This document shows, in pieces, positions 1 through 64,000 of a DNA stretch of 64,000 bases. The notes below the pieces were generated by a model, which worked only from the letters and a program-made list of their open reading frames with translations, was not told where the DNA came from and made no database searches. Positions within the stretch are counted from its first letter, which is position 1. Every line of letters starts with the position of its first letter. The translations under genes and the position numbers were made by a program. Origin of the DNA: Planctomycetota bacterium (GTDB lineage: Bacteria; Planctomycetota; UBA11346); the NCBI GenBank assembly GCA_014193115.1, contig BJHQ01000004.1, forward strand, positions 1 through 64,000, written 5' to 3'.

Positions 1-133
1 CGCCAACTTCTGCGCCGAAGACATCACGGATGCCGAGACCGAGGCCAGGCGTGGAGCCAAGCGCATCCGCCGGCGACTATCCCTTCTGGATGGCTTTCTG
101 GCAGGGGCCGGGCTGTCCTTTGGGTCAATATGA
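1..133 (+). CDS. IS630-family transposase, C-terminal fragment
   Basis: Only the C-terminal 43 codons lie in the window, in the frame starting at base 2 and ending at the TGA at 131-133. They align with the C-terminus of the DDE transposase encoded at 1232-1810, including the Ala-Asn-Phe-Cys-Ala-Glu-Asp stretch and the basic Arg-rich segment. Whether the rest of this copy is intact cannot be seen. Confidence 0.8.
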   Translation, partial: ANFCAEDITDAETEARRGAKRIRRRLSLLDGFLAGAGLSFGSI

Positions 134-157
134 CAACCTATATATGAAAGCTCAGTA
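1..157 (+). mobile_element. Right end of an IS630-family element, copy 1 (truncated by window edge)
   Basis: This is the 3' end of an insertion sequence. It is closely similar, at DNA level, to the right end of the complete copy at 695-1834. It encodes the last 43 residues of the transposase and ends in the same terminal inverted repeat (132-155) followed by the TA dinucleotide (156-157) used as target by IS630/Tc1-mariner elements. It differs from copy 2 at scattered positions, so the two copies are not a very recent duplication. Both copies point the same way. Confidence 0.85.
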
Positions 158-694
158 ACAGCCGGACCCCCAGAATGGGCCGAAATCCCCGTGGATTTCA
201 CCTTTCTTTTTTTCTCCCCGTTCTCCAGTTCGCGGGACTGGCCTGGTGGGGCAGCCAGGACACTGGTAAAAGGGTCGCCGTTCTCCGGTTCTCCGGCTGC
301 GTTTTGGGTGAAAACCGGTCTTAGTTAACAGCGCTGTCCAACCTGGCCACCAATCAGCGGATGCGAACTGGAGAACGGCCGCTCGCCCATGGAAGTCAGC
401 GGAATCGGGAAGAATCTCCCTCCATGCCGCAGGCCTACATCATCGCCGGCCCCAACGGCGCTGGGAAGACCACCTTCGCCCGTGTCTTTCTGCCAGTGCA
501 CGCTGGCTGCATGACCTTCAACCGTGGCATGGATTGGCGGCGTGAGCTCGTATGGCATCGGGCTGCTCTGGACTAGGATTTTGCCATGCTGATCCACTGT
601 GACCCTGCGCGAGTTGGTCGAATCACTCCTGGATCGGAGCTCCCAGGCGACAGATCTAGTGGGCACGCTTCGAACCAGGAAAACCTGGCCGTAC
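158..694. other. Segment between two IS630 copies
   Basis: These 537 bases sit between two same-orientation IS630 copies. The only recognisable content is the broken zeta-toxin-like fragment at 424-576. The remainder (158-423 and 577-694) shows no supportable gene. The 341-base open frame on the minus strand has no recognisable motif and lies antisense to the toxin fragment. The arrangement could be a composite transposon remnant or two independent insertions into a decaying locus. Confidence 0.6.
424..576 (+). pseudogene. Zeta-toxin-like P-loop kinase, N-terminal fragment
   Basis: The fragment starts at ATG 424 and reads 50 residues. It opens with the motif Tyr-Ile-Ile-Ala-Gly-Pro-Asn-Gly-Ala-Gly-Lys-Thr-Thr-Phe-Ala, the Walker A loop and first strand typical of zeta-toxin / UDP-GlcNAc kinase family proteins (Pfam Zeta_toxin). 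Intact family members run to about 190-280 residues. Here the similarity fades about 15 residues after the P-loop and the frame stops, so everything after the ATP-binding loop, including the catalytic Asp, is missing. No partner antitoxin is visible. It is most likely a remnant eroded by nearby IS activity. Any other P-loop kinase with the same start could give this motif, but the AGPNGAGKTTFA form is typical of zeta toxins. Confidence 0.65.
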
Positions 695-749
695 TACTGA
701 TAATTCATATATAGGTTGACTTTTTCTAGATGTCCTACATGATACCGGC

Positions 750-1274
750 ATGCCAGCCAAGCAGCGCCGCTCGACCCCCCGACTGACAGGCAAGCGGGAT
801 CATTCCGCGATGGAGAAGCGGCGCCTGGAGGCACTGGAGCTGCTGGCCGACGGCATTTCGCAGTCGGAGATTGCCCGTCGCCTGGATGTTTCCCGCCAAG
901 CAGTGAGCAAATGGGTGACCGCCAAGCGTGACGGCGGGATGAAGGCTCTTGCCAGCAAGGGCAAGCCGGGCCGCAAGACGGCTCCGTCTTCGTCCGAGAT
1001 GAAGAAGGTCGAGGTCGCGCTGCTGAAGGGGCCGGTGAAAAATGGCTGCCGCAATGATCTGTGGACTCTGCGGCGGGTGGCCGAAGTCATCGCCCGCGTG
1101 ACGGGACGTCCGCGTCCGAGCATCAGTCGCACCTGGGGCCTGCTGCACACGATGGGATGGAGTTGCCAGCGCCCGGCCCGCCGCGCCCGGCAGCAGGACG
1201 CCGATGCGGTCACGGATTTCCGTGAGCAGACGTGGACCGCTGTCAAAAAAACGCCCGAGATCAGCGGAAGCTGA
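750..1274 (+). CDS. IS630-family transposase, OrfA (HTH DNA-binding part)
   Basis: This is the N-terminal part of the transposase, 174 residues. Residues about 25-60 form a helix-turn-helix (Ala-Asp-Gly-Ile-Ser-Gln-Ser-Glu-Ile-Ala-Arg-Arg-Leu-Asp-Val-Ser-Arg-Gln-Ala-Val), followed by the winged second HTH region usual in IS630 proteins. The frame overlaps OrfB by 43 bases. A run of seven A at 1245-1251 lies in the overlap, so a -1 slip there would give one full-length transposase. The ATG at 750 lies 30 bases inside the left inverted repeat. OrfA alone lacks the catalytic domain. Confidence 0.85.
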   Translation: MPAKQRRSTPRLTGKRDHSAMEKRRLEALELLADGISQSEIARRLDVSRQAVSKWVTAKRDGGMKALASKGKPGRKTAPSSSEMKKVEVALLKGPVKNGCRNDLWTLRRVAEVIARVTGRPRPSISRTWGLLHTMGWSCQRPARRARQQDADAVTDFREQTWTAVKKTPEISGS

Positions 1275-1810
1275 TCATTTTCGCAGACGAGTCGGGACTC
1301 AGCGAGCGTCCGTCGATACGCTCCACCTGGGGACGCCGGGGCAAGACGCCGGTCGTCGTGCATTCCCACCGCTGGGCCAAGCGCTCCATGATGGCGGGCC
1401 TTATCTACCATTGGTCGGGAAAGCCCGCGAAACTCACCTTCGAGATCATCGAACAATCCTATCGCCTGCCCGACATCCTCCGATGGTGCCGGCGTCTGAT
1501 TCGCGTGTTGGCCGGAAAGAAGGCGATCCTGATCTGGGACCGCCTCCAAGCCCATCGAAGCAAAGCAGTGAAGGCCTACTTGGCAGCCTATGGAATCGAG
1601 GTGGTCCTACTCCCCGGGTACGCACCACAGCTCAACCCCACCGAATGGCTCTGGGCCAACCTCAAGGGCACCGAACTCGCCAACTTCTGCGCCGAAGACA
1701 TCACCGACGCCGAGACCGAGGCCCGGCGTGGAGCCAAACGCATTCGCCGGCGGCTATTATTGCTGGAGGGCTTTCTGGCGGGGGCGGGACTAACCTTTGG
1801 GTCAAAATGA
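1232..1810 (+). CDS. IS630-family transposase, OrfB (DDE catalytic part)
   Basis: This is the catalytic domain of the transposase. It carries the first Asp in Phe-Ala-Asp-Glu-Ser-Gly near residue 19, the second in Leu-Ile-Trp-Asp-Arg-Leu near 103, and the Leu-Asn-Pro-Thr-Glu motif providing the final acidic residue near 138: the DDE/D arrangement of the IS630-Tc1-mariner superfamily. The formal start at 1232 is probably not used. The natural product is an OrfA-OrfB fusion made by slippage at the A7 run (1245-1251). The frame ends just before the right inverted repeat. Confidence 0.85.
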   Translation: MDRCQKNARDQRKLIIFADESGLSERPSIRSTWGRRGKTPVVVHSHRWAKRSMMAGLIYHWSGKPAKLTFEIIEQSYRLPDILRWCRRLIRVLAGKKAILIWDRLQAHRSKAVKAYLAAYGIEVVLLPGYAPQLNPTEWLWANLKGTELANFCAEDITDAETEARRGAKRIRRRLLLLEGFLAGAGLTFGSK

Positions 1811-2036
1811 CAATCTATATATGAAATATCAGTAAACTGGCGCTCCGTTTATGTCCACCAAAATTCCCGCTGTTCGACCCACTCCTTGCGTGTTGGGCTT
1901 CAGTCATTTTAAGAAGCATACCTTCCGGTACCTACCGATCAAACCAGGAATCCCCATGCACAGCATGAAGTGCGAGGAACCCACACCCTTCCGCCGTACG
2001 CTTGGATAATGGTGAACCTCCAGCAGCATCTGACGT

Positions 2037-4196
2037 ATGCCCCCCATGTACCTACCTGCCATCCTCACCGTCCTTTGTGCGGCCGCTGCTGCCGCCGATT
2101 ACACCTTTACTCTCAACGGATCCTCGCTGACTCCGACTCTCCTGCCAACCGGCGATGGACCACACCCAGGTCCGGGCGATCTGGTGTGGACTGGTGGCTG
2201 GCAGGTCCTCGACGGTCCAGGCCGCTATTCTTTCTCCGACGAACGCGACCAGGTGCGGCGGCGCATCGACGACGGTCCCGAAACGGTCACCCTGGTCCGG
2301 ATTTCTTCACATTCCGAGGACGGTGACCAGAAAGAGGGGAAAACTTCGTGGAAACTCGCCAATGCCCTGGCTGGAATGGATGCTGCCCAACGTGCTGCTG
2401 TACGCGGCCTCATTCTGGAGAACCGGTACGATGCTCCCATCGATGGATTCGCTGCGACTTGCTCTGGCCTGAACTGGGGCCAACTCGCGGTTTCTGTCTC
2501 TGACGATGCCTGGCTGGATCCCCAGGGACGCCTACCCTTCGATCGGGGTATTTGGGCACTGACCATCAAACCGAATCAGTACCCGAACCGCTTCACCCAA
2601 GCCGCCTTCGACGGTTACGCCGGTTTGCGATTCCTCTCTGTTGATGGGCTGGGCTCGAACGATTTGCCGATCGCCCTGGCGTCATTCGCGAGTTATACCC
2701 AATTACGCGTTTTGCGCCTATCGAGCGTGACCGTTGCTCCAGGCCCACTGCAGACCGCATTGCTTTCCAATTTCGAAGCGTGGCATTGTAATACAGGCGC
2801 CGCACCTTGGCCGGCTTCGCTCGACGATCTGGCTGCCTGCACCAAACTGTCGGTGATCAATGTAGCTGGTGCCGGTCTGACTGGGCTGGAGAAACTCGAT
2901 CGCTTTCCTGTTTTGGAAAAACTTACAGCGAGCAATTCTCGTATTGCTCGCCTGTCTACCGCTGTCGGTCCTAATCTGCGCAAGATTTCCGTATTCGGTG
3001 CGCCGATACCCCCTGACCTCGTTGCTACCTTCCGCGCTTCCCACCCAAACATCGTCCTGGAGCACGCCTGGGCGGATGCACTGACTCCTATGCAGTCCTG
3101 CACGCGAATCATTCTGCGCACCGGTGGTACTTGCCATCGTGATCGTGGCTCAGAGCGCGAGCTGTGGCGCAGCAATGAACCGGCCGAGGTGCGTCGTTTT
3201 CTGACTTTGATCGGTATCAAAGACCGACAAAGTGGACGTCATTGTATGTGCTGCGGCTCTGCCACCGTCGAATTGTACCGTGGGGAGATCCTAGCAATGA
3301 CGGTAGGCATGCATCACGGCCAGAGCTTGCGTTGGGCGGACGGTCCGTGGCCAGGTGACGCAATCCTGACCGAAGACGCCGCCACAACTCTGGCCGACTG
3401 GTTGGCTGAGCGTGGCGAGCAGAACACCGTGGCCGAATATAAGCAGGGCAAGGCGCGCGAAGCGGCGATGAAGCGATTTGTCGTGTCATGGACCGTCATC
3501 CTTGGGGCGCCTACCATGGATGCCATGCGCGGTGGAAAGGACCAGGCAGGCGTGCGTGCCGCTCTGGCTGCTGGCCTGCCCGAAGGCCCGGCACGAGACG
3601 TAACCCTGCTTCGATTATACGGGTGCTGTCTGCCCGATTGGCATCTGCATACTTATCTTGACCGCATTCTGGTTGGCAGTGAGGATGAAAAAGAAGGTGG
3701 CTTGCTCGATCTGGCTTCGGCCCTTCGCGGCTTGACCGCGCCGAACTTGGACACCACGGCACAACTGGGTGCCGCCCGCCTGATCCTGGGCGACCGTGCC
3801 CTCGATCGCATGACCACCGAGGATGCAGCCCGGTTAGTGCCTGCGCTGGCGCGCCTTGGCTTTGCCAATCCACGTCCTGAAAATCGCCAAGAAACCATAC
3901 AGGCCCTTGCAACGGCCGACGCACCGTGGCGCCGCGCGTTGCTGCGCGAAGCCTTGGCAGATCCCCCAGCCGGCTTGTTACCGGAGAGCGCCGCAACCTT
4001 GCCAGGCGGAATGGTAACCTACCGATCGAGCGTGAAAGTTCCCGATGGTGCTACCCTGTCTGCCGCCGCCGCACTGGCATTGCTCCATCTCGGTGACCGC
4101 GATGCCGAACCGCTCATCCGAGCAGCCATGTCGAGAATGGACAAGGATGGCCGCGCCACCGTTAGCGCCGCCTTGGATGGAACCAAGGCACCATAA
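2037..4196 (+). CDS. Secreted leucine-rich-repeat-like protein of unknown function
   Basis: This 719-residue protein begins with a short signal peptide (hydrophobic stretch, then Ala-Ala-Ala-Ala-Ala-Asp near residues 16-22), so it is probably exported. A second ATG three codons in could be the true start. Residues about 200-345 hold irregular leucine-rich repeats (for example Leu-Arg-Val-Leu-Arg-Leu-Ser-Ser, and Leu-Glu-Lys-Leu-Thr-Ala-Ser). Residues about 385-440 contain a Cys-Met-Cys-Cys-Gly cluster at 403-407 followed by a His-His-Gly-Gln-Ser-Leu-Arg-Trp stretch, which looks like a small conserved module of PVC-type proteins. The last 250 residues are Ala/Leu-rich and helical, perhaps HEAT-like. 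I recognise no enzyme motif. Its third-position GC is lower than that of the core genes further right, as for its accessory neighbours. Confidence 0.6.
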   Translation: MPPMYLPAILTVLCAAAAAADYTFTLNGSSLTPTLLPTGDGPHPGPGDLVWTGGWQVLDGPGRYSFSDERDQVRRRIDDGPETVTLVRISSHSEDGDQKEGKTSWKLANALAGMDAAQRAAVRGLILENRYDAPIDGFAATCSGLNWGQLAVSVSDDAWLDPQGRLPFDRGIWALTIKPNQYPNRFTQAAFDGYAGLRFLSVDGLGSNDLPIALASFASYTQLRVLRLSSVTVAPGPLQTALLSNFEAWHCNTGAAPWPASLDDLAACTKLSVINVAGAGLTGLEKLDRFPVLEKLTASNSRIARLSTAVGPNLRKISVFGAPIPPDLVATFRASHPNIVLEHAWADALTPMQSCTRIILRTGGTCHRDRGSERELWRSNEPAEVRRFLTLIGIKDRQSGRHCMCCGSATVELYRGEILAMTVGMHHGQSLRWADGPWPGDAILTEDAATTLADWLAERGEQNTVAEYKQGKAREAAMKRFVVSWTVILGAPTMDAMRGGKDQAGVRAALAAGLPEGPARDVTLLRLYGCCLPDWHLHTYLDRILVGSEDEKEGGLLDLASALRGLTAPNLDTTAQLGAARLILGDRALDRMTTEDAARLVPALARLGFANPRPENRQETIQALATADAPWRRALLREALADPPAGLLPESAATLPGGMVTYRSSVKVPDGATLSAAAALALLHLGDRDAEPLIRAAMSRMDKDGRATVSAALDGTKAP

Positions 4197-4535
4197 AGCG
4201 GTTTGACCCCCACCAGTCCAGGCGGTGAATGGAGCGGTGTTTGCCAAGCCCGCGCTGTCCGCGCTCTCACCAGCCTGGCTGACGCCCACCGCTCCCGGAC
4301 CCCTGATCGCGGCCTCGCACGGCAACGCGTTCGGGTTGGGCTGCTGGCTTCGTCCGCCTGCCTTCGTGGGGGTTTCTCGGCATTTGCAGGGCGAGTACCC
4401 CTAGCCGGTGGACACAGGATAGCGACCCTCGCAGCACGCTGCCCAGGCCACCAGCCGCGCCTCGTCCGCGCCGACCGTGGCACTCAGCCATGCCAGTGGT
4501 AGCCGTTTTCCTCGATCGATCCCAAGGAGCACACG
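4197..4535. other. Intergenic region upstream of the GH27 gene
   Basis: I see no gene here. Short open frames exist on both strands but none carries a recognisable motif. The end of the region holds a good ribosome-binding site (AAGGAG at 4524-4529) six bases before the alpha-galactosidase ATG. An in-frame TAG at 4500-4502 rules out any upstream extension of that gene. Confidence 0.5.
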
Positions 4536-6116
4536 ATGGACCTGCTTTCTTTACAGCGCACGCGGGCGATCAGGACGCCGCCACCTGCTGCAAGACCCCA
4601 GATCAATGGCCCGCGCATCGTCGGAGTACGGCCGGACAGCCCTTTCCAGTATTACATCCCCGTCACCGGTGTACGACCCATCGTGTTGGAAGTTTCAGAG
4701 CTGCCATCAGGTTTGCACTTCAATCCGAAAACTGCCACCATTCAGGGTCGAACCAGTGAACCTGGACACCATAAAGTGGTGATCACCGGCAGAAATGTGG
4801 AAGGCCAGCACACCAGGGAACTGACCATTGTTGTCGGTGATGGCCTCGCCTTGACCCCGACCATGGGCTGGAGCAGCTGGAACTGTTTCAACGCCAAGAT
4901 CGATCAGGAACTCATCCTCAACCAGGCCCAAGCGATGGTGACCACCGGTCTCATCGATCATGGTTGGACCTACATCAATATCGACGATGGTTGGCAAGGT
5001 GGCCGGGATGCCGACGGCCGCATCCAGGGCGGAGCGAATTTCCCCGACCTTCGTGCCTTGGGTGATGCCATCCATGGTTTGGGTTTGAAGTTCGGGATCT
5101 ATTCCTCGCCTGGCCCGAAAACCTGTGCCGGATTCGAGGGGAGTTTCCGCCATGAGGCCCAGGATGCCCAATCGTACGCCGAATGGGGGGTGGATTTCCT
5201 CAAGCACGACTGGTGCACCGCTCAGATCCTGGCCAGGGTGCGACGCCTGGGGGGGTACACGGCGCTGCTGCCAGACAGGGAACGCGCTGAGGTTGCTGCC
5301 CTCGGTGTCGAGATCGATACTTTGAAGGCAGCCGGAATCAGTGATCAGGATTCGGAGTTCAAAAACCTTCTTGAGCGTCGCCTCGCCATCGTGCTCAAAC
5401 AGACCACGGCCAGTGAGCGGTTGCCGATCGACCTTGCCATTGAACAGGCGCCCTACCGGTTGATGGGCGAAGCTCTGCGCCGCCAAGGCCGCGATATCGT
5501 CTATAATTTGTGCAATTATGGCCAATGGAACGTCTGGCAATGGGGCCCGCAGGTCCACGCCCACAGTTGGCGCACAACCGGCGATATCCTCGATTCCTGG
5601 GAAAGCGTGGAAAAGATCGGATTCTCGCAAAACGGTTTGGAGGTCTGGTCTGCACCCGGACGATGGAACGATCCGGACATGCTGGAGATCGGCAACCAGA
5701 ACCTGACTCCAGACGAATGTTTTACGCACATGACGCTGTGGTGCATTCTTGCGGCACCGCTCCTGATCGGCTGCGACCTGACCAGCATGGATGCGTTCAC
5801 CTTGAGCGTTTTCAGCAACGATGAAGTGCTGGCGATCAACCAGGATCCCCTGGGACGCCAAGGAAACCGCGTGTTTCTGCGCGGCCAGATCGAGGTCTGG
5901 CGCAAACCGCTTATGGATGGCATGACCGCCATAGCCGTGTTCAACCGCGGAGAAGAAGTGGCAGATGTGGATATTGCGTGGGCTGACCTGCACCTGAACG
6001 ATCAGGTTTCGATCCGCGATTGCTGGCGGCAACGGGACCTACCGCAATTGGCTGCGGGTCTCAAGACCAGGGTCCAAGCGCATTCGGCTGAATTATTCCG
6101 AGTCGGCAAGAGCTAA
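4536..6116 (+). CDS. Alpha-galactosidase-type glycoside hydrolase, GH27, with N-terminal He_PIG-like domain
   Basis: This 526-residue enzyme should release terminal alpha-D-galactose (or a related alpha-linked sugar). Residues about 20-105 form an Ig-like He_PIG module (Pro-rich entry, Asn-Gly-Pro-Arg-Ile-Val-Gly-Val-Arg-Pro, and Leu-Pro-Ser-Gly-Leu). From residue about 108 comes the GH27 barrel with the signature Met-Gly-Trp-Ser-Ser-Trp-Asn. By family comparison the nucleophile is Asp225 in Lys-His-Asp-Trp-Cys and the acid/base is Asp350 in Trp-Arg-Thr-Thr-Gly-Asp. Trp-Asn-Asp-Pro-Asp-Met-Leu is also present. A C-terminal beta domain follows. The start is firm (AAGGAG six bases upstream), yet there is no signal peptide, which is odd for a protein carrying this usually extracellular Ig-like module. 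A strong hairpin follows at 6152-6186. Confidence 0.92.
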   Translation: MDLLSLQRTRAIRTPPPAARPQINGPRIVGVRPDSPFQYYIPVTGVRPIVLEVSELPSGLHFNPKTATIQGRTSEPGHHKVVITGRNVEGQHTRELTIVVGDGLALTPTMGWSSWNCFNAKIDQELILNQAQAMVTTGLIDHGWTYINIDDGWQGGRDADGRIQGGANFPDLRALGDAIHGLGLKFGIYSSPGPKTCAGFEGSFRHEAQDAQSYAEWGVDFLKHDWCTAQILARVRRLGGYTALLPDRERAEVAALGVEIDTLKAAGISDQDSEFKNLLERRLAIVLKQTTASERLPIDLAIEQAPYRLMGEALRRQGRDIVYNLCNYGQWNVWQWGPQVHAHSWRTTGDILDSWESVEKIGFSQNGLEVWSAPGRWNDPDMLEIGNQNLTPDECFTHMTLWCILAAPLLIGCDLTSMDAFTLSVFSNDEVLAINQDPLGRQGNRVFLRGQIEVWRKPLMDGMTAIAVFNRGEEVADVDIAWADLHLNDQVSIRDCWRQRDLPQLAAGLKTRVQAHSAELFRVGKS

Positions 6117-6151
6117 CGCGGTTTCGTGCCGGCTGGCCCGGCTCGCTGCAG

Positions 6152-6186
6152 GCCGCAGGTCGGACGGATCCTGTCCGACCTGCGGC
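6152..6186 (+). terminator. Terminator-like hairpin after the GH27 gene
   Basis: A perfect 14-base-pair stem (GCCGCAGGTCGGAC at 6152-6165 with its complement at 6173-6186) closes a 7-base loop, 36 bases after the stop codon. There is no clear T-run, so it may be a rho-assisted terminator or a 3'-end stabiliser. Confidence 0.55.
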
Positions 6187-6189
6187 GTC

Positions 6190-6700
6190 ACCCTTGAAAA
6201 CCCACATGCTCACCAATTTCGCCACATCGCCGCACCAACTCTGGAAAACAAAAAAAAGTACCGCCGGGATAATCATAGGACATCGAGCAGATCTGGCTGA
6301 TGCCGGTCCAGCAGCCGGTGATCTCGTTGTTGGCGTAGAGGTGGAAGCAGTTGGGTTGCAGCGGCCAGATGCCATCGACCTCGGCATTGTTGCCGAGGCC
6401 CCCAATTTCCGCTGCCGGCGATCCACCGACCCTTACACCAGCCGACACCGCTGGTCTCGTCGCGATTGTCGAGGTCCCGGGCCGTGCAGCGATCGAAGAC
6501 ATAGCGCTGGCCACCCTACATGGACAGCAGCGTGTTGCAGTCATGCACGCCGATGAAGGTGCAATCGCGGAAGGTCACCCCGGTCGCTGCGGCAAGGAAG
6601 ACACCGGAATGGGTGGTGAATTCGCAACCCGTGAAGGTCATGTCGGTGCACAGGGCGGTATCGAAGACAGAGCCGGTATAATACCGCGGCTACGCCTATC
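6190..6700 (-). pseudogene. Decayed right-handed beta-helix (pectate-lyase-like) gene
   Basis: No intact gene fits this region, but the minus strand reads clear beta-helix protein in pieces. Around 6655-6520 one frame gives Met-Thr-Phe-Thr-Gly-Cys-Glu-Phe, Val-Thr-Phe-Arg-Asp-Cys-Thr-Phe-Ile-Gly and similar rungs, then hits a TAG at 6516-6518. Reading continues past the stop (Tyr-Val-Phe-Asp-Arg-Cys-Thr-Ala). The similarity then moves to another frame at about 6420-6290: Asn-Asn-Ala-Glu-Val-Asp-Gly, Phe-His-Leu-Tyr-Ala-Asn-Asn-Glu-Ile. So it has at least one nonsense mutation and one frameshift, and neither end is clear. It may be the remains of a relative of the intact beta-helix gene next door, on the same strand. 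Confidence 0.6.
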
Positions 6701-6795
6701 ACACCAGCCTGACCGCCGTTGAGGCCTTTGAACGGTCGTTCTCAGGCGATCGAATCGGGGGTGATGATTGATGGACGCCGACTTGGAAGAGTCGC

Positions 6796-9108
6796 TCATG
6801 GCGAATCAGCGGGATGGCCGAAGACCTGCAGCTCGCTGAAACCGAAGTGGCCAGCATTGTTGATGCGTTGAACTCGTACGTACCGATATCCCTTTGGGTC
6901 TTCGAACCACCTGGTCCAGGTTGCCGCCCTCTCCAATGGAACGAACTGTTCGCCGACCACAACCTTGTCCTTGAATGCCGGATCGTTGGAAACCCATACC
7001 GCGAAATTCCTTTGCTGTTCCGGATGCTGGTGTGATTGTCGCGCCAGAAGTTCTATGCGGCTGATCACCTGAGGTTTCTCCAAATCGACTTGCCACCAGG
7101 AGTTCGCCTCCTTGCCGTTATCCGCCCAGTCGGTCCTGAGATTATCGTCCACCCCAGCTGTTGGATTCACACCTGACCACGAACTCGACGCCAACACGGG
7201 TTTGCCTTTGGCGATGTTGATGATTTCGAGCCTGCGTCCTTCGATACCGGCATCCTCGACCGCTTTGCGCGCTTCCTCCGGCCAGTTGCGGTCAAGCACC
7301 AGAATCGGATCATGGACATAGGTGATGCCGGCATTCGTGCGGTGCCTGCTTGTCGAATACCAATTGCTGTCGTACAGACCTCGCTCATGAGGGGGGTTGC
7401 TTGCCTTCCCTTCTCCCGAAGGAGACCAGTCGGCAACATTGTTCCGCCAGACGAAGTCGCTGGAGCCGTTATCGCTGTAGAATGCAACGATACCAGCTCC
7501 GACATTGGGATTGAGGTTGCGGACATAGTTGTTCAGCACCATGGTGGTCTTTCCTTGTTCGCTCCATCCGTTCAGATAAATTGCTCCATTATCAGCGACT
7601 CGTTTGATCGGATCAATGATGCAATTGCGGGCGATGCGATTATCGCCGCCAAGAGGGACATTGCTGTCCCATCCGAGACCCAACGTGATGCCATGACTCG
7701 ACGTGTCATGGATGTAATTGTGCTCCATCCGGCTGCCCCGGGTCCAGATCATCTCGATGCCGGATCCATTCCAGTTGCAGCGTCCAGTGCGAGCGATTTC
7801 ACAATTCACAACTGAGATGCGTTCGGGAATCGCCGCGGCGCCAACATGGAAAACCCCGCCGATCGGCTGGTTCGGACGCTTGCTGCCGTGACACCACGAC
7901 CCCGCCAGGATGCCCGCAAAACCGGTGTCGCGGATGGTGCAGCGTTCAATCAGCACATCCGCCACGTAGTCAATCATGGAAATCCCCGCCCCGGTGGTTC
8001 CGAAAACCTCGCCATTGAGGAACGATATGTTCCGTGCGCGGTTGATCGTGATCGCTCCATTATAGAAATTGGCATTATGGTACACTCCGGTTTTCGGATC
8101 CGGCCGCAGATATCGAGCGCATTGTTCCGCCCAGAAACCAAAGGTGTTCGGTTCCATCCAGGTGCTGTGGGCAACCGCAATGCCGTCGAAGACGATATGT
8201 TCAGCTCTCCTCGCTTCGCTGGCGCCGTCGATTCTTATCACCTCCTCAAGCGCTGGGACAATCACTTCGGCGGCTGCCATATCTTCCCACGGAATGTACC
8301 TGAGTACGCCTGATTCCAGAGACCATTCTCCTGCTTCGTCCATGAGTTCCCGGGACCCGGTAACCCAGAACAGGTCCTTGAAGAAGACCAAATTAGCGGC
8401 TGAATCCTTACCCAGTTTCCACTCCACGCCTGCTCCTACGTTGAAACGCGCCGCAACCGTGCCATTTTCGACCGGTTGCATCTTTGTTATAGGAAGGATG
8501 TGCATTTCCCAACCACTCCCGGGACAACGGGTCCAAAGTTCCAGATCCTTGGCGTTGGCATAGGTGCCAAATTCTTTGGCGTCGAAGACGATGCCTGTTT
8601 TGTTTTTCTTCTCATCGAGGAGCCAGTCTTTGCCGCGGATCGGCTCCTTCATCATCGCCCGAGCCCGCCACTGACCGTTGACGCTGATGAACCGGAATCC
8701 ATCAAAGGCACACGGCGCCTGCCAGGCTCCACTCGTGTCCTTGGTCCATTGAGTGATCTTCCGACCCCCGCTCAGGACCGGTTGCCCATCTCCCGCCTTC
8801 CAGATCACGCGATGCCCGTTCAAACCGGAATCCAGGTTGGTCAGGGTAAAAGTCTTTTGCAGTTCATACCTTCCGCCCTGGAGCTTGATGACAATATCGC
8901 CCTGCATGCTCTGGTTCAATTCGCGCACGCGTTGTTGAGCCCGGAAGAGCGAACCTGGCGAATCCGGCGCTTCGCAGGAGATATGCGGTCCATCGCCGCC
9001 ATTCGGGGCGGCATACAGCGTTTTCCACGCCGCCGTTTCAGCAGCGGTTGCGATACCGGCTAGCATACCAACCGAGCAGATGGACCCCATGAGCAGCGCC
9101 AATTGCAT
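6796..9108 (-). CDS. Secreted right-handed beta-helix protein with C-terminal F5/8C (CBM32-like) domain
   Basis: I place the start at ATG 9108 (770 residues), because an AAGAAG-type ribosome-binding site precedes it and the longer frame begins with GTG at 9138. The first 21 residues are a signal peptide ending near Ala-Thr-Ala-Ala-Glu. Residues about 30-600 form a parallel beta-helix of the kind found in polysaccharide lyases and some hydrolases, with rungs such as Asn-Ile-Ser-Phe-Leu-Asn-Gly-Glu-Val-Phe-Gly and Val-Leu-Ile-Glu-Arg-Cys-Thr-Ile. Residues about 625-765 are an F5/8 type C (discoidin) domain with Trp-Trp-Gln-Val-Asp-Leu and Tyr-Val-Arg-Val-Gln, likely binding sugar. It probably acts outside the cytoplasm on plant or algal polysaccharide, near the GH27 gene. 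The substrate cannot be told. Confidence 0.8.
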   Translation of the reverse strand: MQLALLMGSICSVGMLAGIATAAETAAWKTLYAAPNGGDGPHISCEAPDSPGSLFRAQQRVRELNQSMQGDIVIKLQGGRYELQKTFTLTNLDSGLNGHRVIWKAGDGQPVLSGGRKITQWTKDTSGAWQAPCAFDGFRFISVNGQWRARAMMKEPIRGKDWLLDEKKNKTGIVFDAKEFGTYANAKDLELWTRCPGSGWEMHILPITKMQPVENGTVAARFNVGAGVEWKLGKDSAANLVFFKDLFWVTGSRELMDEAGEWSLESGVLRYIPWEDMAAAEVIVPALEEVIRIDGASEARRAEHIVFDGIAVAHSTWMEPNTFGFWAEQCARYLRPDPKTGVYHNANFYNGAITINRARNISFLNGEVFGTTGAGISMIDYVADVLIERCTIRDTGFAGILAGSWCHGSKRPNQPIGGVFHVGAAAIPERISVVNCEIARTGRCNWNGSGIEMIWTRGSRMEHNYIHDTSSHGITLGLGWDSNVPLGGDNRIARNCIIDPIKRVADNGAIYLNGWSEQGKTTMVLNNYVRNLNPNVGAGIVAFYSDNGSSDFVWRNNVADWSPSGEGKASNPPHERGLYDSNWYSTSRHRTNAGITYVHDPILVLDRNWPEEARKAVEDAGIEGRRLEIINIAKGKPVLASSSWSGVNPTAGVDDNLRTDWADNGKEANSWWQVDLEKPQVISRIELLARQSHQHPEQQRNFAVWVSNDPAFKDKVVVGEQFVPLERAATWTRWFEDPKGYRYVRVQRINNAGHFGFSELQVFGHPADSP

Positions 9109-9720
9109 GGTATTTCTTCTTTCGATGTGTATTTTCACGGTGTAACTTGGTTGAAGAATGATGGGTTGAATCAGGCGAATAATCGGCGTTGAATGGCTCT
9201 GTTTCCTGTTCGAAGGGGCTCGACCTTCACCGATAAAACCATAATTATTGAGGGGGCTTTTTTACTAGAACGTTGAAGCCATGCAATGTAGTTGGCCTGG
9301 AGAAACTGTCCGTGATGCACTGAACGATTACCAGGAGAGAAGAGGGGATTGACTGCCATCTGAAAGATTTGCTGCACCGGGATCTCAGCGCGTTTGATCT
9401 GATAGGACGTCACTGGAAGATCATTTCCAGACCATCCATGAAAGAGAGGGGGCCGGAAGCAGCCGACGGGGTCTTCACGGTGACCGTCGATCGGGTCAGC
9501 TGCTTTGGCGATGGGTCAAGGTGCTCCTGTCGGTGAGGATGGTGGATGCACAGGTGATTGGAAGCACCTGCTGCGGATGCGATGTGTTGCTTGTGCCTTC
9601 AGATTTCCTTCCAAGGGTTTCAGCTGCGCTTTATCCGACAGATTGGTCGCGCCTGTCCTTCAACAGTTTATCTCTGTTGCTCATCCCGTTTTCACAGAAC
9701 AGGGGTAGGCTGCCGGGAGC
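9109..9720. other. Long intergenic region between the beta-helix gene and the kinase pair
   Basis: This is about 610 bases, less GC-rich than its surroundings, upstream of two divergent genes, so it should hold both promoters. AT-rich patches lie at 9228-9270. A minus-strand frame stays open from about 9600 down to 9171 without an ATG (only a GTG at 9413). I recognise no family in it, so I do not call a gene. It could be another decayed accessory gene. Confidence 0.4.
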
Positions 9721-11046
9721 ATGCCGCGCCCCTCCAGCGAATCGTTCGAGGACATCGCCGCCAGTTTGCGCGCTCTCGGTGATGGCACGTTTGGCAAGCC
9801 GGCGACTCCTCCGCTGCCTCGTTCGGTCTCGCAGTTCCGCAACAGCGATTCGTTCCAACCGGATGAGGATCAGGCGCCGCCGTCGGAGATGCCGGTGGCT
9901 AGCCGGTACAAGATGGGCCGGTTGCTTGGTCGCGGAGGCCAGGGCCGGGTGTTCTCGTGCCGGCACGATTTCCTCGACCGTGAGGTTGCGATCAAGCTGC
10001 TCGAACGCAGCGACCAGGTCCACCGCGCCCGGTTCCGCACCGAGGCCCGGATCACGGCTTCTCTCGCCCATCCCTCAGTGACCACGGTCTACGACGCCGG
10101 AGAAGGCCTGCTGGTGATGGAGCTGCTCTCTGGCGTCCCTTTCGACCAGTTCATCGGCACCGATCCGGCGTTGATCGACGTGCCGATGGCGGTGGATGTG
10201 CTGATCAAGGTCTGCCAAGCGGTGGAATACGCCCATACCCGAGGTGTTCTCCACCGTGACATCAAAGCGGCCAACGTCGTCACTGGGCAGTTCGGTGAGG
10301 CGATCCTGATCGACTGGGGTCTGGCGGTCAGGCTGGATAAGGGCCACCTGCCCAGGGACCAGGAGGGTCTGCCGGTGCCGGTGTGCGCCGGGACGCCCGC
10401 CTGTCTACCACCTGAACTGTTCGACAACCGCCATGACCGGATCGGAACGGCTTCGGATGTCTTCCTGCTCGGAGCGATGCTCTATCACGTGCTGGCCGGA
10501 CGGATGCCCTACGACGAAGGTGAAGAGCTGGACGATACGTTGGCACTGGCCAGGTCCGGCGATTGCCCGCCGGTGGAGCGGCTCAACCCGGCGGCGCCGC
10601 CCCGGCTGGTCGCCCTCGCCCGACGGGCCATGGCGATGGCTCCGGCCGATCGCCTGAGCGCGGCTGATCTGCGGGCCGAGCTCCAGAAATGGGCACGGCA
10701 ATCGGGCAATATCGATGCCGCGCGGCATTGCATTGAACTCGGCCGCCTGCTGGTCCAGCGCGCCCAGATGTGCAGCCGGCGCGAGCAGGAGGTCAAGACC
10801 GACTGCTATCTGCAGGCCCTGGCCCAATACGACGAGGCCATAGCCCTGGCTCCGGACATGCCGGGTCTGTCCACCGAGCGCCAGTGGATCATGGGGGAAT
10901 TCATCGAGGCCCTGGTCGGGGGCGGGGATATTTCGATGGCCCGGCTGCTTGAGCGGCACAACCGGCTGCCGGTCCTACGGCCGCCGAGCATCGCCGACTC
11001 GCGCCGTCCGGAATCGGTCAGCGCGCTGCGCCGATCGGGGGTCTGA
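9721..11046 (+). CDS. Serine/threonine protein kinase (first of a tandem pair)
   Basis: This 441-residue protein should phosphorylate Ser/Thr on unknown partners. Residues 1-60 are a disordered Ser/Pro-rich leader. The kinase domain (about 63-325) has the glycine loop Gly-Arg-Gly-Gly-Gln-Gly at 70-75, Lys92 in Val-Ala-Ile-Lys, catalytic Asp180 in His-Arg-Asp-Ile-Lys-Ala-Ala-Asn, and Asp-Trp-Gly (198-200) in place of Asp-Phe-Gly. The tail (about 330-440) is helical and TPR-like. There is no transmembrane segment, so it is probably cytosolic. The next gene is a paralog starting 2 bases after this stop, so the two are surely co-transcribed. All catalytic residues are present. Confidence 0.93.
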   Translation: MPRPSSESFEDIAASLRALGDGTFGKPATPPLPRSVSQFRNSDSFQPDEDQAPPSEMPVASRYKMGRLLGRGGQGRVFSCRHDFLDREVAIKLLERSDQVHRARFRTEARITASLAHPSVTTVYDAGEGLLVMELLSGVPFDQFIGTDPALIDVPMAVDVLIKVCQAVEYAHTRGVLHRDIKAANVVTGQFGEAILIDWGLAVRLDKGHLPRDQEGLPVPVCAGTPACLPPELFDNRHDRIGTASDVFLLGAMLYHVLAGRMPYDEGEELDDTLALARSGDCPPVERLNPAAPPRLVALARRAMAMAPADRLSAADLRAELQKWARQSGNIDAARHCIELGRLLVQRAQMCSRREQEVKTDCYLQALAQYDEAIALAPDMPGLSTERQWIMGEFIEALVGGGDISMARLLERHNRLPVLRPPSIADSRRPESVSALRRSGV

Positions 11047-11048
11047 CC

Positions 11049-12515
11049 ATGTCCCGGAACCCGACTTCCAAACCGCCAGCCAGCGGATCGCTTGGATCGG
11101 TCGTCGACGCCGATGAACTTTTCGGCCAGGATCCGCTGCGCACCACCTCGACCCACTACGATTTCGAAGCATTTCGCCCTGCCGACCAACCAGGCACGGT
11201 CCAGCGCAGCGCCTTGCGCACCACCTGGACTCCTGAATCGCCCAAGGAGGACGAGCCGCCTCCGCCAATGGAGGTCGCGGTCGGGACTCGTTACAAGGTC
11301 GGCACGCTGCTCGGCCGCGGCGGCCAGGGCAAGGTGTTCTCATGCATGCACGAGTTCCTCGATCGCGAAGTGGCGGTGAAGCTGTGCAGCCATAGCGACG
11401 GCGTCCAGCGCAGCCGATTCCGCAGCGAAGCGCGCCTGACCTCGTCGCTGTCCCATCCATTCATCACTCCGGTCTATGACGGTGGTGATGGATTCCTGGT
11501 GATGAAGCGCCTGGTCGGAGATCCCCTCGACCATCTGATCGATGCCGACGGTGACAGCGGCACCACCGGAGCCCACCGCGGTGGTCCGGTCAAGCGGCGC
11601 AAGGCCGACCTCGCCTTCGCCGTCGAGGTGATCATCCTCGCCTGCCACGCCATCGAGTACGCCCATGCCCGCGAGGTGCTGCACCGCGACATCAAGGCAG
11701 CCAACATCATCACCGGTCTGTACGGCGAAGTGACGGTGATCGACTGGGGTCTGGCGGTCCGCCTGGAACAGGGCCATGTGCCGCAGCGGGTCGAGGATCA
11801 TCCGGTGTCGGTCTGCGCGGGGACCCCGGCCTGCATGCCGCCGGAAGTGTTCGAAGGCCGCCATGACCGGGTCGGCAAGCCAGCGGATGTCTTCCTGCTC
11901 GGGGCGCTGCTCTACCACGCCCTCACCGGCCGGATGCCCTATGACGATGGCGGGTCCCTGAAAAGCACCTTGGCCAAGGCCCGGGATGTGAATTTCCCGC
12001 CGGTCGAGCGGTTCAACGCGATGGCCCCGCCTCGCCTGGCCACCTTGCAGAAACGGGCGATGTCCCGCCGCCCCCATGAGCGGCCGACCGTGACCGAGTT
12101 CCGGACCAGTTTGCAGCAGTGGATCCGCCAGTCGGGCAACGTCGATCAGGCCCGGCACTGCGTCGAACTCGCCCGCCTGCTGGTCCATCGCGCCCAGCTG
12201 TGCAGCCGGCGCGAGCACGAGGTCAAAACCGATTGCTATCTGCAAGCCTTGGCCCAGTACGATCGCGGCCTGGTGCTGTGTGAAGAGATGCCCGGCGTCG
12301 TCACCGAGCGGGCCTGGGTCCTGCGGGAATTCATCGAGGCCTGTGTGGTCGGCGGCGACATCACCCTGGCCCGGCTGCTTGAACGCCACAACCGGCTGCC
12401 AGTGGGCCGGTTGAGCCCGGGCGGCGTCGAAAAACCTTCGGAGGGCGAGGCCGCCCTCGACCAGATCACTGGCAAGACGACCACCACCCGCCGCGCCAGG
12501 CGCCAGCCACGCTGA
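11049..12515 (+). CDS. Serine/threonine protein kinase (second of a tandem pair)
   Basis: This 488-residue paralog of the preceding kinase has the same layout: a disordered 75-residue leader, a kinase domain (about 82-365), and a shared helical TPR-like tail containing Gln-Ser-Gly-Asn-Val-Asp-Gln-Ala-Arg-His-Cys. Catalytic features are Gly90-Gly-Gln-Gly, Lys111, Asp214 in His-Arg-Asp-Ile-Lys and Asp-Trp-Gly at 232-234. It differs from its sister by an inserted charged loop at about 165-186 (Asp-Gly-Asp-Ser-Gly ... Lys-Arg-Arg-Lys) between the hinge and the C-lobe. Tandem duplication followed by divergence is the simplest history. The MoxR-like gene follows 81 bases later on the same strand. 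Confidence 0.93.
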   Translation: MSRNPTSKPPASGSLGSVVDADELFGQDPLRTTSTHYDFEAFRPADQPGTVQRSALRTTWTPESPKEDEPPPPMEVAVGTRYKVGTLLGRGGQGKVFSCMHEFLDREVAVKLCSHSDGVQRSRFRSEARLTSSLSHPFITPVYDGGDGFLVMKRLVGDPLDHLIDADGDSGTTGAHRGGPVKRRKADLAFAVEVIILACHAIEYAHAREVLHRDIKAANIITGLYGEVTVIDWGLAVRLEQGHVPQRVEDHPVSVCAGTPACMPPEVFEGRHDRVGKPADVFLLGALLYHALTGRMPYDDGGSLKSTLAKARDVNFPPVERFNAMAPPRLATLQKRAMSRRPHERPTVTEFRTSLQQWIRQSGNVDQARHCVELARLLVHRAQLCSRREHEVKTDCYLQALAQYDRGLVLCEEMPGVVTERAWVLREFIEACVVGGDITLARLLERHNRLPVGRLSPGGVEKPSEGEAALDQITGKTTTTRRARRQPR

Positions 12516-12596
12516 GCCCGCGCCGAGGATTCGGATCGGACGAGGCTTGCCGACTTGCCGCCTTGGCGATTGGCGATCCGTGTTAGGTTACCGGCG

Positions 12597-14099
12597 ATGA
12601 CCGCTTTGCCTGCCACCCGCGGCGCCCTTCGCGCCGATGGACGATTCCCGCCCCGGCCGGTCAAGGCCGAGCTCCGCGCCAATCTGGTCTCGGCTCTTGC
12701 CGCTGGCCAGACCGGCGAATCCCTGTTCCCGGGCTTGGTCGGCTATGGCGAGACGGTGGTGCCCCAGGTCGCCAATGCCGTGCTCGCTGGCCACGACCTG
12801 CTGCTGCTCGGCCTGCGCGGCCAGGCCAAGACCCGGCTGGCGCGGTCGCTGGCGCGGTTCCTCGATCCCCAGGTCCCGGCGCTGGCCGGCGATCCGCTGC
12901 GTTCCCATCCGCTCGCGCCGGTCGGGGCCGTGGCTGAAGAGATCATCGCCATCCACGGCGATGATGCGCCGGTGCTGTGGCTGGGCCGCGAAGAACGCTA
13001 CGGCGAAAAACTGGCGACTCCGGACGTTTCGGTGGCCGACCTGATTGGAGATGTCGATCCGATCCGCGCCTCGCGCCAGGGCTACGACCTGGGCGACCTG
13101 CGGGCGGTGACCTTCGGCATCGTGCCGCGCACCAACCGCGGCATCTTCTGCATCAACGAATTGCCTGACTTGGCACCGCGCATCCAGGTGGCGCTGTTCA
13201 ACATCCTCGAAGAGCAGGATGTGCAGGTGCGCGGCATCCCGCTCCGCCTGCCGCTCGATCTGCTGCTGGTATTCACCGCCAATCCCGAGGACTACACCGC
13301 CCGCGGCCGGATCATCACCCCGCTCAAGGACCGCATCGGCGCGCAAGTGCTCACCCACTACCCGAAGACCCGGGCCGAAGGCGTCGCGGTCATGCGTCAA
13401 GAAGCCGAGCTGGTCAACGAGCCTGGCTGCCGGCCGGTGATCCCGGCGTTGTTTACCGAACTGATCGAGGAGGCCGCCCGCGCCGCGCGGAGCAGCGAAT
13501 ACGTCGATCACAAGAGCGGCGTCTCGGCCCGACTCACGATTGCTGCGCTTGAAGCCCTGCATGCGAATGTCCTGTCGCGCGGCCTGCACCTGGGCGAAAG
13601 TGCACCCCAGGCGCGGCTGGTCGATCTGCCCGCGACTTTGCCGGCGATGACCGGCAAGATCGAACTGGCCTATGAAGGCGAGCAGGAAGGCCCGCTGAAA
13701 GTCGGCTGGCATATCCTCGGCCAGGCCCTGCTTGCGCTGTGGAACGAACGCCTTCCGCCAGTGCTGAAGGAAGGCGAGGACGAACGGGATGGACCGTGGA
13801 AACCCACGCTGAGCTGGTTCGCCGCCGGCAACAAGGTCGTTCTGAACGACCGCTCGACGACCGCCGAGCACGAGGCCGCCCTGATGGCGGTTCCCGGCCT
13901 GGCCAAGGCGGTGGATGCCCTGCTCAAGCCGGTCGCAGCCGAGCGTGCGCTGTGGATGGAGTTCGCTCTCGAAGGACTGTTCCACGGAGGCGCCTTGGCC
14001 CGTGAGGATTCCGCCCGCGGGATGGTGTACGCCGATCTGCTGTCCCACATGATGGGCCGCGGCGAAGGCGGCGCAAAAAGCGCACAGCGCCGCGGCTGA
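12597..14099 (+). CDS. MoxR/magnesium-chelatase-like AAA+ ATPase
   Basis: I chose ATG 12597 (500 residues); the longer frame begins with an unlikely TTG at 12555. It is an AAA+ ATPase of the helix-2-insert clade (MoxR, chelatase subunit I). Walker A is Gly-Leu-Arg-Gly-Gln-Ala-Lys-Thr at 72-79, Walker B is within Gly-Ile-Phe-Cys-Ile-Asn-Glu-Leu-Pro-Asp-Leu, and sensor 1 is Val-Phe-Thr-Ala-Asn-Pro-Glu-Asp. Such ATPases pair with VWA proteins to remodel or insert metal into target complexes, and the next gene is a VWA protein. The long C-terminal region (about 300-500) has no motif I know. The target is unknown. Confidence 0.88.
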   Translation: MTALPATRGALRADGRFPPRPVKAELRANLVSALAAGQTGESLFPGLVGYGETVVPQVANAVLAGHDLLLLGLRGQAKTRLARSLARFLDPQVPALAGDPLRSHPLAPVGAVAEEIIAIHGDDAPVLWLGREERYGEKLATPDVSVADLIGDVDPIRASRQGYDLGDLRAVTFGIVPRTNRGIFCINELPDLAPRIQVALFNILEEQDVQVRGIPLRLPLDLLLVFTANPEDYTARGRIITPLKDRIGAQVLTHYPKTRAEGVAVMRQEAELVNEPGCRPVIPALFTELIEEAARAARSSEYVDHKSGVSARLTIAALEALHANVLSRGLHLGESAPQARLVDLPATLPAMTGKIELAYEGEQEGPLKVGWHILGQALLALWNERLPPVLKEGEDERDGPWKPTLSWFAAGNKVVLNDRSTTAEHEAALMAVPGLAKAVDALLKPVAAERALWMEFALEGLFHGGALAREDSARGMVYADLLSHMMGRGEGGAKSAQRRG

Positions 14100-14138
14100 A
14101 GCGATGCCCAATCTCCATTCGGACGGAGCTGAACGGTA

Positions 14139-15233
14139 ATGCGCTACGCCTACCACCACCTCGACTGGCGCGACCTGCTCAACCGCATGAGCCAGGAAGG
14201 CCGGATCGATCAGGTCTTCCGCCAGCTGATGCTGGTGCTGAACGGCGATGTCGAGGCCGCCTTCCGCCAGCTCGACCGGATGTCCGCCCGCTTCCGCCAG
14301 GCCCTCGGCTTCGATCGCGACGAATTCGAACAGCGGCTGCGCGACCAGAAGCTGGTCGAGGGCCAGCCAGGCGAGCGGCGGATGACCGCCAAAGGCGAGC
14401 AGGCGGTGCGCTCGGGCTGCCTCGACGATGTCTTTGGAAAATTAAAGGCCGGCGGCCGCGGCGACCATCTCGTGACCAGGGACGCCGGCCGCGGTGAATT
14501 CAATGGCGAACAACGGCCGTGGCAGCCGGGGGACGAATCCCTCGACATCGCCTATCGCGAATCGCTGCTTGCCGCCTATCGCCAGGGCCGGAAGGATCTC
14601 GAAGACGGCGATCTGGTGGTCGGCCAGCGTGATGCATCGACCTCGGCGGCGACGGTGATGCTGATCGACATCAGCCATTCGATGACCTTGTACGGCGAGG
14701 ACCGCATCACCCCGGCCAAGCGGGTGGCCTTGGCCTTCGCCGAGCTGCAGCGCCGGCGCTATCCTCGGGACACGTTGGACGTGCTCGCCTTCGGCGACGA
14801 CGTGCGCACGGTGCCGCTGGTCGAACTGCCCTATCTGAGCAACGGGCCGTTCCACACCAATACCTGCGAGGCGCTGCGGCGGGCGGCGGAAATCCTGGCC
14901 AAGCGCCATCAGCCGACCAAACGGGTGGTGATGATCACCGACGGCAAGCCGACCGCGCTGTTCACCGGGGCCCGCGACCGCGATGGGGCCCGGGAGCTGA
15001 TCATCAATTCGAGCTATGGCCTCGATCCCGAGATCGTCGCCTCGACCCTCAACCAGGGCGCCCGCTATCCCCGGCTCGGCATCGACCTGACCGTGTTCAT
15101 GGTCGCCAGCGACCCGTACCTCGACCGTTTCGTCAAGCAGCTGGTCGAGGTCACCCGCGGCCGGGCCTTCCGCGCCACCCTCGATGATCTGGGCGGGCAG
15201 GTGCTCGATCGGATTTTCGGTGGCAAACGCTGA
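14139..15233 (+). CDS. VWA-domain protein, partner of the MoxR-like ATPase
   Basis: This 364-residue protein is helical and charged in its first 165 residues. From about 172 it carries a von Willebrand A domain with a complete MIDAS: Asp-Ile-Ser-His-Ser at 177-181, then a Thr region, and Thr-Asp-Gly-Lys-Pro near 266. A VWA protein right after a MoxR ATPase is a common chaperone-like pair (compare BchD/BchI, CoxE/CoxD, RavA/ViaA). With two kinases just upstream, the four genes look like one module. No signal peptide is visible. A GGAG lies about 11 bases before the ATG. Confidence 0.88.
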   Translation: MRYAYHHLDWRDLLNRMSQEGRIDQVFRQLMLVLNGDVEAAFRQLDRMSARFRQALGFDRDEFEQRLRDQKLVEGQPGERRMTAKGEQAVRSGCLDDVFGKLKAGGRGDHLVTRDAGRGEFNGEQRPWQPGDESLDIAYRESLLAAYRQGRKDLEDGDLVVGQRDASTSAATVMLIDISHSMTLYGEDRITPAKRVALAFAELQRRRYPRDTLDVLAFGDDVRTVPLVELPYLSNGPFHTNTCEALRRAAEILAKRHQPTKRVVMITDGKPTALFTGARDRDGARELIINSSYGLDPEIVASTLNQGARYPRLGIDLTVFMVASDPYLDRFVKQLVEVTRGRAFRATLDDLGGQVLDRIFGGKR

Positions 15234-15398
15234 AGTCGAGCCGGCCCGATTCGGACGGATGCGGATTGTTGTGGAATTGTCCAGTATTATTTCCATTGGT
15301 CGGCCACCGAGCCAAGACCGCGCCATGACTATCTGGATGATCGGCGCTGCCGATCGCCCCCCATCTTGCTGAATCCAGCTTCCGGCGATGATCCCCGC

Positions 15399-15590
15399 AT
15401 GTCCGCTACGTTCGGCTGCCCGGCTTGCGGAAAGCCGGTGCCTGTCGAGCCGGTCAGCCGGCCCGCCTCGTTTCCGTTCTGCTCGCCGCGTTGCCGGCTG
15501 CTCGACCTCGGGGCGTGGTGCGATGGGAAGTACGCCATCGCCGGCCGGCCGCTCGCCCAAGACCCTGACGAGGACTCCGACCACCTGTGA
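15399..15590 (+). CDS. yacG: DNA gyrase inhibitor YacG
   Basis: This is a 63-residue zinc-ribbon protein. Cys7 and Cys10 (Cys-Pro-Ala-Cys-Gly-Lys) with Cys28 and Cys32 (Phe-Cys-Ser-Pro-Arg-Cys) form the four-cysteine zinc site. Arg-Cys-Arg-Leu-Leu-Asp-Leu-Gly-Ala-Trp plus Tyr-Ala-Ile-Ala-Gly is the diagnostic YacG stretch. In E. coli YacG binds the GyrB C-terminal domain and blocks DNA binding; a gyrB gene lies 7 kb away here. I prefer ATG 15399 over the TTG at 15366. Its TGA overlaps the GTG start of the glycosyltransferase gene, implying translational coupling. Confidence 0.88.
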   Translation: MSATFGCPACGKPVPVEPVSRPASFPFCSPRCRLLDLGAWCDGKYAIAGRPLAQDPDEDSDHL

Positions 15591-16732
15591 TCCCGTTGCG
15601 CATACTGCACCTCGTCCCTGGTCGGCGACACGATCCCGCCACCACCGGAGCCCTCGCCCTGGCGTCGTGGATGCAACAGCAGGGCCATGGGCAGATGGTC
15701 GCTCTGCCGGCCCAATGCCTTGATGGCGCTCCGGAGGGGATCGACATCCTGCCGCTGACTGCCGGCACCATCGGCTGGTGGTTCGGAGGTCGGGAACGGG
15801 CGCTCAAATCGGTGGCCTCATGGGGTCCGGACCTGATCCACGTCCACGATCCGTCCTTGCTACCCTGGTCGCGCAGCCTCAGCCGCACCCTCGGTCTGCC
15901 GGTCGCTGCCGCCTTGGGCGCTGGCTGGCGGCATGCGGCCTCCCGCCGGCTGCGCGATGCGAGCCTGGCCTGGGTGCTGGTCGCCACCGAGCACCACCGC
16001 GCCGAGGGCATGGCGCATCATCGCTGCGATCGCGATCGCATCGCTCTGTTGCCTGGAGCGGTGGACATGACCCGGACCCCGCCGGCACGCCCGGCTGATG
16101 GCCGCATGGTGCTGGGCAGCATCGCCGGGAACGGCGGCGGCGAGGACGCGAACCTGCTCGTCGCCGCTCTCGCCCGCTTGCGCCGGACCGGTGTGGTGGC
16201 GCGGGCTGCGGCGGCAGTCGACGATTCCCGGTCGGCAAGCCGGATCCAATCGCTGGCCCACTCCGCTGGCGTTGGCGAACAGGTGGTCCCGGTGGTGGCG
16301 GCCAGCGCGGCGGACCTGGCTTGGCGCTGCGATGTGGTTCTGGCTGCATCGACCGAGGAAGCCCATCCGGTGCTGCTGGCCGAGGCCCAGGCGGCAGGCC
16401 GTGCGGTGGTGGCATCGGCGGTGGGCGGCGTTCCCGAGCTGGTTCGCGACGGCGTCACCGCCCGTCTCGTTCCGCCCGGCGATCTCGACGCGATCAGCGC
16501 GGTTCTCCACGATCTGTCCGACGCCCAGACCCGGCTGGCCATGGGCGCGGAAGGTCGGCAACACGCCGAAGGCCGCTTCGCCGCACCAGTGGTAGGCGCA
16601 GCCGCGGTGGAGCTCTATCGCGGCGCCATCGGCAGCAGCAGCGACGCCACTGGCCGCCTCGCATCGGGCGCGGCCTATCGCCGAGCCAGCTCACATCATC
16701 GCCGGGTCACCTCGGCAACTGCCATCACCTGA
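15587..16732 (+). CDS. GT4-family glycosyltransferase
   Basis: This 381-residue protein starts at GTG 15587, overlapping yacG by 4 bases. The N-terminal Rossmann half has Leu-His-Leu-Val-Pro-Gly near residue 9 and Asp-Leu-Ile-His-Val-His-Asp near 85. The C-terminal half has the GT-B/GT4 donor-site pattern Glu-Glu-Ala-His-Pro-Val-Leu-Leu-Ala-Glu-Ala-Gln-Ala-Ala-Gly near 265-280, followed by Gly-Gly-Val-Pro-Glu-Leu-Val and Pro-Pro-Gly-Asp. It should transfer a sugar from a nucleotide donor onto a surface glycan or lipid; the acceptor is unknown. The last 30 residues are low complexity. Confidence 0.85.
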   Translation: MIPLRILHLVPGRRHDPATTGALALASWMQQQGHGQMVALPAQCLDGAPEGIDILPLTAGTIGWWFGGRERALKSVASWGPDLIHVHDPSLLPWSRSLSRTLGLPVAAALGAGWRHAASRRLRDASLAWVLVATEHHRAEGMAHHRCDRDRIALLPGAVDMTRTPPARPADGRMVLGSIAGNGGGEDANLLVAALARLRRTGVVARAAAAVDDSRSASRIQSLAHSAGVGEQVVPVVAASAADLAWRCDVVLAASTEEAHPVLLAEAQAAGRAVVASAVGGVPELVRDGVTARLVPPGDLDAISAVLHDLSDAQTRLAMGAEGRQHAEGRFAAPVVGAAAVELYRGAIGSSSDATGRLASGAAYRRASSHHRRVTSATAIT

Positions 16733-16737
16733 AGCCG

Positions 16738-17190
16738 CTACCGGACCTGGATCGTCACCACTCGGCCGCCCATGGCGGCGTGCACGGGAGGAGCGCCGGC
16801 CGACAATCTGGAAATGACGATGGTTTCGCGCGACTGTGACTGCGACTTGGCCTGGGCTATTGCTGGGCCGTGCTCGTTGGATTTGAACAGCGGTAGGGAA
16901 ATCATGGCACAAGCGCCCAGAGCGACGGCGAGGGCGGCTGCAGCGGAGACCGTCCGCCAGTTCAGCGCCAGTGCTGGGATCTGATTCCGTCGCGCGGCCT
17001 GATCGACCCGCGAACTGATGGATTCTTCATGCGATGCTTGGGCGAACAGACGGAATTCGATGACTGAATCGCGAAAGCGCCGCTTAGCGTCCGGTTGAGT
17101 CTCAAGCCATTGGAGCAGGAAAGCCCGATCCGGTCCGCTCAACTCGCCACGACACCAATCGTGGATCAGGACCTCTGGATCCGGGTTCAT
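16738..17190 (-). CDS. Anti-sigma factor-like membrane protein
   Basis: This 150-residue protein has its start at ATG 17190, overlapping the sigma-factor stop codon by 4 bases (ATGA). The first 70 residues are helical (His-Asp-Trp-Cys-Arg-Gly-Glu-Leu-Ser) as in the cytoplasmic domain of short anti-sigma factors. Residues about 79-102 form one membrane segment (Thr-Val-Ser-Ala-Ala-Ala-Ala-Leu-Ala-Val). The last 45 residues would be periplasmic. No classical zinc His-Cys-Cys triad is visible. The assignment rests on size, topology and coupling to the sigma gene; sequence motifs alone would not prove it. Confidence 0.7.
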   Translation of the reverse strand: MNPDPEVLIHDWCRGELSGPDRAFLLQWLETQPDAKRRFRDSVIEFRLFAQASHEESISSRVDQAARRNQIPALALNWRTVSAAAALAVALGACAMISLPLFKSNEHGPAIAQAKSQSQSRETIVISRLSAGAPPVHAAMGGRVVTIQVR

Positions 17191-17747
17191 AGCGTGGCCT
17201 CGACCAAGTGGCGTTCGATGCATGCACGAAGGCGCAAGCGCAATCGGTGGATCACCGCCCGTATCGACTCCCCCGACCTCCCAAGTTGTTTAGCCAGTGT
17301 TTCGCAGCTGCTTCGCCGCCAATAGAAGGCCTGGAGCAATGCTCGATGCGGTTCCGACAGTCCGCTAAGGCAGCGGTGAAGCGCAGATCGCCTGGCTCCG
17401 AAGGTCGAAACAGAACTGTTCCCGTCATCATCCAGAGCGATCCGGGCGATTTCGGCCAAGCGGTCATCCTCGGGCAAGGCAGCGTGCCGGCCGGAACGCC
17501 GAATTATCTCATAGCATTTGTTGCGGACCACGGCGCGCAGCCAGGGCAGGACACCAGCGATTGTTTTTACTTCTGACCAACGATCCACTGCAAAAAGGAA
17601 GGCTTCCTGCACCGCGTCCTCGGCAACGGACCAATCGCCGGTGCACGCGTAGCCATAGGCCACCAGCAAGTCCCGCCCAGCCAAGGCGGTGGCCAGCACG
17701 GTTTCCCGGTCAGGGTGGCCGGTCACGGCTGGGATGGTCTGGGTCAC
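17187..17747 (-). CDS. ECF-type RNA polymerase sigma factor
   Basis: I place the start at GTG 17747, overlapping the upstream DUF4214 stop by 4 bases, which gives 186 residues, the usual ECF size. Region 2 (about 25-90) includes Asp-Ala-Val-Gln-Glu-Ala-Phe, and Trp-Leu-Arg-Ala-Val-Val-Arg-Asn-Lys-Cys. Region 4 (about 130-180) includes Leu-Ser-Glu-Pro-His-Arg-Ala-Leu and a helix-turn-helix ending Ile-His-Arg-Leu-Arg. It should direct RNA polymerase to a small regulon and be held by the anti-sigma encoded next. The family resembles planctomycete sigma-70 proteins with the Cys-Tyr-Glu-Ile-Ile-Arg-Arg motif. Confidence 0.88.
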   Translation of the reverse strand: MTQTIPAVTGHPDRETVLATALAGRDLLVAYGYACTGDWSVAEDAVQEAFLFAVDRWSEVKTIAGVLPWLRAVVRNKCYEIIRRSGRHAALPEDDRLAEIARIALDDDGNSSVSTFGARRSALHRCLSGLSEPHRALLQAFYWRRSSCETLAKQLGRSGESIRAVIHRLRLRLRACIERHLVEATL

Positions 17748-18733
17748 TGGGCAGCGGCCACGACGACCTGATACAAATCGATGGAATCTCCAGGGCGGGT
17801 CTTGAAGGAGAAAGCACCGCTGGCGGATGTCACCCGAATATCGAAAAGTTGATCCTGCTTCTGGCATCTGACCTCATTCCCCACCGTTGCTGTGCCGTTG
17901 TCCTTGACCGAACCCGAGATGGTCAGGATGGCGCCAGTTGCGGTTGAACCGGCTGAAATACCGTAAGCCGAGCAGAGCGACACGAATTCGGTAGCGTCTG
18001 CGAAACCACGAGTGATGTCACGTCTGCTGTTAGAACCGGAAGTATAAGAGGCAGTCCATGCTGCCAGGCCACCAGCATCGGGGTCCCGATTCAAAAAGGC
18101 CCGGTAATGGTAGGTAAGATAGTTCGCCAGGTTGGTGTTTCGGGCATGGAATTCTGCGTTCCAGAAAAACGACTCGGTGACATCTTTGCCGCCAACGGTA
18201 CCGTTCACCAGCCCGTTGGTCCAATGCTGGATGCCACCGGCATCTGGCTCACGGGCCAAGCAGACGTTGTAGAGCCGGCGGACGAACGAACGGGTGTTGC
18301 CGATCTTGGCTTCTGCTGCCGATTTCGCCACAACTCCGTACGTGGTGCACAGTGTCTGGAATTCAGCAGACATGACGAATCCATAACTCACATCGAACCG
18401 GGGGAGTCCGTTGGCTAGGGCCGTGTTCCAATAGGTTGATCCACCGCTGTCGGCTGCTCGGTTGAAGCAGCCCTGATAGGTGTCGTCGACGAATTGGCCA
18501 TTGGTGCGGTTCCGCGCCAGGTACTCCGAACCGTAGAAAAAAGACAGAGCGAGGCCGCCTCCGGTGATCGATCCCCCGCGGAGGTTGTTTCCCCAGTAAG
18601 CGAGGCCGCCGGAGTCAGGGGTGCGCAGCAGGACGACTTGGTACATCCTCGTTACGAAAGCATCCACTTGATCTGCCGCGTGGATGAAGGAGGCGCTGAT
18701 AAGGAAGGCGGCGCAGGCGAGGGTGCGGTTCAT
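17744..18733 (-). CDS. Secreted DUF4214 protein
   Basis: This 329-residue protein starts at ATG 18733, with an AGGA 8 bases upstream. Signal peptide residues 1-19 end at Ile-His-Ala-Ala-Asp. Two DUF4214 units follow (about 20-150 and 150-275), with the repeated pattern Phe-Val-x-Arg-x-Tyr-x-x-x-Leu-x-Arg-x-Pro-Asp-x-Gly-Gly. DUF4214 repeats are linked to phycobilisome-linker-like folds and to surface or S-layer proteins. A short beta-sandwich tail (about 280-329) resembles carboxypeptidase-regulatory-like domains. The stop overlaps the sigma gene's start, so this surface protein is the first gene of a sigma/anti-sigma operon. Confidence 0.82.
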   Translation of the reverse strand: MNRTLACAAFLISASFIHAADQVDAFVTRMYQVVLLRTPDSGGLAYWGNNLRGGSITGGGLALSFFYGSEYLARNRTNGQFVDDTYQGCFNRAADSGGSTYWNTALANGLPRFDVSYGFVMSAEFQTLCTTYGVVAKSAAEAKIGNTRSFVRRLYNVCLAREPDAGGIQHWTNGLVNGTVGGKDVTESFFWNAEFHARNTNLANYLTYHYRAFLNRDPDAGGLAAWTASYTSGSNSRRDITRGFADATEFVSLCSAYGISAGSTATGAILTISGSVKDNGTATVGNEVRCQKQDQLFDIRVTSASGAFSFKTRPGDSIDLYQVVVAAAQ

Positions 18734-18825
18734 GGAGTGGTTCCTGGTGGAAATGATCGCACAACACCAATCGTGACGGACGCCGGCATTCGGCTTTTTG
18801 ACGGTGAGTGACACGCCGGTCCTGT

Positions 18826-19266
18826 TCAGGCGGTGGCGATCTTGGAGGGATCGTTGGCGACCTCCCATGGATCGCCCCAGCTGAGCACCACCAGGGTGCA
18901 GGCTTCGATTACCCGTAGTCCACGAGCAGTCGCGGCAGCAACCAGGGTCGCTCCGCCGTCAGCATTGCTGTCAGCGCCTGGATTCAGCCACAGGATTTTG
19001 CAGCCGGTGGCGACGATGGCGTCGAGCTCGCCCAGTGCTCGGCGCGGGTTCAGGTACACGCAGATCAGGTCGGGCGGTTCGGGCAGATCGGCCAGGCTGC
19101 GCACGCTCGGCACATGCGCCACGGCGGCACCATCCGGACGGACAGGCCAGACCGTCCAGCCGGCAGCGACGTAACGGACGACCGCTTGATGGCTGGGTTT
19201 CCCCTCGTCTGGACTGGCGCCCAGGACGGCGACTCGGCGTGGCTTGACGGTTGTTCCTCGGCTCAT
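18826..19266 (-). CDS. CoA-binding protein (CoA_binding_2 / YccU type)
   Basis: This 146-residue Rossmann protein carries Arg-Val-Ala-Val-Leu-Gly-Ala-Ser at 11-18, the pattern of CoA-binding proteins related to the N-terminus of succinyl-CoA synthetase. Further family marks are Val-Trp-Pro-Val-Arg-Pro, Pro-Asp-Leu-Ile-Cys-Val-Tyr-Leu, and Ile-Leu-Trp-Leu-Asn-Pro-Gly-Ala. Length and motifs match YccU-like proteins, whose role is unclear. It is divergent from the DXS-like gene, whose most likely start lies only 19 bases away. Confidence 0.85.
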   Translation of the reverse strand: MSRGTTVKPRRVAVLGASPDEGKPSHQAVVRYVAAGWTVWPVRPDGAAVAHVPSVRSLADLPEPPDLICVYLNPRRALGELDAIVATGCKILWLNPGADSNADGGATLVAAATARGLRVIEACTLVVLSWGDPWEVANDPSKIATA

Positions 19267-19284
19267 GAGCGCATCGTCACCAGC

Positions 19285-20802
19285 ATGGCGCTTCGTCCAA
19301 CCGACAGCCCGGCCGAAGGCTCCGCAGCATCGCTGGGCCGGATCGCTGGCGGTGGTGATCGGCCGGGAACCTCTTCTGGCTCACGGCGGCGGATTCGGCC
19401 GGGCTCCCCACCGTCGGGAACGTTGTGGGCGTCGATGGGCAAGCCCGCCGTCAGAACGTCCTCTCAAACCCCGGAACCGGGTCGCGGCGGAGGCAACGAC
19501 TGGATCGCCCATCAAATTGCAGCGATCCGGGCCTGGTCGAATCGTCACCTGCCCCATGACGGCGCCCTGCTGTGGTTCGCCGAGCCGGGCATCCCCATGC
19601 CCCTGGACATTGAGCGAAGCGGTCTCGGGTTGTGCGGAGGTGACCTGCTGGCGGCGGCGGCTGGTGCGGCGGTGGCCAGTGGAGCGCATCCAGCATGGAC
19701 CGAATGTCTGGGCGCCGACCGCAGAGGCGTTCTTTCCTTGCCAACGCACCGGCCGGCCCGAGTGGCGGTGGTGCTGTGGCGTCGCACGCTGAGCACGACC
19801 TCCGGACTGACCGCGCTGGCCCTGGTCTGTGGACTTGGCGCCGTGGTCGATCTCATGGTCGTGGACGGCACTGATGACGATGGCGAGCGCCTGTCTCGGT
19901 TGGGATTGAAGCCGATCGGCCAAGCCTGGGCGCCGTGTGAGAACGCCAACGTGTGCTGGTCTGGGAGCGATGCCGACCCGCATGAACCCCAGGACGGCCT
20001 GAGCGCGAACGCCGTTCGCCAGGAATGGCCTCCGGTGCATCTGGCTTCGTTGCCGGCCGGTCTGGTGGCACCATCGATGGACCGCGGCATGTCGCCGAAC
20101 CTTGCCATCGATACGTGGCTGATGCAGATCGCGGCGGACGAGCCGCGGCTGATCCTCCCGCATCACCATGGCTGGTGGCCGCAGCAACCTGCGGATGGGG
20201 CGACCTTGCAGGCTCTTGCCCAGCTCGCCTGCAGTGGTTGGCGCGTGGTCTGGCGCCTGCCGGCAGGACTCGACCTGACCGATTGGGCGCAGGCGCTGGA
20301 TGCGGTCGGGGCAAGCGGGGCTCCGATCAAGCTGCTGGTCCAAGCGGCGGATCTTCCCGAGGTGGGGTGGTGGATGGAGCGTCGCGGCTGGTGGTGCATC
20401 GCCCCGGCCGATGCCGATGAGACTGCAGCGGTGCTGTTGTGGGCTCTGGCCCATGAGGATTCCGTGGTGGTCGGCCTTCCTCCTGCCGGTTCAGGGATTT
20501 CTGCGTGGCCATCCGGCACCGCCTGGATGCCCGGATCCGGCCGGTGGATCCTGGGCGGACCCGATGATCCGCACCGGGCCGGCACGCTGGTCTGCCGGGC
20601 AGACCGGGTGCATCGGGCGTTGACCTATCATCGGCCTGGCGAAGGCGTTTTTTGCTGCACCAGCTTGTGGCCCTTGCCGGTCGAAGAGCTGCGTCGTGCA
20701 GCCCGACGCGGCCCGCTCCGGGTCGCCGCCAGGCTGCACTCGGCGGTGGTCGCAGCTCTGGCCGACGAGCCGGAGATCCAGATCGAACGCTGGGGGGCGT
20801 GA
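19285..20802 (+). CDS. Divergent DXS/transketolase-like protein, probably inactive
   Basis: The start is uncertain: ATG 19285 (505 residues) or ATG 19435. The layout follows 1-deoxyxylulose-5-phosphate synthase. A degenerate N-terminal TPP region (about 100-250) has Gly-Ala-Val-Val-Asp-Leu-Met-Val-Val-Asp. A pyrimidine-domain start near 273 has Asp-Thr-Trp-Leu-Met-Gln-Ile-Ala-Ala-Asp-Glu-Pro-Arg-Leu. Ala-Pro-Ala-Asp-Ala-Asp-Glu-Thr near 373 matches the Ala-Pro-Ser-Asp-Glu stretch of DXS. The C-terminal domain begins near 430 with Ala-Gly-Thr-Leu-Val-Cys. The Glu-Gln-His-Ala motif supplying the catalytic Glu, and the Gly-Asp-Gly TPP site, are absent. A prenyl synthase gene lies just downstream, as ispA lies beside dxs in E. 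coli. I inferred this by eye, without an alignment. Confidence 0.5.
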   Translation: MALRPTDSPAEGSAASLGRIAGGGDRPGTSSGSRRRIRPGSPPSGTLWASMGKPAVRTSSQTPEPGRGGGNDWIAHQIAAIRAWSNRHLPHDGALLWFAEPGIPMPLDIERSGLGLCGGDLLAAAAGAAVASGAHPAWTECLGADRRGVLSLPTHRPARVAVVLWRRTLSTTSGLTALALVCGLGAVVDLMVVDGTDDDGERLSRLGLKPIGQAWAPCENANVCWSGSDADPHEPQDGLSANAVRQEWPPVHLASLPAGLVAPSMDRGMSPNLAIDTWLMQIAADEPRLILPHHHGWWPQQPADGATLQALAQLACSGWRVVWRLPAGLDLTDWAQALDAVGASGAPIKLLVQAADLPEVGWWMERRGWWCIAPADADETAAVLLWALAHEDSVVVGLPPAGSGISAWPSGTAWMPGSGRWILGGPDDPHRAGTLVCRADRVHRALTYHRPGEGVFCCTSLWPLPVEELRRAARRGPLRVAARLHSAVVAALADEPEIQIERWGA

Positions 20803-20829
20803 TCTGTTTTCAGCGCCGCCCAGCGCCGT

Positions 20830-21827
20830 TCAGCGCAGCGGCCGCGGGGCGAAATCGACCGTCAGCCGGTGCTCCTGGGTGACCGGCTGGGTGCTGGCAT
20901 CCAACACCAGACGGAAGCCCAGGGACTGGCTCATGCCTCCCGGCCAGCCGCCGGTCAGCGGCCGGACCACGCCGTCACCGGTGACCGATTCGATCGAGCC
21001 CGTGACGGGAAGGGCCGGATCGCTGCTGATCGTGACTGGCAGTGACCTGACACCCGCCGGCAGGGCCAGGGTGTAGGCAGCGCCGGACCACCGCCGGTCG
21101 ACCGCACCGCGGACGACTCCGCCGTCGAGTTCCCAGCTTTCGGTCAGCGCCGCGGTCGCCGAACCGGCACCAGCGGGCGGCCGTTCCAGGATCCTGGTCC
21201 ACATTCGCGCCAAAGCCGGATCAGCATAGGCGGCGCGGGTCCGCTCGGCCAGGATCGCCGATGGTTCACCCTGCAATTTCGCACGCAGATGGGCCAGCGC
21301 CGCCGCCACCAGGCGTTCGCCGCCAGAAGCCGCCAGCACCCGACCGGTCGCGGGATCGAGCTCCAGGCCGATCGTCGCATGGTGGAACACGGCCAGATGG
21401 CCGAGTACCGGATCCTTGCCTGGATCGGGCTCGCGGTCAGCACCGGTGTCGATCCGTGAACGGGTTCCCGGCGACTGGTGGCTGGCCTGGACCCGCAGCA
21501 CCGTCAACGACAGGCGGATGCGGTCGGGCAGGACCTCGCGACAGAGCAGATCGAGATCCCAATCGATGATGGTGCGGTGCTCGATCCGGTCGCCCAAGGT
21601 CTGCTGGAAGACCGTCTGCTCGCAATGCCAGCCATAGGTCCGGCCTTCGCCGGCGGTCATGGCATAGGACTCGCCGGCCTGCGCAGGAGTGGCGAGAGCC
21701 GCGACCGCGCAGGCCACCATCAGTACTGCGCACACCGCCGCGACGCTGGTCTTCCATCGCGTGAAGCATCGCGCTGGTTTTCCCAGGGTGTCTTGGCGCG
21801 TAAGCGATTCATCCGCTTGGTCGCAGC

Positions 21828-21831
<4 letters not shown>
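20830..21831 (-). CDS. Secreted or membrane-anchored protein of unknown function
   Basis: This 333-residue protein has a positively charged start, then a hydrophobic segment at about 28-50 (Val-Ala-Ala-Val-Cys-Ala-Val-Leu-Met-Val) ending Ala-Gln-Ala-Gly: a long signal peptide or an anchor. The rest is beta-rich with no motif I know. Its overall form resembles exported DUF6263-like proteins, but I would not assign that. It overlaps the prenyl synthase stop by 4 bases (ATGA), so the two are one operon. The link is positional only. Confidence 0.65.
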
Positions 21832-25443
<3,612 letters not shown>

Positions 25444-25509
25444 GCGCGGCGAAGAGCTCCGGCCCGCCTGCGCTTGTCCGGCGCGCCACCGTTGGACCAT
25501 GGCCGGCCG

Positions 25510-25950
25510 ATGCCGCCTGCTGCCTCCGTCTTCGACCGCTCCGCTGCCGTGGTCCACGCCGCTGGCGTGGTTCTCCGCCGCCGGTTCCCTGGCGAATGGC
25601 GGTTCCTGCTGCTGCGTGGCAGCGGTCGGGGCGAGTGGGGCTTCGCCAAAGGCCATTGCGATCCTGGCGAGGACCTGCCGACCACCGCCCGGCGCGAATG
25701 CCTGGAAGAGTGCGGTCTGGATCCGCGCCTCGAACCGAGCATCCCGCAGGAGCTGCTGTATCATCTGCCCGACGGGCGGCTGAAGCGGGTGGCGTACTTT
25801 GCCGCCACCAGCGACCAGGGCGAGGTCGTGCTCAGCGACGAGCATGACCGCCATCGCTGGGCCGACCCGGCCGAGACCAGGGCCATGCTGCCCCATCGCG
25901 GTCTACGCCGATTGTTCGACCGCCATCTCGCTGGCCTGCCATCGTGCTGA
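25510..25950 (+). CDS. Nudix hydrolase
   Basis: This 146-residue protein starts at ATG 25510; the longer frame starts with TTG. The Nudix box is complete: Gly-His-Cys-Asp-Pro-Gly-Glu, then seven residues, then Arg-Glu-Cys-Leu-Glu-Glu-Cys-Gly-Leu. These bind the metals that cleave nucleoside diphosphate-X substrates. Size and the Trp-Gly-Phe-Ala-Lys-Gly-His approach resemble dinucleoside polyphosphate (Ap4A-type) Nudix enzymes; the substrate is inferred only. The downstream gene starts 7 bases inside this one. Confidence 0.9.
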   Translation: MPPAASVFDRSAAVVHAAGVVLRRRFPGEWRFLLLRGSGRGEWGFAKGHCDPGEDLPTTARRECLEECGLDPRLEPSIPQELLYHLPDGRLKRVAYFAATSDQGEVVLSDEHDRHRWADPAETRAMLPHRGLRRLFDRHLAGLPSC

Positions 25951-26762
25951 GCCTGCTCGCCTTCGTTCCGGCCGGCGAACATCCTGGTCGATCGGCCATC
26001 GAAGCCGCTCTCAGCGCCGTCCCTGCAGCCAGCCTTGATGGGCGTGATGGCGACGACTACCGGCCAGGGCGCTGGCATGACGGCGCCACCGGGGGCCGGT
26101 GCCTGATCGATCTGGGCGAGCCGCCGCTGGAACGCGACGATCTGCATCCGCCCCGGGGCTACGCTGGATGGGAACCGGCGGGGCTGGCCTTCCACCTGCC
26201 GCTCACCGGGCCCCATTGGCTGATGGTGGAATCGCTGGCGATGATCGAAGGCGTCCTGCGGGCGCTGCCCGGGCTGGCGGTCATCGACACCGAGGATTCG
26301 GACGTGGCCGGGCCTGGTTCGTGGTCGCGGCCGCGGGTGATCGCCAGTTGGAACCGTCAGCAAGAAGCATTTCTGCTTGGCCGGCCGCATCAGCCGCGCC
26401 TCGGTCGCGGGGACTCGCTGCGCATGTGGCGCTATCGCCGGGAACGCGCCGCTGGCGCTGCGGCCCGGCCCGATCTGTTCTGGCCGGAACTGCTGGTGCT
26501 GGGCCAGGCCGTTGCCGGCGGCGGGATGGACGTGCATCCCGCGGCGGTATGGCCGGACCCGTCCCGCGCCTTGGCCCTGCCGCCGGTGCAGCTGGTCGTG
26601 ATTCCAGGGGATCCGCCACGGATCGTCGATGCATCGGTCTTGGCGAGCAGCGCTGCCGCCTTGGACCACGGCTTGGCCGTGATGGTCGGCGCTGGGTCAT
26701 CGCCGCCTCAGGTGCAGATCCCCGGATTGAAGGTCCTGGGCGACGACGATTGGTCGGATTGA
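25944..26762 (+). CDS. Protein of unknown function, coupled to the Nudix gene
   Basis: The protein has 272 residues from GTG 25944, overlapping the Nudix stop by 7 bases, so translation is probably coupled. It begins Leu-Ser-Leu-Leu-Ala-Phe-Val-Pro, has a Trp-Leu-Met-Val-Glu-Ser segment near 91 and no signal peptide or membrane span. The sequence is Pro/Ala/Arg-rich and globular-looking, with no motif I recognise. High third-position GC and the overlap support it being real. Confidence 0.65.
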   Translation: MLSLLAFVPAGEHPGRSAIEAALSAVPAASLDGRDGDDYRPGRWHDGATGGRCLIDLGEPPLERDDLHPPRGYAGWEPAGLAFHLPLTGPHWLMVESLAMIEGVLRALPGLAVIDTEDSDVAGPGSWSRPRVIASWNRQQEAFLLGRPHQPRLGRGDSLRMWRYRRERAAGAAARPDLFWPELLVLGQAVAGGGMDVHPAAVWPDPSRALALPPVQLVVIPGDPPRIVDASVLASSAAALDHGLAVMVGAGSSPPQVQIPGLKVLGDDDWSD

Positions 26763-26886
26763 AGGATTTTCACGCAGCTTCGGAGCCTGCTGAAGATTCC
26801 GGGAGGTTCGCTCTGAGCGATCCACCGCACCGGCGATGGCGGCAACGAGACTTGCGGCGCAGCGCATACTGGCCGACCCTCTCCGC

Positions 26887-28221
26887 ATGAGCGGCACGTT
26901 CGCCTGCCCCCACTGCCAGGCGGTCTACCCGGTGAAGCCGGTGCTGATGGGCAAGGCGGTACGCTGCACCACCTGCCGCAAGCCGTTCATGCTCGGCGAG
27001 GACGGCATCGCCCGCCCAGTCGGAACCGTGGCGATCTCTCAGCCAGCGCCCGACCAGGCCCCGGCTGCAGCGGAACCAGCTCCTCTGGCCCAGGCGCCGA
27101 TCCCGGCCGCACCGGTCCAAGCGACGGTTCCGGTGGTCCCGCCAGCCGTCCCGTCGCCAAGACCGATTGAACCAGCGTCGACCGGGTCGGCCCGGGTCGA
27201 ACTTCCAGCAACGCAATCAGGTCGGATGGCCAGCGCCAAACCATCCACCGAACGGCGGGCGCGCGCTCAGTCTGAACGGTTCGCGGCGGTGAAGCGCGAG
27301 ATGTCGACCACCTTGCAATCGGCTCTTGGCGAGGCGATTAAGCAGGAGGAGGCCAAGGCCAAGGCTGGTTCGGAGCGGGTGGCCAGGCCCCAGCGTGAAG
27401 GACCGGCTTCCGAAGGCGGCCAGGGCAAGCTCGGTCCGGCGGCGCTGACCGGCGAAGGCGAGCGGGGCCAGGCGGAAACCAGGTGGTGGATGATCGGCTG
27501 CGGCGGCGTGGTCGCCGTCGTCTTGTTCGCCGCCTGGCTGATGTGGACTCCCAGCGAGACTGGCCGGGCCTTGGCCGACTACACCGCGCCGGTGTCGGCG
27601 GACCTCACCGGCCCGGGCCGCCGGATTCCAGCCATCTGGAAGCGCGCCTGGCTCGCCCGGCTGCCGGATGCGACCCGCCCGGCGCCATTCGTCGATCTGC
27701 GCCAGGCTGTCGCCGGTGCGGGCGGATTCATTCCAGGGCGAAGCGTCAGCGAGGCCTTGGCGGATCTGAACGATCGCCACTGGGTCGCGGCCCTCGACGG
27801 CTGGGTCCTGACGGCCCAGCTCTTCACCGCAGAAGAACAGTTGAAAAAGCAGCCAGCGAGCGAGGTCATCGCCAAAGCCGCCCTGCTCGGAATCGACCTG
27901 CTCGACCGCACGACGCTGCGCAAGCGCCTCGCCGACCGCCAGCTCGATGGCGAATCGGCGGCCCTGGTCGAAGCCTTCCTGCTCGGCGAACCCGGCGAGA
28001 ACGCCAGCGCCTGCGACCGCTTGCGCTCCGGCGGCAAAGGTCTGGAGAAGATCGAATGGCGCCGATTCAGCGGAACCAGCGGACGTCTGCTCCGCGATCT
28101 CGGGGGGCGCTACGAATCGGTCGAGCGGCCCTTCGCAGGCGTGCTGGTCCGCTTCGTCGGTCCAGGCTGGCCCAAGGAGTGGCGGGTCATGGCCCTCCAG
28201 CCCTTGCCCATCGCGCGATAG
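26887..28221 (+). CDS. Zinc-ribbon, single-span membrane protein of unknown function
   Basis: This 444-residue protein starts at ATG 26887. Its N-terminus is an MJ0042-type zinc ribbon: Cys7 and Cys10 (Cys-Pro-His-Cys), Cys27 and Cys30 (Cys-Thr-Thr-Cys). Then comes a long Pro/Ala-rich linker (about 45-130), a charged helical stretch, one membrane segment at about 200-220 (Trp-Trp-Met-Ile-Gly-Cys-Gly-Gly-Val), and a 220-residue C-terminal domain with no known motif. Zinc ribbon inside and an unknown domain outside is a common PVC and deltaproteobacterial architecture, often thought regulatory. Confidence 0.7.
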   Translation: MSGTFACPHCQAVYPVKPVLMGKAVRCTTCRKPFMLGEDGIARPVGTVAISQPAPDQAPAAAEPAPLAQAPIPAAPVQATVPVVPPAVPSPRPIEPASTGSARVELPATQSGRMASAKPSTERRARAQSERFAAVKREMSTTLQSALGEAIKQEEAKAKAGSERVARPQREGPASEGGQGKLGPAALTGEGERGQAETRWWMIGCGGVVAVVLFAAWLMWTPSETGRALADYTAPVSADLTGPGRRIPAIWKRAWLARLPDATRPAPFVDLRQAVAGAGGFIPGRSVSEALADLNDRHWVAALDGWVLTAQLFTAEEQLKKQPASEVIAKAALLGIDLLDRTTLRKRLADRQLDGESAALVEAFLLGEPGENASACDRLRSGGKGLEKIEWRRFSGTSGRLLRDLGGRYESVERPFAGVLVRFVGPGWPKEWRVMALQPLPIAR

Positions 28222-28403
28222 GCACGGTCGCACGCAACAAGTCGCTGGTTTCAGAGCGGCGATGCCCTCATCGCCGGGGTGACGTTGGTTCCGATGCCAG
28301 CTTGGTCAGCACGTGGCCGTTGGTTGGCAGATCGAAATGGTTCGCCGACTCCCAGAATATCCAGCGATGGGCATCGCCGTGCCTGATTCGGCCTCGGCTG
28401 AGC

Positions 28404-29228
28404 TTAGCCGGCGAGCCGGGCGGGTTCGGACCGGGCCGGTTCCTGGAGCGCAGCGCCACGCAAGAGATCGGCGATGGAGCTGGCGTTCGGTCCGCCGAGC
28501 GCAGAAAACCGTTGGTTTCTTCCGTCGCCTGGACCGGAGCCGACCACGATCGCCCCGGCTGGGACGGGACCCTGGCGAGGCACGACCCGGGCCGGCCGGC
28601 CCTGATCGTTGAGCAGCGCTGCGACCAGCCGGGCGGTGGCGAGATCGGCTTCGTCGTCGGCGACGATGACCAGGGCGTCGGCCAGGTCGCAGCGACGGGA
28701 CAGCTGGGCCAGCCGACCGGCGGCCAGTCCGAGCATTCGGCCAGCGCCGGCCAGCGGCGTGCCCTGGGCGGCCAACTCGGTCACACCGACCACTACCGGA
28801 ACCAGCACTCCGTGCAGTTCATCCCGGGGCCGCACAGTCACCGGTGCGGCCTGGAGCAGCTCTTCGACCCGGCCAGCGTGCTGGCGGTCGAGGGCTTCGA
28901 CCACGTCGGCCCGCAGCCGGCCGGCAGCTGGGCTCGGCACCGGCGGTAAGGCCTTGGTGGCTTCCAGGCGGCGGGGGCGGTGGACGGTTCCGGCTTCGGA
29001 CGGCCAGGCAGGGAAACGATCGACAATCAGCTGGGAAATCGGCGTGCCGGCTTTGACCAGCTGCGCCACCCGCAGCAGGTCGTCGAGCTGGGCCTTGGTG
29101 AAAGCGCGGTAGCCATTGCGGGCGCGACGCGGCGATGGCCAGCCATAGCGGAACTCCCACACCCGGAGGACGCTGGGAGTCAGACCGCTGAGCCGGGCGG
29201 TTTCTTTGATGGAGTACGTGTCAGGCAT
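28404..29228 (-). CDS. MerR-family regulator with degenerate B12-binding-like C-terminus
   Basis: This 274-residue protein has a MerR winged helix-turn-helix at about 4-70 (Tyr-Ser-Ile-Lys-Glu-Thr-Ala-Arg-Leu-Ser-Gly-Leu, then Leu-Arg-Val-Trp-Glu and Gly-Tyr-Arg). The C-terminal half (about 110-255) looks like the helical-bundle plus Rossmann layout of CarH/LitR light-sensing regulators (Asp-Ala-Leu-Val-Ile-Val-Ala-Asp-Asp-Glu), but I see no Glu-x-x-x-x-His or Asp-x-His-x-x-Gly cobalamin ligand. It may have lost B12 or sense something else. A GGAGG lies 6 bases before the ATG. Two near-identical repeats upstream (29244-29264 and 29349-29369) are probable operators, suggesting autoregulation. 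Confidence 0.8.
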   Translation of the reverse strand: MPDTYSIKETARLSGLTPSVLRVWEFRYGWPSPRRARNGYRAFTKAQLDDLLRVAQLVKAGTPISQLIVDRFPAWPSEAGTVHRPRRLEATKALPPVPSPAAGRLRADVVEALDRQHAGRVEELLQAAPVTVRPRDELHGVLVPVVVGVTELAAQGTPLAGAGRMLGLAAGRLAQLSRRCDLADALVIVADDEADLATARLVAALLNDQGRPARVVPRQGPVPAGAIVVGSGPGDGRNQRFSALGGPNASSIADLLRGAALQEPARSEPARLAG

Positions 29229-29243
29229 GGGTCCTCCTGGGCG

Positions 29244-29264
29244 TGAACGTTTTGGACGTTTATG
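29244..29264. promoter_or_regulatory. Putative MerR operator, proximal copy
   Basis: The 21-base sequence TGAACGTTTTGGACGTTTATG lies 15 bases before the MerR start codon and differs from the distal copy (29349-29369) at a single base. Each copy holds two ACGTTT half-sites nine bases apart. The placement just upstream of a MerR-family gene suggests it binds that protein; this is inference. Confidence 0.55.
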
Positions 29265-29348
29265 ATCACCAGGCTATCCGGATTTAATGAATTTCAACTT
29301 CATAATTCTGGTAGTTTCCGAGAGCCTACAACAATTCGACTTTTACCT

Positions 29349-29369
29349 GAACGTTTTGAACGTTTATGC
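29349..29369. promoter_or_regulatory. Putative MerR operator, distal copy
   Basis: This is the second copy of the 21-base repeat, starting exactly 105 bases from the first (about ten helical turns), so the two lie on the same DNA face. It overlaps the stop codon of the DUF6687 gene. Spacing and sequence favour looping or cooperative binding at the MerR promoter between the copies. Confidence 0.5.
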
Positions 29370-30371
29370 CGAATGGCCGGCGGAGATCTCGGCGATCACC
29401 TCGGCCACCGAGATGCTCGATCCAGCCGGTTCGCCAGCATCGTTGGCCACGGCGAGCACACAGGTCATGCCCAGCCGATTCGCCGAAGCGCCGCAGATCC
29501 ACTGGACCGCATGCTGTTCCAGGCTCTGCAACCGCTCCGCCACCTGGATCAATGCCGGCGCAGACCACGCCGGTCGATCCACGGTTCGGGCCCAGGCATG
29601 GCGCGGGCCTTCCAGCCGGTAGTGGGTTCCGGATGGCGTGGCCATCGCGAGCAGCTGCATCCGGCTCTTGGCCAGGCCGGGATAGGCGCCGTGGATTGCC
29701 CACACCGGCAGATCGTCAGGACGCCCAACGGCGATGGGCGAAAACTGGTCGCTCGGATGGCCGTGATGAGCGGTCCAAGCGATGGTCAGCAGGCGGCCGT
29801 CATCGTGCACTGAAAAGCCGTGGCGGGCCGACAGCCGGCGGATGGTCTCCGCAACCCGGGCGACCTCGGCATCGCGCTCAGGTTCGGATTCCGCTGCTTC
29901 GGCGAACCACCGCGGAGCCTCGGCGATGATCTGCTGATACGCGGATTCCTCCCAGGTCCCTTCGGGTCGCCGATCGCCGAGATTGCGCAGTTCCTGGTGG
30001 AGGCGGAGCATCAACCGGAAACCAGCTTCGCCGGGCCACTCGCAGAAGTCTCCGGCTTCGGCGGCGGCGATCGCCACAGCCCCGTGATCGAACACGAGCT
30101 CAGGACGAAGCGCGAAGATCGCAGCCAGCAGACCGTCGGCATCGATGTGGTTGTTGCACACCACGGGAAACGCGTCGAGCCAGCGGCGAGGGTCGCCGGC
30201 AGCCCGGACCAGGATGCCGGTGCTGGTGTCAGCGAGCAGCTGCGGCGGAGTGGCTTGGGCTCCTTGCCAATGGCTGTAGGTCGCCGCCGCTCCGGCCACG
30301 CCCGCATCCACCGCCAGGCTTCCGTGAGGCGCAGAGCTGCCGAAGGGGACAAAGCGGAAGGAGCGCTGCAT
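29364..30371 (-). CDS. DUF6687-family protein
   Basis: This 335-residue protein starts at ATG 30371; the longer frame's first codons lack support. The family mark is Val-Val-Cys-Asn-Asn-His-Ile-Asp-Ala-Asp-Gly-Leu-Leu near residues 70-82, reminiscent of the Asp-His/Asp-x-Asp metal motif of DHH phosphoesterases, which makes a metal-dependent hydrolase fold possible (inference). His-His-Gly-His-Pro-Ser-Asp near 216 may add ligands. There is no signal peptide. It lies between DUF1501 and the MerR gene on the same strand. The function is unknown. Confidence 0.65.
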   Translation of the reverse strand: MQRSFRFVPFGSSAPHGSLAVDAGVAGAAATYSHWQGAQATPPQLLADTSTGILVRAAGDPRRWLDAFPVVCNNHIDADGLLAAIFALRPELVFDHGAVAIAAAEAGDFCEWPGEAGFRLMLRLHQELRNLGDRRPEGTWEESAYQQIIAEAPRWFAEAAESEPERDAEVARVAETIRRLSARHGFSVHDDGRLLTIAWTAHHGHPSDQFSPIAVGRPDDLPVWAIHGAYPGLAKSRMQLLAMATPSGTHYRLEGPRHAWARTVDRPAWSAPALIQVAERLQSLEQHAVQWICGASANRLGMTCVLAVANDAGEPAGSSISVAEVIAEISAGHSA

Positions 30372-30465
30372 GACGGGGATCGTCGGCAGCGGCGGACGAG
30401 CGCTCAAGATCCGCTGCCTGGAATCGGCCTGCACTGCTCCAGGTGGCTGGAGCGGCCCGGAACCG

Positions 30466-31710
30466 TCAGGCGCGGATCAGCCCCAATCCGCGCACTGGTG
30501 CGGCGGTGGCGAAACGGCCCTTCCAGCCCCACCAGTCGCTCGCCAGGGACTGGTACAGGCAGCGGTAATCCGTGGTGAACACCGGGTCTTCATCCTGCAA
30601 GCGGGTCAGGTCGGGATGGCGTCCGTACATGCCGCCTTTGACTTTTCCGCCGAGCACCGCGTGGACGCTGCTCGTTCCGTGATCGGTGCCCAGGCTATCG
30701 TTTTCGGCCAACCGCCGGCCGAATTCGCCATAGGTGGCCACCACCACCCGGTCCCAGACCTTGGCCTGGATGCAGGCGGCACGCAGCGCCGACAGGCCGC
30801 CGGCCAAGTCGCTGAGCAACTGGCGATGGCGATCAAGCTGGCCGGCGTGGGTGTCGAATCCGTCCAAGGTCAGCTTGTAGAACGGTACCTGGGCTTCAGC
30901 GCAGATCAGCCGGGCAGCCTGGGCGCACTGCCGGCCGAAACCGGTATTGGGGAATCCAGCGCCGATCTTGCTGCGTTTGGCCAGGGTTTCGAGGGCAGTA
31001 GCAGCCCGGATGATGCCGTCGCGGGCCGATTCCAGCCGGGCCAGCGCCGGCGGGCCGCTGCGCTCGCCAGCCGGAGCCAGAATTTTCGCCCGGCGGATCA
31101 AATCTTCCGGAGAATCGAAGGCCAGCACCCGTTCGCTGCCCTGGAGCGGGCCGAACCCGCCATAGGCCACGGTCGAGCCATAGCCGACGATGATGCCTTC
31201 GGCGAGCAGGTCGCTGGGCGGCGGACCGCTGTCGCGCAGCACTCGGGCCAGCCAGCCGTCGCTGCCCAGACGCTCGGCGTCGGTCGCCTGGTTCCAGATG
31301 TCGATACCGCGGAAATGCGAGCGATTCGGATTGGCATAGCCCAGGCCATGGACGAAGGCGAGGTCGCCCTCAGTCCAGGCCGCCTGGAATGGCGCCAGGG
31401 CTGGATGCAGGCCGAACGGAATCTGGCCGACGCGGAGCGCCGACGCTTCAGGAATCGCCAGCCGGGGCCGGGCCTTGTAATAGGCGCGGTCGCCGATCGG
31501 TACGACGGTGTTGAGGCCGTCATTGCCGCCGCGCAGTTCCACTAGCACTACCCGGCGCTCCCAGCGGCCACTGGTGGCGACCGGAGTCACCGGCTTGGGC
31601 TCCGCCGAGGGCAACGCCGGAATCACGAACGGCGCCGCCAGCGCCGCCGCTGCCAGACGGAGCGTGGTCCGCCGGCTGTACACAGGAACCACGTTGGTCG
31701 AGGTCGTCAT
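30466..31710 (-). CDS. DUF1501 family protein with Tat-type signal
   Basis: This 414-residue protein starts at ATG 31710, 16 bases after the DUF1800 stop. The N-terminus has a twin-arginine-like signal (Ser-Arg-Arg-Thr-Thr-Leu-Arg-Leu followed by an Ala-rich hydrophobic core). The body matches DUF1501, an alkaline-phosphatase/sulfatase-fold family: Leu-Arg-Gly-Gly-Asn-Asp-Gly-Leu-Asn, Ser-His-Phe-Arg-Gly-Ile-Asp-Ile-Trp near 128, and Tyr-Gly-Glu-Phe-Gly-Arg-Arg, and Thr-Asp-His-Gly-Thr near 340. DUF1501 and DUF1800 genes are almost always paired. The joint role is unknown; export and surface placement are likely. Confidence 0.9.
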   Translation of the reverse strand: MTTSTNVVPVYSRRTTLRLAAAALAAPFVIPALPSAEPKPVTPVATSGRWERRVVLVELRGGNDGLNTVVPIGDRAYYKARPRLAIPEASALRVGQIPFGLHPALAPFQAAWTEGDLAFVHGLGYANPNRSHFRGIDIWNQATDAERLGSDGWLARVLRDSGPPPSDLLAEGIIVGYGSTVAYGGFGPLQGSERVLAFDSPEDLIRRAKILAPAGERSGPPALARLESARDGIIRAATALETLAKRSKIGAGFPNTGFGRQCAQAARLICAEAQVPFYKLTLDGFDTHAGQLDRHRQLLSDLAGGLSALRAACIQAKVWDRVVVATYGEFGRRLAENDSLGTDHGTSSVHAVLGGKVKGGMYGRHPDLTRLQDEDPVFTTDYRCLYQSLASDWWGWKGRFATAAPVRGLGLIRA

Positions 31711-31726
31711 CTGCGATTCCTGACGG

Positions 31727-33247
31727 TCAGCGCAATTGGCAGGCGAGGTCGCCGTGGATCGCGGCGAGGGCCGCATCCACATCACTGGTGGTGATCGGCG
31801 GCGCCGGGGGCAGCGGCAGTTGCAGGGTGATCATGCTGGCGGCAGCGGCGGCGCCCTGGCTGCGCAAGCTGGCGAGCACCGCGCTGTCCAACTGTCCGGG
31901 TAGCGCCGCTGTGCCAGATTTCGCTGCGCCTGATTTCGCCGTGGCCGGATCTCCCATCATGCCGCCGGCCTCGCGCTCGCCGCCGCGCTGCAAGAGACCA
32001 GTGCGGATCGCTGCCAGCCCTTCGTTGCGGATCAGCAGCCCCTGGCTGCCCAACCACGCCCGACCACCCGGCCACCCTTTCACATTCGGCGGTTCGAACA
32101 GGAACTGCCCGGCGTCCCTGGCGAGCACGACCAGCGCTTGGTGGTCGCGCACGGTCAGGCCGAGGGAGCGCACCGTGCCGACGTACAGATCCACCGGGCT
32201 GCGGATCAGCCCGCCGCGTCGCTTCCGGTCCCAGAAGTGGTCGCTGAGCAGGATGACGCGAAGCAGCGGCTTCAGTTCGTAGCGATTGCGGTACAAGGTC
32301 GCGGCGAGCTGGTACACCGCCTTGGCATCGAGTTCGTCGTCGACGAACTCGCGCCACAGCTTTTCGCTCAAATGGACCGCGACCCGCTCTTCGCGGGTGA
32401 GCAGGATCTTGATCACGCCGTCGCCGTCGAACACGCCCTTGTTGCCGAGGATGCTCTTGCGCTCGTGGTCGTGCTGCTCCTCGTCTTTAACGGGTCGGCC
32501 GGTGCCTGGATCGGTGCGGTAGCCGGTGAACGCCCGGGCCGCCTCGCGAACATCGGTTTCGCTGTAGAAACCCTCGCCGATGGCGAACAGCTCCATGACC
32601 TCCCGGGCGAAGTTCTCGTTGGGATGGCCGGCGACGTTGGAGGCGCCATCAAGATACACGAACATCGCCGGATCATGGACGATGGCGAGCAGCAGCTCGG
32701 CGACGTTGCCGGCGGCCTGGCGGCGGAATAGGACGTTCTGCTCGTACATCAGCCGGGCATCCTGGACCACCGACAGCTGCGAGGTGAAATGGTTGTGCCA
32801 GAACAGCACCAGACGTTCGGTCAGCGGCGACGGCGTGCCGATCAATTCGCGCATCCACCACGCGCGCAGGTCGCCGGCCTCAACCGCTTCGACCCGGCGC
32901 TGGGCCTCGGCCCTGCGGTTGCGATCTTCGCCATCGGGCAGGGCCCAGATCTCGCGCCAGGTCTCGCGGCGCAGGGCGATGGCGGCGCCCAGCACCTTGG
33001 CCGTCGCCCATTCCGGCGGCGAGGTGGCTGCAACGGTACGTACCTCGCTGAGCAGCCGGTCGACGGCTTGCTCGCGGCTGAGTGGCAGAAACGCAGCCAG
33101 ATCATCGGGATGGACGCCGAAACCAGTACGGCGCAGCAAGTGACAGGCCTCATCCCGATCGAGCCCGGCAAGTCCGCCGATCACCAGCCACACGGCGAAG
33201 AAGCAGCACGGCGCCGACGCGGGGAACGACCGAGGGGGACGAGGCAT
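31727..33247 (-). CDS. DUF1800 family protein
   Basis: This 506-residue protein is the usual partner of DUF1501. It has a hydrophobic N-terminus (about 10-28) that may be a signal peptide. Family marks are His-Leu-Leu-Arg-Arg-Thr-Gly-Phe-Gly near 37, Phe-Trp-His-Asn-His-Phe near 146, His-Pro-Asn-Glu-Asn-Phe-Ala-Arg-Glu near 207, and Asn-Val-Lys-Gly-Trp-Pro-Gly-Gly near 385. A small Ala-Lys-Ser-Gly repeat occurs near 433. A 320-base repeat-bearing gap precedes the gene. Transcription continues into DUF1501 and possibly DUF6687. Confidence 0.92.
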   Translation of the reverse strand: MPRPPRSFPASAPCCFFAVWLVIGGLAGLDRDEACHLLRRTGFGVHPDDLAAFLPLSREQAVDRLLSEVRTVAATSPPEWATAKVLGAAIALRRETWREIWALPDGEDRNRRAEAQRRVEAVEAGDLRAWWMRELIGTPSPLTERLVLFWHNHFTSQLSVVQDARLMYEQNVLFRRQAAGNVAELLLAIVHDPAMFVYLDGASNVAGHPNENFAREVMELFAIGEGFYSETDVREAARAFTGYRTDPGTGRPVKDEEQHDHERKSILGNKGVFDGDGVIKILLTREERVAVHLSEKLWREFVDDELDAKAVYQLAATLYRNRYELKPLLRVILLSDHFWDRKRRGGLIRSPVDLYVGTVRSLGLTVRDHQALVVLARDAGQFLFEPPNVKGWPGGRAWLGSQGLLIRNEGLAAIRTGLLQRGGEREAGGMMGDPATAKSGAAKSGTAALPGQLDSAVLASLRSQGAAAAASMITLQLPLPPAPPITTSDVDAALAAIHGDLACQLR

Positions 33248-33567
33248 AGTGATGGGCTACCCGGATCGCCGATTCCTGCTGCTGAAGGGTTGCCGCGGCT
33301 TCCCGACCGTGATGCACACCGGCAGGGAATCCTACGCGATCAGCCAGGGAGTGACGGCCAAAGCATCGATCGCACCGCCTTATTCGCTCCCACGCGGAGC
33401 GCCGCACTCCGTGCGGCCGGATCACATTCCTTTACGGCGTTCCGTTGACGGCTTGGCCCCACTCGGAGCGCCGCACTCCGTGCGGCCGGATCAGATCTAC
33501 CTACACCACATTCCGTTGACGGTTCGGTCCCACGCGGAGCGCCGCACTCCGTGCGGCCGGGCTGACC
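33248..33567. repeat. Three-copy hairpin repeat upstream of DUF1800
   Basis: A 25-base core (starting CGGAGCGCCGCACTCC and ending GTGCGGCCG) occurs three times at 33396-33420, 33465-33489 and 33536-33560, with periods of 69 and 71. Each core folds into a perfect 7-base-pair hairpin, GCCGCAC with loop TCC. A second conserved piece (CATTCCGTTGACGG and nearby bases) precedes copies 2 and 3. The block fills the gap between the reductase gene's end and the DUF1800 start. It looks like a REP-type dispersed element rather than a gene. The rest of the gap (33248-33395) shows nothing else. Confidence 0.75.
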
Positions 33568-34467
33568 TCAGGCCTTCCAGAACTCTTCGACCAGGTAGCG
33601 GTCGATTCCGCTCGCGGCGATCGGGTCCTTGAGATCCTCGATCATGCCTGGATTGCCGCAGGCCAGCACCGCGGTGCGGGAAGGATCGATCAGCGCCTTC
33701 ACCGCCGCCGCATCGACGCCGGCAGGCATGGCGACCCGGCGGCCTTCGGGCACCGGCGCACCGAACACGTGGCGGACGACCTCGTTGACTCGCCCGACCG
33801 CGGTGCGCTCGGTCCAACCGCGGGCCGGATCGGGGCGGCTGCTCGTGCAGATGTAGGTGAAATCGAAGCCATCGGCCTTTGCCGCGGCATAGCCTTCAAG
33901 TTCCTGGCGATAGGCGAACTCGTCGGAATAGGCCGAGCCATGGAACAGCACCACCCGATGCGGGACGGGCACGCCGGCCTTGAACAATTTCCACAGGCTA
34001 CGGATTTGGGCGACGAACGGAGCCAGGCCAGTACCGGTGGCGACCAGCACCGCGATCGGCCGCTCGGCCTCGGCCAAGGTGAACTTGCCTTTGGGCGACA
34101 GGAAATGGAACGTCGATCCGGGTTCCTGGGCGAACAAGGTCGGGGTCAACGCGCCACCCTCGACCAGCGCGATGTAAAATTCCAGGGTTCCGGCATCCAG
34201 CGGACTCCCGGCGATGGAATACGCCCGGGCGACGAACCCGGTCGGGGTGTCGAGCCCGAGGGTGGTGTACTGTCCGGCCTGGTACCACCAGCGCTCGCCC
34301 TGGTCGGGCTTGAGGACGAAAATTCCGAGCCGACCACCGCCGAGAATCTCTTTCTTGACCAGGGTCGCCGTGGCCATTTTCTTTTTCAGCGCCAAGCTGG
34401 CTGCGGCCAAGCGTGCTGCCTTCACGGCGTCGGCAGGGGGGGCGGCTGGACTCACTGCGTCGGACAT
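33568..34467 (-). CDS. fpr: Ferredoxin/flavodoxin-NADP+ reductase
   Basis: This 299-residue protein starts at ATG 34467. It moves electrons between NADPH and ferredoxin or flavodoxin. The FAD domain has Arg-Ala-Tyr-Ser-Ile-Ala-Gly-Ser-Pro near 80; the NADP domain has Val-Ala-Thr-Gly-Thr-Gly-Leu-Ala-Pro-Phe near 137 and Cys-Gly-Asn-Pro-Gly-Met near 272. The C-terminus Val-Glu-Glu-Phe-Trp-Lys-Ala resembles bacterial Fpr. The first 40 residues are an Ala-rich extension. It is divergent from the ammonium transporter across a 230-base AT-rich region. Other FNR-fold reductases are possible, but Fpr is the best fit. Confidence 0.85.
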   Translation of the reverse strand: MSDAVSPAAPPADAVKAARLAAASLALKKKMATATLVKKEILGGGRLGIFVLKPDQGERWWYQAGQYTTLGLDTPTGFVARAYSIAGSPLDAGTLEFYIALVEGGALTPTLFAQEPGSTFHFLSPKGKFTLAEAERPIAVLVATGTGLAPFVAQIRSLWKLFKAGVPVPHRVVLFHGSAYSDEFAYRQELEGYAAAKADGFDFTYICTSSRPDPARGWTERTAVGRVNEVVRHVFGAPVPEGRRVAMPAGVDAAAVKALIDPSRTAVLACGNPGMIEDLKDPIAASGIDRYLVEEFWKA

Positions 34468-34644
34468 GGGCCGCAGGATCGGATTCCACGGCAGGAATTG
34501 CAAGGAGTCCCGGCACATGCGGCGCATGTGGCTGTGGAATGGCCAAACGTCCCTGACCATGGCGATCGCCGGCCGACTACATTTTGAATTTAAGCAAATA
34601 TCATTCCATAAATTATGTAATACAGTACATCATAGATGCACCAA

Positions 34645-34674
34645 TTGACATCTCGGCCACGGAATCTGTATATC
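34645..34674 (+). promoter_or_regulatory. Candidate sigma-70 promoter for the ammonium transporter
   Basis: TTGACA at 34645-34650, an 18-base spacer and TATATC at 34669-34674 (or GTATAT with spacer 17) make a good sigma-70 promoter 24 bases before the amt ATG. It sits in an AT-rich island that stands out in this GC-rich window. Confidence 0.6.
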
Positions 34675-34697
34675 GCCGCCTCATTTCAGAGACTCCC

Positions 34698-36005
34698 ATG
34701 CCCGTCCTGCGCCCCCTCGCCCTGCTTGTGACCCTCCTCGCCGGCCTCGCCGCCGCGGATGGTCCGACCTTCGACACAGGCAATACCGCCTGGGTGATGG
34801 TCTCCGCCGGCTGGGTCCTGTTCATGACCATCCCCGGCTTGGCCCTGTTCTATGGCGGCCTGGTGCGGGCGAAGAACGTCTTGTCGATCCTCGCCCAATG
34901 CTTCGCGATCACCGCCCTGATCACGGTGCTCTGGGTGGCCTATGGCTATTCCCTGTGTTTTTCGGTGCAGGGATTGACCGCGGGCACCACCACGCTGAAC
35001 AGCTTCATCGGCGGCCTGGACCGGGCGTTCCTGGCCGGTGTGACGCCGACCAGCGTCCATCCGGTGGCGACCTCGATTCCCGAGACCGTCTTCCTGATGT
35101 TCCAGCTCACCTTCGCCATCATCACTCCCGCGCTGCTGGTCGGAGCCTTCGCCGAACGCCTGCGTTTTTCCGCTGTGCTGCTGCTGTCGGCGCTGTGGTT
35201 CACCGTGGTCTATTGCCCGATCTGCCACATGGCGTGGAGCGGACCCGGAGCCCTGTTTGTCGACTGGGGCCTGGCCGACCTCGCCGGGGGTACGGTGGTG
35301 GAGATCAACTCTGGCATCGCCGGCCTGGTCGCGGCGTTGGTCGTCGGCAAGCGCATCGGCTACGGCGAAGAGCCGCTGAAACCGCACAACGTCGCCATGT
35401 GCCTGACCGGCGGCGCCATGCTGTGGGTCGGCTGGTTCGGCTTCAACGCCGGCAGCGCGGCCGCGGCCAACGCCCAGGCCGGCATGGCGATGCTCACCAC
35501 CCAGATCGCCGCCGCCGGAGCGGTGTGCAGCTGGGCGGCGGTGGAATGGCTCCGCTTCGGCCGCGCCACCGCCCTGGGCATGGTCACCGCCGCGGTCGGC
35601 GGATTGGTCGCGATCACCCCAGCCTGCGGCTTCGTCGGTCCCGGCGGAGCGCTGATCCTCGGCCTGGTCGCCGGCGTGGCCTGCTTCCTCGCCGTGATGG
35701 TCGTCAAATCCCGTCTCGGCTATGACGATTCGCTCGATGTCTTCGGCGTCCACGGCGTCGGCGGTCTGATCGGTACCTTCGCCACCGGCATCCTTGGTGC
35801 GGCCACCTTCGGCGGATCGCTGAAGGAAATCCAGATCATGGCCCAGGTCCTGCCGATGCTGGTGACCATTGCCTGGTCGGCCATCGGCACCTTCCTGGTC
35901 CTGAAGCTGGTCGATGCGATCCATGGCCTGCGCGTCGACCAACGCGATGAAGACGACGGACTCGATCTGGCCAGCCACGGCGAAAGCGCTTACCACGTCG
36001 AATAG
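34698..36005 (+). CDS. amt: Ammonium transporter (Amt)
   Basis: This 435-residue protein starts at ATG 34698; the longer frame starts with TTG. It is an inner-membrane channel for ammonium. It has a cleavable N-terminus (residues 1-20, ending Leu-Ala-Ala-Ala-Asp-Gly) and about eleven membrane spans. Family marks are Ala-Leu-Phe-Tyr-Gly-Gly-Leu-Val-Arg near 50, Trp-Val-Gly-Trp-Phe-Gly-Phe-Asn-Ala-Gly-Ser near 243, and Gly-Val-His-Gly-Val-Gly-Gly near 349, which holds one of the pore histidines. The other is in Cys-His-Met-Ala-Trp near 176. No PII gene (glnB/glnK) lies beside it, unlike in many bacteria. The C-terminal tail is acidic. Confidence 0.94.
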   Translation: MPVLRPLALLVTLLAGLAAADGPTFDTGNTAWVMVSAGWVLFMTIPGLALFYGGLVRAKNVLSILAQCFAITALITVLWVAYGYSLCFSVQGLTAGTTTLNSFIGGLDRAFLAGVTPTSVHPVATSIPETVFLMFQLTFAIITPALLVGAFAERLRFSAVLLLSALWFTVVYCPICHMAWSGPGALFVDWGLADLAGGTVVEINSGIAGLVAALVVGKRIGYGEEPLKPHNVAMCLTGGAMLWVGWFGFNAGSAAAANAQAGMAMLTTQIAAAGAVCSWAAVEWLRFGRATALGMVTAAVGGLVAITPACGFVGPGGALILGLVAGVACFLAVMVVKSRLGYDDSLDVFGVHGVGGLIGTFATGILGAATFGGSLKEIQIMAQVLPMLVTIAWSAIGTFLVLKLVDAIHGLRVDQRDEDDGLDLASHGESAYHVE

Positions 36006-36023
36006 GCCGACCGCGAAGGCGGA

Positions 36024-36161
36024 ATGCGGTTGGAAGGCCGCACCTGGTATAGCGTCGAAGTCCACCCCCAGTGGTATTGGCGGCTGTGGTCAGACGTGAT
36101 CATCCACCGCATCCACCGCCGGGTGCTGGACCACATCAAGCAGCTGGCGGAGCGGCCCTGA
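36024..36161 (+). CDS. Small ORF downstream of amt (45 residues)
   Basis: ATG 36024 lies 18 bases after the amt stop. It encodes 45 residues rich in Trp, His and Arg (Trp-Tyr-Ser-Val-Glu-Val-His-Pro-Gln-Trp-Tyr-Trp, then Ile-Ile-His-Arg-Ile-His-Arg-Arg). About 40 of 45 sense codons end in G or C, as in the core genes here, which strongly suggests it is coding despite its size. There is no membrane segment. It may form an operon with amt. I know no family. Confidence 0.55.
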   Translation: MRLEGRTWYSVEVHPQWYWRLWSDVIIHRIHRRVLDHIKQLAERP

Positions 36162-36580
36162 GCAATTGAGGGCTCGCGCAAAAATACGTTGCGCACCTCA
36201 TTGCGGTTGAGCGTCCCGTAGGGACGCAGCGATACCAGCCCGGGGCTTCAGCCCCGGGTAGGGTTCACCGGACTGGGGGTAGTCCCGTAGGGACGGCTGA
36301 ATCTTTTGCGGGCTTCAGCCCGCAGGCGTCGTGCGAAGGGTGACATCATGATACGGCTCAGCCGTCCCTACGGGACTGTCGCCACTTGCCACCATACCCG
36401 GGGTTGAAACCCCGGGCTCATCTCGTGGCGTCCCTACGGGACTCGGCTTGCTGCAAAACGCCTTCAAAGGAGCAACACGCTCAAGTTTTTACGGGGATGC
36501 ATGAGCCGATTGCGAGCCGCCGATGGCTCGCCGTATGTCTCAGTCCCAGTCACCCACCGACCGTAGGGCTGAGGTCTGGT
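36162..36580. repeat. Cluster of seven palindromes in the amt-carB gap
   Basis: Two palindrome types alternate. Type A, GTCCCGTAGGGAC or its complement, is centred in 36211-36227, 36282-36294, 36364-36376 and 36430-36442. Type B, a C/G stem with TTCA or GA loop such as CCCGGGGCTTCAGCCCCGGG, is at 36239-36258, 36308-36323 and 36397-36416. The right half is in reverse orientation: 20 bases at 36281-36300 recur exactly inverted at 36358-36377. It lies between two converging genes, so it could also end transcription. No gene is visible. The last 130 bases show nothing else. Confidence 0.8.
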
Positions 36581-39838
<3,258 letters not shown>

Positions 39839-40166
39839 GGGTCGCTCGTGGCGGAGCCGGTCCCCGACGCGGACCGCGGATGCGGCCGGGCGGCGGGTAG
39901 CGGGGTCCGCGGAAAACTTGGCAGAGGCTAGAGAGTGTCGCGGCGCAGCAAGACGGCGAGGGCGCACCCGCTGGCATCAACGCCGGGCGGCGACCCTGGT
40001 CCGATCTGTCGACCAACAGCAATGCCTTCTGCACGAAGCGGATCGACGGGAAAAGCCAACGCTTTCCGAGTTATCTGTCGATAGCGCGGTTCAGAATCTG
40101 CCCAGGCAGCTTGCCGCGATCCATCTCGGATCACTGCCAGGGAGCGGGTTCACCGAGGTGTGGCGC
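39839..40166. other. Upstream region of carB
   Basis: I see no gene in these 328 bases. GC-rich inverted segments lie within 80 bases of the carB start (a palindromic CGCGGTCCGCG at 39872-39882). They could be part of a leader structure, but I found no attenuator peptide or known riboswitch pattern. Confidence 0.4.
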
Positions 40167-41318
40167 TCAACCGCCGGACAGGCCGGTCACCGATCCGGGT
40201 GCCGGATCCCCGGCCGCCTTGGCTTCAAAGCCATCAAGTTTGGCCATCAGCCACCACCAGGCGTTGGCCAGCTTTGCCCGGCCGGCCGCGTTCATGGCGA
40301 CCGTGCTGCCGGATTCGGTCCATTCCTTGGCCAGCACCTCGCCCTGGTCGTCATAGCGCACCCGGCCATCGGGGCCGTGGCTCTGCACTGCGGCCAGATC
40401 GAACAGGGGCTTGCCGAAATGGACGGCGTAATTGCGCACTTGCAGGTTGAACCACGACCGCTGCAAGTTGTCCGCCGCAGTCAGCGGCATGGTCGTCCAC
40501 ACGAAGGCCGTGCCTGGGTGGGACTTTTCCAGCTTTTCCATGGAATCGCGATAAGCGGCGAAGGCGACCCGCGGATCCCGTGGCCAGGGCTGCTGGTCGT
40601 TCTTGGCCAGCGTGTTGCCGGCGCCGGCGCCCTGGACCGCGCCTGGCTCAGGGGTCGCCAGGCCGATCGGGACCCGAGCGGTGACGCTGACGTGGTCGAT
40701 GGCAAAGTTCGGCAGTTCGAGGGGATAAGTGACCGGATCGAGGATCAGGACGTTGCCGATGCGGCGGTAGGCGGTCAGTTCCTCGACGAACAGGCCTTCC
40801 AGCTTTGAAGAGGTGAACCGCACATCCATGGTCGCCGAATACTGCGTGTAGCCGGTTTCGATGCGCCGGCCGCTCGGGACATCGTTGGCATCGGACTGGA
40901 CTTGAGCAATCGCCAGCTTGGGCAGCACATCCACCAGGTTGGCGGCGATGCTGTCCAGGCGAGCGGTCAGCTTATTGGTGCCGCCGGCAGCGAAACGCCC
41001 CACGCCACCGCCGTTGGCGTACCAATCGGCCTTGGGGCTGGTGGCGGAACGCAAAGCGAAACGCGGGTCTTTGCCTGCCAATTCGTCAAGACCCTGAGCC
41101 AGCGCCTGATGCTGGCTGGGATAGGCCAAGGCCACCGCCCGTCCGCGGATGGCGGCCAGGGTTGGCGCCGGCAGCTCAGCAGCAGATCCAGCGGTGTGGT
41201 CAGCGAAGATAATCTTCACCGCGGCGCCGGCGGGCACCGGCCTCTGGTTCTGCTCGACAGCGCCAAGAGCGACGCAGGCCAGCACGCTTGGGCAGAGGAA
41301 GGCAAGGCGCTTGATCAT
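40167..41318 (-). CDS. Exported SGNH-hydrolase-like protein, catalytic His apparently lost
   Basis: This 383-residue protein starts at ATG 41318. A signal peptide covers about 1-20 (Leu-Ala-Phe-Leu-Cys-Pro-Ser-Val-Leu). The C-terminal third resembles exported SGNH/GDSL-like proteins of PVC bacteria: Trp-Thr-Thr-Met-Pro-Leu-Thr near 279, Leu-Phe-Asp-Leu-Ala-Ala-Val-Gln-Ser-His-Gly-Pro-Asp-Gly near 316, and a final Trp-Trp-Trp-Leu-Met-Ala-Lys-Leu. Where the family has a Gly-His-Leu-Asn motif with the catalytic His, this protein reads Ser-Gly-Ser-Thr-Val-Ala-Met-Asn, so it may be inactive. The assignment was made by eye. carB is downstream on the same strand. Confidence 0.5.
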   Translation of the reverse strand: MIKRLAFLCPSVLACVALGAVEQNQRPVPAGAAVKIIFADHTAGSAAELPAPTLAAIRGRAVALAYPSQHQALAQGLDELAGKDPRFALRSATSPKADWYANGGGVGRFAAGGTNKLTARLDSIAANLVDVLPKLAIAQVQSDANDVPSGRRIETGYTQYSATMDVRFTSSKLEGLFVEELTAYRRIGNVLILDPVTYPLELPNFAIDHVSVTARVPIGLATPEPGAVQGAGAGNTLAKNDQQPWPRDPRVAFAAYRDSMEKLEKSHPGTAFVWTTMPLTAADNLQRSWFNLQVRNYAVHFGKPLFDLAAVQSHGPDGRVRYDDQGEVLAKEWTESGSTVAMNAAGRAKLANAWWWLMAKLDGFEAKAAGDPAPGSVTGLSGG

Positions 41319-41467
41319 GGAAGGCTCACAGAAGGCGGTGGGCGGAACCGAGGCAGGTTCCATCACAGGGGTGTTCGCATGATGACGGCAACACCGTCAT
41401 GGGAGGTCTGAGGGGGCGGTCAGGTACGACATCGGCTCATACACCCTATCGATAAATATTAATGTCA

Positions 41468-44086
41468 TCATAGATTCGATTCGATCTCGTCGAACAGGAT
41501 GATATCAGCCTGGACCACCACCAGCACTTTCAGCTCGGTCTCCTGCCGTCCATTGGTCGAGAACAACCGGCCGAGGAAGGGAAGATGGCTGAGGAAGGGC
41601 ACCCCGGCATGGGACCGGGCGCTTTCGCCGTTGGTCAGGCCAGCCACCACCATCGAGCCGCCGTCGGGGATGGTCACCGAGGTCCGGGCGGCCTGGTAGA
41701 TCATCTGGGGAATGAGCAGGGGGGCGGTGTTGCCGATGGCCTGTCCGGCGGGAGCGCCGACGTTGCCACCGGGGAAGGGATTGTTCGGGCTGAGCGGCGC
41801 ACCGAACCGGCGCCACCCTCCGACCCGGGTGTGGGTCGGCTTCAGGGTCATGGTGATGTACTTGTTGTCGGCCGAGGCGATGCCCTGCACGTCGAGGACC
41901 GTACCATAGGACAGCACCGAGACCACCGGATCGAACTGGCCCTGGACGATGTCGTAGTCGGCCACATAGGCCTGCTGGTTCATGTGGACGATGTGGGCCT
42001 GCTGACCGTTATAGATGGTCGTCGACGGCTCGAAGATGATGTTGCCGCGCCGTTCGTATTCCACCGCCTTGATCACTGCTGAAGCATACAAATTGGTGGT
42101 GATCTGCCAGGTCTGGGTCTGGAACTGGAGGCCATCATTCGCACCAGGGTTGGGGAGCGAATTGCCCGTGGTGTACGAAGGCACCTGGTTGTTGACCACG
42201 CCGCCGGTGAGGATCTGAGTGCCAGCATCGCCAAAATAGAAGCCGAGATCGGTGGCCTGTCCGGTCGCCGGAGGCAGGGCCGGGGTCACGCCCTGGCCGG
42301 GCAGCGGAACGCTACCGGCTCCGCCCGGACCCGATCGCGGGTTGCCCGAGAAGTTCTGCCAGTTCACGCCGATCTGCTCCAGAGCCGAATTCTCGACGGT
42401 CAGGAACTTGCACTTGATGTGGATCTGCTTGCCGCGCTGGGCGCGCAGGGCTCGGAGCAGTTCCTTCACCTGCTTGTGGACACCCGACACGTTGGTCACG
42501 ACCAGCGAGCCATTGTATTCCGATGGCGGGCTGACCCCCGGCGCGGTCCACGAATTCGGTGACACCACCCGCTGGATGATGTCGATGAAATCCTGGCTGG
42601 TCGGCGGGGTCGCGTTCTCGATCGGCGGCAGAATCTTGGCCGCCGCCGTGCCCGGTTGCGGAACTTCGAGGTCAGGACCAGGGAAATTGGGCACCGAGTG
42701 CATCAAGTCGCGGATGTCGTACAGCTCGGTGACCAAGGCGCCGCGGGCGCCCTCGGCGTTGGTGATGTAGATGGCCTCGTCGCGCAGGACGTAGGTCAGC
42801 TGGGTCAGCTTCATGATATAGTCGAGGACGAAGCGCAGCTTCATCCGTTCGACCTTCAGGGTCACCGGCGGCGGACTGGCGGCCAGCACCCGCGGATCGG
42901 TGATGATGTTGACCCCGGTCACCTTTTGCAGGAACTTGATGACCTCGTCGATCTGCTGTTCCTGGAAGTCGAGAGTGACCTCCTGCTCGAGCTGGTTGTT
43001 GATCGACTTGACCCAGGCCGCCTCCTGGGCGCCACCACTCTCGCGGCCGGAACCGCCGGACGGCAGGGTGCTCGCAGGATCGAGGGTGAAGCGGATGATC
43101 TCGGTCTGGGGCAGCATCGCCTTGCGGATCGACTCCGACAGCTGCTGGTGCTCCTCGTCCCAGCGATCGGCGGTGATCTGACGCAGGTAATCGTGGCGTT
43201 CGCGCCGGCAGCGGGCGAGCAGGTCGGACGCCCGCACCTCGGCTCGGTTCGATTTCAGGATCTGCTCGCAGAGCAGGATCGCCCGATCGTAGTCCCGGCG
43301 CTGGCGGGCGCGTTCGGCCCGGGACAGCTGGGCGTCGATCTGCTCGCGCTCGCGTTGCAGGCTGGCGGCGCGCAACTGCTGTGACCGCTCGGCGGCACTG
43401 CGGTTGCGCTCGGCCTGTTCGGCCAGCTCGGCTTTGCGCCGACGCTGGCGGGCCTCCTCGGCCAGGGCCTGGGCTTCGCGCAGCCGGGTTTCACGGCTGG
43501 GCTCAGCGAACGGCAGGGATTCGAGTCGGATCGCGGCCTGCTCAAAAGAGCGCTCGGCGGCATCGAAGTCGCCTGCATCAAGATGCCGTTGACCCTGCTC
43601 GACCTTGGCCTGGGCTTCACCCATCAGCAGCTGCTGTTTGACCGCCAGTTCGTCGGCGGCGCGTTCACCGGCCAGGCCACCGGTGTCCGGGGCGACGCCG
43701 GCCATGGCCCGGGCCTTGTCGAGATCCTGGCGGTACGGCTGATGGTCCGGACGCCAGTCGACCGCGCGTTGCAAATGGTCGATGGCCTCGCCGAGCCGAC
43801 CGGCATCGCGCAAGCGGATTCCCTGATCGTGATGGAAGGACGCCGCCGCCAGCCGCTGGTCACGCAGAGTCTGTTCCTGCTTGAGGTAGTCTTGCAGCGC
43901 GGCCTCGGCGGGGTTGCCGGCCGGCGCAGCTGGCGTCGGCGTCGCTGCAGGACTTGGCGCCGGCGCCGGCGCCGGAGCGGGTGGCGTCTCGTCGGCCGCA
44001 TGCAAGGCCAGACCGAGCAGGCTGGCCGAAAGGAACATCGTCCGGCCGGACAGGCGGACAGCGGAAAGGCTCGGGAATGGGATCAC
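41468..44086 (-). CDS. Secretin-like pilus outer-membrane protein, third of three paralogs
   Basis: This 872-residue protein starts at GTG 44086, overlapping the previous stop by 4 bases. A signal peptide (about 1-32, ending Leu-His-Ala-Ala-Asp) and a Pro/Ala linker come first, then TPR-like repeats (about 60-150), a long charged coiled coil (about 180-330), N0/N1-like domains (Val-Thr-Leu-Asp-Phe-Gln-Glu-Gln at about 370), and a secretin beta-domain. The secretin signature is Val-Pro-Phe-Leu-Ser-His-Leu-Pro-Phe-Leu-Gly-Arg-Leu-Phe near 832. It lacks the Tyr-Pro-Glu-Asp-Trp block and the glycine-rich loop of its two paralogs, so it is the most divergent of the three. Confidence 0.85.
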   Translation of the reverse strand: MIPFPSLSAVRLSGRTMFLSASLLGLALHAADETPPAPAPAPAPSPAATPTPAAPAGNPAEAALQDYLKQEQTLRDQRLAAASFHHDQGIRLRDAGRLGEAIDHLQRAVDWRPDHQPYRQDLDKARAMAGVAPDTGGLAGERAADELAVKQQLLMGEAQAKVEQGQRHLDAGDFDAAERSFEQAAIRLESLPFAEPSRETRLREAQALAEEARQRRRKAELAEQAERNRSAAERSQQLRAASLQREREQIDAQLSRAERARQRRDYDRAILLCEQILKSNRAEVRASDLLARCRRERHDYLRQITADRWDEEHQQLSESIRKAMLPQTEIIRFTLDPASTLPSGGSGRESGGAQEAAWVKSINNQLEQEVTLDFQEQQIDEVIKFLQKVTGVNIITDPRVLAASPPPVTLKVERMKLRFVLDYIMKLTQLTYVLRDEAIYITNAEGARGALVTELYDIRDLMHSVPNFPGPDLEVPQPGTAAAKILPPIENATPPTSQDFIDIIQRVVSPNSWTAPGVSPPSEYNGSLVVTNVSGVHKQVKELLRALRAQRGKQIHIKCKFLTVENSALEQIGVNWQNFSGNPRSGPGGAGSVPLPGQGVTPALPPATGQATDLGFYFGDAGTQILTGGVVNNQVPSYTTGNSLPNPGANDGLQFQTQTWQITTNLYASAVIKAVEYERRGNIIFEPSTTIYNGQQAHIVHMNQQAYVADYDIVQGQFDPVVSVLSYGTVLDVQGIASADNKYITMTLKPTHTRVGGWRRFGAPLSPNNPFPGGNVGAPAGQAIGNTAPLLIPQMIYQAARTSVTIPDGGSMVVAGLTNGESARSHAGVPFLSHLPFLGRLFSTNGRQETELKVLVVVQADIILFDEIESNL

Positions 44087-46482
44087 AGTTGGGCCTCCAG
44101 AGCGTCGTAATCGACGATCGTTGCAGTGGCGAGGAGATAGAACTGCGTCCGCTGGGACCAGCGGGCGCGTTGGCCGAACAAGCGGCCCAGGAAAGGAATG
44201 GTGCCGAAGAAGGGGACCCGGGTCGCAGCCTGCTGCTCGATGGTCTTGCCCAGGCCGCCAATGAGCACCGTGGCGCGGTCTGGGACCGCCTTCAGGGTGG
44301 TCGAGCCGGAACGCACCTGACGATTGACCAGGTCGAGCGGGAAAGGGACCGGCGGGCCGACTTGCTGGCCGTCTTCGCCGGGAAGCACCCGAGGCGCGAG
44401 CATCGTCTCGCTCGACCAAGCGACATCGGTGATGGTCGGCGACACTTCCAGGGTCACGGTGCGGCGGTCTGCCGAGATCAGCGGCTTGATGTCGATGCCG
44501 GTGCCAAAGGTCAGGATTTCGATCCGCGGATCGAGGTTGTTGCCGACGATGTCGTAGTCGGCGATGTAGGCGAACTGGGTGCCGAAAAAGGTCGAAGCGC
44601 GCACCCCGTTGACGGTGGTGACATCGACCTCGGCCAGGACGGTGCCCCGTTTGGTGCGTTCGACCGCAGTCAGAATCGCGCTGAAATCAGCATTGCGCAG
44701 CATGGTGCTCTGCAGCACCAGCCCGGTTCCGGAGGTCGCCGGTGCGGGCGGATCGATCGCCGCTCCGGGAAGCGTGTTGCTGGTCAGGCCCTGCCAGAGC
44801 AGCGAACTGGCGGCGCGCGAGAATCCGTAACCGGTGGGAGTGGCCAGCAGGCTGCCCGCCAGGTTGTTCCACTGGACGCCGATCTCCTCGATCAGGCCGT
44901 CATCCAGGATGAGGGAACGCAGATCGATCCGCACCTGCAGGCTGGCAGCGCGTTCCTGGGCGCGGAGGAACTGGGCGATCAGCCGTTGGGTCTCGACCGG
45001 GGCGGTCACCACCAGCAAGGTGTTGCGGACCACGATCGAATTGGCTGGATCCTCCCAGACCTTCGGCATCACCGAGCGGCGGATGGTGTCGACCAGATCA
45101 TCCGGAGTCAGCCCCTTGGCGGCTGCGGCTCCCGGATCGTTCGCGCCGAAAAGCTGGAATCCGCCGCCGCCCCCACCACCACCTGCGCCACCGCCAAACC
45201 CGCCTTGGACGTTCAGGGTCTGGTCCTTGGCCGGGAAGACCGCGGCTCCGGCGTCATGGACTCGCAGCACGGTGAGATCCGCCGGCGGTTTGCCCACATA
45301 GACCGCACCATCGGCGATGGCCCAGTTGGTCGCCATCAACGTGGTCACCCAGCCGATGGCGTTGGCCAGGGTCATGTCAGTCGCCGCCAGCGAGACTGGA
45401 CGGTCGCCGCTGGCCACGACCTCAGGGGCGATGATCAGGTTGATCCCACCTTGGGCGGCGAGGTTGCGCAGCACGGCCGCGCCATCCTGGTTGTCTGCAG
45501 AAAATGTGACCCGGATCGAAAGCGCCCCCATCAGCCGCTCGCGCCATTCCTCGGCCGGAGGCAGGTCGAGCAGATCGTGCGATGAGGCGCCGCGGCGCTG
45601 CTGCCAATCTTCGGGATAGCGCGGACGGCCATCGAAACCGCTCGGTATCAAGGACCGTTCAATCTGCTCGGCGACCTCTTGGCGGAGCAGTCGCCGGCGC
45701 TCGTCAAGATCGTGCCGCCGAGCGGTGTGGACCGCCTCGAACAATTCTGCGAAGAGCTGGGCGACGCGCTGGTCGTCTGGGAAATCCGAGCGCATCTGCC
45801 GGCAGCGGGCCAGGGCGAGCTCGTCCAGGCCGCGCCGATGGAGCTCAAGGATCCGCGACAGGCGTTCATCCACTCCTGCCCGTTCCCCTGCCAGTTCACC
45901 TTTGCGTCCTGACCCGGCTTTCGCGACCGCGCCTGCCCGCCCTTTGGCGCCAGCTTCGGCGGCTTCGCTACGGGAAGCGGCTTCCCACGAGCTTCGGCGG
46001 GCAGCGAGCTCGGCCGCCAGAGCCTTCGCGGCGCCGCTGTGATCGGCGGCGATCAGCCGGGCTTCTGCTCCGGCCGAGACCGCGGCTGCGGCTTCGGACC
46101 GGCCTGACGCAGCCAACGATTCGGCGTGCAAGGCGGTGACCCGGGCCTCGGCGATGGCCGCCTGTTCCGCCACCGTGTCCCGGTCTTCAGGGGATCGATC
46201 GGCTGGCACCTTCGCCTTGTCCGAAAGCACCAGGTCCACCTGTGCAATCCGATTGGCCAGGGCCGCATTGCCGGGAGCGAGCTTCCGGGCGCGCTCCAGA
46301 ACCGCTGCGGCTTCGGGCCAACGTCCAGCCTGTGCGAGATCGCGCGCCTGGTCCAGTGCGGCGGTGACCACCGCCCGGACCTCGGCTTCCGACGGTGCAG
46401 CGTTCGCGGAACCGTCCGGTTCCGCTGCGACGAAGCCGCTGGCCAGGGCCAGGGCCGCCAATGCCGCACGCCAGCCGATCAC
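44083..46482 (-). CDS. Secretin-like pilus outer-membrane protein, second of three paralogs
   Basis: This 799-residue protein starts at GTG 46482, overlapping the upstream stop by 4 bases. A signal peptide (about 1-20), a TPR-like segment (Ala-Gly-Arg-Trp-Pro-Glu-Ala-Ala), an Ala/Glu-rich coiled coil and a Tyr-Pro-Glu-Asp-Trp block near 290 precede the N-domains. A Gly run (about 420-440) then a secretin domain follow, with Ala-Tyr-Ile-Ala-Asp-Tyr-Asp-Ile-Val-Gly-Asn-Asn near 645 and Val-Pro-Phe-Phe-Gly-Thr-Ile-Pro-Phe-Leu-Gly-Arg-Leu-Phe near 757. It should form or join a gated outer-membrane ring. Confidence 0.87.
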   Translation of the reverse strand: MIGWRAALAALALASGFVAAEPDGSANAAPSEAEVRAVVTAALDQARDLAQAGRWPEAAAVLERARKLAPGNAALANRIAQVDLVLSDKAKVPADRSPEDRDTVAEQAAIAEARVTALHAESLAASGRSEAAAAVSAGAEARLIAADHSGAAKALAAELAARRSSWEAASRSEAAEAGAKGRAGAVAKAGSGRKGELAGERAGVDERLSRILELHRRGLDELALARCRQMRSDFPDDQRVAQLFAELFEAVHTARRHDLDERRRLLRQEVAEQIERSLIPSGFDGRPRYPEDWQQRRGASSHDLLDLPPAEEWRERLMGALSIRVTFSADNQDGAAVLRNLAAQGGINLIIAPEVVASGDRPVSLAATDMTLANAIGWVTTLMATNWAIADGAVYVGKPPADLTVLRVHDAGAAVFPAKDQTLNVQGGFGGGAGGGGGGGGFQLFGANDPGAAAAKGLTPDDLVDTIRRSVMPKVWEDPANSIVVRNTLLVVTAPVETQRLIAQFLRAQERAASLQVRIDLRSLILDDGLIEEIGVQWNNLAGSLLATPTGYGFSRAASSLLWQGLTSNTLPGAAIDPPAPATSGTGLVLQSTMLRNADFSAILTAVERTKRGTVLAEVDVTTVNGVRASTFFGTQFAYIADYDIVGNNLDPRIEILTFGTGIDIKPLISADRRTVTLEVSPTITDVAWSSETMLAPRVLPGEDGQQVGPPVPFPLDLVNRQVRSGSTTLKAVPDRATVLIGGLGKTIEQQAATRVPFFGTIPFLGRLFGQRARWSQRTQFYLLATATIVDYDALEAQL

Positions 46483-49007
46483 TGCTTGGCTTCCTCCCCG
46501 CCGAGTTCGAGGATCCGGCCGGTGATCAGGTAGCTCAACTGGCGGCTTTCATCGTAGATGCCGTTGCGGCTGAACAGCCGACCGAGGAACGGGATGTGGC
46601 TCAGGAACGGAATGCCCATGTGGGTCCGCTGGCGCATGGCGTTGGTGTAGCTGCCGACCAGCAGGCTGGCCCGATCGGGCAGCAGCGACGTGCTGCGCAA
46701 GGCCCGGGTCTGGCTGTTGGGCAATTCCAGCGGGAAGGGCTGCTGACCGAGGATCGCCGCGCCATCACCAGTCTGGAGGACCCGGGGTGCCACTAGCTGT
46801 TCGGTGAACGATCCGCCGAATTCGGTCGAGGTCGGATTGACCTCAAGGGTGATGAACTTGCGGTCCTGGCTGATGATCGGCTTGATGTCGATGGTATTGC
46901 CGAAGCTGAGGATCTCGATCCGCGGATCGAGGTTGTTGCCGACGATATCGTAATCGGCGATGTAGGCGAACTGGACCAGGAACGAAGCCGTGGCGCGCTG
47001 ATTGTTGAAGCAGGTGATGGTCGGGTTCTGGAGGATCTGCTGGTCGGATTCCTCTTCGACCGCACTGATGATCGCATTGAGCTGATCGACATTATAGTAA
47101 TTGAACGGACGCAGCGAGGATTCGAGCACCATGCCGCGGGTCGAAGGGTTGTACGACCGCGAGTTCGCGGCATAGGCGCTATTGAGCAGGATCGTCTGGT
47201 TGCCCGGCAGGTTGTTGAAGGTCGAGCCGTTGTATCCAAACGTGTCGTTCAGGCGGGTATAGCCGTTGGACGTCGAGCTGCCGATGATGCCATTGGGATT
47301 ATTATGGTATTCGACGCCAATTTCTTCCCAGTAGCCCTTGCGGGTATCGAGCATGCGGACGTCGATATTGACCTGCAAAGCGCGACGGTTGCGCATGTCG
47401 GTGAGCAGGCGTTCGACCTGGCCGTGGACCTCGGGGGTCTGGCTGACGAACAGGATCGCGCCCTGGCGCTGTTCGATGCTGGTCCCCTTCGCCGGATCCC
47501 AGGTACCCTTGGCGACATTGTCCTGGATGAAGGTGATCAGTTCATCAGGGGTTGGACCGGTCTTGGGTGCATCAGCGCCCGCGCCGCCACCGCCGAACAG
47601 GGCGAACCCGCCGCCGCCACCACCACCAGTGCCGCCGCCAAAACCCATGTCCTTACCTGGGAAATCCGGGATGGGCATGGTCAGGTCGGTGACATCGTAG
47701 ATCTTCAGTACGATCGAACCGACGACGATGTCGTTGCTGATGAAGATCGCCTGATCTTGCAGCGCGTAATGCAACTGGGTGAGTTCGAGGATCCATTTCA
47801 GCGCGTCGCCGAACTTCATGTCCTTGACCTTGAGGGTCACCGGCGGCGGGCTGTTGGCCAGGGCGGTTGGCGAGACGATGATGTTGGCGCCGGTCACCTG
47901 ACGCAGGAACGCGATGACCTCTTCGAAGGGCTGCTCCTGGAAATCCACCGTGATCCGCTGTTCCAGCCGATCGGTCAGCTGCTGACGCCAGAGCTCGACC
48001 TGGTGGGCGCCGAGTTCGGCGGTGGTGCGCAGGCTGCGCCGCTGCCAGTCCTCTGGATAGAGCAGCAGATCGTTCTGCGGGATCAGCGAACGGTGGATGT
48101 CTTCCTGGACCCGGGTGACCGCTTCGAGCCGGTCCTCGCGCAGACGCTTGTCGAAGGCGACGTGGCCTTGGCGGCGGGCATCCAAGTACAGTTTCCGCGC
48201 GTCTTCACGGCGGCGGTCGAGTTCATAGGCATTCCAGGCGTCGACTTCAGCCCGGCGGAAATCCTTGCGATCATAGGCCGTTTTTGCCCGGCGCAGGAGC
48301 TCATCGACCTTGCGGGCCAGCGATTGCTCCTGCAGCTCGGCGGCTGCGCGGGTCCGGTCCAACGCATCTTTGCGGGCTTTCTCCTGATCGCGCAGCGCCT
48401 GCATTTCGGCTCGCGCCCGGGCTTCGCGGCGCAGGCCGGCGACCTCGGCCGGCAGACTGCCCCAGTCGGTCAGATCCGATCCGGCCTTGATCGCTACTTC
48501 GACCCGATCGAAATCGAGTTCAGCGCCTGCGAAATCGCCGGCTTCCATCTTGCGCTTGCCATTGTCCCGGAGCGCGGTGAGCCGCACCACGACCTCTTGG
48601 TGGTGGACCTGTTGCTGGCTTGAGAAGCGTTCCGCGGTCACTGCGACCGATGATGGGTGGTCGCCCAGCGTGGCGCGGACCTCGGTGCGCAGCTTCCGTG
48701 CCCCGGCATGGTCGGGGTCGAGTTCAACCGCCCGTTCGACCAGTTTGAGCGCGGTCGCCCGATTGCCTTGGCGAAACTGGGCAAGGGCTTCGACGAACAG
48801 CGCATCAGCCTCGACCGCGGCACGGTTGGCGGCAGTGCCCGGCTTTTCGCGATCAGCCTTGAGCTGGGCGACTTCAGCGGGAGGGGCCGGCGGCGCGGTC
48901 TGGGCGGGCACGTCCTCAGCCAGCAGCGGAAGGGCGACGGACCAACCGCTGGCGACCAGCAGCAAGGTCGGGGCCAGCGTCGTCGGGGGCAATGTGCGCA
49001 AGCGCAT
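46479..49007 (-). CDS. Secretin-like pilus outer-membrane protein, first of three paralogs (Amuc_1098-like)
   Basis: This 842-residue protein starts at ATG 49007 with GGAG 9 bases upstream. Signal peptide about 1-30. A TPR unit (about 65-110), a charged coiled coil (about 150-290), Arg-Ser-Leu-Ile-Pro-Gln-Asn-Asp then Tyr-Pro-Glu-Asp-Trp near 315, an N0/N1-type region (Ile-Thr-Val-Asp-Phe-Gln-Glu-Gln-Pro-Phe near 355), a Gly-rich loop (about 460-490) and a secretin domain with Ile-Pro-Phe-Leu-Ser-His-Ile-Pro-Phe-Leu-Gly-Arg-Leu-Phe near 800. It is shaped like the Amuc_1098 family of Akkermansia. A 330-base gap separates it from the genes upstream. Confidence 0.88.
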   Translation of the reverse strand: MRLRTLPPTTLAPTLLLVASGWSVALPLLAEDVPAQTAPPAPPAEVAQLKADREKPGTAANRAAVEADALFVEALAQFRQGNRATALKLVERAVELDPDHAGARKLRTEVRATLGDHPSSVAVTAERFSSQQQVHHQEVVVRLTALRDNGKRKMEAGDFAGAELDFDRVEVAIKAGSDLTDWGSLPAEVAGLRREARARAEMQALRDQEKARKDALDRTRAAAELQEQSLARKVDELLRRAKTAYDRKDFRRAEVDAWNAYELDRRREDARKLYLDARRQGHVAFDKRLREDRLEAVTRVQEDIHRSLIPQNDLLLYPEDWQRRSLRTTAELGAHQVELWRQQLTDRLEQRITVDFQEQPFEEVIAFLRQVTGANIIVSPTALANSPPPVTLKVKDMKFGDALKWILELTQLHYALQDQAIFISNDIVVGSIVLKIYDVTDLTMPIPDFPGKDMGFGGGTGGGGGGGFALFGGGGAGADAPKTGPTPDELITFIQDNVAKGTWDPAKGTSIEQRQGAILFVSQTPEVHGQVERLLTDMRNRRALQVNIDVRMLDTRKGYWEEIGVEYHNNPNGIIGSSTSNGYTRLNDTFGYNGSTFNNLPGNQTILLNSAYAANSRSYNPSTRGMVLESSLRPFNYYNVDQLNAIISAVEEESDQQILQNPTITCFNNQRATASFLVQFAYIADYDIVGNNLDPRIEILSFGNTIDIKPIISQDRKFITLEVNPTSTEFGGSFTEQLVAPRVLQTGDGAAILGQQPFPLELPNSQTRALRSTSLLPDRASLLVGSYTNAMRQRTHMGIPFLSHIPFLGRLFSRNGIYDESRQLSYLITGRILELGGEEAKQ

Positions 49008-49338
49008 GGGACGGTCTCCGGCGCAGCGGCGGACGGACATGGCCCGGCCGCCGGCGTTCAGCGAGCATGATCCGTGACCGGATCCGTGCAGGGGATGCGC
49101 TGACCATGCTGTGATTTCGTGTGACTCACGACACGAAGCGAAAATCAAGGACAACTGATCGCACAGAGATTTTGGCGGTTCGCACGCGGGAGCCGTTCCA
49201 CGCACCTGCACGGCACGCTGCCGAAGGCTGCGTGGCGCTTGTCGAAGCCCAGTCGGTGGGCTTTGGGCGCGGCATGGGAACAGCCCGGCAGCGCGAGGAA
49301 GCCGCTCCGAACCTGGCTAGGGAGCCCGCGGTGTTGGG
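49008..49338. other. Gap between the pilus assembly genes and the secretins
   Basis: I see no gene in these 331 bases. A 17-base direct repeat (GGCTAGGGAGCCCGCGG) at 49315-49331 and 49337-49353 straddles the stop codon of the upstream gene, so its last residues are a small tandem duplication. The gap may hold a separate promoter for the three secretins; I find no convincing -35/-10 pair. Confidence 0.4.
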
Positions 49339-51159
49339 CTAGGGAGCCCGCGGGGTCGAAGCCCGGTCCGGCACCGCCCGGTCCGGTGCAGCCTTGGGCG
49401 TGGGCGGTTTGTCGACCGGAGCGGCCTCTGCGGGTTTGACCGGTTCGGGTTTGGGCGCCGGCGGTTCGTCTGGGTACCACCTGGGCTTTTTGTTGACGTC
49501 GTCCCACCACAGCAGGCGACCGTCACCGAAGACGAGATAGTGCGTCTTCGGAGGGAACAGGTCTAATTCCGGTCTGGCCTTGATCAGCTCAGGCAGCGGA
49601 CCGTCGGTCGGCTCGAATTCCTTGGGCCGGGGAGGCTCTTTGCCATAGGTCTTGAAAATTGCGGGATCTGCCAGGAATTCATCGAGCTCATTGTAACCGT
49701 CCTGATATTGCCAGGGCCACACTTTGAAGATTCCGGTCGAGGTCGGCCGGGGAATTTTGTCGAGCTGGACCATCGGCACCGGTGGCGAATTCGGGGAACG
49801 CGGGTTGCGCAACGTCGCTTCACGGGACGGACGCTCATAAGGTTTGACCTCGAAATCCTTCTGCCCCGGCGCCCCGGGCCGGCTCTTCAGACGGACCTCC
49901 CAGTACCACACCCGTCTGGCATCGGATTTCAGCGCTTCGAGTTGGAACGGCGTGTCGAGATCCACCGGTTTCTTCTCGCCGGTTTTGAACGGGTTGGGGA
50001 CGGCGGTGTCCTTTTTGCCGACCGCTTCGCCGGGCTGGACCTTGAAGACGAAGGGTTCGGTCCACTTGGCTGCGCCGCCGGCGGGGTCGATCAATTTGCG
50101 GGTCACCAGGATCTCGGCGAAGTCAGTGCCGGTTCCTTGGGAGACGCGTTTCAAGGCGAAACGGATGTCGGCGGTGGCGGTGACGGCCGTCTCTGGGCCC
50201 CAGAGGCTGTAATACAATCGCTCAGACGCGCTGAGCTTGACCCAGGTCGGCGGTTTTTCGACTGGCGGCAAGGTGCCAGCGAGCAACGTCTGCTCGGGCT
50301 TCAAGGTACCAGCGGCAACGGCTTGCCGTTCCCGCCGCAACCGATCGGTGAGCAGCGGCCAGTTCAGGTTGTTGTCGGCAGATTCGGTGAATCGCCCGCG
50401 CCAGACCAGGATCGTGGTCGCCAGGCGCGAGGAGCGGGCCAACTGGTCATCGCTCGGATTCGGCGGCAGGCCGGTGGCGCGCACCACCAGCCGGGCGCGA
50501 AACTGGTGCTCGCTCCACGGTTCGATGCAATCGACCGAGAGTTTTCCGTCTTTGGGGAGCTTGGCCAGGGGAATGAATCCCTCGCCGTTGGACAGTTTGG
50601 ATTCGTTCAGCGGCATCCACTGCCCGCCGAGCAGTTTGACCTCCACTTGAATCCCGAGGACGCCAGCGGTGTTGACCACTTCACCGCCTTCATTGCGCGC
50701 CCAAGTCACCGAACGGGCATCGCTGTGGCGCTTGTCCGCGGGGCGGACGGAATCGGGAAGCGTGATGGTCAGCGCCAAGGTCCCGACCCGGTCCTCAGCG
50801 TGCACCGTGACCGGAAGGACCTCGTACAAATACAGGAACAGCCGATCGAGGGTCGACGGCGGCAGGTCGGGACGGGCGGTCAACCAGGCGAGCGCTGCCG
50901 GAGCCGGCACCGCGCCGGAGAATCGCTCCTTCATCCGGCCGAGGTGATCTGCGGCGGGCTTGAGCACCGGAGGACGGACGGACAACGCGGTCTTCTCGAT
51001 CTCGCTCCATTCCCGGGTCAGGGGTTCCAGGCGCAAATCCGCACCGGGCCGGATGGTCTCGTCGGTGAGCACGGCGTGGACTTGCCAGACGCAGAACACG
51101 GCGATGGCGCCCACGGCAAGCTTCTCGCCATGGGCGATCAGGAATTCGGTGGCGTTCAT
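49339..51159 (-). CDS. Large membrane-anchored pilus-operon protein (Amuc_1099 position)
   Basis: This 606-residue protein has one N-terminal membrane segment (about 14-33, Leu-Ala-Val-Gly-Ala-Ile-Ala-Val-Phe-Cys-Val-Trp) with most of the protein outside it. The body is beta-rich with an Ig-like or fibronectin-like feel; the last 50 residues are Pro/Lys/Ala-rich and disordered. No catalytic motif is seen. It starts at ATG 51159, overlapping the upstream stop by 4 bases (ATGA). In the Akkermansia locus the gene between Amuc_1100 and the secretin is Amuc_1099, and this holds the same position; homology is inferred from order only. Confidence 0.6.
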   Translation of the reverse strand: MNATEFLIAHGEKLAVGAIAVFCVWQVHAVLTDETIRPGADLRLEPLTREWSEIEKTALSVRPPVLKPAADHLGRMKERFSGAVPAPAALAWLTARPDLPPSTLDRLFLYLYEVLPVTVHAEDRVGTLALTITLPDSVRPADKRHSDARSVTWARNEGGEVVNTAGVLGIQVEVKLLGGQWMPLNESKLSNGEGFIPLAKLPKDGKLSVDCIEPWSEHQFRARLVVRATGLPPNPSDDQLARSSRLATTILVWRGRFTESADNNLNWPLLTDRLRRERQAVAAGTLKPEQTLLAGTLPPVEKPPTWVKLSASERLYYSLWGPETAVTATADIRFALKRVSQGTGTDFAEILVTRKLIDPAGGAAKWTEPFVFKVQPGEAVGKKDTAVPNPFKTGEKKPVDLDTPFQLEALKSDARRVWYWEVRLKSRPGAPGQKDFEVKPYERPSREATLRNPRSPNSPPVPMVQLDKIPRPTSTGIFKVWPWQYQDGYNELDEFLADPAIFKTYGKEPPRPKEFEPTDGPLPELIKARPELDLFPPKTHYLVFGDGRLLWWDDVNKKPRWYPDEPPAPKPEPVKPAEAAPVDKPPTPKAAPDRAVPDRASTPRAP

Positions 51160-52232
51160 GGGCTGCCTTGGGCAGGTGCGGCGGACTTGCTGAAGTCGAG
51201 CATCAGCAGTTCGATCTTCATTTCCGCCCGTTCATAGGGGACATCCTTGCGTTCGCCGATGGCGAACGATTCCCGGCGGCTGATCGTGCCGCCAAGCACC
51301 ACGACCATCGGCTGGTCGTCTCCGACCTGCTCCAGGGCGGCATTGGCGGCGAGCAAGGCGGGAAGGGCTCCTTGCAGGGTGATGGTAAAACGGATGCCAT
51401 CAGCGTACTGATCGACGCCGGCGCCGAGTTTCACCGGCCCGCCGCTGGCCCATTCCAGTTTGCTCAGCGCCGGCACCAGCCCGGTCGCGACCTGAGCCGC
51501 CGCCGGCATGGTGGTGGGGATGACCGGATTCGCCGCCGTCGCGCCTTGGGCTGACAGCAGACGAGCGGCAAGGGCCGACAGCACCCGGAAGCGCGGCGTC
51601 AATTCCTCCCAATCCTTTTCGCCAGGAAGTTCCGCCCCGCGGGTATGCAGGCCGACCAGTTCGCGCACGGGGTGGTTTTTGAAGTCGGGTCCGCTGACGG
51701 TTGGCGCAGCGGCGCCGGCCGGCGCCGCTGCGCCGGAACCGCTTGGTTCAGGCAGAATCAACGCTTTCTTCGCATAGAGTTGGGCAAGCAGTTCAGCGGT
51801 CTGGGCTTCGTATTCGTTGTACCATTCCAGACGGCTGCTGGTCTCTTTCACTGGTTTGTGCAATATGATGCTGCGCCCGGACAGGTAGCCTTTGATCTTC
51901 GCCAGCTGTTCATCGTAGCTCGCGACCTGGTTGTTCAGCACCGGCTTCCAGCGGTCGGTGATCAGGAACTTGGTGGTGAGCTCTTTGCGCTGCTTCTCGT
52001 CCTCGGGATCGAAGACCCCGACCGGACCGCGATCGCCCAGGCTTTTGGTCAAGATATAGGAGCGGTCTCTCACTTGCTGGTATTTGATGGCCTGGTTGTC
52101 GAGGTCGGTTTTGACGTCCTGGGCGGTCCGACCGGTTTCGTCGGTCGGGACCAGGACCACGAAGCAGATGATGACCGCGAGCAGGATGGCGCCGGTGATG
52201 ATCCAATAGAGATGCGGCTTGATCTTTTCCAT
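51156..52232 (-). CDS. Amuc_1100/PilO-like pilus-assembly protein
   Basis: This 358-residue protein has a short cytoplasmic start (Lys-Ile-Lys-Pro-His), one membrane segment (about 9-28, Trp-Ile-Ile-Thr-Gly-Ala-Ile-Leu-Leu), a long helical stretch (about 35-125), an Ala/Pro linker near 165-180 and a C-terminal alpha/beta domain (about 255-345) like the ferredoxin-like fold of PilO/PilN. Size and position match Amuc_1100-type proteins, which sit after a PilM-like gene in Akkermansia. It begins 3 bases after the PilM-PilN stop. It probably forms an inner-membrane platform with that protein. Confidence 0.7.
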   Translation of the reverse strand: MEKIKPHLYWIITGAILLAVIICFVVLVPTDETGRTAQDVKTDLDNQAIKYQQVRDRSYILTKSLGDRGPVGVFDPEDEKQRKELTTKFLITDRWKPVLNNQVASYDEQLAKIKGYLSGRSIILHKPVKETSSRLEWYNEYEAQTAELLAQLYAKKALILPEPSGSGAAAPAGAAAPTVSGPDFKNHPVRELVGLHTRGAELPGEKDWEELTPRFRVLSALAARLLSAQGATAANPVIPTTMPAAAQVATGLVPALSKLEWASGGPVKLGAGVDQYADGIRFTITLQGALPALLAANAALEQVGDDQPMVVVLGGTISRRESFAIGERKDVPYERAEMKIELLMLDFSKSAAPAQGSP

Positions 52233-52235
52233 GGC

Positions 52236-54047
52236 TCAGGTCCCGGCCGGCAAATGGCAATGGAAGGTCAGGATCTGCACCGGCTGTTTCCGCTCCTGGA
52301 TGATCGGCTTGGTGTCCCCGGTCTCGGGGTCGATGTAGTTCGGGTCGAGGAAGTGGAAGGTATCGACGGCGTCGGTATTGCTCGCCATCTGGACCTTGCC
52401 CGCGAACAGGGTCGGCGAGCGGACGATCTCGGCGATGGCGGCCGGCGTCGGGATCGCCAGCAGGCGTTTTTCCAGCTGCTGGCGGGCATCGGTGAGCCGC
52501 TTGGTGTCCGGCACCCGCAGCACCACGGTCACGACCCGCTCCGCCGCCAGGGGGCTGAAAGGTCCGTTGGCGGAAGGGTCCCACGGAGGAATCTCGATCT
52601 TGTCGAGGTAGACTCCTTGCAGGGCCGGGTCGCCGCCGTCCTCGGTGCGTTTGCCGGTTTCGCCGACCTGGCCGTATTCGCGGATCAAATCTTCGACCAC
52701 GCCGATCACTCCGGCGTAGACCGCCTGGGTCAGGCCCTGCTGCCGGCCATAGGGCGCGAAGTGCGCCAGGGTCACGGCCCGCGGTCCGACCAGTTCGAGC
52801 ACCGCGCGGGAGGATTTCTCGTTCTTTTCGTTGGTTTCGGCGTATTCCTTGATCTTGCTGATGACTTCCAGGTTGTCGCGCATCGCCGCCTGGGTGACCA
52901 GATAGGTCGTGATCGCGGTGGCGGACAGCATCAGGATCGCAGCGATCGGAGCCCAGCGTTTCTGGCGCAAGACCTGCTCGATCCGGTCGCGGTTGGGCAT
53001 CAGGTTGACCGCTGACAGTCCGGCGCCGACACCCTGCAGCGCCAGACCCATCGCCACGCCGAGGGATTGCAGGTCGTGGAGGAAATGCTCGCGCTCCAGC
53101 CCCTTCGCGACCTGGATCTTGTCGAGATCTTCCAGGATGTTGACGGTATACCGCATGCGATCGGCGAAATGCTCGGGCAATCCCGGCAGCTTGAAGGTCG
53201 AACCGCTGATCACCAGGTTTTCCAGCTTCGCGCCGGCGTTCTGGTTCTTGTAGAAGCCGATCCGGCGCTGGACTTCGCTGATCAGCTCAGCCAGGGTCGG
53301 CTCGATGACTTTCAGGACTTTTTCGGCCTGGCCGCTGGTCGCGACATCGCGTTTCAGGCGTTCGGCCTCGTCGAAGCTGTTGAGCCGGAATTTCTTCTGG
53401 AAGACCCGGGTGATATCGTTGCCCGACACCGACAGGGAAGCCATCGCCAGCTGATCGCCCTTGTAGAACACCAGATCGGTATTTTCCGCGCCGATGTCGA
53501 GGATGATGATGGTCTCATCGCCGGGGAAGACCTGATCGTAGCGGACGAAGTTGTAGAGGGCCAGCGATGAGACCGACAGGCCGACCAGGTTGATCCCAGC
53601 GCGCTTCGATTTCGCCAGCAGATCGTTGATGATCTCTTTTTTCACCGCGAACAGGGCGACATCGTAGGACGATCCGTCGGCCCCCGGCGACATGTGGTAG
53701 CCCCACTCCACCGCGTCGAAGTCACCTGGAATCTGCTGGCGGGCTTCGAGCTCGACCATCCGGCCCATGGTCTTGGGATTGATCACCGGGACGTTGATCG
53801 TGCGTGAGAACACCTGCCGGCCGGACAAAGCGGCGAGCACCGGCGTCGAGCCGAACTCCTCGCGCAAGGCCATCTGCTCGAGGGCACGGACCACGGCTTC
53901 TTCGCGGTCGCCCTGTTCAGGCACCACGATCGGCTCGATGGCATAGGCGTGCACCGTCACCTTGTCGTCGGCGGTGCGGATCAGCTTGGCGGCCTTGATG
54001 CTGGAATGCCCTATGTCGAGGCCCCAGGCGACCGGATGGCGTTGCAT
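52236..54047 (-). CDS. pilM: PilM-PilN fusion, pilus inner-membrane platform (Amuc_1101-like)
   Basis: This 603-residue protein joins two roles. Residues about 8-345 are an actin-like PilM domain (Trp-Gly-Leu-Asp-Ile-Gly-His-Ser-Ser-Ile-Lys near 8-18, Ile-Leu-Asp-Ile-Gly-Ala-Glu-Asn-Thr near 182, Ile-Ser-Gly-Ser near 280). Then Ala-Val-Asn-Leu-Met-Pro-Asn-Arg leads into a membrane segment at about 364-388 and a PilN-like periplasmic domain. In standard type IV pili these are two proteins, PilM in the cytoplasm bound to the PilN tail. It is the first gene of the pilus operon. No PilB, PilC or PilT gene lies in the window. Confidence 0.85.
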   Translation of the reverse strand: MQRHPVAWGLDIGHSSIKAAKLIRTADDKVTVHAYAIEPIVVPEQGDREEAVVRALEQMALREEFGSTPVLAALSGRQVFSRTINVPVINPKTMGRMVELEARQQIPGDFDAVEWGYHMSPGADGSSYDVALFAVKKEIINDLLAKSKRAGINLVGLSVSSLALYNFVRYDQVFPGDETIIILDIGAENTDLVFYKGDQLAMASLSVSGNDITRVFQKKFRLNSFDEAERLKRDVATSGQAEKVLKVIEPTLAELISEVQRRIGFYKNQNAGAKLENLVISGSTFKLPGLPEHFADRMRYTVNILEDLDKIQVAKGLEREHFLHDLQSLGVAMGLALQGVGAGLSAVNLMPNRDRIEQVLRQKRWAPIAAILMLSATAITTYLVTQAAMRDNLEVISKIKEYAETNEKNEKSSRAVLELVGPRAVTLAHFAPYGRQQGLTQAVYAGVIGVVEDLIREYGQVGETGKRTEDGGDPALQGVYLDKIEIPPWDPSANGPFSPLAAERVVTVVLRVPDTKRLTDARQQLEKRLLAIPTPAAIAEIVRSPTLFAGKVQMASNTDAVDTFHFLDPNYIDPETGDTKPIIQERKQPVQILTFHCHLPAGT

Positions 54048-54226
54048 GTGGTGCGTCTCGCAGCCGGCACGGTGGAAGGCCGAACCGTCAAGTGGCGAAA
54101 GTACCCCTGAACGATGTGACGGTCAAAGGGACCCATCCCGAGAACCCGACCCGGTGTGTGCATCCCCGCCGCGCCGGCACTGATGCCATCAGCCTTTGCG
54201 CGGAATTTATCGCGACACGCATGGCT

Positions 54227-54266
54227 GAAAAACCAGACGGCGATGGCCATCGTGGCCATCGCCGTC
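54227..54266 (-). terminator. Rho-independent terminator after rpsA
   Basis: On the minus strand a perfect 13-base-pair stem (arms 54254-54266 and 54236-54248, loop 54249-54253) is followed after three bases by five T (54232-54228). It lies 55 bases past the rpsA stop and separates rpsA from the pilus operon. Confidence 0.75.
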
Positions 54267-54292
54267 CAGCCCGCGTCCTAGGTGCCGTGGCT

Positions 54293-54313
54293 CGGTCGGC
54301 CTGAGGCCGACCG
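54293..54313 (-). terminator. Short hairpin just after rpsA
   Basis: A perfect 9-base-pair stem (CGGTCGGCC with loop TGA) begins seven bases after the rpsA stop. It has no T-run, so it is probably a 3'-end stabiliser or pause site before the stronger terminator at 54227-54266. Confidence 0.5.
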
Positions 54314-54320
54314 GGCGCCG

Positions 54321-55967
54321 TCAGTCCTGCTTCACGTCCTTCATCGACAACCCGATCTTGCGGGTTTCGAGATCGACATTGACCACCTTGACCCGGACCG
54401 GGCGGTCGGCGGGGAACGCGGTCTCGGGGTTCGCTGCGTCGCCCGGGGGCATTTCGCTGACATGGAGCAGCCCTTCGAGTCCGTCGAGGATGTCGACGAA
54501 GACGCCGAAGTTGGTGACCTTGGTGACCTTGCCGTCGACGACGGTGCCGCGCTTGAACTTCTTGGGGATGGCATCGGTCCAGGGATCGGGCTGGAGCTGG
54601 CGCATGCCCAGGCTGATCCGCTGCCGTTCCTTGTCGATTTCCAGGATCTTCACCGTGACCGGCTGGTCCTTCTGGAACTCGGTGGATGGATGGGCGACCT
54701 TCTTGGTCCACGAGATGTCGTTGACGTGGAGCAGGCCTTCGATGCCCGGCTGGATCTCGACGAACGCGCCATAGGTGGTCATGTTCTTGATCTTGCCATC
54801 GACGATCGTGCCCACCGGATACTTGTCGCGGATGGTGTCCCACGGATTGCTGTCGGCCTGCTTCATGCCCAGCGAGATTTCCTGCTTTTCGTGGTCGATC
54901 TCGAGGATCATGACCTTGATCTTCTCGCCGACCTTGAGCACCTCGTTGGGGTGGGTGACCTGCTTGGTCCACGAAATTTCGCTGATGTGGACCAGGCCTT
55001 CGATGCCGTCTTCGAGGCGGATGAACGCGCCATAGGTCATCAGGTTGACCACGGTGCCTTCGTGGCTCGATCCGATCGGGAAGCGCTCGGTGATGCCTTC
55101 CCACGGGTTGCGCATCTTCTGCTTGAGGCCGAGGGAGATGCGGCCGCGTTCGCTATCGTAGTCGAGGATGACGACTTCGAGCTTCTGGCCGATGTGGACG
55201 ACCTCGGTCGGGTGGTTGACCCGACCCCACGACATGTCGGTGATGTGGAGCAGTCCGTCGAGTCCACCGAGGTCGATGAACGCGCCGAAGTCGGTGATGT
55301 TCTTGACCACGCCTTCGCGCAGGTCGCCGACGATCAGTTCTTTCACCAGGTTCTCGCGGTTCTTCTTGCGCTCCTCCTCGAGGACCTTGCGCCGGCTGAC
55401 CACGATGTTCTTGCGTTCGATGTCGATCTTGATGATTTCGGCCTCGACCGTCTGGCCGATGAAGTCGCCGACATCGCCGGTCCGGCGCAGGTCCATCTGG
55501 CTGGCAGGCAGGAAGACCGGCACGCCGATGTCGACCAGCACGCCGCCCTTGATCTTGCGCACGACCTTGCCTTTGACCCGGTCGCCTTCCTTGTTGGCGC
55601 CGAGCACCTGGTTCCAGCCGATCTGGAGGTCGGCCTGGCGCTTCGACAGCACCAGCTCGCCCGAGGGTTTGACCTCGACGATCATCACCTGGACCTTGGC
55701 GCCCACCGGCACATCGGCCTCGGTGAACTCCTCACGGGCGATGCAGCCCTCGGACTTGTAGCCGATGTCCACCACCACGTCTTCATTGTGGTAGCCGACC
55801 ACGAATCCGGTGATGATCGAGCGCGCTTCGTAGGTGTTCTTGCCGGCTTCGATGCTGGCTTTGATCAGCGCTTCGACCGATTCCGAGCTGCCGCCGAAGG
55901 CCAGTTCGAGTTCGGTCGCCATCATCACATCATCGACCACCGAGATGCGTTCAGTGCGGTATGCCAT
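54321..55967 (-). CDS. rpsA: Ribosomal protein S1
   Basis: This 548-residue protein (E. coli S1 has 557) starts at ATG 55967. It carries six S1 OB-fold repeats at about 45-112, 128-195, 213-283, 298-368, 385-455 and 470-540. Repeats 3-6 show the canonical Gly-Ala-Phe-Ile/Val and Gly-Leu-Leu/Val-His motifs (for example Asp-Phe-Gly-Ala-Phe-Ile-Asp-Leu-Gly-Gly), and the first two are divergent, as is normal for the ribosome-binding part. It binds mRNA during initiation. Two hairpins follow. It stands alone; cmk, often next to rpsA, is not here. Confidence 0.96.
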   Translation of the reverse strand: MAYRTERISVVDDVMMATELELAFGGSSESVEALIKASIEAGKNTYEARSIITGFVVGYHNEDVVVDIGYKSEGCIAREEFTEADVPVGAKVQVMIVEVKPSGELVLSKRQADLQIGWNQVLGANKEGDRVKGKVVRKIKGGVLVDIGVPVFLPASQMDLRRTGDVGDFIGQTVEAEIIKIDIERKNIVVSRRKVLEEERKKNRENLVKELIVGDLREGVVKNITDFGAFIDLGGLDGLLHITDMSWGRVNHPTEVVHIGQKLEVVILDYDSERGRISLGLKQKMRNPWEGITERFPIGSSHEGTVVNLMTYGAFIRLEDGIEGLVHISEISWTKQVTHPNEVLKVGEKIKVMILEIDHEKQEISLGMKQADSNPWDTIRDKYPVGTIVDGKIKNMTTYGAFVEIQPGIEGLLHVNDISWTKKVAHPSTEFQKDQPVTVKILEIDKERQRISLGMRQLQPDPWTDAIPKKFKRGTVVDGKVTKVTNFGVFVDILDGLEGLLHVSEMPPGDAANPETAFPADRPVRVKVVNVDLETRKIGLSMKDVKQD

Positions 55968-56179
55968 GGGATTGTCTTCTTGTCTGCCTGCTACCAGACC
56001 CGGGATCGGGCCGGCCACAGGGAAAGGCCGGCGCGGAGCCGGCGGTTCTGGCCAAGGCGAGGCGGGACCATCCCGCACCAGCGTCTCGACCGGAGGGGCG
56101 GAACACTAGCGACCGACCAGCGCAGTCAACCGACCGGCAGCAGGCGTTGCCCCAGAAGCCAGTGGGAGATGCTGCGGTC

Positions 56180-57220
56180 ATGGAGTCGTCACCGCCACCG
56201 GCAGTCGCATCGGAGCCCGACCGACAGTGGCGCGGACGGAGCCACGGCGGCGGATTCGGCACCGCCCTGGTCCGCCAGGTCGCTCGCTGGGGAGGACGCG
56301 ACCTGTGTTATGTTTTCCTGCTTTTCCCCGCGCTGTGGTTCTCTGTGGCGGATCGCAGGGCGCGGTCGGCAGTGATCGATTATTGGCGGCGGATGCGACC
56401 GGAGCAGCCGCGTTGGCGGGCGGCGCTGCGGGTGCCCTTCCATTTCTGGCGCTTCGCTTGCGGTCTGGCCGATCGCCTGCTGGCATCGGTGCCGAGAGCG
56501 GTCATTCGCACCACGGACGGCTTCGAACAGATGATCGAGGCCATGCGCCATCCCCGGGGGTGCATCATCCTGTCGGCCCATGTCGGCTCGTTTGAACTGT
56601 CGGCGCGATGGATGGCGCGTTTCGGATCAGCCCAGGCGACGGCGAGCGCGGCCATGCCGCGTTTCAATCTGGTGATGATGGATGCCGAGGATCCCCGGGT
56701 GCAGGCCGAACTCGCCAAAACCATGGGAGACCGGCCCTATGCCGTCATCGATCTGCGTGATCCGACCACGGCGGCGCTGGCGGTGGCCTCGGCCCTGAAC
56801 CGCGGCGAGACCTGCTGCATGCTTGGCGACCGCACTGCCGGCGACGCCTCGGCCACGGTGGCGGTGCCGTTTCTCGGTGGCATCGCCCGGTTCCCCACTG
56901 GTCCCTTCATCGCTGCTGCCGCCACCGGCGCGGTGATCGTGCCTGCATTCTGCTGCCGGGCCGGCTGGGCGCGGTGGCACTGCCAGGCCGATGCGCCCTG
57001 GACGATCGATCTGGGTCCGCGCAGTCAGCGCCGCGAGCGTCTTCGCCACGAGGTCGCCCGGTGGGCCGCCCGGGTCGAAGCCCAGGTCCGCGCCCATCCC
57101 TGGGACTGGAACAATTACTTCCCGTTCTGGGAGGCTGGACAAGCAGCCACACCGGCAGAGCCAGCAGTCAGCCCAGCCGCGATCCGCGATGGATCGCCGC
57201 CGCTACCGCCCAGCCGGTGA
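56180..57220 (+). CDS. Lipid A biosynthesis acyltransferase-like protein (LpxL/HtrB family)
   Basis: The protein has 346 residues from ATG 56180; the longer frame runs antisense into the rpsA start and is unlikely. It is a membrane-bound acyltransferase that would add an acyl chain to lipid A or a related lipid. The His-x4-Glu catalytic motif is His134 to Glu139 (His-Val-Gly-Ser-Phe-Glu). A Gly-Asp-Arg-Thr-Ala-Gly stretch near 214 resembles the substrate-binding Asp/Arg region, and the end has Trp-Asn-Asn-Tyr-Phe-Pro-Phe-Trp, typical of this family. Its last 53 bases overlap tail-to-tail with the GT2 gene on the other strand. Confidence 0.85.
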   Translation: MESSPPPAVASEPDRQWRGRSHGGGFGTALVRQVARWGGRDLCYVFLLFPALWFSVADRRARSAVIDYWRRMRPEQPRWRAALRVPFHFWRFACGLADRLLASVPRAVIRTTDGFEQMIEAMRHPRGCIILSAHVGSFELSARWMARFGSAQATASAAMPRFNLVMMDAEDPRVQAELAKTMGDRPYAVIDLRDPTTAALAVASALNRGETCCMLGDRTAGDASATVAVPFLGGIARFPTGPFIAAAATGAVIVPAFCCRAGWARWHCQADAPWTIDLGPRSQRRERLRHEVARWAARVEAQVRAHPWDWNNYFPFWEAGQAATPAEPAVSPAAIRDGSPPLPPSR

Positions 57221-58346
57221 TCCCGGCGAGCACCGCCATGACCGTCATCACCGGTAATGAGCCGACCAACCAGTCAGCCAGCCACGGCCAGACTGCTGAC
57301 CAGATGCCGTGGGCGGCGTCGCTCTCGATCCGACCGGCCAGTCCGGACAGGTCGCCGAACAGGTGCTCGCCAGTATTGATCCAATGGCCGAGGGCGATCT
57401 CCATCGCGAAGAATGCGAACAACAGGGGACCGAAGCTGACGTTGCTGGCGAGCAGGGTCAGCGGCACATTGAGCGACAGCCGCCACGCCAACCAGGCAGC
57501 CACACCCATCTGAGCGCCCGGGATCGGAGCGACCCCGATCGCCGCGCCCAGGGCGCACGCGGCACCGGCCGACACCGGACTCAGTCCCTGACCGAGCAGA
57601 CCGCGCAAGGTCGTCGCCCAGGTGATGCTCGGCGTCTCGACCAGCCGGCGATGCGGCCAGGGCAGGCAGCGCCGAGTCACCAGCCGAGTGAAGGTCCAGG
57701 CGGTGCGAGCGTTGTCGCGCAGTTTATGGAAATGGCTGATCCGATCCGCCGGGTAGCGCACCGGCACCGCCACTCCGCGCACCGCGATCCCGGCCCAGGC
57801 GGCGCGCACCAGCACTTCGACTTCAAAGGCGTAGCGCCCGGCTTGGACCTGCAGCTGATTGGTCAGCGGGATCGGGTACACCCGCAGTCCGCTCTGGCCG
57901 TCAAAAGCATCGATGCCGGCAGCAATCCGGATCCACAGGTTCGTCCACCATTTTCCGAACCGGCTCGATCCCGGCGCACCGGCCATGTCGCGGCTGCCGA
58001 CGTGGATCGCCGCGGGCTCGGTTGCGGCGGCCTGGGCCAGCGTCGCCACTGCTTCGGGCGGGTGCTGGCCATCGGCATCGCAGGTCAGCGCCTGGCGGAA
58101 TCCGAGGCTTTCCGCCCAGCGCAGCCCCGCGACCAGGGCCGCACCCTTGCCTTGGTTGGGCTCCAGGCGCCGGACCTGAGCCCCGGCCGCTGCCGCTGCT
58201 GCTCCGCTGCCATCGGTCGAGCCATCATCGATGCACAACACCTCGGCCCCGGCTGCACGGGCTGAAGCGACGACAGCGCCGACCGTGGCGACGTGGTTGT
58301 ACACCGGAACCACCACCACCATCCCCGCCGGCCAGGTTGGTTCCAT
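57168..58346 (-). CDS. GT2 glycosyltransferase fused to a DUF2062 membrane domain
   Basis: The protein has 392 residues from ATG 58346. Residues about 8-215 are a GT-A family 2 transferase: Val-Val-Val-Pro-Val-Tyr-Asn, Asp-Asp-Gly-Ser-Thr-Asp-Gly-Ser near 40-47, Asp-Ala-Asp-Gly-Gln-His-Pro near 90, and Gly-Gln-Ser-Gly-Leu-Arg-Val-Tyr. Residues about 245-385 are a DUF2062 domain with several membrane spans (Gly-Ala-Ala-Ile-Gly-Val-Ala-Pro-Ile-Pro-Gly). GT2 plus DUF2062 beside a lipid acyltransferase is typical of surface lipid or aryl polyene-like clusters. The acceptor is unknown. The genes converge and overlap. Confidence 0.87.
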   Translation of the reverse strand: MEPTWPAGMVVVVPVYNHVATVGAVVASARAAGAEVLCIDDGSTDGSGAAAAAAGAQVRRLEPNQGKGAALVAGLRWAESLGFRQALTCDADGQHPPEAVATLAQAAATEPAAIHVGSRDMAGAPGSSRFGKWWTNLWIRIAAGIDAFDGQSGLRVYPIPLTNQLQVQAGRYAFEVEVLVRAAWAGIAVRGVAVPVRYPADRISHFHKLRDNARTAWTFTRLVTRRCLPWPHRRLVETPSITWATTLRGLLGQGLSPVSAGAACALGAAIGVAPIPGAQMGVAAWLAWRLSLNVPLTLLASNVSFGPLLFAFFAMEIALGHWINTGEHLFGDLSGLAGRIESDAAHGIWSAVWPWLADWLVGSLPVMTVMAVLAGITGWAVAAAIHRGSRLG

Positions 58347-58437
58347 GGTCAATAATGCTAACGGGGCTGGCACCCCAGCCCAACCCTGAGGTGCGCTAGG
58401 CCGTTCGCGCATCTTGCCCGCTGCTGATTCTCAGCCG

Positions 58438-60462
58438 ATGCTTGCCCTGGTTCCCATGCCTTTCCGCTCCTCGTCCTTGGCCGGAACCGCATTGCGCCAG
58501 ATGGGTCTGCGTCTGTTGGTGGTGACGGCGGTGGTGACGGTGCTCAGCTGGTGGCATGTGGCGGGAACCCTGCGCGCCCAGGCGATCGAGCATGTGCGCC
58601 AGACCGTCGCCCTGCGCAGCGCCCGGGAGCGGACCCGATTCGATCTGGCCCGGGACAACCTGCTCGCCTGGGCGAAGGAATGGGATCGGCAGCTCGACCG
58701 GCTCGGTGATGGCGATCCGGTGGAGCGCTTCAATTCGCAAGTCATCACCTGGGGCGATGGCACCAGGCGGACTCCGCTGGCCGGTTTCGACGGCAAGTAC
58801 GATACCGGCGTGTTCCTCCGCGCCGACCTGACCGTCGACCAGGATGTCCGCCGCCGGGTGGTGGTGGCGAAATCCCTGATCGAACGCTGGGGTCCGGCCT
58901 GGCTCAATCGCTTCACCGATCTGTGGTATGGCAGCGACGAATCGATCCTGGTGCTGTTCTGGCCCGATTACGCCACCTACGTTCCGAATCTGCCGGCCAC
59001 CCATTCGATGCAGCCGGAGGAATACCTGGCGGTGGCCAAGGCCGGCGTGCCCGGCCGGGTGGATTGGACCGGAGTCTATCTCGATCCGCCCAGCCAGGCC
59101 TGGCTGGTGTCGAGCATCCTGCCGTTGCATCGGCCGCCGGCAGGGGGCCGGACCAGCCGCTTCGCAGGGTTCGTCAGCCATGACCTGACCCTGAATGACC
59201 TGATCGACCGCACCCACGAAGACCATCTGCCTGGGACCTACAATGTGCTCTTCCGCCTTGACGGCCGGTTGCTCGCCCATCCCAAATTGACCGCCCGGAT
59301 CCAGGCGAGCAAAGGCGCCTTCACCATCGCCGACGCCAAGGATCCTTTGCTCGATCAGGTCGCCGCCGCGGCGCGTATCGCCACGACCGACGCCGACGTG
59401 GTCGAATCGGCAGATGGGAAGCATCTGTTCGGCATCGCCCGCATCCCGGGACCGGAATGGTTCGTGGTGACGGTGATTCCCCGCGAAGTGATCGAATCAC
59501 CTGCCAATGCCACCGCGCGCTGGATCCTCTTCCTCGGCGTCGCCAGCCTGGTGATCGAGATGCTCATGCTGTGGACGGTCCTCCGCCGCCAGGTCGCCGA
59601 ACCGCTTGGCCAGATCGACGAGGCGGCCGGGCGGATCGCCGGCGGCGACCGCAGGCTCCGCCTGGATGTCGGCCGTCAGGACGAGATCGGCCGGCTGGCG
59701 CGGTCGTTCGACGCCATGGTCGCGGCGGTCAGCGAGCGCGACGCAGCGCTGGAGCGGCGGGTCGCCGAACGCACCGCCGAACTGGCGGCGGCCCTCGCTG
59801 AACTGGAATCCTTCAGCTATTCCGTGTCCCATGACCTGCGGGCGCCGCTGCGGGCGATCTCCGGGTTCGGCGATATTCTTGAAGAGGACCACGGCGCGCA
59901 CCTCGATGCCGAGGGCCGCCGGGTGCTCGGCGTGGTGCGCGGCGAGGCCAGGCGGATGGGCGAGCTGATCGACGATCTGCTCGGCCTGGCCAAGGTCTCG
60001 CGCTCGCCCCTGGACCGCCAGCTGGTCGATGTCGCCGCCATGGCCCAGGCGGTGATCGAGCAGCTCCGCCGCCAGGATCCCGGGCGCCAGGTCGAGGTCC
60101 TGATCGACCCCGGAATCCAGCTCAGCGCCGATCCCGGCATGGTTCGCATCGTCCTCGACAACCTGCTCGGCAATGCCTGGAAATACACCTCGCGATCGCC
60201 CCGTCCGGTGATCACCGTGCGGGCCATCCCAGGCGGGATCGCGGTCGAGGACAACGGTGCCGGCTTCGATCCCGCTTCGGCCGGGCGGCTATTCCAGCCT
60301 TTCACCCGGCTGCACCGGGCCGAGGAGTTCCCGGGCACTGGCATCGGCCTGGCCATCGTCGCCCGGATCGCCGCCCGCCACGGTGGCGCGGTTTCTGCCG
60401 AAGGCCGTACCGGAGAAGGCGCCCGGATGACTGTGACCTTTGGAGCCGTCGTCCCGGTCTGA
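58438..60462 (+). CDS. Sensor histidine kinase with extracellular CHASE4/Cache-like domain and HAMP
   Basis: This 674-residue protein starts at ATG 58438 (or 58456). Membrane segment about 22-42, a 300-residue extracytoplasmic sensor (CHASE4/Cache-like: Trp-Ala-Lys-Glu-Trp-Asp, Asp-Gly-Lys-Tyr-Asp), a second membrane segment near 357-382, HAMP (Asp-Glu-Ile-Gly-Arg-Leu), HisKA with the phospho-acceptor His465 in Ser-Val-Ser-His-Asp-Leu-Arg-Ala-Pro, and HATPase with Asn-Leu-Leu-Gly-Asn-Ala-Trp-Lys, Asp-Asn-Gly-Ala-Gly-Phe and Gly-Thr-Gly-Ile-Gly-Leu-Ala-Ile. The His-Asp-Leu-Arg-Ala-Pro form is phytochrome-like HisKA. No response regulator is adjacent, so it is an orphan here. Confidence 0.9.
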   Translation: MLALVPMPFRSSSLAGTALRQMGLRLLVVTAVVTVLSWWHVAGTLRAQAIEHVRQTVALRSARERTRFDLARDNLLAWAKEWDRQLDRLGDGDPVERFNSQVITWGDGTRRTPLAGFDGKYDTGVFLRADLTVDQDVRRRVVVAKSLIERWGPAWLNRFTDLWYGSDESILVLFWPDYATYVPNLPATHSMQPEEYLAVAKAGVPGRVDWTGVYLDPPSQAWLVSSILPLHRPPAGGRTSRFAGFVSHDLTLNDLIDRTHEDHLPGTYNVLFRLDGRLLAHPKLTARIQASKGAFTIADAKDPLLDQVAAAARIATTDADVVESADGKHLFGIARIPGPEWFVVTVIPREVIESPANATARWILFLGVASLVIEMLMLWTVLRRQVAEPLGQIDEAAGRIAGGDRRLRLDVGRQDEIGRLARSFDAMVAAVSERDAALERRVAERTAELAAALAELESFSYSVSHDLRAPLRAISGFGDILEEDHGAHLDAEGRRVLGVVRGEARRMGELIDDLLGLAKVSRSPLDRQLVDVAAMAQAVIEQLRRQDPGRQVEVLIDPGIQLSADPGMVRIVLDNLLGNAWKYTSRSPRPVITVRAIPGGIAVEDNGAGFDPASAGRLFQPFTRLHRAEEFPGTGIGLAIVARIAARHGGAVSAEGRTGEGARMTVTFGAVVPV

Positions 60463-60589
60463 ATGGGACCAGCGAGTGCAAAACGTGAACCGCGGGGCAT
60501 GGATCTGCTTGAACAACTGACATAATGGAGACTCGTCACCGACGGCCGCACCGCACACTGGGATTTCCTTCCACCCCAAGGGAATCCCC

Positions 60590-61531
60590 ATGGCGCCCAT
60601 CCGCAGCCTCCTTTACCTCCTCCCGCTATCGCTCGCGGCCACTTTACCTGCGGAGGACGTTGTCGCTCCTGGCGCTGCCATCGGAGTCAACCGCGGCGCA
60701 GCCAATGCGGTCGGAGCCAAGGATAGCTCACCTACCCAGTCCACCCATAGCTGGGAACTGCCACCGATCACGGTCTATGGGCATCCCGGGACCGGCCTGC
60801 GTGAGGAGGACCGGGTCGGCAGTTACGAGCAGCCGCGGTGGACCGCGCGCAGGCGTTTCACCGAGGTCCGGTCCTATGTCATCCCCGAAGGCCAGATCGA
60901 ATTCGAATACTGGCTGATCGCCAAGGATTTCGGCAAGGATAAGGACGACAACGGCCAGACCGACAACCTGGTGACCCAGGTCTTCGAAGTGGAGATGGGG
61001 CTGCCGTATCGGTTCCAATTCGATCTGTACCAGGTCTGGGCGAAGAGCGAGTCCACCGGTACGACCGCGCTTGACGAGACCAAGTTTGAAATCCGTTGGG
61101 CATTCGCCGACTGGGGCGTCATCTGGGCCAACCCGACGCTGTACCTGGAATGGGCTCAGGCCAGCGGCGGCTACGACGCCATCGAAGGCAAGCTGCTGTT
61201 CAGCGATGAATTGGCGCCGCATTGGCACTGGGCCGCCAACCTGGTCTACGAACGCAAGGTAGGTGGAGACGAGGCCACCGCCTACGAATTCAATCCCGCG
61301 CTGTCCTATACGCTGATCGATGAGCGGCTGTCGGTGGGCGTCGAAGGCAAATTCGCTTATGAAGATGTGAAAGGCGCTCGCCGCCATTACGAAAAGGAAA
61401 TCCTGTTCGGACCCAACCTCCAGTTCCGCCCCGCTCCGCAGATGCACATCAATGCATCGTGGTTGCCGGAATGGACCAAGGGCAATGCCCTGACCAGCAA
61501 GACGACCCTGATCGTCGGCTGGGAGTTCTGA
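60590..61531 (+). CDS. Exported beta-rich envelope protein of unknown function
   Basis: The protein has 313 residues from ATG 60590 with AAGGGA 7 bases upstream. The signal peptide is about 1-21 (Leu-Leu-Tyr-Leu-Leu-Pro-Leu-Ser-Leu-Ala). A disordered segment follows, then Leu-Pro-Pro-Ile-Thr-Val-Tyr-Gly near 58. The rest is rich in alternating aromatic and polar residues and ends in Ile-Val-Gly-Trp-Glu-Phe, the terminal aromatic typical of outer-membrane beta-barrels. I infer an outer-membrane barrel or a transporter-like protein, with no catalytic claim. A strong hairpin follows. Confidence 0.7.
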   Translation: MAPIRSLLYLLPLSLAATLPAEDVVAPGAAIGVNRGAANAVGAKDSSPTQSTHSWELPPITVYGHPGTGLREEDRVGSYEQPRWTARRRFTEVRSYVIPEGQIEFEYWLIAKDFGKDKDDNGQTDNLVTQVFEVEMGLPYRFQFDLYQVWAKSESTGTTALDETKFEIRWAFADWGVIWANPTLYLEWAQASGGYDAIEGKLLFSDELAPHWHWAANLVYERKVGGDEATAYEFNPALSYTLIDERLSVGVEGKFAYEDVKGARRHYEKEILFGPNLQFRPAPQMHINASWLPEWTKGNALTSKTTLIVGWEF

Positions 61532-61538
61532 TCCTGGA

Positions 61539-61579
61539 CCGGCCGTTCCCGCCCGCTCTGGCGGGACGGGAACGGCCGG
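61539..61579. terminator. Bidirectional hairpin terminator between converging genes
   Basis: A perfect 13-base-pair stem (CCGGCCGTTCCCG at 61539-61551, complement at 61567-61579) with an inner CCCGC/GCGGG stem sits 7 bases past the plus-strand stop and 16 before the minus-strand stop. It likely ends transcripts from both sides. Confidence 0.7.
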
Positions 61580-61595
61580 CGGCTCCGGCCCGCGA

Positions 61596-62060
61596 TCAGC
61601 GGGCGGTGGCCAGGATCACGTCGAGGTCGGCTCGGCGCTCTGCTGCGCCGTTGCCTTCACCGTGGGAAATCACCAGGATCGTGCGGCCGGCCACCGCGAA
61701 GACCGTGACCTCGGCCTTGGCCGGATCGCCGTCGTCGGCTTCGGTGCCGGTGCCGATCAACCGCTTGGCCGGAATCTTGCCGAGGGTCACGTCGGTCGTC
61801 GTCACAATTTTGAAGTCTTTCACCTGATCGACGATCAAAGCGGCGGCTTTGGCCACGCTTTCCTCGACTGTCCCGGCTACGGCCCGCACCTGGATGTGCG
61901 GTGTTTTCGATGGCGGCACCAGGGTGGTATCGGCCTTGGCGATCGCCTGCCAGCCGTCTGGTACGGTCAAGGTGGCGACGGTCTTGCCATCAGCGAGGAC
62001 CGCGGCGTCGGCGGCGAACGCCGTGGCAGTCAGGGCGATCAGGGGAATGAGGAAACGCAT
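61596..62060 (-). CDS. Small exported protein of unknown function
   Basis: The protein has 154 residues from ATG 62060. The signal peptide (about 1-20, Phe-Leu-Ile-Pro-Leu-Ile-Ala-Leu) ends at Ala-Phe-Ala-Ala-Asp. The mature part resembles small PsbP/DUF1795-like single-domain proteins (Val-Pro-Asp-Gly-Trp-Gln-Ala near 40), but I do not assign a family. It is the last gene of the minus-strand group with the cyclase-like gene upstream (34-base gap). Confidence 0.65.
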   Translation of the reverse strand: MRFLIPLIALTATAFAADAAVLADGKTVATLTVPDGWQAIAKADTTLVPPSKTPHIQVRAVAGTVEESVAKAAALIVDQVKDFKIVTTTDVTLGKIPAKRLIGTGTEADDGDPAKAEVTVFAVAGRTILVISHGEGNGAAERRADLDVILATAR

Positions 62061-62094
62061 GGGGCGGGTTCCTTTGGAGCGAGGTGGCGGAGAG

Positions 62095-63333
62095 TCAGGG
62101 CAGCGACCGGGCCACGGCCTTGAGCGAGCGCAGGGCGTAGGCCGTGCACAGCGCGGGCATGCCTTCGGCCCAGCGCGGCGCGTCGTTGATCCAGAAGGCA
62201 CCGGTGCTGCCATCGGCCAGAGTGACGGACTGGGCCCGCTTGCTCAGCGCCTGGAACAGGTCGCTGCGCCAGTCCGCCTGGCGGCCGTCGGGCAGGTCCA
62301 CCGTGGCCGACGCCAGCAGGTCATAGGTGGTCGAAGCCAGCGCATAGGAATGGAACAGGCCTTGGCGCTCCTTGCCGGTTCCCATGCCGGGATTGGCGTC
62401 GAATCCGTAGTTGCGTGCCAGCCACTGCCGGGCGGCCTTCACCCGCTGGTCGTCGGGTTTCAAGTCGAGCAGCAGATACGACGAGATCAATTCATAGGTC
62501 ATGGTGCCGCTCGGCGTCCACCGGCCGGCCTGGGTCTCATCGCCCTTGCTCCAGCTGCGGGCGGCCTCTTGGGGACCGTACACCCCGCCGCCGCTGCCGG
62601 CGCCGTTGTCACCGCTGGTCTTGCCGACCCAGGGTTGGTGGTTCACCGCTGACAGATCCTGGCAGCGTTCAAGGAACGCCACCGCTGCCTGCATCCGCGG
62701 GTCGCTGGCCGGCACGCCGCTGGCGCGCAAGGCCTGCAAGGCGTAACCGGTGTTCGACAGATCCTCGAAGCCCTTCCCTTGGTCCCCATATCCGATGCCG
62801 CCTTGCCCGAGGTTGCCGGGTTCGGTGTTCTGCTGGCCGAACAGGTAGCGCTGCATCGCCGGCTGGTCGAAGCGGGCGCGGTGTCCGTCAGGCAGCAGCG
62901 TCGCGGCCTGCAAGGCCAAGCTGGTGCCGTAGACCGCCAAGCCTTCGCTGCGGTCATAGACGCCGCCATCGGGTTGGCGGAATCCGGCCAGGAAGGCAAC
63001 GGATTTTCCCAGCGCAGGATGCTCGTCGGGCAACCGCTGGGGCTGCTGGCGCAGCGCGATGACGGCGAAGGCGGTGATACCGACCGCGAAGGTCTTGCCC
63101 GAGCCGATCGCTCCCTCCGGCTGGGATTGGGCCAGCAGCCAGGCCTGGGCCTTGCCGATCAGTTGTTCGACGGCGGCCCGGCTTGGCGGAGCTGGCGCTT
63201 CGCCGGCGGACGCCGCTCCAAAGGCTGTTGCCAGGCACATGACGAGAAGCAGAGGTATCCATGCTGCCGGTCTTGCGGCGACCGTTCCGACCTGGTTGGC
63301 AATGCGCTGGAAACCAACGCCGGGCAGGTTCAT
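62095..63333 (-). CDS. Exported prenyltransferase/squalene-cyclase-repeat protein
   Basis: This 412-residue protein has an N-terminal signal or anchor (about 22-44, Trp-Ile-Pro-Leu-Leu-Leu-Val-Met). The rest is an alpha/alpha toroid of squalene-cyclase-like repeats: Gly-Gly-Val-Tyr-Asp near 122, Gly-Gly-Ile-Gly-Tyr-Gly-Asp near 177, Asn-Thr-Gly-Tyr-Ala-Leu-Gln-Ala-Leu near 193. No Asp-x-Asp-Asp-Thr-Ala cyclase motif is visible, so catalysis is doubtful; exported planctomycete members with this fold are of unknown role. It starts at ATG 63333, overlapping the upstream stop by 4 bases. Confidence 0.82.
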   Translation of the reverse strand: MNLPGVGFQRIANQVGTVAARPAAWIPLLLVMCLATAFGAASAGEAPAPPSRAAVEQLIGKAQAWLLAQSQPEGAIGSGKTFAVGITAFAVIALRQQPQRLPDEHPALGKSVAFLAGFRQPDGGVYDRSEGLAVYGTSLALQAATLLPDGHRARFDQPAMQRYLFGQQNTEPGNLGQGGIGYGDQGKGFEDLSNTGYALQALRASGVPASDPRMQAAVAFLERCQDLSAVNHQPWVGKTSGDNGAGSGGGVYGPQEAARSWSKGDETQAGRWTPSGTMTYELISSYLLLDLKPDDQRVKAARQWLARNYGFDANPGMGTGKERQGLFHSYALASTTYDLLASATVDLPDGRQADWRSDLFQALSKRAQSVTLADGSTGAFWINDAPRWAEGMPALCTAYALRSLKAVARSLP

Positions 63334-64000
63334 GGCGGGCTTCCTTTCGCCAGCGGAGTGATGGTCAGGTCGTCGAACGCCGACACCGATTCAGCCTTGG
63401 TCCATACCCCGACCAGACCGGGCGCTGGGAACGTTCCATCCTGCACCCGCAGCACCGGCTTGCCGTCCAGGGTGACGCTGAACACGTCGCCCACCGCATC
63501 GACCGACAAGGTGTGCCAGACCCCGGCGGCGCAGGTGCCGTCCCAGTCGTCGAGCTGGGTGCGCACGCCATCGACGAAGCGATAAAACCGCACATTTTCA
63601 CCCCAGCCCGAGGTATTGGCCCGGGCGACGTAGTAATTCCGCTCATCTTTTGCCCGCACCACCACCCCGAAACTGCGGTCGCGACCGCCGCTGATCGCTT
63701 TGGCTTTCACCTCGACCCGGACATCGCCCCAGGTCTGGCCGGCATGCAAAGCGATGGGATAGCGATGATTGGTCTCGTCGCTGTCGGCCTGGATCAGCAC
63801 CTTTCCTGGGCTGGGGGCATCAGCCGCGGCAACCACCAGCCAGCGCGCCGGCTTGGCATCGGCCGGCCCAGGTGCGGCGAAGCGGAATCCGCCAGGAGCC
63901 GCGTCGGCCTGCGCATCGTCGAATCCGATGCGCAGCGCTGGCCCGACGATCCTCGCCGCGGTCGGCGTCGGCCGCTCCGCCTTGCTGGCGCAAGCTGGGA
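63330..64000 (-). CDS. Exported concanavalin-like (DUF1080/LamG-type) protein, 5' end beyond window
   Basis: The frame stays open to the window edge, so the start is missing; 222 codons plus the stop are visible. The first visible residues, Pro-Ala-Cys-Ala-Ser-Lys-Ala, could be the lipobox end of a lipoprotein signal peptide, with the start just outside. The body is a jelly-roll of DUF1080 (3-keto-disaccharide hydrolase) or LamG type: Phe-Gly-Val-Val-Val-Arg-Ala, Trp-His-Thr-Leu-Ser-Val-Asp, Val-Thr-Leu-Asp-Gly-Lys-Pro-Val, and Gly-Leu-Val-Gly-Val-Trp. It probably binds or cleaves a glycan. It overlaps the cyclase-like gene by 4 bases, so the two form an operon. Confidence 0.75.
   Translation of the reverse strand, partial: PACASKAERPTPTAARIVGPALRIGFDDAQADAAPGGFRFAAPGPADAKPARWLVVAAADAPSPGKVLIQADSDETNHRYPIALHAGQTWGDVRVEVKAKAISGGRDRSFGVVVRAKDERNYYVARANTSGWGENVRFYRFVDGVRTQLDDWDGTCAAGVWHTLSVDAVGDVFSVTLDGKPVLRVQDGTFPAPGLVGVWTKAESVSAFDDLTITPLAKGSPP

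Follow-up and report, generated by a model that had tools for sequence, protein, structure and literature searches.

A pilus-type operon of Planctomycetota carries three different secretin genes in tandem, here termed S1, S2 and S3, and the S1 and S2 of one genome have lineage-specific residues in common in two hairpins of the outer barrel only, a pattern that is new. The explanation we consider best, and would expect to hold or fail about equally readily, is a family-wide pilus module whose secretin was duplicated twice, whose three products would work as one unit, and in which S1 and S2 would belong to the same barrel. The operon comprises six ORFs on the minus strand, from 54047 to 41468 of the window, the 64,000-nucleotide stretch of DNA that was analysed:

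52236..54047, minus strand: pilM-type gene, 603 aa (PF11104, E=2e-34; hydropathy)
51156..52232, minus strand: Amuc_1100-fold gene, 358 aa (AlphaFold2 model, pLDDT 74, and Foldseek)
49339..51159, minus strand: large anchored gene, 606 aa, in the Amuc_1099 position (conserved in the family; hydropathy)
46479..49040, minus strand: secretin S1 (P0003; PF00263, E=7e-19, 68.5 bits; 18-row alignment)
46479..46482, minus strand: S1-S2 junction, GTGA (read in the sequence)
44083..46482, minus strand: secretin S2 (P0002; PF00263, E=2.4e-21, 76.5 bits)
44083..44086, minus strand: S2-S3 junction, GTGA (read in the sequence)
41468..44086, minus strand: secretin S3 (P0001; PF00263, E=1e-20, 74.4 bits; 18-row alignment)

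Upstream of the operon is a gene for a protein containing five S1 RNA-binding domains, and downstream one for the large chain of carbamoyl-phosphate synthase; since these genes are not conserved around the operon, the conserved unit is the six genes. A promoter and terminator scan gave no signal above chance. Directly downstream of S3 lies a 399-aa ORF (window 40167-41366) without a Pfam match; the one relative in which it still adjoins S3 is the sister genome, and the ortholog there weakly matches the S1/S2 profiles. Further along, at window 36397-36443, is an Acido-Lenti-1 RNA (RF01687), which scores 40.9 bits where the gathering score is 37.

An earlier note on this DNA had described the first gene as a PilM-PilN fusion, of which the PilM half stands. 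Its product carries a PilM domain at aa 9-340, matches the PilM structures 3jc8 and 2ych by profile, and continues into a membrane helix at ~366-385, by hydropathy, and a further tail. Against NF045709, the Amuc_1101 family, it scores E=2e-58 and 199 bits, where the cut-off is 650. No PilN domain was matched in the tail by any Pfam or NCBIfam HMM, and the tail is PilN-like by position only. The description of the second product as Amuc_1100-like is borne out by its predicted fold, which comprises an N-terminal membrane helix, further helices and a ferredoxin-like C-terminal part, and is PilO-like. The ten best PDB matches of this model in Foldseek are all Amuc_1100 crystal structures (6lad/6kny/6laf; E 9e-6 to 9e-5), followed by PilO; sequence searches, including Pfam and NCBIfam, gave no relative and no support for that name. 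The 606-aa protein has a membrane helix at its N-terminus by hydropathy, and Pfam, NCBIfam and PDB searches with it returned no match.

That the last three genes encode genuine and different secretins was confirmed, each matching PF00263 at E<1e-18 and all alike passing its curated cut-off of 27.5 bits; an independent whole-genome scan recovered the same three and two others, on contigs C12 and C3. S1 probably starts at the ATG at 49040 or 49007, rather than at 49211 where its ORF opens, and S3 starts at the GTG at 44086, inside the S2 stop, not at 44419. Each of the three has TPR-like repeats at its N-terminus; in S1 the TPR/helical region is followed by N0, a KH-type N domain and the secretin barrel. 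The AlphaFold2 model of S2 (pLDDT 75.8) is a full secretin, with 40 secretin chains matched by Foldseek at E down to 4e-18. A barrel fold with periplasmic N domains is thus assigned to S2 by model, and to S1 and S3 by sequence alone. All three are predicted to form oligomeric outer-membrane rings.

The 4-base GTGA overlaps that had been noted at 46482-46479 and 44086-44083 are real. At S2-S3, GTGA is found in 21/21 loci (the window and 20 related loci); S1-S2 is joined by GTGA or ATGA in most relatives, with another junction or a short gap in five deep lineages. Overlapping junctions are a usual sign of translational coupling, and the GTGA overlaps suggest that S1, S2 and S3 may be translated in a coupled manner, with linked output.

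The triplet family comprises 23 genomes of uncultured Planctomycetota, the relatives being MAGs. The order S1-S2-S3 is common to its loci, S2 and S3 being present in 22 genomes and S1 in 20. Gaps in the triplet coincide with contig ends, and no clean loss or reordering was seen in 22 genomes; orthologs diverge to ~40% identity within the family, and all three secretins are still kept. An apparent frameshift, possibly an assembly error, splits S1 in G005 and S3 in G016. S2 orthologs were found only in the triplet family among 392 sampled genomes of the phylum, the best score of the S2 profile outside the family in that sample being ~1e-123. In the sister genome G001, of the same genus, the triplet and pilM are on different contigs, with the same neighbour downstream of the triplet as in the window and with other genes after pilM-1100-1099. 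Because in this one assembly the triplet has moved from pilM as a block, it behaves as a unit. Two observations on the margins of the family may be added. An extra S2-type secretin (L132:8332-10809, G015:C91) lies off the array and is sister to the S2 of its own genome, G015; and two contigs titled Candidatus Kuenenia stuttgartiensis (L105, L121) cluster with the triplet family and are probably mislabelled MAGs.

Phylogenetic analysis places each paralog in its own clade. In a tree with 33 other secretins of the phylum, S1, S2 and S3 each form one clade (100 SH-aLRT), and their joint clade has an SH-aLRT of 98, rising to 100 in a second tree that adds the extra S2 copy of G015. Inside the triplet clade S1 is sister to S2, and the longest branches are those of S2; this inner order is less certain since the trees are quick ones and the branches long. 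For the closest complete pair, dN/dS is ~0.13 for S1, 0.27 for S2, 0.14 for S3 and 0.11 for PilM, by a simple counting method that is rough at such distances. S3 is the most conserved paralog and S2 the fastest evolving, yet intact. Given the separate clades, purifying dN/dS and family-wide conservation, S1, S2 and S3 are old paralogs under purifying selection, not decaying copies, and the earlier reading of old paralogs under separate selection agrees with both clades and dN/dS. The same evidence rules out recent or decaying copies: the secretin domain is present in all three proteins, and no relative has one intact gene beside decaying ones. Tandem duplications are common and S2 evolves fast, as would be expected of neutral duplication without functional division, with copies kept by chance or dosage; we consider this very improbable, since the duplications are old, selection is purifying on all three (0.13/0.27/0.14), the clades are separate and no clean loss was seen.

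The earlier note had contrasted the triplet with the single secretin of the Akkermansia locus. Many other loci do have a single one, yet the triplet is not the only multi-secretin locus, as pairs occur in several other planctomycete families. The PilM loci of families f15, f88, f30, f5, f83 and f96 have one or two secretins, paired copies being adjacent or ~6-9 kb apart. In f5 the two copies are each other's sister, a further clade unites the pairs of f83/f96, and f15, f88 and others have an older A/B pair. Since these pairs fall elsewhere in the tree, secretins have multiplied several times in Planctomycetota. The tight triplet was seen only in the 23-genome family, some contigs stopping within the second copy (G323, G229). 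Adjacent pairs in the PilM loci L126, L163, L051, L141, L137 and L133, from several other planctomycete families, are separate duplications. The PilM loci of one further planctomycete family hold two giant secretin ORFs, 1815 and 2622 aa in length, that include very long additional regions (L072:3876-9323 and L087:6535-14403, in G080 and G145).

If the copies diverge independently once duplicated, S1 is expected to be no closer to the S2 of its own genome than to that of another. We compared S1-S2 identity within genomes with that under shuffled genome pairing across 17 genomes. Over the whole length, identity is 0.300 within a genome and 0.273 when shuffled (z 9.2). The excess is weaker and diffuse for S1-S3 (z 4.7) and smaller again for S2-S3 (z 2.5), and in both it probably includes composition effects. 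For S1-S2 the excess is highest in two stretches of 30 residues, positive in 17/17 genomes each, which were first spotted by eye in alignments and then tested on the same genomes:

46893..46982, minus strand: S1 hairpin 1, aa 691-720 (reading from 49052; z=7.9, 17/17 genomes)
44497..44586, minus strand: S2 hairpin 1, aa 633-662, partner of S1 hairpin 1
46713..46802, minus strand: S1 hairpin 2, aa 751-780 (reading from 49052; z=8.5, 17/17 genomes)
44320..44409, minus strand: S2 hairpin 2, aa 692-721, partner of S1 hairpin 2

The S2 model shows these stretches as two hairpins that link four long strands (629-725) and have their turns at one and the same end; element order and alignment to GspD, rather than coordinates, suggest that this is the outer-membrane end. 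Within both hairpins S1-S3 and S2-S3 are flat, S3 having no hairpin matching, and the S1-S2 excess is absent from the most conserved lip segment (S1 811-840). The signal persists when the window's genus is left out and when each close pair is reduced to a single genome. No hairpin peak appeared for the separated A/B pairs of other families, in one set of 15 genomes (closely related, with little power) and another of 8.

Gene conversion accounts for part of this pattern. In hairpin 1, S1 and S2 are identical over stretches of 32 and 40 nt in the window and G001, and the lineage-specific residues within them differ between the two; small gene conversions have therefore occurred. Some of the matching may therefore result simply from the two genes being tandem neighbours. 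For hairpin 2, the codon identity of shared residues exceeds the shuffled value by +0.085, against +0.071 in the rest of the gene; with the rise so near that of the gene remainder, recent conversion does not explain this hairpin, where older conversion followed by synonymous change could be the source. Recent gene conversion as the sole cause was rejected, given the near-background synonymous divergence of hairpin 2 and a signal that stays when the window's genus is removed. Long exact runs in G003 and G006 were likewise discarded, as artefacts of a too-early S2 start. In a sister-pair test of S1-S2, concerted changes outnumbered crossed ones by 64 to 28 (p=2e-4) and clustered in the hairpin stretches; for S1-S3 the counts were 41 concerted and 17 crossed, spread out.

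The earlier note had left a mixed ring, three alternative channels and a stacked structure as equals; that S1 and S2 are matched in two barrel hairpins while otherwise ~30% identical now favours placing them in one ring, neighbouring S1 and S2 strands being the simplest functional reading. A hetero-oligomeric secretin, one ring in which S1 is joined by S2, and perhaps by S3, with coevolving hairpins in contact, is what we tentatively propose, aware that it may well be wrong. To our knowledge, secretins of known structure are homo-oligomers, and the PDB secretin entries matched here have 12-15 chains of one sequence. This precedent speaks for three channels, each a homo-oligomer of its own, that share one inner-membrane assembly and are used for different pili, substrates or conditions, as do the conserved features that each paralog has of its own. 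The hairpin matching would then reflect gene conversion, of which tracts do exist, plus shared outside selection on exposed loops, e.g. from phages or the same membrane. Planctopirus limnophila offers a parallel, with three pilQ-like genes (Plim_0794, Plim_3284, Plim_3688), each dispensable in laboratory culture (PMC11958385), which are no tandem array since their locus numbers are far apart. We nevertheless regard separate channels as rather unlikely, because independent loss or reordering is missing from 22 genomes, the gene overlaps point to fixed co-production, the operon has one PilM/1100/1099 set only, and the most conserved segment shows no such matching. A shared operon and conserved linkage, for their part, are also consistent with three separate rings of one machine.

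The place of S3 is harder to assign: as it has no hairpin matching, only genetic linkage argues for its inclusion in a shared ring. S3 differs from S1/S2 in the hairpins, and the N-terminal helical domains differ in conservation among the three, that of S3, with its TPR repeats, being the best kept. Together with the enlarged periplasm reported for planctomycetes (PMC11131199), these differences would suit a stacked or nested arrangement, S3 forming one ring and S1/S2 another in a longer channel across a wide periplasm. Since each of the three has what an outer-membrane secretin has, namely barrel region, lip motif and hairpins, none resembles a spacer confined to the periplasm, and we judge stacking improbable.

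Under the explanation we prefer, the operon would supply a planctomycete type IV pilus-type machine with its inner-membrane, periplasmic and outer-membrane module, which shares its general build with the Akkermansia Amuc_1101-1098 locus. The secretin gene of the operon would have been duplicated twice in tandem before the family radiated, and S1, S2 and S3 would be made together by coupled translation and act as one unit. S1 would most likely stand beside S2 in the same barrel, the matched hairpins touching each other in a mixed ring; S3 would either contribute a third type of subunit to it or form a separate ring coupled to it. We infer that the operon builds a pilus and that the three secretins belong to one complex; overall, the chances for and against a joint S1-S2(-S3) complex seem to us about even.

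The earlier note had seen no motor gene in the window; a genome search found a pilT-pilB-pilC cluster on the operon's own contig, ~61 kb away (C4:114.7-118.9 kb). Its PilT scores above the cut-off, and its PilB-like ATPase and PilC/GspF-like protein just below their equivalog cut-offs; this motor is a putative partner of the triplet operon. The genome has further ATPases on C1 and elsewhere, 22 N-methyl (pilin-type) signatures, a second PilM on C2, and PilN/PilO-like ORFs adjoining a PilQ-type secretin on C12. The C2 and C12 genes point to at least one further, more classical system.

A literature search found no description of mixed or tandem secretins, or of such a triplet. Secretins are usually treated as single-gene homo-oligomers, and the family-wide triplet, with two members matched in two barrel hairpins, makes a mixed ring a concrete, testable idea. 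If true, it would change the view of secretin assembly, gating and symmetry, and would give planctomycetes a distinct envelope machine. Even with separate rings, the triplet raises the question of why one pilus module keeps three outer-membrane channels.

Among known systems, the type IVa PilQ of V. cholerae (PDB 6w6m) shares the secretin fold, N domains, gate and barrel, and is a C14 ring of a single protein (PMC7545093). Unlike that PilQ, S1-S3 have no AMIN domain in a Pfam search. The planctomycete loci of f15, f88, f30, f5, f83 and f96 are of the same kind, in locus and in secretin; unlike the triplet, their pairs derive from other duplications, and the two sets tested lack the hairpin matching. 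The Akkermansia locus runs, as we take it, from a PilM-type gene through Amuc_1100 and an anchored protein to one secretin at the end. The likeness to Amuc_1098-1101 of Akkermansia muciniphila extends over the PilM-type gene, the Amuc_1100 fold, the anchored protein and a secretin with a helical/TPR N-terminus, there PilQ (Amuc_1098), an abundant outer-membrane protein with TPR repeats (PMC4960237). The present locus differs in having three secretins, not one, in its phylum, and in scores far below the Amuc equivalog cut-offs: all three secretins match NF042912, the Amuc_1098 family, at 48-98 bits against a cut-off of 750, and membership in NF042912 and NF045709 was rejected on these cut-offs. 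The comparison with Akkermansia thus survives for an Amuc_1098-1101-type machine and not for a verrucomicrobial host; because the host belongs to Planctomycetota, in the same superphylum, the resemblance to Akkermansia lies in a related machine rather than in a shared phylum.
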